Assembly: GCA_902577525.1 (NCBI GenBank)
Contig: CACGZG010000004.1
Location: forward strand, 46,775 to 110,774
Direction of reading: 5' to 3'
DNA length: 64,000 nucleotides
From: an uncultured Pelagibacteraceae bacterium
Lineage (GTDB): Bacteria; Pseudomonadota; Alphaproteobacteria; Pelagibacterales; Pelagibacteraceae
Below are positions 1 through 64,000 of this stretch, piece after piece. The notes under the pieces were generated by a model that saw only the letters and a list, made by a program, of their open reading frames with translations, was not told the DNA's origin and did no database searches. How positions within the stretch are numbered: the stretch's first letter is position 1; each line of letters begins with the position of its first letter. Position numbers and translations under genes: made by a program.

Positions 1-2
1 AA

Positions 3-392
3 TTAAATCGAAGCTTTAATAGCCTCATAAATCAAGTCCTCAGTAGTCTCTCCAATACTTCTATAAACTTCTTTACTACCTTTAAAAATTAATAATGTAG
101 TTTGATATTGTATATCAAATAAATTTGCTATTTCTTTATTAGTTACATCAAACACAAAATATTCAATATTAGAAAATTCAATATCTGATAATTTACCTTC
201 TTTTTTTGCTTTATTCAAAACTTTCATTTGACTTGCACAAGATGAACAATATTTAATCCAGGAACTAACTATCACAATTTTGTTATCAGCTTGAGCTCTA
301 TCAAACAACTTTTTATTAAAAGTTGTTTCTTTTTCCATGGAATTTACACCAAATGAAAATATACAAAAAATAAATATAAATATTTTTTTCAT
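3..392 (-). CDS. Secreted thioredoxin-like protein
   Basis: N-terminal signal-like segment; WIKYCSSCASQMKVL thioredoxin-like CxxC region; LLIFKGSKEVYRSIG. Confidence 0.65.
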   Translation of the reverse strand: MKKIFIFIFCIFSFGVNSMEKETTFNKKLFDRAQADNKIVIVSSWIKYCSSCASQMKVLNKAKKEGKLSDIEFSNIEYFVFDVTNKEIANLFDIQYQTTLLIFKGSKEVYRSIGETTEDLIYEAIKASI

Positions 393-398
393 ATCTAA

Positions 399-713
399 CT
401 ATACAACAAATATTAAAAACCAATAAGAAGCTAATCCTGAAAATATTGTCGCAATTATACTTCTTGAAAAAATTCCAATTAAGGTTGCAATTAATGCTGC
501 CATTATTTTTGGATTATTCTCAATTAAAATTGATCCTGAATCATCTAAAAAAATAGCTGGAAAAATGATTGCTGGAAATATTGCTGGTGGTACATAAGAT
601 AAAACTTGTCTTATTCTATCATTAAACATTTCTTTTTTTATCAACGCTATCATTGAAAATCTCGTTAGATAAGTAATCACACCACAATATATTATTAAAG
701 CCCAATTACTCAT
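399..713 (-). CDS. azlD: AzlD-family branched-chain amino acid transport subunit
   Basis: Small multi-TM protein overlapping AzlC; YLTRFSMIAL and VPPAIFPAIIFPAI motifs. Confidence 0.75.
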   Translation of the reverse strand: MSNWALIIYCGVITYLTRFSMIALIKKEMFNDRIRQVLSYVPPAIFPAIIFPAIFLDDSGSILIENNPKIMAALIATLIGIFSRSIIATIFSGLASYWFLIFVV

Positions 714-1401
714 TCTTTTTAACCGTTCTTGTTAATATCATTGCTGCTAATAAACCTGTTAAACCAGCAACTATTGCATATGCTTTGAAAGGAATATAAT
801 TATATCCAAGTGTAGCAACCAATCCAGAAACAACAATCACAATAACGTTTATGAATTTCCTAAAATCATTAACTAAAAGTGCTAAAAAAGTTAAGGGAAC
901 AGCAAAGCTTAACCCGAGTTTTTCTGGTATCGCTGCACCTAGTATGATTCCTAAAAAAGTAGTTGATTGCCAAATTACCCAACATGTTGCTCCAGCTCCA
1001 ACTAAATGAAAATATCTATTTTGATCTTTATTTTTCTTGAGATACTCATTTGATATTGCGTATGCCTGGTCAATTAAAAAATACGAGATAATAATTTTCC
1101 AAATCAATTTTAAATCTGATAAATGCTCAGATACTACAGCTCCATACAGCAGATGACGTGAATTTACAGCACCAACTGAACTTATAATTACCAAAGAAGA
1201 AGCTCCCCCTGAAAATAATTGTAGAAGAACTATCTGAGAGGCACCGCCAAAAACTATTAAAGACATTCCCATGGTTTCTAATGGACTAAATCCAACATCA
1301 ATTGAAAGAACTCCAAAAATTAGACCAAAAGGAACAACTGGTATCATTAGTGGACTAACATCAATGATACCTTTTAAAAAAACTTTTAGATTACTTTTCA
1401 T
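706..1401 (-). CDS. azlC: AzlC-family transporter
   Basis: PFGLIFGVLS..GFSPLETMGMSLIVFGGASQ motif typical of AzlC; 8-nt overlap with azlD. Confidence 0.85.
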   Translation of the reverse strand: MKSNLKVFLKGIIDVSPLMIPVVPFGLIFGVLSIDVGFSPLETMGMSLIVFGGASQIVLLQLFSGGASSLVIISSVGAVNSRHLLYGAVVSEHLSDLKLIWKIIISYFLIDQAYAISNEYLKKNKDQNRYFHLVGAGATCWVIWQSTTFLGIILGAAIPEKLGLSFAVPLTFLALLVNDFRKFINVIVIVVSGLVATLGYNYIPFKAYAIVAGLTGLLAAMILTRTVKKNE

Positions 1402-1418
1402 ATTCTAAAAGGTTTTTA

Positions 1419-2480
1419 TTAGAAGCAAACTATATGATCAATATGAATTGGTCTTTTTATACCAAATTTTTCGTCAACTTCATGTTGATGTATGTGATGT
1501 GAATGAACAAATACCGGTATCAAGGTATTACTTGGTGTTTTGAGAGTATAAATAAAGTTAGTTCCTCTAAATTTTCTATCCACTACTTCAAGTTTTAAAT
1601 TACTTCGATCATCATGTTCAAGATCCTCTGGTTGAAGCAAAAGTTGCACATTTGAACCTTTGGGATATTCTTTAATAAAATTACCCTCAATCGTTCCTAA
1701 ATCCCAATTTTCTAAAGTGTTCTTACCAGTCACTTTTGCAGGAATTAATATTCCTCTATTCAAGAAATTTACAACCTCAACAGAATTTGGAAAATGATAA
1801 ACTTTATAAGGATCATCAAATTGTTTCAGTTGTTGATCTAAAATTATTCCACATTTTGATCCTAAATAAAATGCCTCATATGAATCGTGTGTGACTATAA
1901 TTGTTGTAATCTTTAATTGGTTTAAGATTTTTTTTAATCTGACTTGGATTTCTTCTTTAAAACTTTGATCAACATTTGATAAAGGTTCATCTAACAATAG
2001 GAGATCTGGTTGAGTTATTAGAGATCTTGCAAGAGAAGCTCTTTGTGCTTCACCGGCACTGATTTCATGTGGATATTTATTTAGAATGTGAAAGATATCT
2101 AATAAATCTACAATATCTTTTAAAGTAAGTTTTTTTTTATGTTTTTCTTTATTTCTTTCCGAGCCTAATAATATGTTTTTCTCAACAGTGTAATGAGGAA
2201 ACAAGCTATTATCTTGAAATGCAAGTGACACATTTCTATTTTCTGGCTCAACATTATTTTTTTCTGAGGAGATTGTTTTACCATTTAATTTAATTGAACC
2301 TTTTTTAATCTTCTCTAAACCCGCAATTGTTCTTAAAATAGTTGTTTTACCTATTCCAGAAGGTCCCAAAAGGCATATTACATCACCTTCATTTTCTATG
2401 GAAAAGGAAACATTTTTTACTTTGGTTTTGCCACCAACATTAAAATCAACATTTTTAATTTCAAAAAAATTTTTACCCAT
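1419..2480 (-). CDS. fbpC: Iron(III) ABC transporter ATP-binding protein
   Basis: Walker A GPSGIGKTT, signature ISAGEAQRASLARSL, Walker B LLLLDEPLSNVD; adjacent to FbpB/FbpA-type genes. Confidence 0.88.
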   Translation of the reverse strand: MGKNFFEIKNVDFNVGGKTKVKNVSFSIENEGDVICLLGPSGIGKTTILRTIAGLEKIKKGSIKLNGKTISSEKNNVEPENRNVSLAFQDNSLFPHYTVEKNILLGSERNKEKHKKKLTLKDIVDLLDIFHILNKYPHEISAGEAQRASLARSLITQPDLLLLDEPLSNVDQSFKEEIQVRLKKILNQLKITTIIVTHDSYEAFYLGSKCGIILDQQLKQFDDPYKVYHFPNSVEVVNFLNRGILIPAKVTGKNTLENWDLGTIEGNFIKEYPKGSNVQLLLQPEDLEHDDRSNLKLEVVDRKFRGTNFIYTLKTPSNTLIPVFVHSHHIHQHEVDEKFGIKRPIHIDHIVCF

Positions 2481-4092
2481 GGTTATCTCTTAAAATATAT
2501 TTAGATGTAACTATTATAAAAGAAGTTGCAATCAAAATTAAAAATAGTGATGGAACCGCAGCTGCTTCTAACAAATCCTCTGATGCGGAAATGTAGGCTG
2601 TAGTTGCAAAAGTTTCAAAATTGAATGGTCTTAAAATCAAAGTAATTGGCAACTCTCTAATAATTTCTAAAGAAATCAATATAAAAACAAACAATAATGA
2701 ATTTCTTAAAAAAGGAATATGTATGTTCATAAATGTTTTTCTTTTTGAATATCCAAGTAAATAAGAACTTTCATCAACTGATATATTAATTTTTTCATAT
2801 CCTGATTTAATTCCATTAAAAGCTAAAGAATAAAATCTAATAAAATAAACAATAACTAATCCCAATATTGAACCAATAAATACTTTTTTAATTGATAAGA
2901 AACCATAAGTTTTTATCACGCTCTCATCAAACCAAGCGATAAATGTAATAAAGGCAACTGCTAAAATTACACCTGGGATTGCATAGCCTGAGATTGATAA
3001 AGTTGACAAAATATTTAAAGTTTTATCTTTGTTAACTCTATTTCCGTAATTCGAAATAAGAGCAAATATAATTAAAAACAAACTAGATAAAACAACCAAA
3101 TAGAGTGTATTAATTAGAAGTTTAGTTATCTGTAAATCAATCAGGTTTTCTGGAAATTTTATTGTCCAATACACCATTTGAATTAGTGGAAATAAAAAAC
3201 TTAAGAAAAAAACTAAAAAGCAAAATGTGAAAGCCATCAAAGATTTACTACCTGAAAGCTTAATTTTTTGTTTTTGTTTAAATCCACCTCTAGAATTCAT
3301 GTGATATTTAGCCTTTTTTCTTGAAAAATTTTCTAAAACAAAAAGAGCAAATATAAATAAAAGCAAAAAAAAGGATAATTGGTTCGCAAAAGCTAAATCA
3401 TCAAACGCTATCCATGAGTTGTAAATTCCTGTTGTTAAAGTGTTTATTGAAAAAAAATCAACTGCTCCAAATTCTGCAAGTGTTTCCATAGCAACTAATG
3501 ACAGACCTGCAACTATTGCAGGTCTTGCAGCAGGTAAAATAATAGAATACAAAGTTTTAAATTTGGTAAAACCTAAATTTTTTCCTAAATCTATCAAATT
3601 TTGTGGTTGATATAAAAAAGATGCTCTAGCTAAAACATACACATATGCATACAAAGAAAAAGAAATAGAGAGAATTGCTCCGAATAATCCATCAAACTTT
3701 GGAATACTTTGATTGTAATTAGCTTCACCAAATAAACTTTTTAATATAGTGAATGCGGTTCCATAATTTTCAAAAAAAGCAGTCAATGAATAGGCATAAA
3801 TATAAGGTGGAACTGCAAAAGAAAGTATCAATGCCCATTTGAAAAAATTACTAAATGGAAATTCAAAAAAAGATACTAAGTATGCTGATCCAGTACCAAT
3901 CAAAAAAGTTAATATTAATACACTAAATAATAAAATTAATGAATTTAATATATACTCTACTAGAAAAGTGTCTTTTAAAACTTGAAAATAGTTAGAAGTA
4001 TTTTCAAAAAAACTTGAAAAGACTGTTAAAATTGGAATTAGAACAAAAACAGAAATAAAAAAAGAAGATATATACCAAAAATTTATTCTCAT
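2473..4092 (-). CDS. fbpB: Iron(III) ABC transporter permease (duplicated permease domain)
   Basis: 539 aa, multi-TM, EAA-like loops in both halves; overlaps fbpC. Confidence 0.88.
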   Translation of the reverse strand: MRINFWYISSFFISVFVLIPILTVFSSFFENTSNYFQVLKDTFLVEYILNSLILLFSVLILTFLIGTGSAYLVSFFEFPFSNFFKWALILSFAVPPYIYAYSLTAFFENYGTAFTILKSLFGEANYNQSIPKFDGLFGAILSISFSLYAYVYVLARASFLYQPQNLIDLGKNLGFTKFKTLYSIILPAARPAIVAGLSLVAMETLAEFGAVDFFSINTLTTGIYNSWIAFDDLAFANQLSFFLLLFIFALFVLENFSRKKAKYHMNSRGGFKQKQKIKLSGSKSLMAFTFCFLVFFLSFLFPLIQMVYWTIKFPENLIDLQITKLLINTLYLVVLSSLFLIIFALISNYGNRVNKDKTLNILSTLSISGYAIPGVILAVAFITFIAWFDESVIKTYGFLSIKKVFIGSILGLVIVYFIRFYSLAFNGIKSGYEKINISVDESSYLLGYSKRKTFMNIHIPFLRNSLLFVFILISLEIIRELPITLILRPFNFETFATTAYISASEDLLEAAAVPSLFLILIATSFIIVTSKYILRDNHG

Positions 4093-4118
4093 AATTTATA
4101 ATCCGCTTTATAAAAATG

Positions 4119-4206
4119 AAAAGTATTTGTGTCTACGCTAGGAGGAAGGAGACATCTTGCCTAATAAACGTAGACACCCAGAAAAAATCAAAAATTAAAT
4201 ACTTTT
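4119..4206 (-). promoter_or_regulatory. Intercistronic structured RNA element between fbpA/sORF and fbpB
   Basis: Exact inverted repeat: AAAAGTATTTGTGTCTACG (4119-4137) matches CGTAGACAC (4169-4177) plus AAATACTTTT (4197-4206), with a 19-nt one-sided bulge; 19 paired positions in total. Confidence 0.75.
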
Positions 4207-4337
4207 AGGATATGCGGAACCTCCTTTGTTTTAATCTTTGAAAATTTTCTATCATTCATTCTTTTATTGATCTTTTCACACTCTAAATTACATGGGGAAC
4301 ATGCTTTAGAAGATTTATTTAAATCAATATCAGACAT
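4188..4337 (-). CDS. 49-aa Cys-containing small ORF (CxxCxxxC)
   Basis: Read by hand: MSDIDLNKSSKACSPCNLECEKINKRMNDRKFSKIKTKEVPHILKVFNF*; co-directional between fbpA and fbpB; absent from the supplied ORF track (below its length cutoff). Confidence 0.5.
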   Translation of the reverse strand: MSDIDLNKSSKACSPCNLECEKINKRMNDRKFSKIKTKEVPHILKVFNF

Positions 4338-4362
4338 AAATTTCTTTTTTACTTTCACAATG

Positions 4363-5391
4363 TTACTTCCAACCTGCAGCTGTCATTACTTCAACAGCGG
4401 CTGCTTGATTTTTTCCATAAGAGGCTAGCTTAGTTTTCATATCCTGTTTGAAATCTAATCCTAGATTATTTACAACTAATGGACTTGGTGAAACACCATC
4501 GATCATTGGAAACTCAAAAGTATTATTAGTAAAGTGCTCTTGAGACTGTGGAGTCAATAAAAACTCTACAAGTTTAATGGCATTAGCTTTATTAGGTGCA
4601 CCTTTTACTAAAGCTGCACAACTCACATTCATGTGTGTTCCTCTATCGTTTTGATTAGGAAAGAAAGCTTTTACTTTTTTCGCTGCTTCTTGTTGTTCTG
4701 CACCTTTCTTACCTGATAACATAAGAGCTAAATAATAAGTGTTAGCTACTGCAATGTCTGCTTCACCAGCTGCTACTGCCATTATTTGTGCTCTATCATT
4801 GCCAGTTGGTGTTCTAGCCATATTAGCGACAACCCCTTCGGCCCATTTAGCTGTTGCAGCTTTTCCGTTATTTTTAATTAATGATGCTACTAGTGATTTA
4901 TTATAAATGTTACTAGATTTTCTAATTACTAATCTACCTCTCCATTTAGGATCAGCCAGACCTTCATAAGTCATTCCAGATAATTCAGCGCCTGTAACTC
5001 TTTCAGGTGAATAATAAATTATCCTAGCTCTTTTTGCGATTCCTACCCATTTGCTAGTTCTAAAGCTTGCAGGAACAGCATCTTTAATTGCTTTAGATGT
5101 TAAGCCACCTTGAAGAGTGCCTTTTGTATCCATAGCTCCACATCTTCCTGCATCTGCGGTGATATAAAGATCAGCGGAAGAGTCTGCACCCTCACTTATT
5201 ATTCTTTTCTCTAAAGCACCTGATTTTCCGTTTATCAAATTAACTTTGATACCAGTCATATTTGTAAACTTAGAATAAAGCTCTCCATCAGCTTTATAAT
5301 GCCTTGCATTAAAAACATTGACTTCGTTTGCAACTGCAAAAGTTGATAAAAACAAAGATGTAATCAATGTCAAAATTGATATTTTTTTCAT
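4363..5391 (-). CDS. fbpA: Iron(III) ABC transporter substrate-binding protein (FbpA/FutA/IdiA type)
   Basis: Signal peptide; VNVFNARHYKADGELYSKFTNMTGIKVNLINGKS; periplasmic binding fold with NTYYLALM near C-terminal half. Confidence 0.9.
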   Translation of the reverse strand: MKKISILTLITSLFLSTFAVANEVNVFNARHYKADGELYSKFTNMTGIKVNLINGKSGALEKRIISEGADSSADLYITADAGRCGAMDTKGTLQGGLTSKAIKDAVPASFRTSKWVGIAKRARIIYYSPERVTGAELSGMTYEGLADPKWRGRLVIRKSSNIYNKSLVASLIKNNGKAATAKWAEGVVANMARTPTGNDRAQIMAVAAGEADIAVANTYYLALMLSGKKGAEQQEAAKKVKAFFPNQNDRGTHMNVSCAALVKGAPNKANAIKLVEFLLTPQSQEHFTNNTFEFPMIDGVSPSPLVVNNLGLDFKQDMKTKLASYGKNQAAAVEVMTAAGWK

Positions 5392-5421
5392 TTATAACTC
5401 CATTTTCTTCCGCATGATTTA

Positions 5422-5460
5422 TTGAGAATGATAACTATTCTCAATGAGAATGATTATCAA
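5422..5460. promoter_or_regulatory. Fur-box-like operator upstream of fbpA
   Basis: TTGAGAATGATAACTATTCTCAATGAGAATGATTATCAA: nested inverted repeats (TTGAGAAT/ATTCTCAA; TTCTCAtTGAGAA; TGATAA/TTATCA), resembling tandem Fur hexamers. Confidence 0.7.
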
Positions 5461-5508
5461 TCGCAACAATGTCGCACTATCTAACTAATTTAATGAATTT
5501 TAAGGAAA

Positions 5509-6399
5509 TTATGATTGCCAGTCACCTATTTTACTAAAAAGAAAATTCCTAAAAGCTTGAACTCTAGCAGTATTTTTTAATGATTGTGGGTAAACAAAAT
5601 GTGCTTCAGTTATAGGACCCTCTGATTTTGGTAAAACTTTGATTATATTTGAGGAGTTACTTACTAAGTATTCTGGTAAAGCTGCTAAACCAACCCCAGA
5701 CTCTACAGCTAATAATAAACCCATTACACTGTTTACTTTCATTATTGGTTTTCTCTTTTTACCATCATTCATACCTAATTTTAAAGCCCAATCGGGGTTA
5801 TAAACTGGTGATGGAGCGCCTCTTCCAAATGAAATAAATTTATGTTTATTTAAATCATTTATAACTTTTGGCATACCATATTTCTCTAAATATTTATTAG
5901 AGCCATAAATAAAGTATTTAAGATCAATAAGTTTTTTTTGAATATAATTTAATTGTTTTGGTCTTCTCATGAATATACCTATATCAGCTTGTCTTGTGCT
6001 TAAATCTAATTCCTTGTCCTCAAAGATTAGCTCGATTTCAACCTCTGGATTTAATCTCATAAACTCTTCAATTCTAGGTGTTAACCAATGCGTCCCAAAG
6101 CTTCTTACAGTTGTAATTGTTAATTTTCCAGTTGGTTTATTTTTTTGATCTCCAAGAGATGTTTCAACCTCTTTTAATTTACTAATTACCTCGTGAGCAG
6201 TTTTAAATACATATTCCCCATTTTCAGTTAGTGTTAATCCTCTAGCATGTCGTTCAAATAATTGAACTTTTAAATCTTGTTCTAATGATTGTATTTGTCT
6301 ACTGATTGCAGATTGACTTAAGTTAAGATTTATAGTTGCGTTAGTAAAACTTCCAGCTTCAGCAACAGCATGAAATATTTTTAATTTATCCCAATCCAT
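5509..6399 (-). CDS. LysR-family transcriptional regulator
   Basis: N-terminal HTH: MDWDKLKIFHAVAEAGSFTNATINLNLSQSAISRQIQSLE. Confidence 0.92.
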   Translation of the reverse strand: MDWDKLKIFHAVAEAGSFTNATINLNLSQSAISRQIQSLEQDLKVQLFERHARGLTLTENGEYVFKTAHEVISKLKEVETSLGDQKNKPTGKLTITTVRSFGTHWLTPRIEEFMRLNPEVEIELIFEDKELDLSTRQADIGIFMRRPKQLNYIQKKLIDLKYFIYGSNKYLEKYGMPKVINDLNKHKFISFGRGAPSPVYNPDWALKLGMNDGKKRKPIMKVNSVMGLLLAVESGVGLAALPEYLVSNSSNIIKVLPKSEGPITEAHFVYPQSLKNTARVQAFRNFLFSKIGDWQS

Positions 6400-7400
6400 T
6401 ATTTGTTTAAATCAACTAAAACTCTTCCAGAAATTTCACCCTTTAATATTTTAGAATATGTTTCAATTAATTCCTCCAAGCTTACTGTTTGAACAGATTC
6501 TTCTAACAAGCTAAAGTCAATTAGTTTCGCAGCTTCGCCCCAAATAAAATCTCTTCTTTTAATACTACAATTCGCAGAGTCCATTCCCCAAAGTTTTATC
6601 CCTCGCAACATAAATGGTATCACATTAGTATTAAGTTCATTAGTACTAGCATTACCACAAACTGCAATAATCCCATTTGAATTAGTTTGAACAATTGCAT
6701 TTGCTAAAATTTTTCCACCAACAGTATCAACTACCCCATCCCATAAACCCTTGTCTATGAGCTTAGGATCTTTATCAAATTCACTACGTTTTAAAACATT
6801 TTTAGCGCCTAACGATTTTAGATAATCTGCTTTTGAGTCTTTGCCCGATACAGCTGTCACATTATATCCCATCTTGTTAAGTATCATTACTGCAATACTT
6901 CCTACTCCCCCTGATGCTCCAGTGACCAAAACATCATTTACTCTTGCACCAAGTAATATTTCTTCTCTAGCTTTTATCGCGAATGCAGCCATCAAAGACG
7001 TAAAGCCCGCAGTTCCTAAAATCATTGCTTGCTTACTTGTAAGGTCGTTTGGTTTCTTAACTAAAAAATCACCATTAACTTTAGCCATTTGTGAATAACC
7101 ACCATAAAATATTTCTCCAACTCTAAACCCAGTCAAAATAACTTGATCGCCTGACTTAAATTTTGAATTTTCACTTTCAACTACAGTTCCTGAAAAATCA
7201 ATTCCAGGAATATGAGGAAATTCTTTTACTAATCTCCCACCATTCTTTAAAATCATCCCATCCTTAAAATTAAGATCTGAATAATCGACTTTGATGGTTA
7301 CATCACCATGTTTTAAAAAACTTTTATCTATTGATTTTACTTCTCTAGTAAAGCTGTCACCTTCTTGATTTAAAACTAATGCTTTAAATTGATCAGACAC
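6399..7400 (-). CDS. acuI: Acrylyl-CoA reductase AcuI/YhdH-family MDR oxidoreductase
   Basis: DLNFKDGMILKNGGRLVKEFPHIPGIDFSGTV; VTGASGGVGSIAV nucleotide-binding motif. Confidence 0.82.
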   Translation of the reverse strand: MSDQFKALVLNQEGDSFTREVKSIDKSFLKHGDVTIKVDYSDLNFKDGMILKNGGRLVKEFPHIPGIDFSGTVVESENSKFKSGDQVILTGFRVGEIFYGGYSQMAKVNGDFLVKKPNDLTSKQAMILGTAGFTSLMAAFAIKAREEILLGARVNDVLVTGASGGVGSIAVMILNKMGYNVTAVSGKDSKADYLKSLGAKNVLKRSEFDKDPKLIDKGLWDGVVDTVGGKILANAIVQTNSNGIIAVCGNASTNELNTNVIPFMLRGIKLWGMDSANCSIKRRDFIWGEAAKLIDFSLLEESVQTVSLEELIETYSKILKGEISGRVLVDLNK

Positions 7401-7402
7401 TT

Positions 7403-8017
7403 TTAATCTTTTGAATTGCTAATTAACCTTAAATATCTATTTTGGTAACTTAGATCTTCTTTAAACTGACCTAAATAATAATTTGTTACTGTTGTTGCTT
7501 GCTCTTTTTTAATTCCTCTCATTGTCATACACTGGTGTGTAGAGTCTATAGTTACTGCTACTCCTTTAGCATCCAAAGCCCCCATTAGTGTATTCGCAAT
7601 TTGCATAGTTAATCTCTCCTGAGTTTGCAATCTTTTAGAAAAAACCTCAACAACTCTAGCTAATTTACTTAATCCAACAACTCTTTCATTGGGTATATAA
7701 GCTACATGCGCTTTACCAATAATTGGTGCCATATGGTGTTCACAATGACTTTGAACAGAAATATTTTTTTGAATTACCATGTCATCATAACCATCCACAT
7801 CACCAAAAGTTTTATCTAAAACTTGGATAGGATCTTCTTTGTAACCTTTAAAATACTCTTTGAATGCCTTTACCACTCTTTTTGGTGTTTCCAATAAACC
7901 CTCTCTACTTGGATCTTCACCCATCCAAGCTAAAATAGTTTTAAAAGCCTCCTCAGCTTCCTTATCGGAGATCTTTTTAGAATTTTGATTATTATCTATA
8001 TCTTTAACTAATTTCAT
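7403..8017 (-). CDS. folE: GTP cyclohydrolase I
   Basis: SVQSHCEHHMAPIIGKAHVAYIPNERVVGLSKLARVVEVFSKRLQTQERLTMQIA; HQCMTMRGI. Confidence 0.96.
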   Translation of the reverse strand: MKLVKDIDNNQNSKKISDKEAEEAFKTILAWMGEDPSREGLLETPKRVVKAFKEYFKGYKEDPIQVLDKTFGDVDGYDDMVIQKNISVQSHCEHHMAPIIGKAHVAYIPNERVVGLSKLARVVEVFSKRLQTQERLTMQIANTLMGALDAKGVAVTIDSTHQCMTMRGIKKEQATTVTNYYLGQFKEDLSYQNRYLRLISNSKD

Positions 8018-8093
8018 GGTGGGATTTATACCTATAAATGCGAATTTTTAAAATATTTAATATATCTAGATATGTGCTACATAATCACCAAAT

Positions 8094-8561
8094 ATGTTCA
8101 AAAAAAGAGAAAATGTGCTGGAAATTGAAGAAGGGAATCTACTTTCACCAAAATTTGATAATGATGGTTTAATACCTGTTATTACAATGTGTTCTCAAAC
8201 AAAAGAAATTTTAATGCATGGTTATATGAATATTGAAGCATTAAAAAAAACTATCGAAACAAAAGAAGCTCACTATTACAGTAGATCAAGAAAAGCTATC
8301 TGGCATAAAGGTAAAACAAGTGGTTTCATACAAAAAGTAACTGAAATCAAAATTGATGATGACCAAGATTCTATTTGGCTAACTGTTGATATTGGTGATG
8401 GCGCTAGCTGTCATGTTGGTTATCGATCTTGTTTTTATAGATCTATTCCACTTGGACCAATTGAAAATGGAAGAAAAATAGAAATGAAATTTACTGAAAA
8501 ACAAAAAAAATTTGACCCTAAGAAGATTTATAAAGGTCAACCAAATCCAACTAAAATTTAA
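8094..8561 (+). CDS. hisI: Phosphoribosyl-AMP cyclohydrolase
   Basis: LMHGYMNIEALKKTIETKEAHYYSRSRKAIWHKGKTSG; CHVGYRSCFYR. Confidence 0.93.
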   Translation: MFKKRENVLEIEEGNLLSPKFDNDGLIPVITMCSQTKEILMHGYMNIEALKKTIETKEAHYYSRSRKAIWHKGKTSGFIQKVTEIKIDDDQDSIWLTVDIGDGASCHVGYRSCFYRSIPLGPIENGRKIEMKFTEKQKKFDPKKIYKGQPNPTKI

Positions 8562-8567
8562 TTTTTT

Positions 8568-9176
8568 ATGAAAGTGGTAAATCCTTTTGGTCCTAAGATT
8601 GCTATACTTAAAATTCCAAATAAAATTATAAATCAAATAAATAGAGAAGTTGATCTTATAATAAAAAATAAAACAAGATCGAAAAAAAGTGATTACTCTA
8701 AACAACTCGTTGGTCAAGTAAAACAAGAGATAAGACTGTCTAATAAATTTGTAAATAAATATATTTTTAAATTTATAAAATTAAATGTAAAAAAATATAT
8801 TAAGAAATGTACTAATAAAAGTGTAAAAAAAATAAGTTTAAAAAGTTTCTGGATAGTAAGACAATATAAGAATGAATATAATCCTGTTCATTTTCATAAT
8901 GGTAATATTTCAGGAGTTGGTTATTTAAAAATTCCGAAAAATATTACTAAAGGAAAGAAAAGACTGAAGACAAATGGAACTATAGATTTCATTCATGGTT
9001 CAAAATCTTTTTTAAGTAATAGTTTATATAATCACAATCCTAAAGTTGGAGATATGATTATATTCCCAAATTATTTGATGCATACTGCTTATCCATTTAA
9101 AAGAGAGGGTGAAAGAAGATCTTTTTCTTTTAATTTAGATATTGATAAAAAAACATTTAACGTTTTCTATGGATAA
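8568..9176 (+). CDS. Putative 2OG-Fe(II) oxygenase-like protein
   Basis: NPVHFHNGNISGVGYLKIPKN ... GDMIIFPNYLMHTAYPF..GERRSFSFNLDI: HxN..H..R pattern. Confidence 0.6.
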   Translation: MKVVNPFGPKIAILKIPNKIINQINREVDLIIKNKTRSKKSDYSKQLVGQVKQEIRLSNKFVNKYIFKFIKLNVKKYIKKCTNKSVKKISLKSFWIVRQYKNEYNPVHFHNGNISGVGYLKIPKNITKGKKRLKTNGTIDFIHGSKSFLSNSLYNHNPKVGDMIIFPNYLMHTAYPFKREGERRSFSFNLDIDKKTFNVFYG

Positions 9177-9543
9177 AGTTCAAAAAAATGTTCTTGGAGA
9201 AAAACTAGAAGATTGTTCTCTAGATCCCTTGACCGGTTGGTACAGAGATGGTTGTTGTAATACTGATGAAAATGATCACGGTTTACATACAGTGTGTGCG
9301 AAAGTTACAACAGAATTTTTAGAATGGTGCAAAGAAGCTGGGAACGATTTAATAACTCCACATCCTGAATTTGGTTTTCCTGGTTTAAAAGATGGTGATG
9401 GATGGTGTGTTTGTGCTACTTGGTATGCTCGCGCAGTAGAAGCTGGTAAAGGTTGTCCAATTTTTTTAAAGAGCACCCACGAGAATACACTTAAAATTTT
9501 ACCAATCGAAACTTTAAAGAAATTCGCAATAGATATATCTTAA
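9169..9543 (+). CDS. DUF2237-family protein
   Basis: NVLGEKLEDCSLDPLTGWYRDGCCNTDENDHGLHTVCAKVT..FLEWCKEAGNDLITPHPEFGFPGLKDGDGWCVCATWY; ATG at 9169 preferred over the 9142 ORF start. Confidence 0.85.
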   Translation: MDKVQKNVLGEKLEDCSLDPLTGWYRDGCCNTDENDHGLHTVCAKVTTEFLEWCKEAGNDLITPHPEFGFPGLKDGDGWCVCATWYARAVEAGKGCPIFLKSTHENTLKILPIETLKKFAIDIS

Positions 9544-11163
9544 TTACATATTACCATACTTTGGTCCACCTCCACCTTCTGGGGTAACCCAAGTAATATT
9601 TTGTGATGGCTCTTTAATGTCACAAGTTTTACAATGAATACAATTTTGTGAGTTAATCACAAACTTTTGGACATTGTTTTCATTTTGAATCTCATAAACT
9701 CCAACTGGACAATATCTTTGAGCAGGTTCATCGAATTTTTTTAGAGTATAACTAATTGGCAAATTTGAATCTTTCAATTTTAAATGTACAGGTTGATTAT
9801 CAGCATGATTTGTACCAGTTAAATACACTGAGCTTGTTTTATCAAAAGTTATGATATTATCGGGCTTAGGATAATCAATTTTTGGCATTTCATCAGCTGG
9901 CTTTAGAGTCTCATGATCTGCGTGCTTATGTTTTAAAGTAAAAGGCAATCTGCCTCTGAATAAAATTTGATCTATTCCAGTAAAAATAATACCTAAAATA
10001 AGGCCCCAGCTAAAACTTGGTTTGACATTTCTTGCCTTATAAAGTTCTTCATAAATCCAGCTATTTTTGAACTTTTCCCCAAAAATTGATAAATCTTTGT
10101 TCAATTTAAAATGTTCATCAATAGTTTCTGCAGCTATCATGCCACTTTTCATAGCTGTGTGTGAACCCTTTATTTTAGGCATATTAAGTGTACCAGCATC
10201 ACATCCAATAAGTAATGCACCAGGCATATACATTTTTGGTAAACTCTGAAAACCACCTTCAATTAAAGCTCGCGCACCATAAGAAATTCTTTTTCCTCCC
10301 TCAATAATTTTTTTAATTGCAGGATGAGTTTTAAATCTTTGAAATTCATCAAAAGGAGATAAGTGAGGGTTTTTGTAATCTAATCCTATGACGTAACCTA
10401 AGAAAACTTGTTTATTTTCAGCATGATATATAAAACTTCCGCCATAAGTGTTGTTATCTAATGGCCAGCCAGCTGTATGCATAACCAAACCTTCCTCATG
10501 ATTTTTCTCATCTATTTCCCAAATTTCTTTAAAACCAATACCATATTGTTGAGGATCTTTACCTTTATCTAATTCAAACTTATTTATTAATTGTTTACCT
10601 AAATGACCCCTGCAGCCTTCTGCAAAAACAGTTACCTTACCTAAAAGATCAATACCAGGCTCATAACTATCTTTTTTATTTCCTTCTTTGTCTAAACCCA
10701 TGTCTTGAGTTGAAACTCCTTTAACAGAGCCGTCTTCATTGTATAATATTTCACTTGCAGGAAATCCTGGAAAAATTTCAACACCAAGCGCTTCAGCTTG
10801 TTCAGCAAGCCATCTACATAAGTTTGCAAGGCTTATAATATAATTCTTATGATTTTTTTGAACAGCTGGTAATAACCAAGTTGGCCAACTTAATGATTTA
10901 TTTTTTCCCAAAAATAAAAATTTTTCTTTAGAAACTTTAGTTTTGATTGGTGGTTTTAATTCCTTCCAACCTGGAATTAATTCATCTAGTGCTCTTGTTT
11001 CAAATACGTTTCCACTCAAAATATGAGCACCTATTTCAGATGCCTTTTCTAACAAACAAATATTTAATTCAGAATTTAATTGTTTAAGTTTAATTGCTGT
11101 AGATAATCCTGATGGACCTCCACCTACAATAACAACATCATATTCCATTGTCTCTCTGGACAT
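9544..11163 (-). CDS. Electron transfer flavoprotein-ubiquinone oxidoreductase
   Basis: FAD motif DVVIVGGGPSGLSTAIKL; C-terminal CIHCKTCDIKEPSQNITWVTPEGGGGPKYGNM ferredoxin-like end. Confidence 0.95.
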   Translation of the reverse strand: MSRETMEYDVVIVGGGPSGLSTAIKLKQLNSELNICLLEKASEIGAHILSGNVFETRALDELIPGWKELKPPIKTKVSKEKFLFLGKNKSLSWPTWLLPAVQKNHKNYIISLANLCRWLAEQAEALGVEIFPGFPASEILYNEDGSVKGVSTQDMGLDKEGNKKDSYEPGIDLLGKVTVFAEGCRGHLGKQLINKFELDKGKDPQQYGIGFKEIWEIDEKNHEEGLVMHTAGWPLDNNTYGGSFIYHAENKQVFLGYVIGLDYKNPHLSPFDEFQRFKTHPAIKKIIEGGKRISYGARALIEGGFQSLPKMYMPGALLIGCDAGTLNMPKIKGSHTAMKSGMIAAETIDEHFKLNKDLSIFGEKFKNSWIYEELYKARNVKPSFSWGLILGIIFTGIDQILFRGRLPFTLKHKHADHETLKPADEMPKIDYPKPDNIITFDKTSSVYLTGTNHADNQPVHLKLKDSNLPISYTLKKFDEPAQRYCPVGVYEIQNENNVQKFVINSQNCIHCKTCDIKEPSQNITWVTPEGGGGPKYGNM

Positions 11164-11186
11164 ATCTTAATTTTTTACAGATTATA

Positions 11187-12140
11187 TTATTTTTGTATAG
11201 TGTTTAATTTGTTCAATTCGTCTAAGAACTGAGGAACTGCTTCAAAAAGGTCAGCTTCAAGACCATAATCTGCTACACTGAAGATTGGAGCCTCACCGTC
11301 CTTATTGATTGCAACTATAACTTTACTTTCTTTCATTCCAGCCAAATGTTGAATAGCTCCTGAGATACCAACAGCAATGTATAAATCAGGAACAACAACT
11401 TTACCCGTTTGACCAACTTGATGATCATTACTTATATATCCAGCATCAACTGCTGCTCTTGATGCCCCAATTGCGGCATTTAATTTATCAGCTAAAGAAG
11501 TAATCAATTTAAAATTATCACCACTTTGCATTCCTCTTCCACCTGAGACTACTACCCTAGCAGTACCAAGTTCTGGTCTATCTGATTTCACTTCCTCTCT
11601 TTTAATAAATTTTGTTTTAGCAAACTCCTCACTCGGCGAAACTTTTTCAATAGGCGCTGATCCTCCTGAGCTTTCACAAGCTTCAAAAGATGTAGGTCTT
11701 ATAGTTACACATTTTTTTGCATCTTTACTTTTTACAGTAGCAAAAGCATTTCCAGCATAAATTGGTCTCAAAAAAGTATCAGTTGTAATAACTTTAATTA
11801 TATCACTAATTTGAGATGTATCTAAAGCAGCAGCAACTCTAGGCATAAGATTTTTACCAAAAGTGTTCGCTGAGCTTATAATATGAGAATAGTTAGCAGC
11901 TAATTTTACAATCACTGGTGCAAAATTTTCAGCTACAAAATTTTCATAATGAGCAGCATCAACTTGAATAACTTTTTTAATTAAAGGCAATTCTGAAAGC
12001 GCTTTTGCAGCTTCATCACAATTGTGTCCAATTATTACCCCATGTACATCAGTATCAATTTTAGAGGCTGCTGTGCTTGCATTAAGTGTAAATGGCTTTA
12101 ACTCTTTATTGTTATGTTCTGCAATCAATAAAACTGACAT
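11187..12140 (-). CDS. etfA: Electron transfer flavoprotein alpha subunit
   Basis: VVSGGRGMQSGDNFKLITSLADKLNAAIGASRAAVDAGYISNDHQVGQTGKVVVPDLYIAVGISGAIQHLAGM. Confidence 0.96.
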   Translation of the reverse strand: MSVLLIAEHNNKELKPFTLNASTAASKIDTDVHGVIIGHNCDEAAKALSELPLIKKVIQVDAAHYENFVAENFAPVIVKLAANYSHIISSANTFGKNLMPRVAAALDTSQISDIIKVITTDTFLRPIYAGNAFATVKSKDAKKCVTIRPTSFEACESSGGSAPIEKVSPSEEFAKTKFIKREEVKSDRPELGTARVVVSGGRGMQSGDNFKLITSLADKLNAAIGASRAAVDAGYISNDHQVGQTGKVVVPDLYIAVGISGAIQHLAGMKESKVIVAINKDGEAPIFSVADYGLEADLFEAVPQFLDELNKLNTIQK

Positions 12141-12892
12141 TATATTACTTTAGCCTCATTTTTTAATTTTTGAACCAACTCAGCAACACTTGAAACTTTA
12201 ATTCCAGCTTTTCTTTTAGGTGGTTCTTCAACTTTAATTTGTTCGATTCTTGACGATATATCTACTCCTAAATCTGACGCATTTAATTGTTCAATAGGTT
12301 TTTTCTTAGCTTTCATTATATTTGGTAAGGAAGCATATCTCGGTTCATTTAATCTCAAATCACAGGTGACTATTGCTGGAACGTTAATTTCAATTGTTTC
12401 CAATCCTTCATCTATTTCTCTAGTAACTTCTAACTTACCATCTTTAATTTCAATTTTTGAAGCAAAAGTAGCTTGAGGCCAATCAAGTAGTGCACTTAAC
12501 ATTTGACCTGTTTGATTACAGTCATCATCAATTGCTTGTTTACCCATAAAAACTAAGTCTGGTTTTTCTTTTTCAACAATTTTCTGTAATAATTTTGAGA
12601 CTGCAAGTGGTTCGATAATACCATCTGTTTTAACAAGTATCCCCCTGTCTGCCCCAACCGCTAAAGCTTTTCGAACGGTTTCTTGTGCTTTCTCCTCACC
12701 AATACTTACTGCGATTACTTCAGTTGCTTTACCAGATTCTTTAATTTTAACTGCCTCTTCAATTGCATTATCATCTGGTGGATTAGTAGACATTTTTACA
12801 TTTTCAGTAACTACACCAGAATTATCTTCTTTGACTCTTATTTGAACATTGTAATCAATTACTCTTTTTACTGCGACTAAAATTTTCATCAA
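12140..12892 (-). CDS. etfB: Electron transfer flavoprotein beta subunit
   Basis: [36 protein letters not shown]; overlaps etfA. Confidence 0.96.
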
Positions 12893-15321
12893 GCTCTCAA
12901 TAATTTATTTTCAGCATCATAAGGACTTTCGTCCAATATTGTAGCTTCATACATCTTGCCTAAAATATCAACCTTAAGTTTTTCTCCTACATTAGCTAAA
13001 TCTGGTTTTACCATCGCAAGCGCAATGGACTTATCTAATCTAAAACCGTATTCACCGCCTGTGGCTCTTCCAACAACTTTATCATCTTTATAAATTGGAT
13101 TATTCCCTAATACATCCGAGTCAGTTGTGTTATGAACTTCAAGAGTGACTAATTTGTTATCGAAACCTTTTTCTCTCCACTTATTTAATGCCTCAAGACC
13201 TATGAAATTACCTTTATTAGGATGAACAAATCTATCTAAGCCTGACTCGTATGGGGAGTATTCAATCGAAAGTTCTGTTCCTACTAATTTGTAAGACTTT
13301 TCAATTCTTAAACTATTCATAGCTCTTATTCCAAAAGGTTTTAATCCTAAATCTTTTCCTGCCTCCATTAATTTATCAAAAATATGATTTTGATATTCGA
13401 TCGGATGATGTAATTCCCAACCAAGTTCTCCAACAAAATTTACTCTCATTGCATTTACAGGTGCATACCCTACATTGACATTTTTAGCCGTTAACCATTT
13501 AAAGTTTTCATTTGAAAAATCATCTGTTGACACTTTTTGCATTAATTGTCTTGCTTTAGGACCAGCTACTACAAGTACTCCTGTACTGTTAGTTAAATCT
13601 TCAAAAATAACAGATCCATCAGTGGGCATCCATTTTTGGATCCAATCATGGTCTAATCTTAAATTCGCACCCGCAGATACTAAGTAATAACTATTTTCAG
13701 CCTCTTTCATAATTGTAAATTCTGAGTGAACTCCACCTTTTGTATTTAACGCATGACATAGGTTTATTCTGCCAACCTTTTTTGGAAGTTTGTTAGCTAC
13801 AAGATAGTCTAAAAATTCTTCAGCTTTAGGACCTTTAATTCTACATTTTGCAAATGCAGTCATATCAAGCAAACCAACATTTTCTTTTACATTTTGACAC
13901 TCCTTTTTAATTGCATCAAACCACTTTGATCTTCTGAATGACCAATCATCTTTTTGTTCCATGCCATCTGTTGCAAAAAAGTTTGGTCTTTCCCAGCCAA
14001 ACTTTTGACCAAACACTGCGCCTAAATCTTTCATTCTTTCATAACAAGGAGATGTTCTTAATGGTCTTGCAGCTGGTCTTTCTTCGTCGGGATAATGAAC
14101 AATAAAAACATGGCTATAAGCCTCCTCGTTTTTAGCTTTTAAATAAGATTTTGTAGCATAATTTCCATAACGTCTTGGTTCTACACCAAGCATATCAATT
14201 GTTGGTTCCCCATCAACAATCCACTCTGCTAATTGCCAACCTGCTCCTCCAGCAGCAGTAATACCAAAACTATGTCCTTCGTTAATCCAAAAATTTTTTA
14301 GTCCCCATGCAGGTCCAACAATTGGATTTCCATCTGGAGTATAACAAATCGCTCCATTGTAAACTTTTTTAACTCCGACTTCGCCGAAAGCTGGGACTCT
14401 ATGAATTGCTCCTTCAATATGTGGTGCTAAACGATCTAGATCCTCTTGAAATAGTTCATATTCAGAATCTTTTGACGGTCCCTCAACATAACAAGCTGGG
14501 GCCCCATCCTCATATGGACCTAAAATTAAACCTCCTGCTTCCTCTCTCATATACCATCTGCTATCACTATCTCTAAGCACACCCATCTCAGGAAGTCCTT
14601 CTTTTTTTCTTTTTTGAATTTCAGGATGTGGCTCAGTTACAATGTACTGATGCTCAACAGGTATAACTGGAATATCCAACCCAACCATTTCCCCAGTCTG
14701 TCTAGCAAAATTTCCTGAACAAGAAATGATATGTTCACACTCTATTGAACCTTTGTCGGTTTCAACTATCCAGCCTTCTTTAGTTTGTCTCATTGATAAA
14801 ACAGTAGTATTTCTATAAATCTCAGCTCCTCTATTTCTTGCACCTGTTGCAAGAGCTTGTGTTAAATCAGCAGGTTGAATATACCCATCTTCAGGATGTT
14901 GAATTGCACCAACTAAATCATCAGTATGACAGAGTGGCCAAATTTCTTTTACTTGTTGTGGAGTTAAAAATTTCACATCAACACCAATAGTTTTTGCCAC
15001 TCCTGCATATTGATGATACTCATCCATTCTATCTTTAGTACTTGCTAGACGAATATTTGATACAACACTAAAGCCTACATTTTTTCCTGTTTCCTCTTCT
15101 AGTTTTTTATAAAGATTAACTGCATACTTATGAAGTTGCCCCACAGAATAACTCATATTAAAGAGTGGTAATAGTCCAGCAGCATGCCAGGTTGAACCAG
15201 AGGTTAATTCTTTTCTTTCAACTAAAACAACATCTGACCATCCTTTTTTTGCTAAGTGATAAAGCGCACTTACACCAACTACACCACCACCAACAACTAC
15301 TACTTTTGTTTTAGTTTTCAT
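12889..15321 (-). CDS. Sarcosine/dimethylglycine dehydrogenase-like FAD oxidoreductase with C-terminal GcvT domain
   Basis: 810 aa; [46 protein letters not shown]; GcvT-like second half; tightly coupled to etfBA. Confidence 0.88.
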
Positions 15322-15377
15322 TAAATGATTCCTACTAAATTTTTATTCATTGCGAAACAAAATTGTATTATGAATGA

Positions 15378-15878
15378 TCAGATTGAACTTCCCAATGGAA
15401 TTGGACTAGAGACCATTGTCGTTAACCAGCAGTCTTTTAAAGGCCCGTCCATAGTATATTTTTCCACCTGCCAGTTAAATTTATGATAAATTTTTTCTTT
15501 ATCTAAAATAATAACCTCAAATTGAGCCCATTTGTCACTACTTCCTATTTCAGTAATTGTATGACTTAAATGGTTTAAAAGCATTTGATAAGATCTTCCT
15601 TTTATCATCATCTTGAAATTTGGTAATGGACCTGTGTTTTTTTTATTATCAGGATGCGCAAAACTCCATGTTTGCTCAATCCCTCTATCTTTAAACTGAT
15701 CATCATTATTCATCAATCCAGTAAGTTGGATTTGGACAACCTCTTTTGGTTTAATTGAATTACTCGGTTTAATTAAATCAGCCTTTAATGCGGTAGAATA
15801 TAAAAAATAAAATAAGATTAAACTAAACGTTAAGAGCAGTTTTTTTAACGTCATTGAGAAAATGTTTTCTTTTTTCAT
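15378..15878 (-). CDS. Exported DUF4864-like protein
   Basis: Signal-like N-terminus; IEQTWSFAHPDNKKNTGPLPNFKMMIKGRSYQMLLNH. Confidence 0.5.
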   Translation of the reverse strand: MKKENIFSMTLKKLLLTFSLILFYFLYSTALKADLIKPSNSIKPKEVVQIQLTGLMNNDDQFKDRGIEQTWSFAHPDNKKNTGPLPNFKMMIKGRSYQMLLNHLSHTITEIGSSDKWAQFEVIILDKEKIYHKFNWQVEKYTMDGPLKDCWLTTMVSSPIPLGSSI

Positions 15879-16392
15879 TACTCACAAATGGTACAGCAAA
15901 ATATCTTCTGTAATTGATATTATAAATGCCGCACATATGGAAAACTCCCCTTTTTAATCTTCTTATTGGTAAATTCAAAAAGAACGTTGTAATTGCCAAC
16001 CTAGGAGAACCATAGGTACAAAAGATAATTGCTTTTTTATCTCTAAGATTTCCAATTGGATAACCATAGTTACCCCATAATTGTTTAAACCTAAAAGCCC
16101 AGGGTGGAGCTAAAACTTTGTCTATCCAGCCTTCCACTATTGCAGGCATTCTAAAATTCCAAATAGGTGCAATTAGAACTATGATATCAGAAGCTTCAAT
16201 TCTTTTTCTATGATTTAAAACAACTGCATCTGGCTCTTCTCCTGCAAAAACTGGGTCGAATTTTTCTTTATAAAGATCAACAATATCAACTTCATTCCCT
16301 TTTTCTTTAGAGGTCTTTATGAATGTGTCTCTTATTGCTGCATTAAATGATTTGTCATCATAGTGTCCATATATAAGAAATATTTTTTTCAT
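15823..16392 (-). CDS. NAD(P)H quinone oxidoreductase / flavodoxin-fold protein
   Basis: KIFLIYGHYDDKSFNAAIRD; IVLIAPIWNFRMPAIVEGWIDKVLAPPWAF. Confidence 0.78.
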   Translation of the reverse strand: MKKIFLIYGHYDDKSFNAAIRDTFIKTSKEKGNEVDIVDLYKEKFDPVFAGEEPDAVVLNHRKRIEASDIIVLIAPIWNFRMPAIVEGWIDKVLAPPWAFRFKQLWGNYGYPIGNLRDKKAIIFCTYGSPRLAITTFFLNLPIRRLKRGVFHMCGIYNINYRRYFAVPFVSNEKRKHFLNDVKKTALNV

Positions 16393-16827
16393 CTAATCTT
16401 GTAAAACTGGAAATGCCTGTCTTATTTTTAAAAAATGTTTCTGATATTCCATTTTAGTACATCTATCCTCAACATATTCTATGTTATTTTCTTTTACTAA
16501 TTTTTTTGCTTCTTCATTTTTAATACCTAATTGTAACCACAAAACTTTAGCATTTATTGTAACTGTGTCTTTTGCAATCTCTAAAGCTTCATTAGATGGT
16601 CTAAAAACATCAACAATATCTACCCCATCTTTTATATCTGTTATTTTTTCGTAAATTTCCTCACCTAAAATTTTTTGACCCTTGGCTTTTGGATTAACAG
16701 GATAAACTTTAAAACCATATTTCTGCATATATTTCATAACAATAGTTGATGCTTTAGTTGGATTGTTACTAACTCCTATCATTGCGATCGATTTATATTT
16801 AGATAGAATTTCTTTAATATCACTCAT
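16393..16827 (-). CDS. CoA-binding domain protein (YccU-like)
   Basis: YKSIAMIGVSNNPTKASTIVMKYMQKYGFKVYPVNPKAKGQKILGEEIY. Confidence 0.85.
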   Translation of the reverse strand: MSDIKEILSKYKSIAMIGVSNNPTKASTIVMKYMQKYGFKVYPVNPKAKGQKILGEEIYEKITDIKDGVDIVDVFRPSNEALEIAKDTVTINAKVLWLQLGIKNEEAKKLVKENNIEYVEDRCTKMEYQKHFLKIRQAFPVLQD

Positions 16828-17009
16828 TGTTTATTCTTAATTTTATTCTCACAGAAAATTTTAGCTTCCTCTAATGACATAGGTTTATCAAGTTTTTGAC
16901 TACCCGCAATGCATGCATCTATTGCTCTTTTTTGATTATGATCCCTAAAATTATAAATAATAAGTAATCCAATAATTATAAAGATTATAATTATTATATT
17001 TTTTTTCAT
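16824..17009 (-). CDS. Small single-TM hypothetical protein
   Basis: 61 aa; N-terminal hydrophobic helix; 4-nt overlap with neighbour. Confidence 0.5.
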   Translation of the reverse strand: MKKNIIIIIFIIIGLLIIYNFRDHNQKRAIDACIAGSQKLDKPMSLEEAKIFCENKIKNKQ

Positions 17010-17782
17010 TATTTATTTTTCCATTTAGGTTTTCTTTTTTCTAAAAATGCTGAAATGCCCTCTTTTGCATCCATTGCCATCATATTTATTGTCATCATTT
17101 TACTGGTATACGAGTAAGCTTTTTTCAAAGGCATCTCTAGCTGTTTATAAAAAGTCTGCTTACCAATTTTAATTGTAAGATTAGATTTTGAAGCAATTTT
17201 CTTTGCAACTTTTAAAACTTCTGTGTTTAATTTTGATTTCGAAAAACAATCATTAATCAATCCAATTTCTTTTGCATAATTAGCTTTAATTGGTTCTCCC
17301 GTTAACAACATTTTCATCATAGGTTTTCTATTAATTTTTCTACTTACTGCTACCATTGGTGTACTGCAGAATAATCCAATATTTACTCCTGGTGTAGCAA
17401 ACAATGCATCTTTTGTGCTAAATGCCAAATCACAACTTGCAACTAACTGACAACCAGCTGCATATGCTGCTCCATGAACTTTCGCAATAACTGGTTTTTT
17501 TCCTTCAACAATTTGTATCATCAATTTAGAGCATAAATTAAACAATTTTTGATACCTGTTCTTTACTTTCAATTTTTTTACTTCTCTCAAATTATGTCCA
17601 GCACTAAAACCTTTGCCAGCTCCTTCCAGAATAATCACTTTTGTTCTTTTTTCTTTATCAAGCTTTTGAAAAACTCTAATCAAATCATTTAAATTTTTAT
17701 AAGATAAAGAATTGTAGGTTTTGGGTTCATTGATTGTGACAATTGAAACCCCACTTTGTAAATTTTTAACTTTAATATTCAT
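17009..17782 (-). CDS. Enoyl-CoA hydratase/isomerase family
   Basis: GAGKGFSAGHNLREVK; KVHGAAYAAGCQLVASCDLAFST. Confidence 0.92.
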   Translation of the reverse strand: MNIKVKNLQSGVSIVTINEPKTYNSLSYKNLNDLIRVFQKLDKEKRTKVIILEGAGKGFSAGHNLREVKKLKVKNRYQKLFNLCSKLMIQIVEGKKPVIAKVHGAAYAAGCQLVASCDLAFSTKDALFATPGVNIGLFCSTPMVAVSRKINRKPMMKMLLTGEPIKANYAKEIGLINDCFSKSKLNTEVLKVAKKIASKSNLTIKIGKQTFYKQLEMPLKKAYSYTSKMMTINMMAMDAKEGISAFLEKRKPKWKNK

Positions 17783-17790
17783 CGAAAGTT

Positions 17791-18165
17791 TTATTTAAGC
17801 TTACCTTCTTCTCTCATCTTGGCTCTGATTTTAGTAGCTGAAATTTTCTGTATTTCATCAGACAATACTATCTCTTCGATTTTGTACCCTACTCCTCTTC
17901 CATAACAAATATTTGTAATGTTAGGAACTAATATAATTTTAAAGCGACCTTCAAAATCTGGGTTAAGTCTTTCCTCAATATTCTTCTTAACAGTTTCAAA
18001 GTCAAAAGGATTATCATCTACTCCTTGGACATCTCTTATTTGAATACAAACTTGGCCTGTTTTTTTTATTATCTCTTTAAATAAAGTATAATGACCATCA
18101 TGAAATGGTTGCCATCTTCCTAACATTTGTGCAGTTGGTTTTTTATTGTCCCATTTATAAGCCAT
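17791..18165 (-). CDS. Cytidylyltransferase/adenylyltransferase-like protein
   Basis: MLGRWQPFHDGHYTLFKEII (HxGH-like motif); ISATKIRAKMREEGK (ISxTxxR). Confidence 0.72.
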   Translation of the reverse strand: MAYKWDNKKPTAQMLGRWQPFHDGHYTLFKEIIKKTGQVCIQIRDVQGVDDNPFDFETVKKNIEERLNPDFEGRFKIILVPNITNICYGRGVGYKIEEIVLSDEIQKISATKIRAKMREEGKLK

Positions 18166-18572
18166 TATTTTATCTCCTTGTATATTTTGGGTGCCCAGTT
18201 TTTAGCATCTTGTGTTGTAACATGAAAGTCATAGTTATCAGGTTTAACAAACATCTTATTTGTATCATCAAACCTTCCTTCTTTTATTGTGTCCATCCAA
18301 ACTACATAATCTGCCGGAAACAAACTTCTCGCCTCTGGTGTTGGGCAGATAAAATCTGCAACAACATAACTTCCATCCTCTCTCATGTTTAAAGCGAAAT
18401 CTGCCATCCTTTTTGCTTGTCTTTTTCTTCCCTCCTCAGAAAAATCCCAATCATTCGCTTCTTTTCTTACTTCATCAGCATTTAATCTTTTTGCTTTCAG
18501 CATTGGACCTAATTCATTTGCAAGAGTAGTTTTACCTGATCCAGGTAGTCCCATTATTAAAATTATTTTCAT
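18165..18572 (-). CDS. APS kinase-like (CysC-like) P-loop kinase
   Basis: MKIILIMGLPGSGKTTLANEL; LNADEVRKEANDWDFSEEGRKRQAKRMADFA; VADFICPTPEAR. Confidence 0.75.
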   Translation of the reverse strand: MKIILIMGLPGSGKTTLANELGPMLKAKRLNADEVRKEANDWDFSEEGRKRQAKRMADFALNMREDGSYVVADFICPTPEARSLFPADYVVWMDTIKEGRFDDTNKMFVKPDNYDFHVTTQDAKNWAPKIYKEIK

Positions 18573-19795
18573 AATAAACTATTTGCTATCCATTTGTGAA
18601 ATTGATGAGTTGGTTGATCCATGACTGGTGAAAAATTTCCACCATTATAAACAGGTGAATTTCTCCCTTCTTGCATTCCTTCTATAGCACTGACATCTTC
18701 CAACATAACATCTTTCCAAAATCTTGCATTTTCTTTTCTCAATTCTTTGAATTCTTCACCATTAGCGCTTTCATTACCAACATAATACATTTGCATGTGT
18801 TCTTTAGTTTTATCAATCGTAATTGGTTCCAACCAAAAAATATAAAAATGATCTATGTGCAAACCTATCATCACATTAGGAAATAAAGCTATATATTCTG
18901 AATTTTTAAGCATATTTTTATCCCAGTTAGGAAAATTTTTAAATTTTTTGTTACCTTTAATTAATTGTTCATATTTTTTACTTCCTTGGCCAGCAAATCT
19001 ATTAGGTAAACTTTGTATATGATAATGATCATCTATATTTGAAACCTTATTAAGCTCTGGATGTATTGTAGGTAAATGATAACTTTCACAATAATTTTCT
19101 ATAGCAAATTTCCAATTACATTTTACATCTAAATCAAAATAACCATAATCATTTGAGTGAATGATAGAGTTTTGATCATCATCAGTAATAAATTTTTCCC
19201 ATCTTTGCTTAAGTGGTTTTATGTAATCATCAAAATTAATTTCATTTGAGTTGATATTCACAAATATAACATCCATCCAAATTCTAGTTCTCACTTCTTT
19301 TAAATTACTTTTTGTTTTATCAAATTTTTCAGATTGATGTTTGTTTAGTCCTCCGATATGAGGAGTTGCCACAAGATTACCTGTAAAATCATAAGACCAG
19401 GAATGATATGGACATCTGATAACATTTTTCAAATTGCAGCTATTATCTAATAGTTTAAATCCTCTGTGGCTGCATACATTGTGAAAAACCCGAATTTTTT
19501 TTTTCTTGTCCCTAATCATTATCAAAGGAATTCCTAGTAGATTGTAAGGTTTAGCATCTCCAGGATTTGGTATTGAACTCCCGACACCAATAACAGTCCA
19601 TTTATTAAAAAAAATCTTCTCTCTCTCAAAGATAAAATAATCTTTATTATTATAACATTCATTTGGTAGACCATTGGCCATTTCTATTGGCTTGTCTACA
19701 TTATGAAGTTTTTCAATATTAAGTATTTCCGATAAGGGTAAATTTTTACGATTCTGGTTCACAAAAAAAATTATCATGGGCATATATTTTGGCAA
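18569..19795 (-). CDS. Rieske 2Fe-2S ring-hydroxylating-type oxygenase alpha subunit
   Basis: CSHRGFKLLDNSCNLKNVIRCPYHSWSYD Rieske motif; ENYCESYHLPTIHPEL catalytic Fe site; real start may be downstream. Confidence 0.9.
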   Translation of the reverse strand: MPKYMPMIIFFVNQNRKNLPLSEILNIEKLHNVDKPIEMANGLPNECYNNKDYFIFEREKIFFNKWTVIGVGSSIPNPGDAKPYNLLGIPLIMIRDKKKKIRVFHNVCSHRGFKLLDNSCNLKNVIRCPYHSWSYDFTGNLVATPHIGGLNKHQSEKFDKTKSNLKEVRTRIWMDVIFVNINSNEINFDDYIKPLKQRWEKFITDDDQNSIIHSNDYGYFDLDVKCNWKFAIENYCESYHLPTIHPELNKVSNIDDHYHIQSLPNRFAGQGSKKYEQLIKGNKKFKNFPNWDKNMLKNSEYIALFPNVMIGLHIDHFYIFWLEPITIDKTKEHMQMYYVGNESANGEEFKELRKENARFWKDVMLEDVSAIEGMQEGRNSPVYNGGNFSPVMDQPTHQFHKWIANSLL

Positions 19796-19816
19796 CTAAT
19801 TTCGCCGCATAGATAT

Positions 19817-20590
19817 ATGAATTTCTTTGACAGCTTTTTTAAAAAATATAATGATAAAGATATGAAATTTTCTTTAGAAATTGGGCCACAAACTGATCTT
19901 GATACAGTCCCACCGGTAAGTGATGTATATATCACAATGCTGCCAGGTGGAGATTATAAAGAGACCGCTCAACAGGCAGTTGAGTTAGTTAAAAAGGGGT
20001 TCAACCCAGTGCCTCATTTTCCAGCAAGATCAATGCAGGATGAAAAACAGCTTAAAGATTATGTTTCTAGATGTAAAGACGGAGGTGTTAAACAAGTTTT
20101 AATAATCGGTGGTGGAAGAGAACCAATGGGAAAATTTGATAGTTCTTTTCAACTTTTAGAGACTGGTTATTTTGAGAGGATGACAATAGGAATTGCTGGA
20201 CACCCAGAGGGGAGTCCTGATATATCCGACTCAGATTTAGAAAAAGCTATGATTGATAAAAAGCCTTATGCTGACTATATAGTAACTCAATGGTTATTAG
20301 ATCACCAGCCAATTATAGATTTTATCTCTAAACAAAGCGTGCCAGTGCATGTAGGAATTACTGGGCCTCTTAAGATATCAAGCTTAATTAAATTTGCTAA
20401 TATTGTAGGAGCAAAAAATTCCATTAACTTTCTTAAATCTAATTTTACTAAGGCGTTAGATTTATTGAAACCTAAAGACCCTAATGATTTAATTGGGAAA
20501 GTTAAATCGCATACTGATTTCTTCCACATTTATACATTCGGCGGCTTGAAGGAAACTAACAAGTGGTTGAAGGAGAATGGTTATGTCTAA
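19817..20590 (+). CDS. Methylenetetrahydrofolate reductase-like protein
   Basis: FSLEIGPQTDLDTVPPVSDVYITMLPGGDYKETAQQAVELVKKGFNPVPHFPARSM; MTIGIAGHPEGSPDI. Confidence 0.82.
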   Translation: MNFFDSFFKKYNDKDMKFSLEIGPQTDLDTVPPVSDVYITMLPGGDYKETAQQAVELVKKGFNPVPHFPARSMQDEKQLKDYVSRCKDGGVKQVLIIGGGREPMGKFDSSFQLLETGYFERMTIGIAGHPEGSPDISDSDLEKAMIDKKPYADYIVTQWLLDHQPIIDFISKQSVPVHVGITGPLKISSLIKFANIVGAKNSINFLKSNFTKALDLLKPKDPNDLIGKVKSHTDFFHIYTFGGLKETNKWLKENGYV

Positions 20591-21941
20591 AGAATTTGAC
20601 TATACGAAACTAAAACATTTTACATCAGTAGATCAATCAGATCGAAAGGTGCCTTATAATTTAAGACAGAGTGGACCAACAAAAGTTGAAATGTTAATTT
20701 CAACAAGAGTAAGAAAATCCCCTTATTGGCATTTATCTATGCAAGCGGGTTGTTGGAGAGCGACAGTTTACAATCGTATTTATCATCCAAGAGGTTATGT
20801 AAAACCAGAGGATGGTGGAGCAATGGTTGAATATGATGCAATTGTTAATCATGTTACTATGTGGAATGTTGCAGTTGAAAGACAAATACAAGTCAAAGGT
20901 CCGGATGCAGAAAAATTTGTTGATTATGTTATTACAAGAGATGCAACAAAAATTTCACCAATGCGAGCAAGATACGTAATTTTATGTAACGCATATGGTG
21001 GAGTTTTAAATGATCCGATTCTTTTAAGAATTTCTAAAGATGAGTTTTGGTTTTCACTATCAGACTCTGATATTGGTTTGTATTTGCAAGGTGTAAATGC
21101 AGATGGAAGATTTAATTGTTCCATTGAAGAAATTGATGCTTGTCCTGTTCAAATTCAAGGGCCCAAATCAAAAGCACTAATGAAAGATTTATTGGGTGAT
21201 CAAGTGGATTTAGAAAATATGCCATTCTATGGTTTGGCAGAGGTTAAGGTTGCTGGAAGAAGTTGTGTAATCTCTCAATCTGGTTTTTCCGGAGAAGCAG
21301 GTTATGAAATATATTTAAGAGATGCAACTTTGTACGCAGATGAAATGTGGAACGCGGTCCTTGATGCAGGTAAAAAACATAGTCTAATGGTAATTGCACC
21401 AGCTCACCATAGAAGAATACAAGCAGGAATTCTATCTTGGGGACAAGATATGGATCAGCAACATAATCCATTTCAATGTAATTTAGGTTATCAAGTTTCA
21501 TTATCTGGTAAAGGTGAATGGAATAAAAAAGCTGATTATGTTGGTAAAGCAGTCTTAGAGAAAATGGGCGCAGATTTAAAAGCAGGAAAAAAACCATATA
21601 AACTTCAATTAGTTGGAATGGAGTTAGGTGGTAAACCAATTGATGATTACGCACCTGACTTTTGGTTAGTATCACCGGAAGATGGTGGAGATCCAGTTGG
21701 ATTTATTACTTCACCATGGTGGCATCCAGAAAAGAAAACTAATATTGCTATGGGATACGTTCCGTTTGATGGAACTTTAAATCCCAATGGATTTCCAAAA
21801 AATAAAGTTGGAACTAAATATAAAGTTCATTTGCCTGAAAAATATTCAGATACTCCAGGAAAGCCAGTCGATGCAACTATAGTTGATATTCCTTTTAAAG
21901 AATCTTTCAATGCTAATACTAGAGAAGTTGTAAAAGGTTAA
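20583..21941 (+). CDS. GcvT-family methyltransferase (DmdA/LigM-like THF-dependent demethylase)
   Basis: EYDAIVNHVTMWNVAVERQIQVKGPDAEKFVDYVITRDATKISPMRARYVILCNAYGGVLNDPILLRIS; start overlaps MetF-like stop (ATGTCTAA). Confidence 0.82.
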   Translation: MSKEFDYTKLKHFTSVDQSDRKVPYNLRQSGPTKVEMLISTRVRKSPYWHLSMQAGCWRATVYNRIYHPRGYVKPEDGGAMVEYDAIVNHVTMWNVAVERQIQVKGPDAEKFVDYVITRDATKISPMRARYVILCNAYGGVLNDPILLRISKDEFWFSLSDSDIGLYLQGVNADGRFNCSIEEIDACPVQIQGPKSKALMKDLLGDQVDLENMPFYGLAEVKVAGRSCVISQSGFSGEAGYEIYLRDATLYADEMWNAVLDAGKKHSLMVIAPAHHRRIQAGILSWGQDMDQQHNPFQCNLGYQVSLSGKGEWNKKADYVGKAVLEKMGADLKAGKKPYKLQLVGMELGGKPIDDYAPDFWLVSPEDGGDPVGFITSPWWHPEKKTNIAMGYVPFDGTLNPNGFPKNKVGTKYKVHLPEKYSDTPGKPVDATIVDIPFKESFNANTREVVKG

Positions 21942-21955
21942 TTTAATTTTATTGG

Positions 21956-21978
21956 TGGAGGAGTTATAAACTCCTCCA
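21956..21978 (+). terminator. Hairpin after demethylase gene
   Basis: TGGAGGAGTT-ATA-AACTCCTCCA perfect 10-bp stem followed by TATTTT. Confidence 0.72.
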
Positions 21979-21985
21979 TATTTTC

Positions 21986-22090
21986 GTGTCAAGAATCCTC
22001 TTAATTGTTGTTTGCATTATATTTGCTATTGTATTAATAATCTTTCCATTGATAGTTTCTTACAAAGATCAAAAAAATAAAAAAAAATAA
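21986..22090 (+). CDS. Possible 34-aa single-TM miniprotein (GTG start)
   Basis: VSRILLIVVCIIFAIVLIIFPLIVSYKDQKNKKK*; abuts next ATG at 22091. Confidence 0.25.
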   Translation: MSRILLIVVCIIFAIVLIIFPLIVSYKDQKNKKK

Positions 22091-22633
22091 ATGCTAGGTG
22101 AATTTTTAGATATCGTTTTTAAATCAATCAAATTAGACAAATCTCTTTATAGAGATAATAAAAATTTTGGTGAGGCCTCTATATATTTTTCAGGTATAAT
22201 AATGATTTTAGATGGTATTGCTGGTGCAGTTGCAGCAAATACAGTTATAAAAACTGCAGTGGCCATGTCAGGACTTACTGCTATTTTAACTTGGTTCATT
22301 TGGGCAATATTTATTTTTGTAATTGGAGTAAAACTTTTTCCAGAAAAACAAACTAAAGTCTCATTTAAAAAAGTTTTAACCGCTGTAGGTTTTGCTCATG
22401 CGCCAGGTTTATTGAGATTTTTTGCCTTAACGCCGGAGTTGATGATACCAATAATTTTTTTAACACAATTTTGGATTTTCGCTTCTCTTATAATTTCTAC
22501 AAAAGAAATTTTGAACCTTAAATCAAATATTAAATCTTTTGGGATAGTATTTTTATCATTCTTAATAATTGCTTTTTTATCAATTGCATTTGTTATGAGT
22601 AGAATGAATGCTTTGCCAATTAATCATATTTAA
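22091..22633 (+). CDS. Yip1-family-like membrane protein
   Basis: 180 aa, several TM helices, GFAHAPGLLRFF motif. Confidence 0.6.
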   Translation: MLGEFLDIVFKSIKLDKSLYRDNKNFGEASIYFSGIIMILDGIAGAVAANTVIKTAVAMSGLTAILTWFIWAIFIFVIGVKLFPEKQTKVSFKKVLTAVGFAHAPGLLRFFALTPELMIPIIFLTQFWIFASLIISTKEILNLKSNIKSFGIVFLSFLIIAFLSIAFVMSRMNALPINHI

Positions 22634-22791
22634 ATCGGGAATATTGTTTTAGATACTCTGCAAGATTTACATATTTTAAAACCAGTTAAAATTAAGTTTT
22701 GAGAGACACTTTCATGTTTTTCCTTACACTCGTCACAAATATCATCTAATTCATTTAGATCATCATCTTTTAAATTTTCAAATTCAATCAT
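22630..22791 (-). CDS. 53-aa zinc-ribbon-like miniprotein
   Basis: Read by hand: MIEFENLKDDDLNELDDICDECKEKHESVSQNLILTGFKICKSCRVSKTIFPI*; two CxxC pairs. Confidence 0.6.
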   Translation of the reverse strand: MIEFENLKDDDLNELDDICDECKEKHESVSQNLILTGFKICKSCRVSKTIFPI

Positions 22792-23395
22792 TATCAGTCA
22801 AGCCCGCTCCTGCTGCACTTTGTTTTAAACTATCAGTTTCTTCAACAAAAGTTTCTTCTGAGAGTTTATAAAGATTTTTCCACTCTGTTTCACTAAAATT
22901 ATCTTTGTTTTCCCTAAAACTAATTTCAATATTTTTAGATTCTACTGGGTACTCATCATCAATTTTTGTTGAGAAAACGCTCATATTAAAATTCAATAAA
23001 AATTGATTATCATTAAATTTAAATAAAATTTTTTTTCCAACTACCTCAGAGGCTCTACTTAAAAAAGGTAAAAATAATAAAGGGTATCCTACTTTTTCAA
23101 ATGTACATTTTTTAAATTTTTCTAATGTTCTGACTTGATCCAAAAAATTTACACCAAGGTTTATTGGGCAAAATATATTTTTGTCTGATTTATTATTTTT
23201 AACTATTTGTTTAAGATTTTTAAATTTTTTTAAATTTTCATCGTTTAAGTACTCACTTAAATTTTTAATACCCGGTAATCCAAAAAGTTCTAATAACTTT
23301 ATTGATTTAGCTATCTCTTCTGAAATACCCCAAGAAAATCCAGCGGCTCGACTAGCTCTCTTAGAAGTCGTTTCAATTTCACTAAAAGATTTCAT
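22784..23395 (-). CDS. DUF3726-like protein
   Basis: MKSFSEIETTSKRASRAAGFSWGISEEIAKSIKLLE resembles the DUF3726 N-terminus; start at MKSF chosen to avoid upstream overlap. Confidence 0.6.
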   Translation of the reverse strand: MKSFSEIETTSKRASRAAGFSWGISEEIAKSIKLLELFGLPGIKNLSEYLNDENLKKFKNLKQIVKNNKSDKNIFCPINLGVNFLDQVRTLEKFKKCTFEKVGYPLLFLPFLSRASEVVGKKILFKFNDNQFLLNFNMSVFSTKIDDEYPVESKNIEISFRENKDNFSETEWKNLYKLSEETFVEETDSLKQSAAGAGLTDND

Positions 23396-23399
23396 AACT

Positions 23400-24245
23400 T
23401 TAAGAATGGGAATTATAAACCCACTGATCATCATAATTTTTAAGTTGCCCTGGAAGAGGTGCCCCTTGAAACATGCATATTCTTAGCCATTTATCTGACC
23501 TTGGATCAAATTTTAAAGCTCCAAAAAATGAAAGTTTTAATCTGAGCATATCAATTGGAACTATATTTTTGCTAATGGTGTTGTCTTGTATCTCTGAATA
23601 TGGAAATTTTTCAATTATAAATGCTCTTCTAACAACGTGTCTTAAATCTGAATTATTAATCAAGAATCTATCTATTGTCATATTTTTTTTACTTTCTAAT
23701 AATTTACTATATAATTTTTTTATATCTCTTGCGATTGCAAGAGGTTGCTCTAATTCAGAGCCTTTTTCCTCAAACCTATCAGCAATTCTTGGCTCCTCTT
23801 TGTTTTTCGAAATAAACCAAAATTTTTTATTATTCTCTTTTTTGTCAAAATTAATTAATAAGATATCTTTATATTTTTTTTTAATTATAGATCTTAAATC
23901 GTCAACTTTTCGATTAGTGGGAATATTAAAATATTTATCTTCATCTGAACTCATTTGGTTAACTAAAGGCTCAGTAATTTTGCCATATGGCTCCATCATA
24001 ATTGAAACGACATATTCTATACACTCTTCACAACTTTGTTTTTCTAACCATAAATATAATTTGTTAAAAGGATAATTTGTCTTAAAATCGAATCTATTTT
24101 CAACATAATCAATAAATTTTTGAACATCTTTAAAAAGGTCTTTAATTTTTTTTTGTTGATATTCACTTTCAGTGCTCCAATTAATTAAGTTTTGTATTGA
24201 GCTTTTTAGACATTGTTTAAATAAATTACTTTCTTTTAAACTCAC
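23400..24245 (-). CDS. Uncharacterised protein (dipeptidase operon)
   Basis: 281 aa ORF; CEECIEYVVSIMMEPYGKITEPLVNQM; RHVVRRAFIIEKFPYSEIQ; overlaps upstream gene by 20 nt. Confidence 0.6.
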   Translation of the reverse strand: MSLKESNLFKQCLKSSIQNLINWSTESEYQQKKIKDLFKDVQKFIDYVENRFDFKTNYPFNKLYLWLEKQSCEECIEYVVSIMMEPYGKITEPLVNQMSSDEDKYFNIPTNRKVDDLRSIIKKKYKDILLINFDKKENNKKFWFISKNKEEPRIADRFEEKGSELEQPLAIARDIKKLYSKLLESKKNMTIDRFLINNSDLRHVVRRAFIIEKFPYSEIQDNTISKNIVPIDMLRLKLSFFGALKFDPRSDKWLRICMFQGAPLPGQLKNYDDQWVYNSHS

Positions 24246-25062
24246 CTTTTTTTATTTCTCTTATTTTTTTTAATGCTTGTTCTCTACACAATATCCAATT
24301 ATTTAGTAAGGTTGGATGATTAACGATAAAAGGTGCCATTCCAAGACCAGTAGAATTTCCAATTCCAAGATTTTTACAAATTTTAGGATCAAGTTTAATG
24401 GCTTTCTTTGGATTTTTATTTTTTGCAACATGGTTAACTTGATCAAATGTAAATTGTCTTACTAAATAGACCAACATCATTTCTAGTCTAAATGGACCAT
24501 TTATTTCATCTCTATTCTTTATTCTAAATCGATCTGCAAGTCCAAATTTTCCAGAGCCATATACAGCTGTTGTTCTATATAAATAACCAACTTTTTTAAG
24601 TAAATCTAAATTAGGTTGTTTGCCATTACTTAAACTTTCTACGACATGGTTAAAAACTCTTATTGATTTATTTGCTCTTGATAAAGTTAATTCTTTATAA
24701 GACAATCTTCCAACTTCTTGTTTTGGAACTTCATTTTTTAATCTTTCAATATCTTTTTTTTTTGGAACTCCGTCAAACAGAGTAAAAGCAGCATCCCATT
24801 TTGTGGCTATAACCCTATCAGATCTTTCATCATCAAATATTTTATTTGCAAAACATACTAAAGAGTAAATCCTATCTTTTTTTTGGAATGAATACACTGC
24901 AACACCAAAACCTTCCTTATCTAAATCAAATAAATCTCTTTTAAAATCCCAATCTTTAAATTCATTCAAAAAACTTCTCAAAAAAGATAGTTTTGATTGA
25001 TGAAAAGACCCTAGTCTTGATAGCTTCATTATTATATTTGGATCTCTTAATTCTACTTTCAT
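24226..25062 (-). CDS. Uncharacterised protein (dipeptidase operon)
   Basis: 278 aa ORF; WDAAFTLFDGVP; YGSGKFGLADR; GIGNSTGLGMAPFIVNHP. Confidence 0.6.
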   Translation of the reverse strand: MKVELRDPNIIMKLSRLGSFHQSKLSFLRSFLNEFKDWDFKRDLFDLDKEGFGVAVYSFQKKDRIYSLVCFANKIFDDERSDRVIATKWDAAFTLFDGVPKKKDIERLKNEVPKQEVGRLSYKELTLSRANKSIRVFNHVVESLSNGKQPNLDLLKKVGYLYRTTAVYGSGKFGLADRFRIKNRDEINGPFRLEMMLVYLVRQFTFDQVNHVAKNKNPKKAIKLDPKICKNLGIGNSTGLGMAPFIVNHPTLLNNWILCREQALKKIREIKKGEFKRK

Positions 25063-25064
25063 TT

Positions 25065-26030
25065 TTAAATCATTTTGTAAAAATTATACCAATTGTTACC
25101 CAATATATCTTTAATTTCTATTTCGGAAAATCCAATTTTTTTTAATCCATTTTCTATGTTTAAAAATCCTGTGGCATCCCTGAACCAGTCTGGTTGTCTT
25201 GGAAAACCAGGTTTATTTTTAGAACCCTCTCCATAGTTTCTATTCTTTGACCACGTTCCATTTCTCATCCATTCTACAACTTCATCTGGCTGGTTTAGAC
25301 AAAGATCTGACCCAATTCCTATATTTTTTATATTCATAATTTCAACCGTTCTTGCTATCATTTCACAAAAGCTTTCAATCGTACAATTTGTGTTATCTTT
25401 AAGATGATGAGGATAAAGAGACAATCCTAGAATTCCACCGCTGTCACTTAATGCTTTTAACAAATCTGAAGACTTATTTCTTTTAGCTGGATGCCAAAAT
25501 GAAGGATTGGCATGGGTAATTGCAATAGGTTTTTCACTTAATTCAATTGCATCAAAAGTACTTTTTTCAGCTGAATGAGACATGTCAATAACAACACCAA
25601 TTCTATTCATTTCTCTGATTACTTCTTTACCAAAATTTGTTACACCGCTGTCAATTTTTTCATAACAACCTGTGGCTAGTAATGATTGATTGTTGTAAGT
25701 TAATTGCATAAATCTACAACCAAGTTCATGAACTTTTTCAACTAAATTAATATCATCTTCTATAGGTGAACAATTTTGAAAACCAAAAAAAATAGCCGTT
25801 TTTTTTTCTTTATTAGCTTTTTCAATATCCTTAAAATCTCTTCCTAAAAAAATTAAATCTGAATTATCTTTAAGTAATTTTTCCCACTTTTTTATTTTTT
25901 CGCAAAATTCTTTAAAATCTTCGTGATAAACAACAGTTGCATGAACAGCATCTAAACCTGCTTTTCTATTAATTTCAAATACCTCTCGAGACCAATTACA
26001 ATATTGGAGATTATCAATCCTAAAATTCAT
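25065..26030 (-). CDS. Membrane dipeptidase (renal dipeptidase) family
   Basis: DAVHATVVYHEDF; LTYNNQSLLATGCYE; VVIDMSHSAEKSTFDAIELSEKPIAITHANPSFWHPAKRN; GIGSDLCLNQP. Confidence 0.88.
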   Translation of the reverse strand: MNFRIDNLQYCNWSREVFEINRKAGLDAVHATVVYHEDFKEFCEKIKKWEKLLKDNSDLIFLGRDFKDIEKANKEKKTAIFFGFQNCSPIEDDINLVEKVHELGCRFMQLTYNNQSLLATGCYEKIDSGVTNFGKEVIREMNRIGVVIDMSHSAEKSTFDAIELSEKPIAITHANPSFWHPAKRNKSSDLLKALSDSGGILGLSLYPHHLKDNTNCTIESFCEMIARTVEIMNIKNIGIGSDLCLNQPDEVVEWMRNGTWSKNRNYGEGSKNKPGFPRQPDWFRDATGFLNIENGLKKIGFSEIEIKDILGNNWYNFYKMI

Positions 26031-26133
26031 TTTAATAAATTTATTTCAACCATATCAATATGTTTTTTTAAATACTATTTATTTTATTGAAATTTTAATT
26101 TAATTTTGAAATAAAGTTTAAACTTAAAATCTC

Positions 26134-26622
26134 ATGAAAAAAAATAAAAACCATAAAGTTGCAGTTATTATGGGTAGTCAATCTGACTATAAAACAATGA
26201 AAATGACTGTTAAAATCTTAAAAAATATAGGTTTAAAGTATGAGACTAAAATTATTTCAGCACATCGAACTCCAAAAAGGATGTACGAATTTGCTAGTTC
26301 CGCTAAAGATAAATTTGGAGTTATAATTGCGGGTGCTGGTGGATCAGCTCATTTACCAGGTATGGTCTCAGCTTTAACAACAATACCAGTTTTAGGTGTA
26401 CCAATTGAAAGTAAAAAACTTAAAGGTATAGATAGCTTACTGTCAATAGCTCAAATGCCTAAAGGAGTTCCTGTAGGAACTTTAGCAATTGGAGAAGATG
26501 GTGCAATGAATGCTGCTTTATTAGCAGCTTCTATCATTGCAAACAATAATCCAACTATCAAAAAAAAATTAGAGAATTGGAGACTGTCTCAAACACGATC
26601 AGTAAAGAAAAAACCTAAATAG
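26134..26622 (+). CDS. purE: N5-carboxyaminoimidazole ribonucleotide mutase
   Basis: [54 protein letters not shown]. Confidence 0.97.
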
Positions 26623-26625
26623 AAT

Positions 26626-27672
26626 ATGTCAAAGGTAAATTTGGGCATTATTGGCGGGGGTCAACTTGGCAGCATGCTTTCAACAGCTGCTAAAAAATTA
26701 AATATCAAAACAATAATTTATTGTGATGATATTGATGCACCTGCCCAAAATTTTTGTGACGAATTTATATTAGGAGAATATAACAATAAGGAAAAAATAG
26801 ATGAGTTCATTAATAAAGTAAATGTAATTACGTTTGAATTTGAAAATATTCCTTATGAGACACTAAACGAAATAAGTAAAAAAAAATTGGTATTACCTAA
26901 ACCTTCAATCAATAGAATTATACAACATAGGTTATCAGAAAAAGATTTCATCAATAATCTAAATATTCGAACTACTCGATATGCTTCTGTAGAAAAAAAG
27001 TCAGACTTAGAAACTTTAAAAGAGTTTATACCTGGAATTTTAAAGACATCCACAATGGGTTATGATGGTAAAGGACAATATCCTTTAAGAAATATTGAAG
27101 ATATTGAAAAAATAAATATTGATTTTTCAAAAGAATATATCATTGAAAAACTTGTAAAGCTTAAAAAGGAGATTTCAGTCATTATAACTAGATTTGGAAA
27201 TAATAATTATGAAATTTATGAACCAATAGAAAATATTCATGAGGATCAAATTTTAAAGTATTCAAAAATTCCAGCAGAAATTAGTGAAAATATATTTAAT
27301 CAATCAAAAGAATGGGCAATCATGATTGCTGAAGAGTTAAGATACATTGGAACTTTATGTATAGAATTTTTTATTGATAGAAATGATAACTTGTATGTTA
27401 ATGAGATTGCTCCAAGAGTTCATAATTCAGGTCATTTAACCATTAATGCATTTAATATAAGTCAGTTTGAAAATCATATTCGTGCAGTGTGCTCACTTGA
27501 AAAAATCCCAATTAAAAAATTGTCAAATGCAAAAATGATTAACTTAATAGGGAACCAGATTAAACCTTACAGAGAAAATTTAAAATTGAATGACAATGAA
27601 TTTTTCTTTGATTATTTAAAAAAAGAGATAAAAGACAAAAGAAAAATGGGTCATATAACAGTATTAACCTAA
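26626..27672 (+). CDS. purK: N5-carboxyaminoimidazole ribonucleotide synthase
   Basis: NLGIIGGGQLGSML; LKTSTMGYDGKGQY; NEIAPRVHNSGHLTINAFNISQFENHIRA. Confidence 0.96.
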   Translation: MSKVNLGIIGGGQLGSMLSTAAKKLNIKTIIYCDDIDAPAQNFCDEFILGEYNNKEKIDEFINKVNVITFEFENIPYETLNEISKKKLVLPKPSINRIIQHRLSEKDFINNLNIRTTRYASVEKKSDLETLKEFIPGILKTSTMGYDGKGQYPLRNIEDIEKINIDFSKEYIIEKLVKLKKEISVIITRFGNNNYEIYEPIENIHEDQILKYSKIPAEISENIFNQSKEWAIMIAEELRYIGTLCIEFFIDRNDNLYVNEIAPRVHNSGHLTINAFNISQFENHIRAVCSLEKIPIKKLSNAKMINLIGNQIKPYRENLKLNDNEFFFDYLKKEIKDKRKMGHITVLT

Positions 27673-28139
27673 TGCTAAAATCAATCGAGGGAAACTTTGA
27701 AAATCCAGAAGTTTTTGAACTTCTTACAAAACACTTTATTGAACTTAGGGCAGCTTCGCCAGAGGGAAGTGCTCATGTTTTAGATATTCCTGGTTTAAAA
27801 GTGCCTTCTATTAAATTTTGGAGTCTTTGGGAAAATCAAAAATTAGTTGGTAGTGGAGCATTAAAATTTTTAGATAACGAACATGGGGAATTTAAATCTA
27901 TAAGGGTACACGACAATTTTAGAAATAAAGGTTATGGTATTAAGGTTATTAATCATTTAATTAATGAAGCTATAAAATTAAAGATTAAGAAAATAAGTGT
28001 AGAAACAGGCGCAGGTGAATTTTTCAAACCAGCAAGAAAATTATTTAAAAAGTGTGATTTTAAGCCCTGTAAACCATTTGCACACTACAAAGAAGATGTA
28101 AATTCTCTTTATTTAACAAAACACATTAACAACAATTAA
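27672..28139 (+). CDS. GNAT-family acetyltransferase
   Basis: GEFKSIRVHDNFRNKGYGIKVINHLINEA; ISVETGAGEFFKPARKLFKKCDF. Confidence 0.85.
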   Translation: MLKSIEGNFENPEVFELLTKHFIELRAASPEGSAHVLDIPGLKVPSIKFWSLWENQKLVGSGALKFLDNEHGEFKSIRVHDNFRNKGYGIKVINHLINEAIKLKIKKISVETGAGEFFKPARKLFKKCDFKPCKPFAHYKEDVNSLYLTKHINNN

Positions 28140-28250
28140 AATTAATAATGATTTAAAAGATCAATTTTGTTGACAAATGTCTCAAAATTCTAAACAAAGC
28201 TAAAATACTTAAATAATAAGTATTAAATTAACGTAACAAAAAGTAAATAT

Positions 28251-28457
28251 ATGAGTCTACAAGGTAAAGTAAAATGGTTCAATCCAACCAAAGGTTATGG
28301 TTTTATTGAAAGAGAAGATAAAGAAAAAGATGTGTTTGTACATGTTTCAGCAGTAAGAGATGCTGGTATGAACGGTTTAGATGAGGGTCAAGCTTTGACT
28401 TTCGATGTTGAAGATGGTCCAAAAGGTCCTTCAGCAGTTAACTTAAAAACTGCATAA
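28251..28457 (+). CDS. Cold shock protein
   Basis: [31 protein letters not shown]. Confidence 0.97.
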
Positions 28458-28555
28458 TTTTCATAACACTATTTATTGGCTGTAATAATTTTATTTAAAG
28501 AACAGTTTAAATTTTATGGCCAATAATCTATTCTTAACAAAAAAATTTTTAAATT

Positions 28556-29302
28556 ATGATTGGTATTCTTGGAGGAATGGGAACACAAGCTGGGCTTGAT
28601 TTCTGTAATAAACTAGCAATTCAATACAGAGGAAAAATTGACCAAGATTATCCTTTATTTTTTTTATATAACAAATCTAATATTCCTGGAAGACCAGAAT
28701 CAATCGGGAAATCAACAGGAAAACTTTCTAATAGATTTGGAAATATCTCATCAAAAAAAAAATATAAAAAAGTTTTAAAAAGTTTAGTGGAAGGATGTAA
28801 AAAATTAGAGAAAGCAAGTTGCAAATTTATTGTAATTCCATGTAATACTGCTCATTATTGGTACGAAGATCTACAAAAGAAAATTAAAATTCCAATTATT
28901 AATATGCCAAAAGAAGTATTTAACTATACAAAAAGAAAATGTAAAAAAAATTCAAAGATAGGTTTATTAGCAACTGAAGGAACTTTAAAAACAAAAGTTT
29001 ATGATAAAATTTTTAATAAGAATTATGAATTATGTTTTCCTAATACAAAACTACAAAAACAAAGTGTAAATAAAACAATTAAGGATGTAAAAATGGGCAA
29101 TGTAAAAAGAGCTGCGAAAAAAATTCAACCCGCAATTAATTATTTAATAAAAAAAAAATGTAAAAAGATTATTTTAGGATGCACAGAATTGCCAATTGCT
29201 ATTTTTGCTTTTAAATCCATCAATGCAGTCAAATCGTCAAAAATTTTCCTGGACCCTAATTTAATTCTAGCTAATGCGGCTATGAAAAAATATAAAAATT
29301 AA
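28556..29302 (+). CDS. Aspartate/glutamate racemase family protein
   Basis: MIGILGGMGTQAGLDF; FIVIPCNTAHYWYEDL; KIILGCTELPIAI. Confidence 0.9.
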   Translation: MIGILGGMGTQAGLDFCNKLAIQYRGKIDQDYPLFFLYNKSNIPGRPESIGKSTGKLSNRFGNISSKKKYKKVLKSLVEGCKKLEKASCKFIVIPCNTAHYWYEDLQKKIKIPIINMPKEVFNYTKRKCKKNSKIGLLATEGTLKTKVYDKIFNKNYELCFPNTKLQKQSVNKTIKDVKMGNVKRAAKKIQPAINYLIKKKCKKIILGCTELPIAIFAFKSINAVKSSKIFLDPNLILANAAMKKYKN

Positions 29303-29743
29303 ATGAAACAATCTAAAGAACGTCCATATGTTTTATATGTTGCAGAAATTATCTATTCGCAAATATTTACAATTAAAAAAAAAAATCCAGAATTTTCAAA
29401 TATTGATGCGATAGATAACTTTATTGGCTCAGAAATCTATAATGAAATAAGTAGTGGTAAATTTCATGATAAATGGTTCGATGAACTTTCAAAAAATAAC
29501 TTTATAGACAAAAAAACAAAAAAGAAAATTCCAGAAGAAACATTAAGACTTCTTCAAGTTCAAAAAGATATGATGATAAAACAACTAATTCAATTTCCTA
29601 ACTTATATTATGCAAAAAGTCATTACCCATTAGAAATTTCTCAAAGAGCCTTTGATCATTTATGGAGAATGTGTGAAAGTTACGAGTTGTGGTGTAAAGA
29701 AACTAAACAACCTGAATTGGTAAATCTAAATATTATTGATTAG
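29303..29743 (+). CDS. Conserved hypothetical protein
   Basis: 146 aa ORF directly after racemase stop codon. Confidence 0.5.
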   Translation: MKQSKERPYVLYVAEIIYSQIFTIKKKNPEFSNIDAIDNFIGSEIYNEISSGKFHDKWFDELSKNNFIDKKTKKKIPEETLRLLQVQKDMMIKQLIQFPNLYYAKSHYPLEISQRAFDHLWRMCESYELWCKETKQPELVNLNIID

Positions 29744-30119
29744 ATCTTTTTAAAATTGCTCCTGTTTGGTCTATTTTATTTTTCACAAGAATATAGAAAT
29801 CTTCACTTTCCAAAGTTTGTTTTTGAATGTTTTTTTCACTCAGTGTAACTTCTTTGACATTTTCTATAGGCGTTTTTCCTGTATAGGCTGTTATCATCTC
29901 GTTAGATCCATATGACAATGCTGCTTGAAAAGTATTTCCAGTTGAAGATAAAGTATAAGCAGGACCTAACATTGCAGAAGGTGATGTACATCCAGAAATA
30001 AAACTTGCAGCTAACGAGATTATAATTATCTTTTTATGAATCACTCCAAGGAAGCTTAAGCATTTCAATATACAACTCAAGGTAGAATTTAAATGTTGAA
30101 TTAAGTGATTAATTTTCAT
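29733..30119 (-). CDS. Putative lipoprotein
   Basis: KKIIIISLAASFISGCTSPSAMLGP lipobox; true start is probably internal. Confidence 0.6.
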   Translation of the reverse strand: MKINHLIQHLNSTLSCILKCLSFLGVIHKKIIIISLAASFISGCTSPSAMLGPAYTLSSTGNTFQAALSYGSNEMITAYTGKTPIENVKEVTLSEKNIQKQTLESEDFYILVKNKIDQTGAILKRSNQ

Positions 30120-30179
30120 TGATAAATTTAACTAAATTTGGGAAACGAATGTAAGCTCAATTTATTTATAAAGCCTAAA

Positions 30180-31028
30180 ATGATCAGAATTTATCCATTT
30201 ATTTTTATTTTGTTATGGTCATCTGCTTTCATTACAACAAAGCCAATCGTTGATAATAGTGATCCTTTTGCAGCTCTAACATTTCGATTTTTTATTGTGG
30301 CAATAGGATTTTATTCATTTTCAATTTTTTTAAATCAGTCAGTGCTAGTTAAAAGAAAAAATGTTATCGAGTCAGTTTTAAGTGGTGTTTTATTTCATGG
30401 ATTTTATTTGGGAGGCGTTTTTTTTTCAATTTCAATTGGGATGCCAGCGGGAATAGCTGCTTTGATAGTTACATTGCAACCAATTTTAACAAATTTACTA
30501 AGTGGTCCAATTTTAAATGAAAAAGTAACATTAAAACAATGGATTGGTGCTTTTTTAGGTTTCATTGGTGCTTCATTAGTTTTAGGATTAGATATAGGTT
30601 CGAAAATACCTTTTTTAGGTTTAGTGGCCACTTTAGTTGCTTTAATTTCAATTACAGCGTCCACTATTTGGCAAAAGAAATTAAGTAATAATTTACCCTT
30701 ATCGGTAAGTAATTTTTATCAAGCTGTTGGTGGATGTTTATTCCATGTAATAATTGTGATTTTTTTTGCAAAAGCATCCATAAATTTTTCATCAACTTTT
30801 TTAATAGCGATGAGTCATCAAATTTTTCTAGTTTCATTTGGAGCATTTACAATTTTAATGTTTTTAATAAAAAAAAATTCAGCAAGCAAAACGGTTTCAA
30901 TATTTTTTTTAATACCAGCTGTTTCAGCTATAATGGGTTGGTTTTTTCTCGACGAAATATTAACCAAAATTGATGTTATTGGTTTTATTATTGCAACTAT
31001 CGGTGTGTATATTGCTACTAGAAAATAA
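30180..31028 (+). CDS. EamA/DMT-family transporter
   Basis: WSSAFITTKPIVDNSDPFAALTFRF; about 10 TM helices; start at MIRIYPF. Confidence 0.88.
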   Translation: MIRIYPFIFILLWSSAFITTKPIVDNSDPFAALTFRFFIVAIGFYSFSIFLNQSVLVKRKNVIESVLSGVLFHGFYLGGVFFSISIGMPAGIAALIVTLQPILTNLLSGPILNEKVTLKQWIGAFLGFIGASLVLGLDIGSKIPFLGLVATLVALISITASTIWQKKLSNNLPLSVSNFYQAVGGCLFHVIIVIFFAKASINFSSTFLIAMSHQIFLVSFGAFTILMFLIKKNSASKTVSIFFLIPAVSAIMGWFFLDEILTKIDVIGFIIATIGVYIATRK

Positions 31029-31030
31029 AT

Positions 31031-31612
31031 TTATATTGCCTTGTATCCAAATTCCAAACAAGAGTCTGTAATAGAGTGATATAATGACTCACCAAAACTT
31101 CTAAGACCAGATATTCTTGCTTTTTTTGGATTATCTGAAATAAAATCAATTGTGATATTAATCCCGTTATAAACTGAATTTGCACAATCACCAGACTTAA
31201 AAGAACTTATATCTAGTGGACAACCTTTTTTAAGTATTTCATTAACTAAGTTTCCCTCTAACTCAATTATTGTTCTGGAATGTGAGATATCTGTTATTGC
31301 AAAGTCTAATTCATTAAATTTTTTTTTTTCTTTTTCAATTAAATTTAAGTTAGAGGAAAAAACTAACCAATTATTTGGTCCTAACCATAATATTCTAGTA
31401 TTTGAATTTGAAGATGATTTAAGTGAAGATGGTAAATTTAATTCATCTACATGTATATTTGAAATATCGAAATTCGAATTTTTAAATTTTGCTATTTGAA
31501 ATATTAATAATTTATTTACTTCAGAAACCTTCAGTAAATCATTATCATTTTTACCACTATAATCTCCAAACTTTCCAGTTTTGTGAACAAAATTTAACGG
31601 TGAAATATGCAT
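31031..31612 (-). CDS. soxG: Sarcosine oxidase gamma (or NMG dehydrogenase MgdD) subunit
   Basis: Position in soxBDAG order; ILWLGPNNWLVFS; DISHSRTIIELEG. Confidence 0.8.
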   Translation of the reverse strand: MHISPLNFVHKTGKFGDYSGKNDNDLLKVSEVNKLLIFQIAKFKNSNFDISNIHVDELNLPSSLKSSSNSNTRILWLGPNNWLVFSSNLNLIEKEKKKFNELDFAITDISHSRTIIELEGNLVNEILKKGCPLDISSFKSGDCANSVYNGINITIDFISDNPKKARISGLRSFGESLYHSITDSCLEFGYKAI

Positions 31613-34608
31613 TATGATCTCACTCTCTTTCCCTCACGATCAACATAATGAGATGAGATTATTTCAACCTCAATTGCAGTTTTTTTTAATGGAGAAACTG
31701 CAAATAATTTTTTTCCAATCATATTTTTACCATCTTTTACTATTGCTAATGAGAATGGATTATTATTTTCAACACTCCAACAAGATGAGGATACATGTCC
31801 TAGTTTTGGATTAGGAAGTTTTGCATTTTTATCAACAACTAAATGAGATCCTTCTGGAATAGTGGATTTTTTATCTGTTGGAACGAGACCAACAATTTTT
31901 TGTCTATCTGCTTTGTTAAATGCTTCTTTTTGAAGAGATCGTTTACCAATAAAATCTTTTTTCTTTGATACTAAGCCCTCTAATGAAACATCATAAGGAA
32001 CCGTTCTACCATCTAACTCTGGCCCTGCCACATGTCCCATTTCAATTCTTAAAGTTGATAGAGCCTCGGTCCCGTATGGTTGAATATTAAAATCTTTTCC
32101 AATTTCCATCATCTTTTCCCACATAAAAAGACCATGATCTGACTCAACGTTTATCTCATATGCAAGTTCGCCAGAAAAAGAAATTCTGAATATTTTGGCT
32201 TTTACTCCAAATAAATCACCTTCTATGTAACCCATAAAAGGAAGGGCTTCATTACTTACATTAATATTAGGAAATAATTTTGCCAACACATCTCTTGATT
32301 TTGGACCTGCAAGTGCAGCTCCAGCCCATTGTTCTGTTGTTGAAACAACATTCACGTTTAATTCTGGCCAAACAATTTGTAAATAATATTCTAGATGAGA
32401 CAAAACATTTGCAGCTTGAGCAGTCGTTGTGGTCATATGATAATGATTTTCAGAAATTCTGGTAGTTGTTCCGTCATCCATTACTATTCCATCTTCTCTT
32501 AACATCACGCCGTACCTTGCTTTACCAACAGGAAGTTTTAACCAAGCATTCGTATATACTCTGTTTAAAAATTCTGCAGCATCTGGTCCTTTGATGTCAA
32601 TTTTTCCTAGTGTGGTTACATCACAAATACCTACATGCTCTCTTACATTTTTTGCCTCTCTTTTTGAAGCTTCAAACAAATTTTCTTTTCCTTGTTTGTA
32701 ATATCTTGGTCTTTTCCAAGCTCCAGCGTCAACAAAGACTGCATTATTTTTTTCATGCCATGTATGCATTGGAGTTTTTCTTGTAGGCATATACTCCATA
32801 TCAACCTCTCTTCCAACAATTGTACCAATTGTGATTGGAGTAAACGGAGGTCTAAAAGTGGTGTGACCGACCTGAGGAACTATTTTTTTTTCAACATCAG
32901 CAACTAATTGAAGACCGTTAAGATTGCTTGTACGACCTTGGTCGGTTGCCATTCCTAAGGTTGTGTATCTTTTCACGTGTTCAATTGATCTGTAACCTTC
33001 ACGTAAAGCAACTTCAATGTCTGAAACAGCAACATCATTTTGAAAATCTACAAAACGTTTAAAATTCTTACCCTTTGGCATAGGAGAACACCAAAATTTG
33101 TCATGTGAATTTTTTTTAGATTCGTTTGAATTAGGAGTTGAAGTGGAGTTATTTTTTTTAGTGATATTTTTTGAGACTTCAAATCCAATTTTAAAACCCT
33201 CTTCTAAAGTATCTTTTAAAGTAAAAGTCCCCTTAGAGGCTCCAATGGATATTTCATGTTGTTTCGATTTGTCTGGAATGAAAGCATCTATTTGATCATT
33301 AAACTTAAGTTTATTGCCAGACTGTGATGCTAAATGAACAGTAGGTGTCCAAAAACCAGATACACATATACAGTCACAATCAATTTTCTCATTATTTTCA
33401 AACCCAGTTTTATCTTTATTTAATTTTCCGATTTGTGCTGATTTTACTTTTTTGTATCCATTTGCAGCAATTACAGCGTGAGAAAATTTAATTTTAATAT
33501 TTTGATTTTTAGCAGCATCAATTAGTTCAGATGATTGTTCTTCTCTTGTGTCTAGAATAATTGGATCAATTCCTTGTTTTTTAAATTCTAAAGCTGTTTC
33601 ATATGCGCTATCATTATTTGTAAATATTAAAGGTTTCTTGCCAACTAATACTCCATACACTTTAATATACTCTTTTGCAGCAGCTGACAAAAATACACCT
33701 GGAGTATCATTGTTACCAAAAACTATTGGTCTTTCTATTGAACCTGTAGACAATAAAACTTCTTTAGCTCTAATATACCACAATCTTTGTCTCGGAGTAT
33801 GCTTAGGCTTATCTTTTAAGTGATCACCAGTTCTCTCAAACATAACCATCATGTTGTGATCATAATATCCAAAAACTTGTGATCTATTTTTTACAATCAC
33901 ATTTGGCATCTCTTTTAACTCAGTTATGATTTTATCTGCCCATTCCTTACCTGATAAATTATCTATAGTAACATCGTCTATTAACAAAGACCCACCAAAC
34001 CTAGGTTTATCTTCAGCAAGAATAACTTTTGCACCATTCTTTGCTGCTGAATAAGCACTAGATAAGCCAGCAGGTCCAGATCCAGTTACAAGTAAATCAC
34101 AATATTCATATTTATGTTCGTATCTTTCTCTATCCTTTTCTATTGATGCAATACCAAGACCAGCTGCCTTTCTTATAAATGGTTCATAAACCTTGTACCA
34201 AAAACTTTTTGGCCACATAAAAGTTTTATAATAAAAACCTGCTGGAAAAAACTTATTCAAAAAATTATTTATAGCTCCAATATCAAATTCTACAGAGGGC
34301 CAACAATTTTGACTTGTGGCTTCAATACCCTCAACTAATTCAATTTCAGTTGCATTTACATTAGGCTCTGAATGATTATTTAATTTAACTTGTAATTTTG
34401 CATTAGGTTCATCTACACCTGCACCAAAAAAACCTCTTGGTCTATGATATTTAAAACTTCTACCAACTAAATGAACACCATTAGCAAGCAAGGCTGAAGC
34501 CAATGTGTCACCTTCATAACCGATATATTTTTTACCATTAAACTTAAAAACAATTTCTTTGTTTCTATTAATTAACCCCTCATTATTTAAACGATGTGAT
34601 TGACTCAT
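31612..34608 (-). CDS. soxA: Sarcosine oxidase alpha (or MgdC) subunit
   Basis: 998 aa; GDTLASALLANGVHLVGRSFKYHRPRGFFGAG; FAD domain; C-terminal GcvT-like domain. Confidence 0.9.
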   Translation of the reverse strand: MSQSHRLNNEGLINRNKEIVFKFNGKKYIGYEGDTLASALLANGVHLVGRSFKYHRPRGFFGAGVDEPNAKLQVKLNNHSEPNVNATEIELVEGIEATSQNCWPSVEFDIGAINNFLNKFFPAGFYYKTFMWPKSFWYKVYEPFIRKAAGLGIASIEKDRERYEHKYEYCDLLVTGSGPAGLSSAYSAAKNGAKVILAEDKPRFGGSLLIDDVTIDNLSGKEWADKIITELKEMPNVIVKNRSQVFGYYDHNMMVMFERTGDHLKDKPKHTPRQRLWYIRAKEVLLSTGSIERPIVFGNNDTPGVFLSAAAKEYIKVYGVLVGKKPLIFTNNDSAYETALEFKKQGIDPIILDTREEQSSELIDAAKNQNIKIKFSHAVIAANGYKKVKSAQIGKLNKDKTGFENNEKIDCDCICVSGFWTPTVHLASQSGNKLKFNDQIDAFIPDKSKQHEISIGASKGTFTLKDTLEEGFKIGFEVSKNITKKNNSTSTPNSNESKKNSHDKFWCSPMPKGKNFKRFVDFQNDVAVSDIEVALREGYRSIEHVKRYTTLGMATDQGRTSNLNGLQLVADVEKKIVPQVGHTTFRPPFTPITIGTIVGREVDMEYMPTRKTPMHTWHEKNNAVFVDAGAWKRPRYYKQGKENLFEASKREAKNVREHVGICDVTTLGKIDIKGPDAAEFLNRVYTNAWLKLPVGKARYGVMLREDGIVMDDGTTTRISENHYHMTTTTAQAANVLSHLEYYLQIVWPELNVNVVSTTEQWAGAALAGPKSRDVLAKLFPNINVSNEALPFMGYIEGDLFGVKAKIFRISFSGELAYEINVESDHGLFMWEKMMEIGKDFNIQPYGTEALSTLRIEMGHVAGPELDGRTVPYDVSLEGLVSKKKDFIGKRSLQKEAFNKADRQKIVGLVPTDKKSTIPEGSHLVVDKNAKLPNPKLGHVSSSCWSVENNNPFSLAIVKDGKNMIGKKLFAVSPLKKTAIEVEIISSHYVDREGKRVRS

Positions 34609-34874
34609 TTGATTTCTTCATTAATTTTAGCAGTTTTAAAAATTTCGTGAGTAACAGTATCTCTTTGAACTCTAAACCATTGTCTACAGCCAGCGATATG
34701 ATGCCATAACTCTATATGTTTTCCTCTCGGGCTTTTTCTTAAATAAACAAACTCGTCCCATTTTTCATCAGTTACTTCTTGATTTAATTGTGGTCTCACA
34801 ACTGTTCCATCTCCACCATAGGCAAATTCTTTTTGTGATCGATCTCCACAATATGGACACTTGATATTAAGCAT
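34605..34874 (-). CDS. soxD: Sarcosine oxidase delta (or MgdB) subunit
   Basis: CPYCGDRSQKEFAYGGDG; HHIAGCRQWFRVQRDTVTHEI. Confidence 0.93.
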   Translation of the reverse strand: MLNIKCPYCGDRSQKEFAYGGDGTVVRPQLNQEVTDEKWDEFVYLRKSPRGKHIELWHHIAGCRQWFRVQRDTVTHEIFKTAKINEEIK

Positions 34875-36131
34875 TTATGAAATCCAAGTTTTTGTTCCTA
34901 GACCTTTTTCGTCCAACAAATATCCTTTTGAAAATCTATCAAGACTAAAACCCTCATTTAATTCATGAACTCTATCCTGAGCGATAGTGTGAGCAAAAGT
35001 CCAGCCAGAAGATGGTACAGATTTAAAACCACCATAACACCAACCACAATTTAAATATAATCCCTCTATATGTGTCTTGTCAATTATTGGTGAACCATCC
35101 ATTGACATATCCATAATACCACCCCAAGTTCTGAGCATTTTTAATCTGCTTAAAAAAGGAAACAATGCTATCCCTCCAGTTAATACATGTTGAATAGTTG
35201 GTAAATTACCTTTTTGAGCATAGCTATTATAACCATCGAGATCTCCGCCCATAACCATTTCACCTTTATCAGATTGACTAATATAAAAATGTCCAGCACC
35301 AAAAGTTACAACTCCATCTAATACTGGTTTAACTGGTTCAGAGACACAAGCTTGAAGTAAATGAGTTTCTATTGGCAATGTCATATTTAATTTTTCTGCT
35401 AAAATATTTGTACTACCTGCAACACAAAGTCCTATTTTTTTTGTTTTTATATCGCCTCTGGATGTTCTAACTCCTAAAATTTTTCCTCCCGAGACATCAA
35501 ATCCAGTTACCTCACAATTTTGTATAATATCTACCCCCATAGAGTCAGCTTGACGAGCATAACCCCACGCAACAGCATCATGTCTAGCTGTACCTGCACT
35601 TGGTTGAGCAAGACCTCCAAAGATTGGGTATCTTACATCCTCTGAAAAATCTGCCATTGGAATTATCTTTTTAACTTCATCTCTATTCAACAAGACTGCA
35701 TCTATCCCGTTTAATCTCATCGAGTTTCCTCTACGAGCATATGCATTCATTTGTGCATCCGAGTGAGCTAAGTTTATAATCCCCCTTGGCGAAAACATTA
35801 CATTGAAATTTAATTCCTGGGACATGTTTCTCCATAAATTCATTCCAAATTCGTTAAACCTCGCATTATCATCGTACATAAAGTTAGATCTAATTATTGT
35901 TGTATTTCTTCCAATATTTCCTCCACCGATCCATCCCTTTTCAATCACAGCTATATTTGTAATTTTATGTTCTTTTGCTAAATAATACGCTGTTGCTAAA
36001 CCATGACCTCCTCCTCCAATAATAACTGCATCATACTCACTCTTGGGATTAGGATCTTTCCAAGCTAAGTCCCATTTTTCATGATTTGAAAAAGCGTTCT
36101 TGATTAAGCTAAATATTGAATATTTTTGCAT
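34875..36131 (-). CDS. soxB: Sarcosine oxidase beta (or MgdA) subunit
   Basis: DAVIIGGGGHGLATAYYLAKEHKITNIAVIEKGWIGGGNIGRNTTIIRSNF; CGWCYGGFKSVPSSGW. Confidence 0.93.
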   Translation of the reverse strand: MQKYSIFSLIKNAFSNHEKWDLAWKDPNPKSEYDAVIIGGGGHGLATAYYLAKEHKITNIAVIEKGWIGGGNIGRNTTIIRSNFMYDDNARFNEFGMNLWRNMSQELNFNVMFSPRGIINLAHSDAQMNAYARRGNSMRLNGIDAVLLNRDEVKKIIPMADFSEDVRYPIFGGLAQPSAGTARHDAVAWGYARQADSMGVDIIQNCEVTGFDVSGGKILGVRTSRGDIKTKKIGLCVAGSTNILAEKLNMTLPIETHLLQACVSEPVKPVLDGVVTFGAGHFYISQSDKGEMVMGGDLDGYNSYAQKGNLPTIQHVLTGGIALFPFLSRLKMLRTWGGIMDMSMDGSPIIDKTHIEGLYLNCGWCYGGFKSVPSSGWTFAHTIAQDRVHELNEGFSLDRFSKGYLLDEKGLGTKTWIS

Positions 36132-36256
36132 AATTGAATTTTATAATAATGAATATAAATAGTTCATATTTTTTTTATATATAATTTTTAGATATTTCCA
36201 AAGGCTCTAAAAAGAGATACTAATCAACCAATTTTATATATTTTAAAAGATATTAT

Positions 36257-37939
36257 ATGAGTGGAGTAAAGTCGGATATCCAAATAGCAAGAGAAGCAAA
36301 AATGCAGCCAATCAAAGATATTTTGGCTAAAATCAATGTACCAGATGAAAGTTCAGCATTTAGCCCAATGGGCAGACATATAGCCAAAATAAATTTAGAC
36401 TATTTAAATACTTTAAAAAAAAAGGACGGAAACTTAATTTTAGTAACTGCAATTACACCAACTCCTGCTGGAGAAGGTAAGACTACAACTTCGGTTGGGC
36501 TAAATGATGGATTAAATAAAATTGGAAAAAAATCTATTGTTTGTTTGAGAGAGCCAAGTCTTGGACCATCATTTGGTATGAAAGGCGGAGCTGCTGGGGG
36601 TGGGTATGCACAAGTAGTGCCAATGGAGCAAATAAATTTACATTTTACTGGCGATTTTCATGCAATAACTTCGGCTCACAATCTTTTATCTGCATTAATT
36701 GATAACCATATTTACTGGGGCAATAAACTTAATATTGATGTCAGAAGAGTTGTTTGGAAAAGAGTTATGGATATGAATGATAGATCTTTGAGATCTATAG
36801 TGGTTGATCTTGGTGGGGTTGCAAATGGATACCCTAGACAAGACGGTTTTGATATTACAGTTGCTTCTGAGATCATGGCAATCTTTTGTTTGGCAACTGA
36901 TTTGAAAGATTTAGAAAATAGAATTGGTAATATTACAATTGCTTATACAAGAGACAGGAAAGCAATTTATGCAAAAGATTTAAATGCTCAAGGTCCAATG
37001 ACTGTTCTTTTGAAAGAAGCAATTAGACCAAATGTGACTCAAACTTTAGAAAATAATCCTGCAATTATTCATGGAGGACCTTTTGCAAATATTGCACATG
37101 GTTGTAATTCTGTAATTGCAACGAAAGCAGGTCTTAAATTAGCTGATTATGTTGTAACAGAGGCTGGCTTTGGTGCAGATCTTGGAGCTGAAAAATTTTT
37201 AGATATAAAATGTAGAAAATCAGGAATTAAACCTGATTGTGTAGTTATAGTTGCTACTATTAGAGCCTTAAAAATGCACGGCGGTTTATCAAAAGAAGAA
37301 TTAAAAAAAGAAGATGTTAAAGCTCTAAAAAAGGGATTAGTAAATTTAGAAAGACATATTAACAACACTAGAAAGTTTGGTTTACCAGTTACTATTGCTG
37401 TAAATCACTTTATAACTGACACTGAGGAAGAAATGAAAACTTTACTTGATTTTTGTAAAACTCAGGGAGTTAAAGCATCAAAATGCACTCACTGGTCTAA
37501 TGGAAGTGAAGGTACAAAAGAATTAGCAAAAAATGTTGCTGAAATATGTGAAGATAAAAAAAATACATTTAAATATTTATATGAAGATAGTCTTCCATTA
37601 TTTAAAAAAATAGAAAAAATTGCACAAGAAATTTATCATGCAAGTGAAGTTGTAGCTGATACAAAAGTAAGACAACAATTAAAGGATTTTGAGGAGAAAG
37701 GTTACGGTAAGCTTCCAGTTTGTATTGCAAAAACTCAATATAGTTTTTCAACAGATCCAAATTTAAAAGGTGCGCCTACAGGACATGTTTTACCAGTTAG
37801 AGAAGTTAGATTGTCATCTGGTGCTGAATTTATTGTAGTTGTTTGTGGTGAGATAATGACTATGCCTGGTTTACCAAGAGTTCCAGCAGCCGACTCAATT
37901 AAACTCAATGATAAAGGTGATATTGAGGGTCTATTCTAA
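36257..37939 (+). CDS. fhs: Formate-tetrahydrofolate ligase
   Basis: [59 protein letters not shown]. Confidence 0.97.
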
Positions 37940-38898
37940 ACTTTGATTTTAAGTTTTTTATTACCCTGAATAGTCCTTATTAAATTTATCATCAAAGGTA
38001 TTTTTTTTTTATTTATTTTTTTTAGAATAAAAGGTGCAATCTCTCTTGCTAATTGCTCACCCTCAACAGTATCATTTGGCATAAATTTTTTTTTGGCAGT
38101 TTTGAATGTATATCCCATACCGAGATATTCTCCCATTTTACTATTTCTACCTCCAGCTGCACTAACATATAGGTCTCCTGCTCCAGCAAGTCCTAAAGTA
38201 GTTTCTTCTTTGCCTTTAAAATATTTTGTTAAATATTTCATTTCTAAAATTGATTTCTGAAATAGATTTGATGAAGCATTTAAGCTTTGACCGGCACCAA
38301 TTATCATTGAATATATATTTTTTATTGCTGAACAAACCTCGACCCCAATAATATCTTTTGAGAATTCTGTAAGATAATAATTTGTTGAAATTCTTTTTCC
38401 AATTTTTTTAGCAAAATTAATATTTTTATTTGCAATAACTACGCTTGTTTGATTTTTTCTTGCTAATTCTTTTGCTAAACAAGGGCCTTTTAAAACTGAT
38501 ACATTCCTGATACCAGAATTTCTTCTTAGATTTTCTGAAATTGTTAAAATTTTTTTGCTTTTATTTAAATATTTTAGTCCTTTAGTGAGCACTAAAACAG
38601 GTGTCTTTATTTTTTTATCTTTTAATTTTTTACAAATAAAATCAATTCCTGGTAAACTTAAAGCAATTACCAATAAATCAAATTTTTCATTTAATAGATC
38701 ATTTGAAAATTTTCTAAATTTCAATTTTTTAGGTAGTTTAATCTTTAATGCTGAATGAAACTTTCTTTTTGAGGATAAGTCTTTTATAAATCTTTTTGAA
38801 TAAGGTTCAGTAATTGTCACATCATTTTTATTTTCTAGACACGGGATCGTAAAGGCTGATCCCATTGCTCCACCACCAATTATCAAAATTTTTTTCAT
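37936..38898 (-). CDS. gpsA: Glycerol-3-phosphate dehydrogenase (NAD(P)+)-like
   Basis: [63 protein letters not shown]; 4-nt convergent overlap with fhs. Confidence 0.85.
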
Positions 38899-39039
38899 AT
38901 ACTTAGCTTAAAAATTACATGTTTAATACAACACATACGAGAGAAAGTAATCTCAAATAATCTTAATTATAATGCAATATTTTATTTTAAATTTAAGTAA
39001 TTTGTTAGTAAAATAAATTCTAAAATTACAACGCATCTA

Positions 39040-40371
39040 ATGACTAAAGTAGCAATTATAGGAGCTGGACCATGTGGACTGTCGATGCTCAGAGCATTTG
39101 AGTTAGCTGAAAAAAATGGTGAGAAAATTCCTGAAATAGTTTGTTTTGAAAAACAAGAAGATTGGGGAGGATTATGGAACTATAATTGGAGAACTGGTTC
39201 TGATCAATATGGAGATCCCATACATAATAGTATGTACAGATATCTTTGGTCAAATGGACCAAAAGAATGTTTAGAGTTTGCAGATTATTCATTTGATGAA
39301 CACTTTGGAAAACCCATCCCTTCTTTTCCACCCAGAGCAGTTTTATATGACTATATCATTGGTAGATTAAACAAGGGAAAGATGAAAAGTAAAATTAAAT
39401 TCAATACTAGGGTAGTAGGGACAATATTTAAAAATGATAAATTTGAAATTAGTTATCAAGATAAAGTAAATGATAAAATTTTGAAAGATAATTTTGACTA
39501 TGTAGTTGTATCAACTGGTCATTTTTCAGTTCCATTTATTCCAGAATATAAAGGAATGAATTCATTTCCAGGGAGAATTATGCACTCTCATGATTTTAGA
39601 GATGCTGAGGAATTTAGAAATAAAAATGTAATTGTTTTAGGGAGTAGTTATTCTGCAGAAGATGTTGCGCTCCAATGCAACAAGTACGGGGCCAAAAGTG
39701 TAACAATAGGATACAGACATAATCCTATGGGATTTAAATGGCCAAAAGGAATGAAAGAAGTTCATTACCTTGATAAATTAGAAGGTAAAAAAGCAATTTT
39801 TAAAGATGGTACAGAACAAGAAGCAGATGTTGTAATTTTATGTACTGGTTATCTTCATCATTTTCCTTTTTTAGAAGAGAGTTTACAATTAAAAACTAGA
39901 AATAGATTATACCCACCAAAACTATACAAAGGAGTTGTTTGGCAGAATAATCACAAACTTTTATATCTTGGCATGCAAGATCAATTTCATACATTTAATA
40001 TGTTTGATTGTCAGGCTTGGTACGCAAGAGATGTAATAATGAATAAAATTAAAATACCTAATGAGAAAGAAATTGAGAGTGATATTAATAAATGGGTTAC
40101 TTTAGAAGAAAAATTAGAAAATCCAGATCAAATGATTGATTTTCAAACTGAATATACAAAAGAGCTTCATGAAATGTCAGATTATCCAAAAATAGATTTT
40201 GAATTGATAAGAAAACATTTTAAAGAATGGGAACATCACAAAGTCGAAGATATACTTACTTATAGAAACAAATCTTTCTCTTCACCTGTAACAGGATCTG
40301 TTGCACCAATTCATCATACTCCATGGGCAAATGCTATGGATGACTCATTGAAATCTTTCTTAGATAAATAA
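39040..40371 (+). CDS. tmm: Trimethylamine monooxygenase (flavin-containing)
   Basis: IGAGPCGLSMLRAFE; FSVPFIPEYKGMNSFPGRIMHSHDFRDAEEFRNKNVIVLGSSYSAEDVALQC; YLGMQDQFHTFNMFDCQAW; adjacent tmo/tdm. Confidence 0.93.
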   Translation: MTKVAIIGAGPCGLSMLRAFELAEKNGEKIPEIVCFEKQEDWGGLWNYNWRTGSDQYGDPIHNSMYRYLWSNGPKECLEFADYSFDEHFGKPIPSFPPRAVLYDYIIGRLNKGKMKSKIKFNTRVVGTIFKNDKFEISYQDKVNDKILKDNFDYVVVSTGHFSVPFIPEYKGMNSFPGRIMHSHDFRDAEEFRNKNVIVLGSSYSAEDVALQCNKYGAKSVTIGYRHNPMGFKWPKGMKEVHYLDKLEGKKAIFKDGTEQEADVVILCTGYLHHFPFLEESLQLKTRNRLYPPKLYKGVVWQNNHKLLYLGMQDQFHTFNMFDCQAWYARDVIMNKIKIPNEKEIESDINKWVTLEEKLENPDQMIDFQTEYTKELHEMSDYPKIDFELIRKHFKEWEHHKVEDILTYRNKSFSSPVTGSVAPIHHTPWANAMDDSLKSFLDK

Positions 40372-40378
40372 ATTAGAA

Positions 40379-42532
40379 TTAATCAATACCAAGGTGTTTT
40401 TTTCTTTTTTGAACGTAAGCTCTAATTAAATTATCAAATATTAAAGCTATAAAAGCTACGCAAATACCAAGTGTTAATCCAATACCCGCACCTTTTTTAT
40501 CTGATAATGCTTTTAAAATATATTGACCTAAATCTTCTGTACCTATAAATGCTCCAATAATTACCATAAACAATGCAAATACAATAGTTTGGTTTATACC
40601 AAGCATCATGTGTGGGAATGCCAAAGGAAATTCTATTTTAGTCAATCTTTGAAATTTATTTACGCCAGACATAGTTGCTGCATCATGTAAACCAGCTGGG
40701 ACACTTCGTAATCCCTCAATTGTGTATCTTGTTGCAGGTATTGTCGCATAAACTATTACTGCAATAAGCACTGATGTGTCAGTAATACCAAATAACATCA
40801 TTACTGGAATTAAATATACAAATGATGGGAATGTTTGAAATATATCACAAACACCTAACATAAAATTTGCTGAATGTTTATTTTGAAAACATAATGTTCC
40901 TACCGTAAATCCAATAATACAAGAGACAATTACACCAAAAGTTGCCATATATGCTGTAACTAAAGCTCTATCCCACCATGGACTTAACGCGATAAATAAA
41001 GTTAAAGCACAAACCACCAAAGCAGAACGTATCCCGCCAATTAAATATCCTGCACCAACCACTAAAACTATTGTAGCTATTGCTGGCATCCTTAAATACA
41101 GTGCTCTCATTGGTTGAAGAACCTCTTTAATTAACCAAGTATTGAATGCTTTTATATAAACAAAAAAAGTATCAAAAATCCAATCTACGCCTTTATTCCA
41201 AAAATCTGCAGTTGATATTCCTTTGTTATGTGGAATTTCAAATAAATAATTAAAAGTACCTTTGAATAAGAAAGTTCCAACATAAGAAAGTATTATTCCA
41301 ACAACAAATATAACACCAAAAAATATAAGATTTTTGTTTTTTTGATAGAATGTAAGATTACCAAAATAGTCTGTTTGCTTATTAGCCCATGCTAGAGACA
41401 TCTTGTCTAGTAGAATTGCAATTAAACTAATACACAAGCCTGCCTCTAAAGCTAATCCAATATTCAATTGGTTTAATGCTAATAATAAATTAAAACCTAA
41501 ACCTTTTGCACCAATAAAGGCTGAAATAACTGCCATCGAAAAGCACACCATAATGACTTGATTTACTCCAATTAAAATATCTCGCCTAGCAGTTGGAATT
41601 AATACCTTAAACATTAATTGAAAATTATTGCAGCCACTCATCCTTCCTGCTTCAATAACTTCTGGGGGCACTGCCCTTAAGCCCAATAGAGTTAATAATA
41701 TCATCGGTGGAATTGCTACAACCATTGTAATAATTACAGCAGCATGATCACCCACTCCAAACAAAACTAGTGCTGGAACCAATACTGCATATTGTGGCAT
41801 TGTTTGCATCACAAGCAATATTGGATATAAAGCTTTCTCTACACGTTTACTTTTAAAGGCTGCTATTCCTAAACCTAAACCAAAAATAAAGGATAATGGA
41901 GCAGCAACCAATATGAAAGATAAAGTTTGCATAGAAGGCTTCCATTGACCAAATACAGAAATGTAAACCATTGTAAGCCCAGCAAACAAGGCTAGACCTT
42001 TGCCACTTAGCTTATAAGAAAGTAATGCTGCACCGGCTGCAACAATAGTCCAAGGTAATCCTGGTAATTCAGCCCAAGGGTTTTTATCTATCCAGTCCCA
42101 ACTAGTAAAAGCAACAATAGTTTCAAGACCACCTAATAAAATCTCTCTTATTAATTCTATTAAAAAAGTCATAAAGGCAGTCAAATTTCTACTAATTTGT
42201 AAAACTATAGGACGACTTTTAAATTCTTGTGTATCTTCATTCCAAACTTCAATTGGCATCCACTCATTCATCAAGAAAAATAAAGAGTCATTAATCCAAA
42301 TTGGTAACCATCCAAGCAATGGAGGTAACCTCCAGAAGACATCAAAAGCATAATATCTAACCTCTTTACCTAAAAATACGTAACTACTTTGATTTGGATC
42401 TTTGACGAATTCTGCTTGACCTCGAATGAATTTATATGTTTCGGGAACTTCGATTGCAAAACATAAGGAAAAAAATACAACTAATAAAAATAACCATTGA
42501 AATGTTTTTGGATATTTCTTTAAGAGTTCCAT
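40379..42532 (-). CDS. tmoV: TMAO/betaine-type ABC transporter permease (double permease domain)
   Basis: 717 aa with two ProW-like modules; symbol rests on tmm/tdm neighbourhood. Confidence 0.82.
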   Translation of the reverse strand: MELLKKYPKTFQWLFLLVVFFSLCFAIEVPETYKFIRGQAEFVKDPNQSSYVFLGKEVRYYAFDVFWRLPPLLGWLPIWINDSLFFLMNEWMPIEVWNEDTQEFKSRPIVLQISRNLTAFMTFLIELIREILLGGLETIVAFTSWDWIDKNPWAELPGLPWTIVAAGAALLSYKLSGKGLALFAGLTMVYISVFGQWKPSMQTLSFILVAAPLSFIFGLGLGIAAFKSKRVEKALYPILLVMQTMPQYAVLVPALVLFGVGDHAAVIITMVVAIPPMILLTLLGLRAVPPEVIEAGRMSGCNNFQLMFKVLIPTARRDILIGVNQVIMVCFSMAVISAFIGAKGLGFNLLLALNQLNIGLALEAGLCISLIAILLDKMSLAWANKQTDYFGNLTFYQKNKNLIFFGVIFVVGIILSYVGTFLFKGTFNYLFEIPHNKGISTADFWNKGVDWIFDTFFVYIKAFNTWLIKEVLQPMRALYLRMPAIATIVLVVGAGYLIGGIRSALVVCALTLFIALSPWWDRALVTAYMATFGVIVSCIIGFTVGTLCFQNKHSANFMLGVCDIFQTFPSFVYLIPVMMLFGITDTSVLIAVIVYATIPATRYTIEGLRSVPAGLHDAATMSGVNKFQRLTKIEFPLAFPHMMLGINQTIVFALFMVIIGAFIGTEDLGQYILKALSDKKGAGIGLTLGICVAFIALIFDNLIRAYVQKRKKHLGID

Positions 42533-42535
42533 AAT

Positions 42536-43564
42536 TTAATTACTATTTTTCCTTGCTCCAAAAACGGTGTTGATTATTTTAGTTGGATTAATAGAGCCAA
42601 TAATTTCATTATTACTATTAACTACAGCGACAGATTTTTCTTGGGTGAGAATTTTTTCAGCAACATTCTCTATTATTTCATCTTTTGAAACTTTTAAATC
42701 ACCAAGGTTGTCTTTAGATTTGTCCATTACATCTTCAATTAATAAGACTTTTTCTCTAGGGACTTCCTCTGTAAACTTCCTTACATATTCCGTAGCTGGG
42801 TTTAAAACTATATTGGCAGGTGTATCTAGCTGTTCAATTATCCCATCTTTCATAATTGCAATCCGGTCAGCAAGTTTTAAGGCCTCATCAAAATCGTGTG
42901 TGATAAACATAATTGTTTTTTGTAACTTGTCTTGAAGTCTCAAAAACTCATCTTGCATTTCTTTTCTAATTAATGGATCCAAAGCTGAGAAAGGCTCATC
43001 CAAAAACCAAATATCAGGCTCAACAGCTAAAGATCTTGCGATACCTACTCTTTGTTGCTGTCCTCCAGAAAGTTCTCTTGGAAAATAGTTTTCTCTGCCA
43101 TCTAGACCGACTAGTTTAACCATATTCATTGCTTTACTAATGCTTTCTTCAGTTTTCACCCCTTTAATTTGAAGTGGAAAAGCAATATTTTCAACGACAG
43201 TTTTGTGTGGGAGTAAAGCAAAGCTTTGAAAAACCATTCCCATTTTATTTCTTCTTAGATCTATGAGGTCTTTGTTGTTTAACTTTAATAAATCTTGACC
43301 TTCTATAAAAATTTTTCCACCTGTTGCGTCTGTTAATCTTGAGATACACCTTAATAAAGTTGACTTTCCTGAACCAGATAAACCCATAACAACTAACATC
43401 TCTCCTTTTGAAACTTCAAAAGAAGCATTGTTCACACCAACGATACATCCATTTTCTTGAAAAGTTTTTGCATCAACATTGCCATTAGACTCTTGTAGCA
43501 TTTTTTGCGCATTCGCTCCAAAAATTTTATATACGTTTTCACATTTGATTACTGGCTCAGACAT
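42536..43564 (-). CDS. tmoW: TMAO/betaine-type ABC transporter ATP-binding protein
   Basis: GLSGSGKSTLLRCISRLTDAT; LSGGQQQRVGIARSLAVEPDIWFLDEPFSALDPLIR; CBS-like C-terminus. Confidence 0.86.
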   Translation of the reverse strand: MSEPVIKCENVYKIFGANAQKMLQESNGNVDAKTFQENGCIVGVNNASFEVSKGEMLVVMGLSGSGKSTLLRCISRLTDATGGKIFIEGQDLLKLNNKDLIDLRRNKMGMVFQSFALLPHKTVVENIAFPLQIKGVKTEESISKAMNMVKLVGLDGRENYFPRELSGGQQQRVGIARSLAVEPDIWFLDEPFSALDPLIRKEMQDEFLRLQDKLQKTIMFITHDFDEALKLADRIAIMKDGIIEQLDTPANIVLNPATEYVRKFTEEVPREKVLLIEDVMDKSKDNLGDLKVSKDEIIENVAEKILTQEKSVAVVNSNNEIIGSINPTKIINTVFGARKNSN

Positions 43565-43621
43565 AAAATTTAATTAAGTTATATGAAATTCAGATAAAAT
43601 TAAATCTATAATATTGTTACT

Positions 43622-43631
43622 CCCCCCCCCC
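43622..43631. repeat. C10/G10 homopolymer tract upstream of tmoWV
   Basis: CTCCCCCCCCCCTAAAAA: 10 consecutive C on + strand between the 43631-44182 stop codon and tmoW start. Confidence 0.9.
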
Positions 43632-44182
43632 TAAAAATTTTTAATAAAGTAAACTCTAGTATCAATTCCAGTACTTAAAAAACTTAATACTTCTCCACTA
43701 ACACTCACAGACTCGTTTACCCCAACATTATCTCCACTTACAGAAAAACCTGCGAAACACTTATTTTTTTCTTCATCCCATTTTACAAATGTTTCATCAA
43801 TTTTATTTCCATTTATTGTATAAATTTCATGTGCTCTAAAATTAAGAAAATTTGCTCCCATTATTGCGCGTTGAGGAATTAACTTTGTGGCTTTACAAAC
43901 TTGTTCATAAACTTCATCTGTTAACCTGTAATGATCTGTGCCATCAAAAGTTACTAATATTCCTGAAGGAAGTTTAGAAATTAATTCACTTAGTTTCTTT
44001 TCTTTAGCGATCCTCTCTTCTTCAAGTTTCATTTTTCTAACAAGTTCATCACCGCCACCAAACATAATATTCAAAACAGAAAAAGAAAGAAATATGATAA
44101 GAACTATTAACACTAACCCTAAAAATTGTTTTATAGTATCTGGTAAATATTTAATTTTGTCTAAATAATTTTCTTTTGACAT
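43631..44182 (-). CDS. Single-TM hypothetical protein
   Basis: 183 aa; FLGLVLIVLIIFLSFSVLNIMF helix. Confidence 0.55.
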   Translation of the reverse strand: MSKENYLDKIKYLPDTIKQFLGLVLIVLIIFLSFSVLNIMFGGGDELVRKMKLEEERIAKEKKLSELISKLPSGILVTFDGTDHYRLTDEVYEQVCKATKLIPQRAIMGANFLNFRAHEIYTINGNKIDETFVKWDEEKNKCFAGFSVSGDNVGVNESVSVSGEVLSFLSTGIDTRVYFIKNF

Positions 44183-44560
44183 TTATTTTTGTAACTTTCC
44201 ATTTTTCCATAAGCCAGTTTTTTGAGTGCCATCTGACCAAGTAAAAGTTCCTTTTCCATTCATGAATCCTTTTGCCCATTCACCTTCATAAGTTGAACCA
44301 TCAGGAAAGGTCAGAACACCTAGTCCACTCCATTCACTATTTTTGAACTCACCTTTATAAATGTATCCATTGGGCCAAGTTTCAACACCTTGACCGTTTT
44401 TTTTTGTACCCACCCATTCTCCTTCATAAGTAGTTTTATCTGTATAAACCCATTTGCCATAACCATTTTCACAATTTCCTTCTTTACAACCAGTGCTTCG
44501 TGCTAATGCAATTGATGAAATTAATAAACTTAAAATTATGCTGAAGAGATATTTTTTCAT
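44183..44560 (-). CDS. Exported MORN-repeat protein
   Basis: Signal-like N-terminus and tandem YEGEWVGTKKNGQGVETWPNG.YKGEFKNSEWSGLGVLTFPDGSTYEGEWAKGFMNGKGTF. Confidence 0.85.
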   Translation of the reverse strand: MKKYLFSIILSLLISSIALARSTGCKEGNCENGYGKWVYTDKTTYEGEWVGTKKNGQGVETWPNGYIYKGEFKNSEWSGLGVLTFPDGSTYEGEWAKGFMNGKGTFTWSDGTQKTGLWKNGKLQK

Positions 44561-44594
44561 AATAATATTTTACACAAAATTTACTAAAAAAAAA

Positions 44595-45071
44595 TCAGAC
44601 TTTTTGGTCAAGTTTGATACATGAATATATAGAAATATATTTTTCTGTATTTTCGCTTTTTATATTTTTTGTAATTTCGTGGATTAATTCTCCTGTTTTT
44701 CTGGTTATAATACCTGACTCAGAATAATTTTTTTCTCGATCAATTGATTTAAACAAAACTACATCTTTGTTTACAACTTTCACATTTAATTTAGCTGACT
44801 GTGAAAGAAATAAGGATAATCCTTTGATTAAAAGTGTATCAGGTTTTTTTGATGAAATTTTGAATTTATCTAAACTCTTTTCATTTAAATCTTTAGCTAA
44901 AAAAGTTTGAAAATTAAATTCCGAATTTTTAATTATTTTTTTCTCTAAATTACAAATAAACTCTAGATCAATATTTTCATTTATACTCACATCTTTTGCT
45001 AATGTTTGATTAAAAAACAATAAACTAAGGAATATAACTAAAAAATATTTTATCATTTTATTTTGCTTCAA
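44595..45071 (-). CDS. Exported hypothetical protein
   Basis: 158 aa with signal-like N-terminus FLVIFLSLLFFNQTLAKD. Confidence 0.5.
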   Translation of the reverse strand: MKQNKMIKYFLVIFLSLLFFNQTLAKDVSINENIDLEFICNLEKKIIKNSEFNFQTFLAKDLNEKSLDKFKISSKKPDTLLIKGLSLFLSQSAKLNVKVVNKDVVLFKSIDREKNYSESGIITRKTGELIHEITKNIKSENTEKYISIYSCIKLDQKV

Positions 45072-45105
45072 AAAAAAATCTCCCCCAACATTGTTGGGAG
45101 AGATT
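45069..45105 (-). terminator. Rho-independent terminator after tmoX
   Basis: On - strand AATCTCTCCCAAC-AAT-GTTGGGGGAGATT followed by a T-run; 13-position stem with one mismatch. Confidence 0.88.
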
Positions 45106-45128
45106 TAAAGATTAAATAGCTCTTTACC

Positions 45129-46073
45129 TTATTTAGTAAAAGCTTTCCAAACTTTCTCGTTATCTTTCAGCCATTTTTTAGCTGCATCCTCGTGAGTCAT
45201 TTTGTCGATGTCAACTAAAGCTGCCATTGCACCAATTTGACTTGTTGAGAAAGAAAGTTTTTTAAACATTTTAGCTGCATCTGGATGAGTTTTTGGAAAA
45301 TCAGCATTAACTGCTTTCTTCAAATAACCATCTGGAGAACCACATTTTCCATCTCCACCATCTTCTGGTCTGCAACCAGCTGTGTACGGAGGAAAGTCGA
45401 TAAATGTAAAACCAGCACCATCAGTAAAATTAGGTGTCCAGTTAAATATAATTGTTCCTCTTCCCTCTTTTTCAGCTGCTGCTAACTCCGCCCAGAGTGC
45501 ATCAGCACTTCCAGCAAATTTAACCCACCAAAGATCTCCTAAACCTAAAGCGTCAACCCTTTGTGGAATTAAGTCACCATGCCAAGTTTGTGGACCTTCC
45601 AACATTCTTCCTTTTCCGTTTGGAGAGTCAGGTGTTGTAAAGTTTTTTGCACAATCTGGATTTTTTAGAGCTGTCCAATCAGGTAATCCTGGACATAGTC
45701 CTTTTTCAGCAACCCAGTTAGGATAACCCATATCCTCGAGTGTTCTTGCTTCATGGTCACCCCAATCAAGCAATCCACCTTTATCTAATGCGGTTGTGAA
45801 AGATTTACCAAAAGCAGATTCCCATACCTCGTGAGATATAGTTACGTCACCAATTCTAATTGACTCGTAAACTGCCTGTGAGTCAGCATTCACGTATTTA
45901 ACGTTATTACCCATGCTTTCCATTATTCCACCGATAACATAAGCCATTACAATTTGACTTGACCAGTTATGAGTTGGGATAACGATGGGCTTTTTGCTAT
46001 CTGCATTTGATAAACCAGCAAAACTTGCTACCGAGATTACAACTGCAGAAATTAATGATATTATTTTTCGCAT
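45129..46073 (-). CDS. tmoX: TMAO/betaine-type ABC transporter substrate-binding protein
   Basis: KKPIVIPTHNWSSQIVMAYVIGGIMESMGNNVKYVNADSQAVYESIRIGDVTISHEVWE; symbol rests on neighbourhood. Confidence 0.85.
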   Translation of the reverse strand: MRKIISLISAVVISVASFAGLSNADSKKPIVIPTHNWSSQIVMAYVIGGIMESMGNNVKYVNADSQAVYESIRIGDVTISHEVWESAFGKSFTTALDKGGLLDWGDHEARTLEDMGYPNWVAEKGLCPGLPDWTALKNPDCAKNFTTPDSPNGKGRMLEGPQTWHGDLIPQRVDALGLGDLWWVKFAGSADALWAELAAAEKEGRGTIIFNWTPNFTDGAGFTFIDFPPYTAGCRPEDGGDGKCGSPDGYLKKAVNADFPKTHPDAAKMFKKLSFSTSQIGAMAALVDIDKMTHEDAAKKWLKDNEKVWKAFTK

Positions 46074-46173
46074 TTATTCCCCTTTCTTAATATTAAGTAG
46101 CTTTAGTATGTGCTTAAGTAAAATGATAGTCAACTACTAGATATTTATATAATATAACAATAGATTATATAAA

Positions 46174-48513
46174 ATGTCGCAAACTACTTTAGATATTAAA
46201 GAGCCTGGTCTTAATGTGCTACCACCTGGAGTTGAAAGACACGTTGTTAACGCCGGTGGTTTAACTGGTTTACAGATTTTTCCTGATGATGAAATAGAAA
46301 TAATCAATGACGAAGGAAATCAAATCTGTGAAATAATTTGTTTTGATAAAGACGGAAAATCCGAGCTTGGAATTTTAAATCAAAAAGAAAATAGCAAAAA
46401 AAACTTTACTAGAGAAATTCTTAAAAAAAAAGATGAAGGTTCATTAATTACAAATCTCCAATTAAAGAAACGAAATTTAGATATAAATAAATCTAAATCT
46501 TCAATTCTTTTTGACGATAAAACTCCAAGCGGAGAAATAATCAAAATAAAATCAAAAGATAAATGTTATGTTATTTTTTCAGCACCTCAAAATGATATGT
46601 TGGTGAGTGAACAAAATCCATCAAGTGATTTAACAATATTTATTAAAAGAGCTAAAATCGTTAATGATAAAGAATTGTCTATAATTCCTGATCCAGTATT
46701 TGAACCAAATTATGAAAAAAATATTGATAGACTAACGTCTATTTCTTATGAAGTTAAGGAAGGTGATTATGTCCAAATAATTAGCCCAGCGGGAAGACAA
46801 TGTTCAGATTTTGTTGCTTTTGATACAAGAAAGCTAGATAAAGGAATTGAAAAAGGTTTAGACTGGCAAACCACAAGAACTTTCATGGGTAATACTTTTC
46901 CTGGACCAGGTTTATTTTCTAAATTTTACGATACTGATCACGAACCATTAATAGAGGTAATAAGAGATACAGTCGGAAAACATGATACTTTTAACTTGGC
47001 ATGTACCTCAAAATACTACGAGGATGCAGGTTATTTCGGACATCCAAACTGCTCTGACAATTTGACTAATTCTATGAGTAAATATGGGGTTCAAAAACAA
47101 AAAGGTTGGCATGCAATCAATTTATTTTTTAATACCTCAGCTACAGGATTAAATTCAGTAACCTCAGATGAATCATTTGCAAGACCAGGTGATTATGTAA
47201 TGTTTAGAGCCTTAAAAGATTTAACGATAGGAACTACAGCATGTCCAAGTGATATAGATGCATGTAATTCATGGAATCCAACCGATATTTTTGTTAGAAC
47301 ATATGACAAAAAAAAAGAATTTTCAAAATCATTTGCTTTTAGAATGAAAACAGACTCTGAAAAAAAACTTACAAGAAATTCCGGTTTTTATGAAAGGACA
47401 TCAAAACTAACAAGAAATTTTATTGATGCAAGAGGGTTTTGGCTTCCAAATGATTACACAAAACATGGTGTGATAGAAGAATACAATGCGTGTAGAGAAA
47501 ATGCTGTTTTAATTGATTTATCTTCATTAAGAAAATTTGAAATTATTGGACCCGACGCTGAAGAATTGATGAATTATACTTTAACAAGAAACATTAAGAA
47601 ACTCTCAGTTGGTCAAATTGTTTACTCTGCAATGTGTTATGAAAATGGAATGATGTTCGATGATGGTACTTTATTTAAATTGAGTGAAACTGGTTTTAGA
47701 TGGATTTGTGGAGATGAATATGCGGGTGAGTGGCTTAAAGAAGTTGCTCAAAAGAAAAAATTTAAAGTAAATATAAAAAACTCAACAGACCAAATTAGTA
47801 ACGTTTCTATTCAAGGTCCAAAAAGTCGAGAAATTTTAAAAAAAATGATTTTTACACCTCCTACTCAACCTTCAATAGACGAACTCGAGTGGTTTAGATT
47901 TACGATATGTAGAGTCGAAGAGCTTCAAGGTATACCATTAATTATTTCTAGAACTGGTTATACCGGTGAACTTGGTTATGAAATATGGTGTCATCCAAAA
48001 GATGCTCCAAAAGTATGGGATAAACTTATGGAGTTTGGTAAAAAAGATAATCTAATTCCTGCTGGTTTTGCTGCTTTAGACAAGCTGAGAATTGAAGCTG
48101 GCTTAATATTGTTTGGAAATGAATTTGATGGTCAACAGGATCCTTTTGAAGCTGGGATTGGTTTTGCGGTGCCGCTTAAATCTAAGGAGGAGGATTTTAT
48201 CGGCAAAAGTATTTTGAAAGAAAGAAAAGCAAATCCACAAAAAAAACTCGTTGGTCTTGAGCTGATTGGTAAAGAACCGACAGCTCATGGTGATTGTGTC
48301 CACGTTGGAAGATCCCAAGTGGGTGTAATTACGAGTGGTTGTTTATCCACTACTCTTAATAAAAATATAGCTTTATGTAGAATTGATAATCAATATTCTG
48401 AAATAGGTACAGAAGTTGAGGTTGGTAAAATTGATGGACATCAAAAAAGAATTTCTGCCAAGGTAGTTGCTTTTCCACACTTTGATCCTAAGAAAACTAG
48501 AGTTAGATCTTAA
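46174..48513 (+). CDS. tdm: TMAO demethylase (DUF1989 plus GcvT fusion)
   Basis: N-terminal DUF1989-like part with TACPSDIDACNSWNPTDI; C-terminal GcvT part ISRTGYTGELGYEIW; next to tmm. Confidence 0.9.
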   Translation: MSQTTLDIKEPGLNVLPPGVERHVVNAGGLTGLQIFPDDEIEIINDEGNQICEIICFDKDGKSELGILNQKENSKKNFTREILKKKDEGSLITNLQLKKRNLDINKSKSSILFDDKTPSGEIIKIKSKDKCYVIFSAPQNDMLVSEQNPSSDLTIFIKRAKIVNDKELSIIPDPVFEPNYEKNIDRLTSISYEVKEGDYVQIISPAGRQCSDFVAFDTRKLDKGIEKGLDWQTTRTFMGNTFPGPGLFSKFYDTDHEPLIEVIRDTVGKHDTFNLACTSKYYEDAGYFGHPNCSDNLTNSMSKYGVQKQKGWHAINLFFNTSATGLNSVTSDESFARPGDYVMFRALKDLTIGTTACPSDIDACNSWNPTDIFVRTYDKKKEFSKSFAFRMKTDSEKKLTRNSGFYERTSKLTRNFIDARGFWLPNDYTKHGVIEEYNACRENAVLIDLSSLRKFEIIGPDAEELMNYTLTRNIKKLSVGQIVYSAMCYENGMMFDDGTLFKLSETGFRWICGDEYAGEWLKEVAQKKKFKVNIKNSTDQISNVSIQGPKSREILKKMIFTPPTQPSIDELEWFRFTICRVEELQGIPLIISRTGYTGELGYEIWCHPKDAPKVWDKLMEFGKKDNLIPAGFAALDKLRIEAGLILFGNEFDGQQDPFEAGIGFAVPLKSKEEDFIGKSILKERKANPQKKLVGLELIGKEPTAHGDCVHVGRSQVGVITSGCLSTTLNKNIALCRIDNQYSEIGTEVEVGKIDGHQKRISAKVVAFPHFDPKKTRVRS

Positions 48514-48863
48514 TGCCAAAAACAGCAAAAGATTTATTAGAATTTTGGGAAGATCAGATGAAACTTTCCCACATGTCTAGTAATTATTTTTTTAGAAAAT
48601 CTCCTTCTCATTATCATATGATGCTTTTAGTAATGCATGCATACAAATATAAAGAGGATTTAACAGTTGAGGAATTGAAGACAAAACTATTTAAAACCTC
48701 ACGTCCTAAATCAGCTTTAATGATAAATGAAGCATGTGAAAAAGGTTTTTTTTTCTTAGAAAAAACCTCAGGAGATCAACGAAAAAAACACATAAAACCA
48801 AGTGCGTCTTTTATTGAAGAATTCAATAAATACATTGAAACGCTTAAACATTTAAGTTTTTGA
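48513..48863 (+). CDS. MarR-like small winged-helix regulator (putative)
   Basis: 116 aa; SHYHMMLLVMHAYKYKEDLTVEELKTKLFKTSRPKSALMINEACEKGFFFLEKTSGDQRKKHIKPSA. Confidence 0.55.
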   Translation: MPKTAKDLLEFWEDQMKLSHMSSNYFFRKSPSHYHMMLLVMHAYKYKEDLTVEELKTKLFKTSRPKSALMINEACEKGFFFLEKTSGDQRKKHIKPSASFIEEFNKYIETLKHLSF

Positions 48864-48922
48864 AGCTTAATAATTTTTACTTATATTTTTTATATATATA
48901 AAAAATTATATATTTACGTCGC

Positions 48923-50269
48923 ATGAAAAATAAAGATATGAGTATGTCATTACCGACAAAAGCAAAAGTAGTAATAATCGGTGGAGGTATCCACGGTTTA
49001 AGCACTGCTTGGAAATTATCAGAAACTTATAAAAATCCTGGAGACATTGTAGTTTTAGAAAAAAAAGACACAGCAGCTGGGGCAAGTGGAATAGCTTGTG
49101 GAGTTGTAAGAAATAATTATTTTCAACCAGCAATGAGAGAATTAATGGCTCACTCGGTCTCAGTTTGGGAGAGTGACCCAAAAGCATTTAAATATAATCC
49201 AGTTGGTTATTTACAAATATCACCTGAAGTAATGCATGAGGATGTTGCTAGTATTTATAAGCAACAAAAAGCGATTGGATATGAGTCTACATTTATAGAG
49301 GGTGAAAAAGATTGTATGAATTACATGAAGGGTATTTTTGATGATTGGCAAGCTCAAGGAATAACTTCAATTCTTCATGAAAAAAAGGGTGGATATGCTT
49401 TTAATAAAGATTCAATTAAAGCGCTTGAAAAGAAATCTACATCAAATGGTGTTCAAGTTATGAAAGGAGTAAAAGTTACAGGCTTTAAAAGAGGAAGTAA
49501 TAGTAAAGCAGTAACAGGAGTAGAAACTGATAAAGGTACAATTGACTGTGAACAAGTGGTCATTGGTGCTGGTCCATGGGCAAGGGATTTCTGGAATATG
49601 TTAGAGTTACCTAAAACTGCAAATATAAAAGGTAAAGATGGAAAAATGCATGTCACTGATATGTGGACATACTGGATGTTACAAGAGGGTGTTATTGGAG
49701 TTGAACCAGATTTTTTAAAAACAAATGATGGAAAACAGCCACCAGTGGTTCACGTTGACTCAACAGCTCCGTTATATTCAGATAAAACAAAAAAATTAAT
49801 TACAGATAAGATTTGGGGAATTTATTATAAACCGGATATTGAGGGTCTTGGTGTTCAAGGTGGAACATCACCTTATATTGTTAAAAAACATTTCGATAAA
49901 GTGAATGTTGATCCATATGGAATTGAGTCTCCAGAGTATCAGACTACAGATGCATTTAGTGAAATGTGGTGTTCAGCATTAGCACATTGTCAAAAAAGAT
50001 TTGAAGGAAAATCTGATTTATATAGAAAAGGTCCTTCAGGAGGACTTGGATGCATGACACCAGATTCTTTTCCAATCTTCGATAGATTTTTTGAAAATGT
50101 TTATATGATCGCAGATGCTAATCATGGATATAAAATGATTGGTGTTGGAGAACTTGTTGCTAAAGAAATTCTTGGTACTGAAAGTGATTTATTAAAACCA
50201 TTTAGATTCAACCGTTACGAGAAGGGAGAACTTCACCCTACTTCGAACAGTCCGTTTCCTTGGAGCTAA
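48923..50269 (+). CDS. SoxB/DMGDH-like FAD-dependent oxidoreductase
   Basis: AKVVIIGGGIHGLSTAWKLSETYKNPGDIVVLEKKDTAAGASGIACGVVRNNYFQPAM. Confidence 0.85.
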   Translation: MKNKDMSMSLPTKAKVVIIGGGIHGLSTAWKLSETYKNPGDIVVLEKKDTAAGASGIACGVVRNNYFQPAMRELMAHSVSVWESDPKAFKYNPVGYLQISPEVMHEDVASIYKQQKAIGYESTFIEGEKDCMNYMKGIFDDWQAQGITSILHEKKGGYAFNKDSIKALEKKSTSNGVQVMKGVKVTGFKRGSNSKAVTGVETDKGTIDCEQVVIGAGPWARDFWNMLELPKTANIKGKDGKMHVTDMWTYWMLQEGVIGVEPDFLKTNDGKQPPVVHVDSTAPLYSDKTKKLITDKIWGIYYKPDIEGLGVQGGTSPYIVKKHFDKVNVDPYGIESPEYQTTDAFSEMWCSALAHCQKRFEGKSDLYRKGPSGGLGCMTPDSFPIFDRFFENVYMIADANHGYKMIGVGELVAKEILGTESDLLKPFRFNRYEKGELHPTSNSPFPWS

Positions 50270-50336
50270 ACTCTTAGCCTAGACACTAATAAATTTTTCA
50301 GCTACGCTTGAAAAAATATAATTCATTGAGGGGAAA

Positions 50337-51806
50337 ATGACGGATCTAGAAAAACATGTAAACCGAACAGGTAGAGATAAGCAAGTTAAAAAAGTAAGAG
50401 AAAAAATTAACGAGTTAGGAATAACTTATATTTACTATCAATTTATTTCTGTAACAGGAAGAGTTGTTGGTAAAGGTATACCTGCTGATCATTGGGAAAG
50501 AACAGCTGAAAAAGGTTTTCAATTAGTATATGGAGCAACTGCAAATTTATTTTTAGATCGTCATAATAATTATATCGGCTATGGACCAGAAGCGATGGAA
50601 TTGGTTGGCATACCTGATCCTGAAACATTCTGTCAATTACCTTGGGATAAAAGAGTCGGTAGAGTTTTTGTAACATGTTTTAGAAATAGAGAAGAAAGAC
50701 AAAATCCAGGTGGACATTTAACTTCAGACTGCAGAGGTAATTTGAGAATTTTCATGGAGGAATTTGAAAAGAAACATGGACTTGAATTAAGAGTTGGAAC
50801 AGAGCCTGAAATGATGTGGCTCACAAAAAATGAGGATGGAACACCTACTGGAAAAGGTTTTTCTAAACCATTCTGTTATCATATTGATCAGTTTGAGTCT
50901 TTAAGACCAGTGTTCATGAAAGTGATTGAGTACTCAAAAGCCATGGGTTTAGATATGATTCAGGGTGACCATGAAGACGCTCCAGGTCAATTAGAGCTAA
51001 ACTGGACTTATGATAATGTTTTAAGAAATGCTGACAGATTATCAACTTATAGACAAATTTGTGCACAAGTTGCTAGAGAACATAATTTAATTGCTTGTTT
51101 TATGACTAAGCCTTTCATGGGCGTATCAGCAAGTGGTTGTCATACTAATATGTCTTTATGGAAAGGTGGAAAAGTAAAAACAAATAAACTTGGTCATAAG
51201 AGTTTACCAGCTGTTGAAGAGGTATTTGGTTATGTTGAAGGTGGAACGAATACTTTTATGCCTGACACAAAAGATATGCAATTACCAGGTAAAATAGGGT
51301 TACAATCTATCGCTGGTATAATGGAGCATTTACCAGCTTTAACTGCGTTAGGGTCATCAACTGTAAATTCATACAGAAGATTGTGGGATCAAGGTTTTTG
51401 GGCACCTGTTTATGCTGACTGGGGATACCAGAATAGAACTTGTGGATTAAGAGTTTCTGCTCCTGGAAGATTTGAATATAGGTCTGTGGACTCTATGCAC
51501 AATCCATATTTATTAGGTGCAGCTTTGTTAAAAGCTTGTGACCATGGAATAAGTAATAAGATGAAGCCAGCAGATCCAGAGTCTAGAAATATTTATGAAG
51601 CTCAAAAAGCAGGTAAAGATGTTAAAAAACTTCCATTAAGTTTAGGTGAAGCTTTAGAAAGACTATCAGAAGATGAAGTAATTAAATCAGCAATGCCTGA
51701 TGAAATGTATAAAGTTTTTCATTGGTATAAAAATGATGAGTGGGAAAGATTTTTAGGTGCAACAACTCAATGGGATTTAGATACATATTTAGATTGCTTA
51801 CCATAA
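50337..51806 (+). CDS. gmaS: Gamma-glutamylmethylamide synthetase (glutamine synthetase family)
   Basis: GS-fold signature QGDHEDAPGQLELNW; strong SD (gagggg); directly upstream of mgsABC. Confidence 0.92.
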   Translation: MTDLEKHVNRTGRDKQVKKVREKINELGITYIYYQFISVTGRVVGKGIPADHWERTAEKGFQLVYGATANLFLDRHNNYIGYGPEAMELVGIPDPETFCQLPWDKRVGRVFVTCFRNREERQNPGGHLTSDCRGNLRIFMEEFEKKHGLELRVGTEPEMMWLTKNEDGTPTGKGFSKPFCYHIDQFESLRPVFMKVIEYSKAMGLDMIQGDHEDAPGQLELNWTYDNVLRNADRLSTYRQICAQVAREHNLIACFMTKPFMGVSASGCHTNMSLWKGGKVKTNKLGHKSLPAVEEVFGYVEGGTNTFMPDTKDMQLPGKIGLQSIAGIMEHLPALTALGSSTVNSYRRLWDQGFWAPVYADWGYQNRTCGLRVSAPGRFEYRSVDSMHNPYLLGAALLKACDHGISNKMKPADPESRNIYEAQKAGKDVKKLPLSLGEALERLSEDEVIKSAMPDEMYKVFHWYKNDEWERFLGATTQWDLDTYLDCLP

Positions 51807-51830
51807 TAAATACACTGAGAGGAAAAGTAT

Positions 51831-52775
51831 ATGTGCGGAATTGCGGGATTAATTCATAGAGGAAAATCTTCAAATGTTGGTCATGAATTGCAAGGAATGT
51901 TGCAAGCTTTAAAGCATAGAGGTGAAGATTCTACAGGTTATGCTTTGTATGGAGAGACGGACGGAAAAAATTTTATTATGAGATTCAAAGTAGGTGAAAA
52001 TGTTGGGGAAGGAAGCACCTCTGTTGCAGAAGACGTTTCAGTTTATGATGAAAGAAAAAAAATTGTTGATAGCTATCTTTCTGAAATTGGAGCAAAAATT
52101 ATTAAAGAAGAAAGAATTCTTCCTTATTCTTTAAGATATGAACTTCAATACGATAAAAAAGATTTGTTAGAATTCTCACAAAAAATTGAAAGTATTCCAG
52201 GTGTTGAAATTCTTTCTATGGGTAAATCTTTAGAAGTAATTAAAGATCTTGGAAATGCTAAAATGGTTTGTGACAGATATAATCTTGATAAACTCGTTGG
52301 CACTCATGCTATTGGACATGCAAGAATGGCAACAGAGTCTGGGGTGGATATAAAATCAGCTCATCCTTTTTGGGGCTACCCTTTTAGTGATGTGTCTGTT
52401 GTTCATAATGGTCAATTAACTAATTATTGGAATAATAGACGCGCTTTAGAAAATAAAGGAATGAGGTTTATGTCAGAATGTGATTCAGAACTGATAGCAG
52501 TTTATTTGGCAGAAAAAATGAGGGATGGAGCTTCACTAGAGGAAGGTATGAAAGAATCTCTTACAGGTTTAGATGGTGTATTTACTTATTTTGTTGCAAC
52601 AAAAGATTCTTTGGGTATGGCAAAGGATACGATGGCTGCAAAACCATTAGTTTTATATGAGTCAGATGATTTAGTAGCAATGGGTTCAGAAGAGATAGCA
52701 ATTAGATCAATCTTACCACAAGAGATTGATACATACGATCCATTTGATGGGGAGGTAAAAGTATGGCAAATTTAA
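51831..52775 (+). CDS. mgsA: N-methylglutamate synthase subunit A (class II glutamine amidotransferase)
   Basis: MCGIAGLIHRGKSSNVGHELQGMLQALKHRGEDSTGYALYG. Confidence 0.92.
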   Translation: MCGIAGLIHRGKSSNVGHELQGMLQALKHRGEDSTGYALYGETDGKNFIMRFKVGENVGEGSTSVAEDVSVYDERKKIVDSYLSEIGAKIIKEERILPYSLRYELQYDKKDLLEFSQKIESIPGVEILSMGKSLEVIKDLGNAKMVCDRYNLDKLVGTHAIGHARMATESGVDIKSAHPFWGYPFSDVSVVHNGQLTNYWNNRRALENKGMRFMSECDSELIAVYLAEKMRDGASLEEGMKESLTGLDGVFTYFVATKDSLGMAKDTMAAKPLVLYESDDLVAMGSEEIAIRSILPQEIDTYDPFDGEVKVWQI

Positions 52776-53617
52776 AAAACGTTACAAAAAAAACTAAAGC
52801 CCAAGCTATGGGTATGCATACTGAGGTTTTAACCGGTAGAACTCAACAAAAATTTTTTAATCCTGACGAAGCAGAAAACTTTTACTACTTTGGAACTTAT
52901 GATGTTGATTTTAATAAAAGAACAGATCTTGATGTTAAAAATATGTCTGCAGCAGAGGCAAATAAAGAAATTGATCAATTAATGAGTCAAGGATTTGGAA
53001 CTATAGTGATTAAAAACCCACAAGGTAAACATAGTTTGGGTGTTGGAATTTTAAATAAACTAAATTTGATTTTTGAGGGTAGTTTGGGGTATTTTGGAAT
53101 GGGCTCTTGTGATGGACCTATTGTTCGAATCAACGGAAGAGTTGGCTGGTCTTGTGCTGAAAACTTGATGGCTGGTAAAGTAGTTATAGAAAAAAATGCC
53201 GGGTCTTGTTTTGGAGCAGCGATCAGAGGTGGAGATTTAATCTGCAAAGGCAGTGTTGGTGCCAGAACTGGTATTGATATGAAAGGTGGTACAATAATTA
53301 TTGGTGGAGATGCTGGTGCTTTTACAGGTTTTATGATGCAAAGGGGCAGAATAATAATATTAGGAGATGTTGGAATAAACTTAGGTGATTCTATGTACGA
53401 TGGGACAATTTTCGTAGGTGGAGAAATTGGTTCATATGGTAGTGATGCAGTGGACGCAGAATTAACAAAAAGTGATCAAGATTGGCTTAAAAGGAAATTA
53501 AAAGTAGCTGAAATTGGAGAAAATTTTGACGTAAGTAAAATGAAAAAAATTGTAGCAGGTAAAAAACTTTGGAATTATGATAATTTAGAACCTACTGAGA
53601 AAAAAGGAGCGATTTAA
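52763..53617 (+). CDS. mgsB: N-methylglutamate synthase subunit B (GltB C-terminal-like)
   Basis: Gly-rich beta-helix GGDLICKGSVGARTGIDMKGGTIIIGGDAGAFTGFMMQRGRIIILGDVG. Confidence 0.92.
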   Translation: MANLKNVTKKTKAQAMGMHTEVLTGRTQQKFFNPDEAENFYYFGTYDVDFNKRTDLDVKNMSAAEANKEIDQLMSQGFGTIVIKNPQGKHSLGVGILNKLNLIFEGSLGYFGMGSCDGPIVRINGRVGWSCAENLMAGKVVIEKNAGSCFGAAIRGGDLICKGSVGARTGIDMKGGTIIIGGDAGAFTGFMMQRGRIIILGDVGINLGDSMYDGTIFVGGEIGSYGSDAVDAELTKSDQDWLKRKLKVAEIGENFDVSKMKKIVAGKKLWNYDNLEPTEKKGAI

Positions 53618-55035
53618 TGGCTAAGAAAAAAAAGAAAAAAAATGGTAAATTAAAAACTAACGGAAATGTTGGTGGAAAAGCAGACGTTCATTTAAGTTCA
53701 AATGGTGGAAGAAATAAAAGCTTGTTGGGCCACAATGCTATTTTTACACCTGAAGTTATTGATGACATTCACATAAAATCTCAATTAGGAAGATACAGAA
53801 TGCGTGGAATGGCATTAATGAAAAAAATTCCAACATTTGATGATTTGGTTTTCTTACCGGGTACTCTTACTAGATTTGTAATCGAAGGTTATAGAGAAAA
53901 ATGTGAAACAAAAACAGTTATAGGGCCTAGATGTGAAAATCCAATTGAATTAGATATACCCGTATACATTACTGGTATGAGTTTTGGTGCCTTGTCTTAT
54001 GAAGCAAAAACTGCTCTTGCAAGAGGAGCTACTATGGCAGGTAGTGCAACATGTTCAGGTGAAGGTGGAATGATACCTGATGAAAGAAGATATTCTGAAA
54101 AATGGTTTTATCAATGTATTCAATCAAGATATGGATTTAACCCACATCATGCTCAACTAGCTGATGGGATAGAAGTTTTTATCGGACAAGGACAGAAAGT
54201 TGGTATGGGTGGTCACTTAATGGGTCAAAAAGTAACTGACCAAGTTGCAGAGATGAGATCATTGCCGTCTGGAATTGATCAAAGATCTCCAGCAAGACAT
54301 CCTGATTGGTTAGGTCCTGACGATTTAGCTTTAAAAGTTGAAGAGTTAAGACAATTGACAAAAAATAAAGTACCTATTCAATTAAAATTAGGTGCGTCAA
54401 AAGTTTATGATGATGTGCGTATGGCAGCAAAATGTGATCCTGATTCTATTTATCTAGATGGTATGGAAGGATCAACAGGAGCTGGACCACACATCGCAGC
54501 AGCAAATACAGGTATCCCTGGTATCGCAGCTATAAGAGAAGCTAGACGAGCTTTAGACGATGTTGGTAAAACTGGAAAAGTAACTTTAATTTATGCTGGT
54601 GGTGTAAGAGATGGTGCCGATATGGCAAAAGCTTTAGCTTTAGGTGCTGATGCGATTGCAATAGGTACTGGATCTATGATTGCACTTAACTGCAACAAAG
54701 ATATTCCAGAAGCAAATTTTGAAAAAGAAATGGGAGTAAAAGCAGGTGAATGTTACCATTGTCATACTGGAAGATGTCCGGTTGGGGTTGCAACACAGGA
54801 TCCAAAACTTAGAGCTAGATTAAATCCTGATGATGCAGCATTAAGAGTTTATAATTATCTTCACTCAATGACTCTAGAGGCTCAGTTGCTAGCTAGAGCG
54901 TGTGGAAAAACAAATATTCATTCTCTAGAACCTGAAGATTTAGCAGCACTAACTTCTGAAGCATCAGCTTTAGCAAAAGTGCCTTTAGCAGGAACAAACT
55001 ATACTGTTGGAGTAGATAACTTTCATAAAATTTAG
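53617..55035 (+). CDS. mgsC: N-methylglutamate synthase subunit C (glutamate synthase FMN domain)
   Basis: PVYITGMSFGALSYEAKTALARGA; GEGGMIPDERRYSEKW; CYHCHTGRCPVGVATQDP. Confidence 0.93.
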   Translation: MAKKKKKKNGKLKTNGNVGGKADVHLSSNGGRNKSLLGHNAIFTPEVIDDIHIKSQLGRYRMRGMALMKKIPTFDDLVFLPGTLTRFVIEGYREKCETKTVIGPRCENPIELDIPVYITGMSFGALSYEAKTALARGATMAGSATCSGEGGMIPDERRYSEKWFYQCIQSRYGFNPHHAQLADGIEVFIGQGQKVGMGGHLMGQKVTDQVAEMRSLPSGIDQRSPARHPDWLGPDDLALKVEELRQLTKNKVPIQLKLGASKVYDDVRMAAKCDPDSIYLDGMEGSTGAGPHIAAANTGIPGIAAIREARRALDDVGKTGKVTLIYAGGVRDGADMAKALALGADAIAIGTGSMIALNCNKDIPEANFEKEMGVKAGECYHCHTGRCPVGVATQDPKLRARLNPDDAALRVYNYLHSMTLEAQLLARACGKTNIHSLEPEDLAALTSEASALAKVPLAGTNYTVGVDNFHKI

Positions 55036-55043
55036 AGTTAATT

Positions 55044-55460
55044 ATGGCTAAGAAAAAAAATAAAAAGAAAGTTACAAAATCAGTAGTTGTTAAAGATCAA
55101 CAGTTAGGTAAGAAAAAAGAAACAGCTAGAGAAAAAATGATTGGTCAATCGATCGGTTATAGATATGATGTTAATCTTCTTCCAGACTATAATAAAATTA
55201 CGCCTTTTCTCAAAAAGTATGTTGAGGCCATGGGATGGGATGATTTAAATTGGTTGGAGGATGTGCATATGGGTTATGAAGAAGGAAGACCAGCAGTATT
55301 TTGTAGAAACGCTAACGGTTGGGTAACTATTCCAAAATCAATTAAATTACCAAATAATCAACAAGACAGAGATATGATAGCAAGAGAACTTTTAGTAAAA
55401 TTTCAAATGTCGCCAAAACATCCTCTTGTTGATTTGAAAAAAGCATACCTTAAATTCTAA
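55044..55460 (+). CDS. Conserved hypothetical at 3' end of mgs operon
   Basis: 138 aa; Lys-rich N-terminus MAKKKNKKK; 8-nt gap from mgsC. Confidence 0.65.
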   Translation: MAKKKNKKKVTKSVVVKDQQLGKKKETAREKMIGQSIGYRYDVNLLPDYNKITPFLKKYVEAMGWDDLNWLEDVHMGYEEGRPAVFCRNANGWVTIPKSIKLPNNQQDRDMIARELLVKFQMSPKHPLVDLKKAYLKF

Positions 55461-55488
55461 TTACACAATCTTAAGTTGATTATTTTTT

Positions 55489-55514
55489 AAAACCTATTGT
55501 CAATATTAGGTTTT
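55489..55514 (+). terminator. Hairpin after gmaS-mgs operon
   Basis: AAAACCTA-TTGTCAATAT-TAGGTTTT, U-rich 3' arm. Confidence 0.55.
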
Positions 55515-55584
55515 ATTTAACTGTTTCATTTGTCACAAGTTAGTAAATTTTATAGGGTTTTAAAAACTAATATGGAGAGAGAAT

Positions 55585-56985
55585 ATGACTGATCAGTTGA
55601 CAGCTCTTACTACCATATTTACAGAGTTTTATTACTGGGTAACAGTAGTACTGATGTTTTTAATTCACGTCGGTTTCTGTATGTATGAAGTTGGAGCTTC
55701 TCGATACAAACATCACCAACATACTCTTATGAAAAATACAATGCTGATACCTTTGGTAACAGTGACTTGGTTTTTATTTGGTTGGTGGATTTACTGGGCT
55801 TTCCCAACAGGACCGGGATTAGCTCCTTCAATTATGAACGAAAGTACAGCTTTAATCACTGATGATAGTTTGTTTAGTGCAAAATTTCAGGTGGCAACAA
55901 GCAGTATAATGGCAGTTAACCTTGGAGATCACATTAATGGTGTTTTCTGGGCTGCTTTTTTATTATTTTCTTGGACTGCTGCGTCTATCGTTTCAGGAGC
56001 AATAATTGAAAGAATTACAACTTTTGCATTTGGTATTTTAGCAATTGCAATTGGCTCTGTTTTCTGGACAATTGATGCTGCTTGGGGATGGCACTTTGAT
56101 GGTTGGATGCTTAAACTTTTAGGATACCACGATGCATATGCATCAGGAGTAATTCATGCGATTGCGGGTGGATTTGCTTTAGGAGTTCTAATGGTTCTAG
56201 GACCGAGAATTGGAAAATTCTCATCAAGTGGTGAACCAAGAAATATTGGTCCTAGAAATCCTTGGCTAGTAACAATTGGGTTATTTTTAATTTATACTGG
56301 CTTCTGGGGATTTTATGCGGCTTGTAATATTCCAATATTTGATCTTGGACCAGAGTATGGTATGGAAGGTATATCTTATTGGACAGCTACTAACATTTAT
56401 GTAACTCCTACTACTCTTAGTGGTATTACTTTTAACTTCTTGATGTCATTATCAGGAGGCTTACTAGCAGGATATTGGATTGCTAAAGGTGATCCATTCT
56501 GGACATACTCTAGTGGACTAGCAGGTATCATATGTGCTTCAGCTGGAAATGATTTATATCACCCAATTCAATCTATGATTATAGGTATGATCGGGGTGGT
56601 ACTTTCATACAAACTACATTATTGGGTTGAACGTAAGTTCAAAATTGATGATGCGGTTGGCGCTGTAGCGGTTCATGGTTATGCTGGATTTATTGGTCTA
56701 GTAATTTGTGGTTTCGTTTTAAATGGTTATCCATCATCTGGTTACAGTGTTGGTGCTATGTGGGATGGAACAACATATGCAGCTATAAATCCATTAGGAA
56801 TGTTCATCGGAGCACTCATAATGTTTGTTGTTCTTGGACTTATACCAGGCTATGTCATAGCTAAAGTACTTCATGGAATGGGTAAATTAAGAATCCCACG
56901 TGAAGTTGAGATAGCTGGACTAGACTATGAAATAATGGAAACTGCTAAAAAAGACGAAAGAGCTGTTTCGTCTGCAACCAGGTAA
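55585..56985 (+). CDS. amt: Ammonium transporter
   Basis: CMYEVGASRYKHHQHTLMKN; GVIHAIAGGFALGVLMVLGPRIGKF; VAVHGYAGFIGLVICG. Confidence 0.93.
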   Translation: MTDQLTALTTIFTEFYYWVTVVLMFLIHVGFCMYEVGASRYKHHQHTLMKNTMLIPLVTVTWFLFGWWIYWAFPTGPGLAPSIMNESTALITDDSLFSAKFQVATSSIMAVNLGDHINGVFWAAFLLFSWTAASIVSGAIIERITTFAFGILAIAIGSVFWTIDAAWGWHFDGWMLKLLGYHDAYASGVIHAIAGGFALGVLMVLGPRIGKFSSSGEPRNIGPRNPWLVTIGLFLIYTGFWGFYAACNIPIFDLGPEYGMEGISYWTATNIYVTPTTLSGITFNFLMSLSGGLLAGYWIAKGDPFWTYSSGLAGIICASAGNDLYHPIQSMIIGMIGVVLSYKLHYWVERKFKIDDAVGAVAVHGYAGFIGLVICGFVLNGYPSSGYSVGAMWDGTTYAAINPLGMFIGALIMFVVLGLIPGYVIAKVLHGMGKLRIPREVEIAGLDYEIMETAKKDERAVSSATR

Positions 56986-56997
56986 AGGAGAAACAAT

Positions 56998-57228
56998 ATG
57001 GCTACAGTTACAAATTGGATCGATCACCTAAACAAACCTGCTGAACAAGTTGCAGGAGCTGTTTATCCTGGTGCTGGATCTAGTGAAGGTCTACTAGTGA
57101 TACTTGCTATCATTATATGGATTGGTTGGCATGTTTTAACCTCAAAATCTGAAAGTGAAGAGCTTGAAAGATTAGCGAGAAAAAGACATGGGGCTAATGA
57201 CCATAGAAGCAATATGGCTGAGTGGTAA
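56998..57228 (+). CDS. Small single-TM protein downstream of amt
   Basis: 76 aa; EGLLVILAIIIWIGWHVLTSK; 12-nt gap from amt with SD aaaggag. Confidence 0.65.
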   Translation: MATVTNWIDHLNKPAEQVAGAVYPGAGSSEGLLVILAIIIWIGWHVLTSKSESEELERLARKRHGANDHRSNMAEW

Positions 57229-57243
57229 TTTTAAATAAAATTT

Positions 57244-57267
57244 GGGCGCTATAAAATTATAGCGCCC
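57244..57267 (+). terminator. Rho-independent terminator after amt unit
   Basis: GGGCGCTATA-AAAT-TATAGCGCCC followed by ATTTTAATTCTTT. Confidence 0.85.
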
Positions 57268-57287
57268 ATTTTAATTCTTTATCTAAA

Positions 57288-57443
57288 ATGTCAGAAGAAA
57301 ATAACAACGAAGAATTAAGACCAAGTAAAATGAGAGGTGTAGCTTTTCCAAAAGCGAAGTATGGTGTAATATTAGCAGTAATTGTAATTATTGTTGTTAA
57401 TTTTATTTTTTATAAAGAAACAATTTTCTCTTTTTTTAAATGA
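57288..57443 (+). CDS. 51-aa single-TM miniprotein
   Basis: Read by hand: MSEENNNEELRPSKMRGVAFPKAKYGVILAVIVIIVVNFIFYKETIFSFFK*. Confidence 0.55.
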   Translation: MSEENNNEELRPSKMRGVAFPKAKYGVILAVIVIIVVNFIFYKETIFSFFK

Positions 57444-57460
57444 CTATTATAATCGAATAA

Positions 57461-58786
57461 ATGCCAAAAAATTTATTCAAAATTGCTAAACAAAAAAAAA
57501 TTAAATATTTTTTAATAAGTTTTGTTGATCTATTTGGGGTCTTAAGATCGAAATTGGTTCCAGTACATGCAATTAAAGAAATGCAAATTACTGGAGCAGG
57601 ATTTGCTGGATTTGCTGCATGGTTAGACATGACACCAGCTGACTCCGATATGTTTGGCATACCTGATCCTGATAGTCTTATTCAATTACCCTGGAACAAA
57701 GAAGTTGGATGGTTAGCATCTGATCTTTGGATGGATGGAAAACCAGTGGAAGCATCACCAAGAGTCATGCTTAAGAAACAAATAAAAGAGCTTTCAAAAC
57801 AAGGATTAACAATGAAATCTGGGGTTGAGTGTGAATATTTTTTAATTTCTCCAAATGGATCATCTATAGCTGATCTTAGAGATACACAATCAAAACCTTG
57901 TTATGATCAATCCGCATTGATGAGAAGGTATGATCTAATAAAAGAAATTTGTGATTGCATGATTGAAATGGGATGGGGTCCTTATCAAAATGACCATGAA
58001 GATGCTAATGGACAATTTGAAATGAATTGGGATTATGCAGATTGCTTAATAACAGCTGATAGACATACTTTTTTTAAATATATGGTTAAAACTATTGCTG
58101 AGAAGCACGGGTTAAGAGCAACTTTTATGCCAAAACCATTTGTAAATTTAACAGGCAATGGTTGTCATGCGCATATTTCACTTTGGCAAGGAAAAAAGAA
58201 TAAATTTTTAGATCAAAAAGATAAACTTGGTTTAAGTAAGATTGCATATAATTTTTTAGGAGGAGTAATTAAGAATGCTTCCTCATTATCTGCCTTCTTT
58301 AATCCAACAATCAATAGCTATAGAAGAATAAATGCTCCACCAACAAAATCAGGGGCATCATGGTCTCCAAGTAGCATTTCTTACACAGGAAATAACAGGA
58401 CTCACATGATAAGAATTCCAGATCCTGGTAGATTTGAGTTAAGATTAATGGATGGATCTGCAAATCCTTATTTGTTACAAGCGGGAGTTTTAGCTGCAGG
58501 ATTACATGGTTTAAAAAATAAAATTAATCCTGGAAAACCACTCTATTGTAATATGTATACAGACTATAAAAAATACCCTAATCTCCCAAAACTCCCAAAC
58601 GAATTAAAGCAATCACTTGAACAATTAAGAAATAACAAAGAAATGAATAAAAGATTTGGAAGACAAACAATAAATAGTTATATAAAACTTAGAAGTTTTG
58701 AAATAAAAGAATTTGATACTAAAGAAAAATTTGATAAATCAAAACCCATTACTAAGTGGGAAAGTCAAAATACTTTAGATTGCTAA
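57461..58786 (+). CDS. Glutamine synthetase family protein (second paralog)
   Basis: NDHEDANGQFEMNWDYADCLITADRHTFFKYMVK; FVNLTGNGCHAHISLWQ; GRFELRLMDGSANPYL. Confidence 0.9.
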   Translation: MPKNLFKIAKQKKIKYFLISFVDLFGVLRSKLVPVHAIKEMQITGAGFAGFAAWLDMTPADSDMFGIPDPDSLIQLPWNKEVGWLASDLWMDGKPVEASPRVMLKKQIKELSKQGLTMKSGVECEYFLISPNGSSIADLRDTQSKPCYDQSALMRRYDLIKEICDCMIEMGWGPYQNDHEDANGQFEMNWDYADCLITADRHTFFKYMVKTIAEKHGLRATFMPKPFVNLTGNGCHAHISLWQGKKNKFLDQKDKLGLSKIAYNFLGGVIKNASSLSAFFNPTINSYRRINAPPTKSGASWSPSSISYTGNNRTHMIRIPDPGRFELRLMDGSANPYLLQAGVLAAGLHGLKNKINPGKPLYCNMYTDYKKYPNLPKLPNELKQSLEQLRNNKEMNKRFGRQTINSYIKLRSFEIKEFDTKEKFDKSKPITKWESQNTLDC

Positions 58787-58787
58787 A

Positions 58788-59921
58788 GTGAATCATTCAA
58801 AAAAGATTTATAATTGGAAGTTTACCAAATTTTTAATTAACAAAAGTTTTAAATTTAATAGAAATAATATTTTAAGTGATATCCCCTCAAATATGCTTAG
58901 AGATGCTTATAAAACGATTTCTAATTGGAAAAATTACAATGTTACCCCTCTTTTAAAACTCGATAAATTACAAACAAATCTAAATCTTAATAATATTTTT
59001 TATAAAGATGAATCAAAGAGGTTCCATTTGAAATCTTTTAAAGCTTTAGGTGGTGCTTATGCTGTCGAAAAAATATCTAAAGTAAAAAAAAATATTACTA
59101 TCTCTTCTGCGACAGCAGGAAATCATGGTAGATCAGTTGCGTGGGGTGCTCAAAGACTAAAATTAAGATGTAAAATTTTTGTAAGTCAATTTGTCAGTGA
59201 AACTAGGGTAAGTGAAATTAAAAAATTTGGTGCTGAGGTAATAAGAGTTAAAGGAAATTATGAAGATTCTTTAAAAGAATGCCAAAGATTATCCAAAAAA
59301 AATAATTGGCAAATTATTCAAGACGTATCAACAAAAAATTACAAATATATACCTCAACTCACTATGGCGGGATACTCAATTATGATAAAAGAAATTGTCA
59401 ATCAAACTAACCAATATATAACTCATATATTTCTTCAAGCTGGTGTTGGAGGTTTAGCTGCTGGAATGGTAGCTGGAGTTGCAAAATATTTTAAAAGGAT
59501 ACCTAAAATAATTGTAGTCGAACCAGACAGAGCAGATTGTGTACTTCAAAGTATAAAAGTTAAAAAGTTAAAAAAAATTAAGATTATAAAAGAAAGCCTT
59601 ATGGGCGGAATGTCGTGTAATGAAATGTCCCTGGTGCCATGGCAAGTACTAAAAAAATCAACTAATTGCTGTGTTTCAATTTCAGATAAAAATATAGCTA
59701 AGACTGTAGCTGGATTAAGAGATAAAAAATTCAGCAAAACTTCTATTATAGGTGGTGAATGTGCTGCACCAGGAGTTATCGCTTTGATTGGAATTTGTAA
59801 CAATGTTAAAACCAAAAAATTCCTCAATATTAACAAAAATTCAAATATTTTAGTGATTGGATGCGAAGGAAATGCAGATGTAAAACTATACAAACAACTG
59901 TTATCTAAGGGTAGAAAATAA
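58788..59921 (+). CDS. Diaminopropionate ammonia-lyase-like PLP enzyme
   Basis: YKDESKRFHLKSFKALGGAYAVEKI; SATAGNHGRSVAWGAQRL; GVGGLAAGMVAGV. Confidence 0.8.
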   Translation: MNHSKKIYNWKFTKFLINKSFKFNRNNILSDIPSNMLRDAYKTISNWKNYNVTPLLKLDKLQTNLNLNNIFYKDESKRFHLKSFKALGGAYAVEKISKVKKNITISSATAGNHGRSVAWGAQRLKLRCKIFVSQFVSETRVSEIKKFGAEVIRVKGNYEDSLKECQRLSKKNNWQIIQDVSTKNYKYIPQLTMAGYSIMIKEIVNQTNQYITHIFLQAGVGGLAAGMVAGVAKYFKRIPKIIVVEPDRADCVLQSIKVKKLKKIKIIKESLMGGMSCNEMSLVPWQVLKKSTNCCVSISDKNIAKTVAGLRDKKFSKTSIIGGECAAPGVIALIGICNNVKTKKFLNINKNSNILVIGCEGNADVKLYKQLLSKGRK

Positions 59922-59930
59922 AGAATTTCG

Positions 59931-61349
59931 ATGACGAAAAACGCAATTACTTGGATTAGAGAAGATTTTAGAATTGAGCACAATCCTGCTCTTACTTATG
60001 CAACTCAAAATCATGAAAACGTTATTGCTTTATATGTTTATAACAAATCTGATTTTGATAGTAAAAGAGAAGCACAAAAATGGTGGCTATTTAAATCACT
60101 TGAAACATTCAAATCAGAATTATCTAAATACAAAATTAATCTTCAGATATTAGAAGGAGATGAATTAGAAGTTTTTTCTAAAATAAAAAAAAAAGATAAT
60201 GTATCAATATATTGGAATAAGATTTATGAACCAGATGTAATTTCTAAAGGAAAGAAGATTAGAGATATTTTTATTAAAAATGGTATTGAATTTAAATATT
60301 TTAAAGGAAATATTTTAAATGAATTTCAGGAAGTAACCAAAAACGATGGAACTCCGTTTAAAGTATTTACTCCCTTTTGGAGAAATGCTGAACAAAAATT
60401 TTTAGGTCAACCTCCAAGTAAAAATTATATTGTCAAAAAAAAGTCAAAATCAATAACTTTGTTTAAAAATTCAATTGAACCAAAAAAAATTTTACCAAAA
60501 AAAAATTGGTACAAAAAATTTGAAAATTATTGGAAAGTATCTGAAAGCGAATCTAAAAAAATCCTCAACAATTTAATTGAAAATAAAATTAAAGATTATG
60601 GAACTGCTAGAGATTATCCATCAATTGAAGGTACATCAAAATTATCACCCTATATAAAACATGGACAAATCCACGTAAACACAATTTGGAATAGATGTAG
60701 AGAAATAAAATCTAAAGGAGTTGGTTATAGAAAATATATAAACGAATTAGGCTGGCGGGAATTTTCACATAGCTTAATTAACTATTTCCCGGAATTTTTA
60801 AAAGGTAATTATAGAAGAGAATTTGATAAATTTCCTTGGGTAAAAAATGAAAAATTTTTAAAAGCGTGGAAGACTGGAATGACAGGTTATCCAATAGTTG
60901 ATGCTGGAATGAGAGAACTTTATGAAACAGGTTGGATGCATAATAGAATAAGAATGGTCGTTGGTTCCTTTTTAGTAAAACATTTAAGAATCAATTGGAC
61001 TGAAGGAGAGAAGCATTTTAGAAATTGTTTACTTGATTTTAACAAAGCTAATAATGTAGCTCAATGGCAATGGGTTGCAGGTTGCGGTGCAGATGCAGCA
61101 CCTTATTTTAGAATATTTAATCCCATCCTTCAGGGAGAGAAATTTGATAAAGATGGGGTATATGTTAAAAAATGGGTTCCTGAATTAGCCAAGGTTCCAA
61201 AAAAATTTATTCATAAACCCTGGGAGATGGAAACTAAATATCAAGAAGCAATCAACACAATAATAGGTAAAAGTTACCCAAAACCAATTGTAGTACACGA
61301 AGAAGCTCGTAATGCTGCTTTAAAAGCTTTCCAAAGTTTAAAAAATTAA
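59931..61349 (+). CDS. phrB: Deoxyribodipyrimidine photolyase
   Basis: ITWIREDFRIEHNPAL; TGYPIVDAGMRELYETGWMHNRIRMVVGSFLVKHLRINW. Confidence 0.95.
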   Translation: MTKNAITWIREDFRIEHNPALTYATQNHENVIALYVYNKSDFDSKREAQKWWLFKSLETFKSELSKYKINLQILEGDELEVFSKIKKKDNVSIYWNKIYEPDVISKGKKIRDIFIKNGIEFKYFKGNILNEFQEVTKNDGTPFKVFTPFWRNAEQKFLGQPPSKNYIVKKKSKSITLFKNSIEPKKILPKKNWYKKFENYWKVSESESKKILNNLIENKIKDYGTARDYPSIEGTSKLSPYIKHGQIHVNTIWNRCREIKSKGVGYRKYINELGWREFSHSLINYFPEFLKGNYRREFDKFPWVKNEKFLKAWKTGMTGYPIVDAGMRELYETGWMHNRIRMVVGSFLVKHLRINWTEGEKHFRNCLLDFNKANNVAQWQWVAGCGADAAPYFRIFNPILQGEKFDKDGVYVKKWVPELAKVPKKFIHKPWEMETKYQEAINTIIGKSYPKPIVVHEEARNAALKAFQSLKN

Positions 61350-61768
61350 CTCTCTCCTAAAAAGTGATGAATTATAATTCTTTTATGAGGGCTTGTTCTA
61401 TGTTCAAAAAGATATATGCCTTGCCATGTCCCAAGTAATAATTTGCTATTTTTTATACTCAAAGAAATCTGATTATTTGTCAAAGATGATTTGATGTGCG
61501 CAGGCATATCATCTTTGCCCTCCGTAGTGTGAACATATAAATTATTATCCATAGGAACTAATTTATCAAAATAATTTATCAAATCAGTTTGGACATCAGG
61601 ATCTGCGTTTTCTTGAACAATGATTGAGGCACTTGTGTGTTGAACACTTAAATTTAAAATTCCATTTTTAAAATTATTTTTTTTTATCCATCTTATTGTT
61701 TGGCTCGTAAATTCATATAACTTTTGCCCTTCAGTATTTATTTCAAGATTATAAAATTCTTGTATCAT
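61346..61768 (-). CDS. YjbQ/UPF0047-family protein
   Basis: NLSVQHTSASIIVQENADPDVQTDLINYFDKL; GTWQGIYLFEHR. Confidence 0.92.
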   Translation of the reverse strand: MIQEFYNLEINTEGQKLYEFTSQTIRWIKKNNFKNGILNLSVQHTSASIIVQENADPDVQTDLINYFDKLVPMDNNLYVHTTEGKDDMPAHIKSSLTNNQISLSIKNSKLLLGTWQGIYLFEHRTSPHKRIIIHHFLGES

Positions 61769-62827
61769 AAAGTAAAATTTTTAGATGTTAATTCATATAA
61801 ACGACTGATCGTACGTTTAAATGGTTTCTCTAATGATCTAGAAGAAGTCAATCTTTCCAAGCTTTGTTCAGCTGTCACTGCAATAGGAATATTCTTATCA
61901 TATAAAATATCTATCAATGTGATAAACCTTTGTTGTTGATTTGAATTAATATCATTAAATTCTGGTATTTTTTCAATTGTAATAAAATTTGAATTTTCAG
62001 CAACTTTTAAATAATCTTCAGCTCCTAAGTTTTGATCACACAATTCTTTAAAATTAAATCTTGAAATTCCCTCATGAAAATTTTTTATTTCAAAATCTCT
62101 TCCTTTTATATTTAATACTTTTAATGATAATTTTTTATTTCTTGTGATTGTTCTTGAAAACTTATTAATCCTAAAGTTTGTTTCTTGATTCAATGGAAAA
62201 AAATATCTTTGTTTTTGATTTTCTTTATTTTTTCTATAATCATCTTCAATTATAAGTTCATGCTCTATAGATTTTTTCCAACATAATTTTGATAAAAGGC
62301 TTGAATTGATCTCTTTGAAGTCCATCTTTATATAATTCTGATATTTTAGTATTTGATGTGATAATAATTTTCATATTCTGATTAAATATTTCTTGAAACA
62401 ACTTACCCAATATCATTGCATCTACAATATTTGTTACTTGAAACTCATCAAAAAAAATTAATGAATATTTAGATCTTAGATTCTTAACAAACTTTCTAAC
62501 TATATTTTCCTCATTTTTTTCTTTGTTATTGTGAACAAAGTTATGAAAATTTAACATAAATTCATTAAAATGAATTCGTTGTTTTTTTTTATTAATTAGA
62601 TTAAAAAAAAACTCTAAAATCATTGTTTTTCCCACACCAACATCTCCATAAAGATAAAACCCTTTCTTTGAAATTTTTTTTGAGAAGAAATTTAAAGGAT
62701 AAAATTCAAAATTTTTTTTGTAATAAATTTTTAATTTCTGAATGGTATTAATTTGGTTTGGATTTAATTCTAAATTTTTTGTATTACAATGGATTCTAAA
62801 TTTTTCCTCAAGATTTTTAAACATCAA
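61765..62827 (-). pseudogene. zapE: AFG1/ZapE-like ATPase split by a frameshift in a poly-A tract
   Basis: N-part ORF 62258-62827 (GDVGVGKTMILEFFF..FFDEFQV..LYKDGLQRDQFKPFI) and C-part ORF 61765-62325 (IEHELIIEDDYR..); deleting one A in the A6 tract (+ strand T6 at 62272-62277) joins the frames. Confidence 0.8.
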
Positions 62828-63255
62828 TTTTTTTTTGTTTTAAAATCAATTCCATATTCTGATCTTGGTCCTTTTCTTAATCCAAATGGTCCTGATAAAA
62901 ATAAAGTTAAAGGTTTTGTACCAGGTTTCAAATCCACTCTATGTAAATTATTTGCAGATCTAAAACCTATGTAACCAGGAGGTCTCCAAAATTTTCCAGT
63001 GCTTAATGTTTCCCAGTATCCTCCTCTGAGTATTATTGTTATATAGGGAAAAGTATGATTGTGAACACCGTCTCCATGATCATCAGCTAACATTTCATGT
63101 ATTAAAATGTTGAATGGAAACCATTTAGGTCTATGTCTCAAAAGAACATAGTACCTATTCATCCATGGTTTGGCCTCATGATACTTTGGGTGTGAAGGAC
63201 CTCTATCTAATACGACTTTTTTTCTTCCAATTTTTTCAAGAAACTTTAAGAACAT
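62824..63255 (-). CDS. Cupin-like hypothetical protein
   Basis: DDHGDGVHNHTFPYITIILRGGYWET; GPFGLRKGPRSEYGIDF. Confidence 0.6.
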   Translation of the reverse strand: MFLKFLEKIGRKKVVLDRGPSHPKYHEAKPWMNRYYVLLRHRPKWFPFNILIHEMLADDHGDGVHNHTFPYITIILRGGYWETLSTGKFWRPPGYIGFRSANNLHRVDLKPGTKPLTLFLSGPFGLRKGPRSEYGIDFKTKKN

Positions 63256-64000
63256 TAATTTAATCTAATAATTGAATTATTTTTAACTAGCATAATTTTT
63301 TTATCAAAAATGAATGGCCTTGATATTTTTTCATTGTCAATTTTCGTTATTTTCTCAGTTTTTCCTGTTGGTATGTCTATTATTAAAAGTCTTCCGTTAT
63401 TCAAAGAAAGAACAATCTTCTTTGTTCCAGCAATAAAACCAATTGGATTTATTTTTTTTCGCTTATTATTTTCAAAAACATCAAACACATCAGTAATTCT
63501 TATGATATTTCCATTATTTTTATCAATGACAAAAAAATATCCTTCATTTGAAAAAGTGAGAATTAGATTGTTATAAATTATGGGTCTAACTATAGAATTT
63601 ATTTCTTGTTTCCAATTAATAAGACCATTAGACAAATTCATTGAATAAAATTCATTTCTATTGTTTGAAAAAAACAAATCATTATCTTTTGCAACTAAAT
63701 CTGAATTGATTAGACTAAATGAATTTTCGTAAATATCACTGCTTTGAGTTGGCATTTGCCAAAGGACATCTCCATCACTGGTATTTAATGCAATTACATC
63801 CCCCACTGAATTATTAAAATAAACATTGTTATTAATAATCACAATAGAATTTCTTTTATTGGATTTTAAAAAAGTATTTTCACTTTTAAAATTCCACAAT
63901 TCAGCACCATTTATTAATGAAAAACATCTTAAAATATTATTCATATCAATAGTAAAAATTTTATCTTTAAAAATTTTTATTTGAGAATTAAATGGATTTC
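63255..64000 (-). CDS. BamB/PQQ-like beta-propeller protein, partial at window edge
   Basis: Repeated ALNTSDGDVLWQMPTQS / SMNLSNGLINWKQEI blades; frame stays open upstream of 63944 to the window end. Confidence 0.65.
   Translation of the reverse strand, partial: NPFNSQIKIFKDKIFTIDMNNILRCFSLINGAELWNFKSENTFLKSNKRNSIVIINNNVYFNNSVGDVIALNTSDGDVLWQMPTQSSDIYENSFSLINSDLVAKDNDLFFSNNRNEFYSMNLSNGLINWKQEINSIVRPIIYNNLILTFSNEGYFFVIDKNNGNIIRITDVFDVFENNKRKKINPIGFIAGTKKIVLSLNNGRLLIIDIPTGKTEKITKIDNEKISRPFIFDKKIMLVKNNSIIRLN

Follow-up and report, generated by a model that had tools for sequence, protein, structure and literature searches.

SAR11 are the most abundant bacteria of the ocean, over much of which iron is growth-limiting, and the iron-binding protein SfuC/FbpA is a proposed iron-stress marker in this group. 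What lies between the gene for this protein and that for its permease partner, and could it set the amounts in which the two are made? The question bears on how cells with such minimal genomes come to have binding protein in excess, and on the divergence of proteome and transcriptome under iron stress.

Organization of the iron-transporter operon

The window (the whole 64,000-nt stretch of DNA analysed here) originated from a SAR11 genome of 1.14 Mb that is 90% complete. Its minus strand carries fbpA, a small gene, fbpB and fbpC in this order, behind Fur-box-like repeats (GATAATCATTCTCATTGAGAATAGTTATC; 5416-5463) that lie upstream of fbpA and are kept in relatives. The fbpA/sfuC gene (4363-5391) encodes a 342-aa iron(III)-binding periplasmic protein (SBP_bac_8, 9e-17), and its orthologues in 16 further genomes showed 57-86% identity. 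The fbpB/sfuB permease (2473-4092) and fbpC/sfuA ATPase (1419-2480) genes were assigned from open reading frames and protein-family matches. The operon corresponds to the sfuC-sfuB-sfuA cluster of HTCC1062; genome G211 was taken as HTCC1062, since the coordinates of its sfuC directly adjoin the intergenic region given in Meyer 2009 (PMC2704228). Many of the genomes compared are assemblies from single cells or metagenomes and are incomplete.

Thioredoxin-like, AzlD-like and AzlC-like genes follow fbpC (3-1401, minus strand); SAR11_1235 (azlC) and SAR11_1233 were iron-induced in HTCC1062 as well (PMC2864753). The 5'UTR of fbpA contains AUGCGGAA (5408-5415, minus strand), which is kept in many genomes, often as a tiny frame reading MRKN-stop. 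In the window it is exactly complementary over 8 nt to UUCCGCAU in the small gene, with inconsistent co-conservation. Pairing of the two was rejected, since the 5'UTR element is absent from many genomes that keep the small-gene motif, and a second copy of UUCCGCAU, in fbpB, was rejected as not conserved.

A small-protein gene follows fbpA

The small gene (4188-4358, minus strand) starts with GTG at 4358, ends with TGA at 4188-4190 and encodes 56 amino acids with a C-x2-C-x3-C motif. An earlier note on this DNA had proposed a 49-aa frame from an ATG at 4337; the gene proved real and its frame conserved, but this start was wrong. The conserved start is GTG 4358, located 4 nt after the fbpA stop, and the inner ATG reads ATA in two near relatives (L002 and L004). 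An upstream ATG is the sole start in 39 loci, and a start (ATG, GTG or TTG) just after the fbpA stop, or overlapping it (TAATG), is general among relatives.

Searching with the 49-aa query at E <= 1 gave a match in 143 of 201 genus genomes (27 of 29 among the good ones); the majority of the matches are strong, and a minority, close to the threshold, are due to chance. When the order was searched with a profile (E <= 0.01), the gene was recovered from 100 of 150 good genomes, all within three genera of one family; relatives are spread across the genus itself, and two more genera of that family have them as well. Among 210 loci fetched around the small gene or around the nearest fbpA genes, all 210 contained it, and the next gene downstream by tblastn was fbpB in 183 and a peroxiredoxin-like gene in 24, which together account for 207 of the 210. 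The frame, whose conservation and dN/dS the earlier note had proposed to check, is kept in relatives; dN/dS is about 0.37, indicating purifying selection, and both other frames are interrupted by stops in all 133 distinct sequences. On these comparative grounds, the fbpA-fbpB interval of SAR11 contains a genuine, hitherto overlooked gene for a 56-aa small protein. In locus L242, a deletion truncates the gene and fuses it to a peroxiredoxin-like remnant, and an apparent frameshift was seen in genome G213 (L252).

No Pfam or NCBIfam family matched the small protein over its curated cut-off. AlphaFold predicted two helices (residues 21-33 and 44-53) with modest confidence (pLDDT 74). C20 and C23 were invariant in a 22-sequence sample. 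The CxxCxxxC motif highlighted in the earlier note is present in the window, but its third Cys is replaced by V in some relatives and by A in genus g5; judging from these replacements, the protein can do without it. A role in metal or Fe-S binding, as the earlier note suggested for the peptide, is putative.

A covarying hairpin lies between the first and second cistrons

Directly after the small-gene stop lies hairpin P2 (4129-4177, minus strand), with arms at 4167-4177 and 4129-4139 and a 27-nt loop. The stem arms described earlier (AAAAGTATTT/AAATACTTTT and GTGTCTACG/CGTAGACAC) were located at their positions, and the inner stem, previously given as 9 bp, extends to 11 bp. A 111-nt piece folded at -24.4 kcal/mol (z -3.5), with 0 of 200 shuffles folding equally well, and perfect stems of at least 9 bp with at least 4 G/C numbered only 5 in the window.

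Covariation was assessed on an alignment built without structural information. In the close set, 91.5% of the stem cells were paired, 37 cells carried double changes (12.4 in shuffled and at most 10 in slid controls), and compensatory changes occurred at 7 of 10 pairs, which answers in the affirmative the earlier note's question about covariation in the inner stem. Each of the 209 loci searched had a hairpin of 8 bp or more; because that search uses pairing to find the stem, it describes presence, and the structure-free alignment is the unbiased test. Between clades, the stems were replaced completely (GTGTCTACG, GTGTTCAAG, GTGCCCACA and AGTGTCCAC), with the partner arms following. As far as the alignments can tell, it is the pairing of P2, rather than its sequence, that is evolutionarily maintained. 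Loop size varied from stable tetraloops up to 40 nt, as a role residing in the stem would predict. The hairpin persists between fbpA and fbpB in HTCC1062, G082 and G012, which are without the small gene, so the peptide is not needed for its role. No Rfam family scored over its gathering cut-off (best 20.5 versus 47 bits), and GUGYYC..GRRCAC was rejected as a general SAR11 signature, with a single other match in the window.

The loop motif AAGATGTCTCCTT (4146-4158, minus strand) hardly varies within the close clade, in which the stem turns over. It is single-copy in its own genome, and 16 of 20 genus matches were at the fbp locus; the remaining matches fell inside open reading frames, and a dispersed element was rejected. 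UCUCCUU was present in 77 of 209 P2 loops. A second hairpin with the same loop motif (CUGUUGAAAGAGUGUUCA..CAAGAUGUCUCCUUA..UGAACACUCUUUGAACAG) follows the small gene in L007, L039, L052, L055, L081 and L092, where a peroxiredoxin-like gene is inserted between this hairpin and fbpB; in all, 13 loci have a second hairpin and 24 have the peroxiredoxin-like gene next. In genus g5 (L245-L249), a long hairpin of another kind (AATTTCCCTGGTT..AACCAGGGAATT), whose loop is conserved (ATTCTACACTCAAGCCGC), separates a divergent small gene from fbpB; L248 lacks this hairpin.

Nucleotide-level constraint within the small gene

Constraint at the nucleotide level covers the last third of the small gene. Pro28 is encoded by CCG in all 110 distinct sequences, versus 4.2% in fbpA of relatives, and the synonymous pS of codons 25-33 in close pairs was 0.095 versus 0.250 upstream. 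The constrained AAGGAGGTTCCGCATATCCT (4207-4226, minus strand) is the predicted tip (stem AGGA/UCCU, loop GGUUCCGCAUA) of an AU-rich hairpin, P1 (4179-4251, minus strand), which fold prediction places across the small-gene end and a U-rich tail. A P1-like fold was predicted in most of 9 sequences examined, and covariation neither supports nor refutes it. Just ahead of fbpB lies a small hairpin, P3 (UUUAUAA-AGCGGA-UUAUAAA; 4095-4114, minus strand), identified by folding and near-invariant in alignment A3. The Shine-Dalgarno-like GCGGA of fbpB (4102-4106) sits in its loop, and folding of the window and of relatives placed GCGGA within the hexaloop GGCGGA between UUAUAA arms. A contact between the P1 and P3 loops (UCCGC/GCGGA) would comprise 5 bp; the same complementarity (CCGC/GCGGA) as an ordinary nested helix was rejected at a partition-function probability of 0, which leaves loop-loop contact alone as possible.

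A candidate barrier favouring binding protein over permease

We consider the best explanation, with a probability of roughly 55%, to be a translationally coupled fbpA-small gene unit followed by an intercistronic 3'-end or attenuation hairpin that lowers fbpBC. Given its start next to or overlapping the fbpA stop, the small gene would be translated together with fbpA and should likewise be co-induced when iron is limiting. P2 would act as an intercistronic barrier or 3'-end protector at which part of the transcripts end or get processed. The fbpA-small gene part would thereby be stabilised, leaving binding protein and small protein in excess over permease and ATPase; the hairpin probably yields far more binding protein than channel. 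In lineages whose loop is complementary to the fbpB ribosome-binding site, fbpB translation may additionally be held down.

Under iron limitation in HTCC1062, mRNA rose 16-fold for sfuC, 10.4-fold for sfuB and 5-fold for sfuA, and SfuC protein rose 27-fold (PMC2864753). This microarray gradient, the source of all expression claims here, is one of fold induction, not stoichiometry, in one isolate that is without the small gene. A barrier or 3'-end protector is favoured because of this falling induction, the position of P2 between the first and second cistron of one operon, and the selection on its stem pairing. Of 139 distinct hairpins, 35 (about a quarter) had 5 or more U among the 8 nt that follow.

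Alternative explanations

Masking of the fbpB ribosome-binding site by an upstream loop is unlikely, though a serious possibility. In the window lineage, the P1 loop UCCGC in the small gene would kiss the P3 loop GCGGA, and a ribosome reading the small-gene end would melt P1 and free fbpB; the counterpart in other lineages would be a direct pairing of the P2 loop UUACCC with a GGGUAA Shine-Dalgarno sequence. All 112 genomes with a GCGGA Shine-Dalgarno keep TYCGC in the small gene, whereas the GGGUAA genomes have a complementary P2 loop in 23 of 23 cases and TYCGC in 0 of 23, a suggestive reciprocity across genomes. The strong synonymous constraint on CCG and the recurrence of the P1 and P3 folds point the same way, as do exact complements of 12 nt in L073 (loop UUGUCUCCUUAA of the second hairpin and fbpB Shine-Dalgarno UUAAGGAGACAA), 9 nt in L054, 8 nt in L031, L184 and L252, and 7 nt in HTCC1062. 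However, the tree offers only 2-4 independent contrasts, which are not significant; 48 genomes keep TYCGC without a GCGGA Shine-Dalgarno; and pairing of the P2 loop with the ribosome-binding site does not occur in the window lineage (p about 0.4), nor did it distinguish own from swapped partners genus-wide (p=0.28). The kissing partners UCCGC and GCGGA are invariant and therefore allow no covariation test. Slightly less likely, the small-gene end and P2/P3 may form one composite RNA regulator, with the P1 loop UCCGC, encoded by the fixed rare proline codon, kissing GCGGA, and UUACCC pairing with GGGUAA via P2 elsewhere. If so, translation of a tiny cysteine protein would decide permease synthesis, and other SAR11 lineages would have swapped the P1 contact for a P2 loop and a different ribosome-binding site.

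A plain intrinsic terminator with read-through is improbable. Several relatives (L141, L143 and L170) have perfect U-tracts, but the tract is not conserved: in the window, the stem is followed by AAATACTTTTC instead, and a terminator scan of the operon strand gave none. As the window has no U-tract and those elsewhere vary, we make no claim for a canonical terminator. We regard as more doubtful still a small RNA that would be freed from the 3' end to act in trans, with the UCUCCUU loop as its CcsR-like (cuckoo) anti-Shine-Dalgarno seed, and contribute to translation shutdown under iron limitation. The loop motif is kept while the stem turns over, the small gene with anti-Shine-Dalgarno-loop hairpins resembles CcaF1-CcsR (PMC10253847), and the proteome fell 59% under iron limitation without a matching mRNA change (PMC2864753). 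Yet the motif is absent from many lineages and from HTCC1062, in which the shutdown was measured, and AAGGAGACA, its exact complement, is found at 6 genomic sites, once opposite the loop itself and never clearly at a conserved Shine-Dalgarno, so that trans targets of the loop were rejected. Least probable, and very unlikely, is the switch proposed in the earlier note, in which ribosomes finishing the small gene would disrupt an outer stem and the CUCCUUCCUCC loop would alternate between its own loop and AAGGAGG in the small gene. The outer stem exists (4119-4206, minus strand; arms 4197-4206 and 4119-4128), as do both motifs, with 7 bp possible; the small-gene AAGGAG and loop CUCCU co-occur (44/25 versus 26/58), in counts that ignore relatedness. 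Nevertheless, no double change was found at any outer-stem pair, the 5' arm being there because of the codons for K-V-F, and there are lineages with these codons preserved that have no 3' arm. Nor did co-evolution support the loop pairing: own and swapped partners did not differ significantly over 36 lineages (p=0.09), and 25 distinct cases have AAGGAG in the small gene and a loop without CUCCU.

Against the favoured intercistronic barrier or 3'-end protector stand the window stem without a proper U-tract, at which no terminator was called, and the loop conservation in the window clade (AAGWTGTCTCCTT), which exceeds what pure stem function explains. Loci L243 and L256 (G205) also lack both the small gene and the hairpin, which are therefore dispensable. 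The tuning of permease against binding protein that the earlier note envisaged is plausible for a selected stem in an iron-transporter operon, but not by way of its outer-stem switch. With this locus, the most abundant marine bacteria present a cis element concrete enough to be tested and a small-protein family that lacks annotation.

Comparison with known systems

Candidate structured RNAs of P. ubique, from the same organism group, were described in Meyer 2009, where the candidate at the sfu locus is the region upstream of sfuC (SAR11_1238/1239); the fbpA-fbpB hairpin and small gene are not among the candidates in the available part of that paper (PMC2704228). Like the alphaproteobacterial CIN1/cuckoo arrangement (CcaF1 plus CcsR), the SAR11 locus has a small gene followed by one or more hairpins, whose loop is a candidate anti-Shine-Dalgarno sequence, and some relatives have two hairpins in series. 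Unlike that arrangement, the SAR11 locus is embedded in an ABC operon, and kinship of the small protein with DUF1127 was rejected, DUF1127 being found in 0 of 41 genomes. The SAR11 loop is UCUCCUU, whereas the cuckoo loop is CCUCCUCCC.

The malE-malF REP is an intercistronic mRNA-stabilising hairpin. An alphaproteobacterial precedent is the hairpin of the puf operon, as cited in PMC10253847. As in puf (Rhodobacter) and malE-malF, the SAR11 hairpin lies after a highly expressed first cistron and before a low-expressed membrane partner. Unlike these, P2, whose effect is putative, covaries, occurs in a single copy, comes after a small gene and has conserved loops that are specific to clades.
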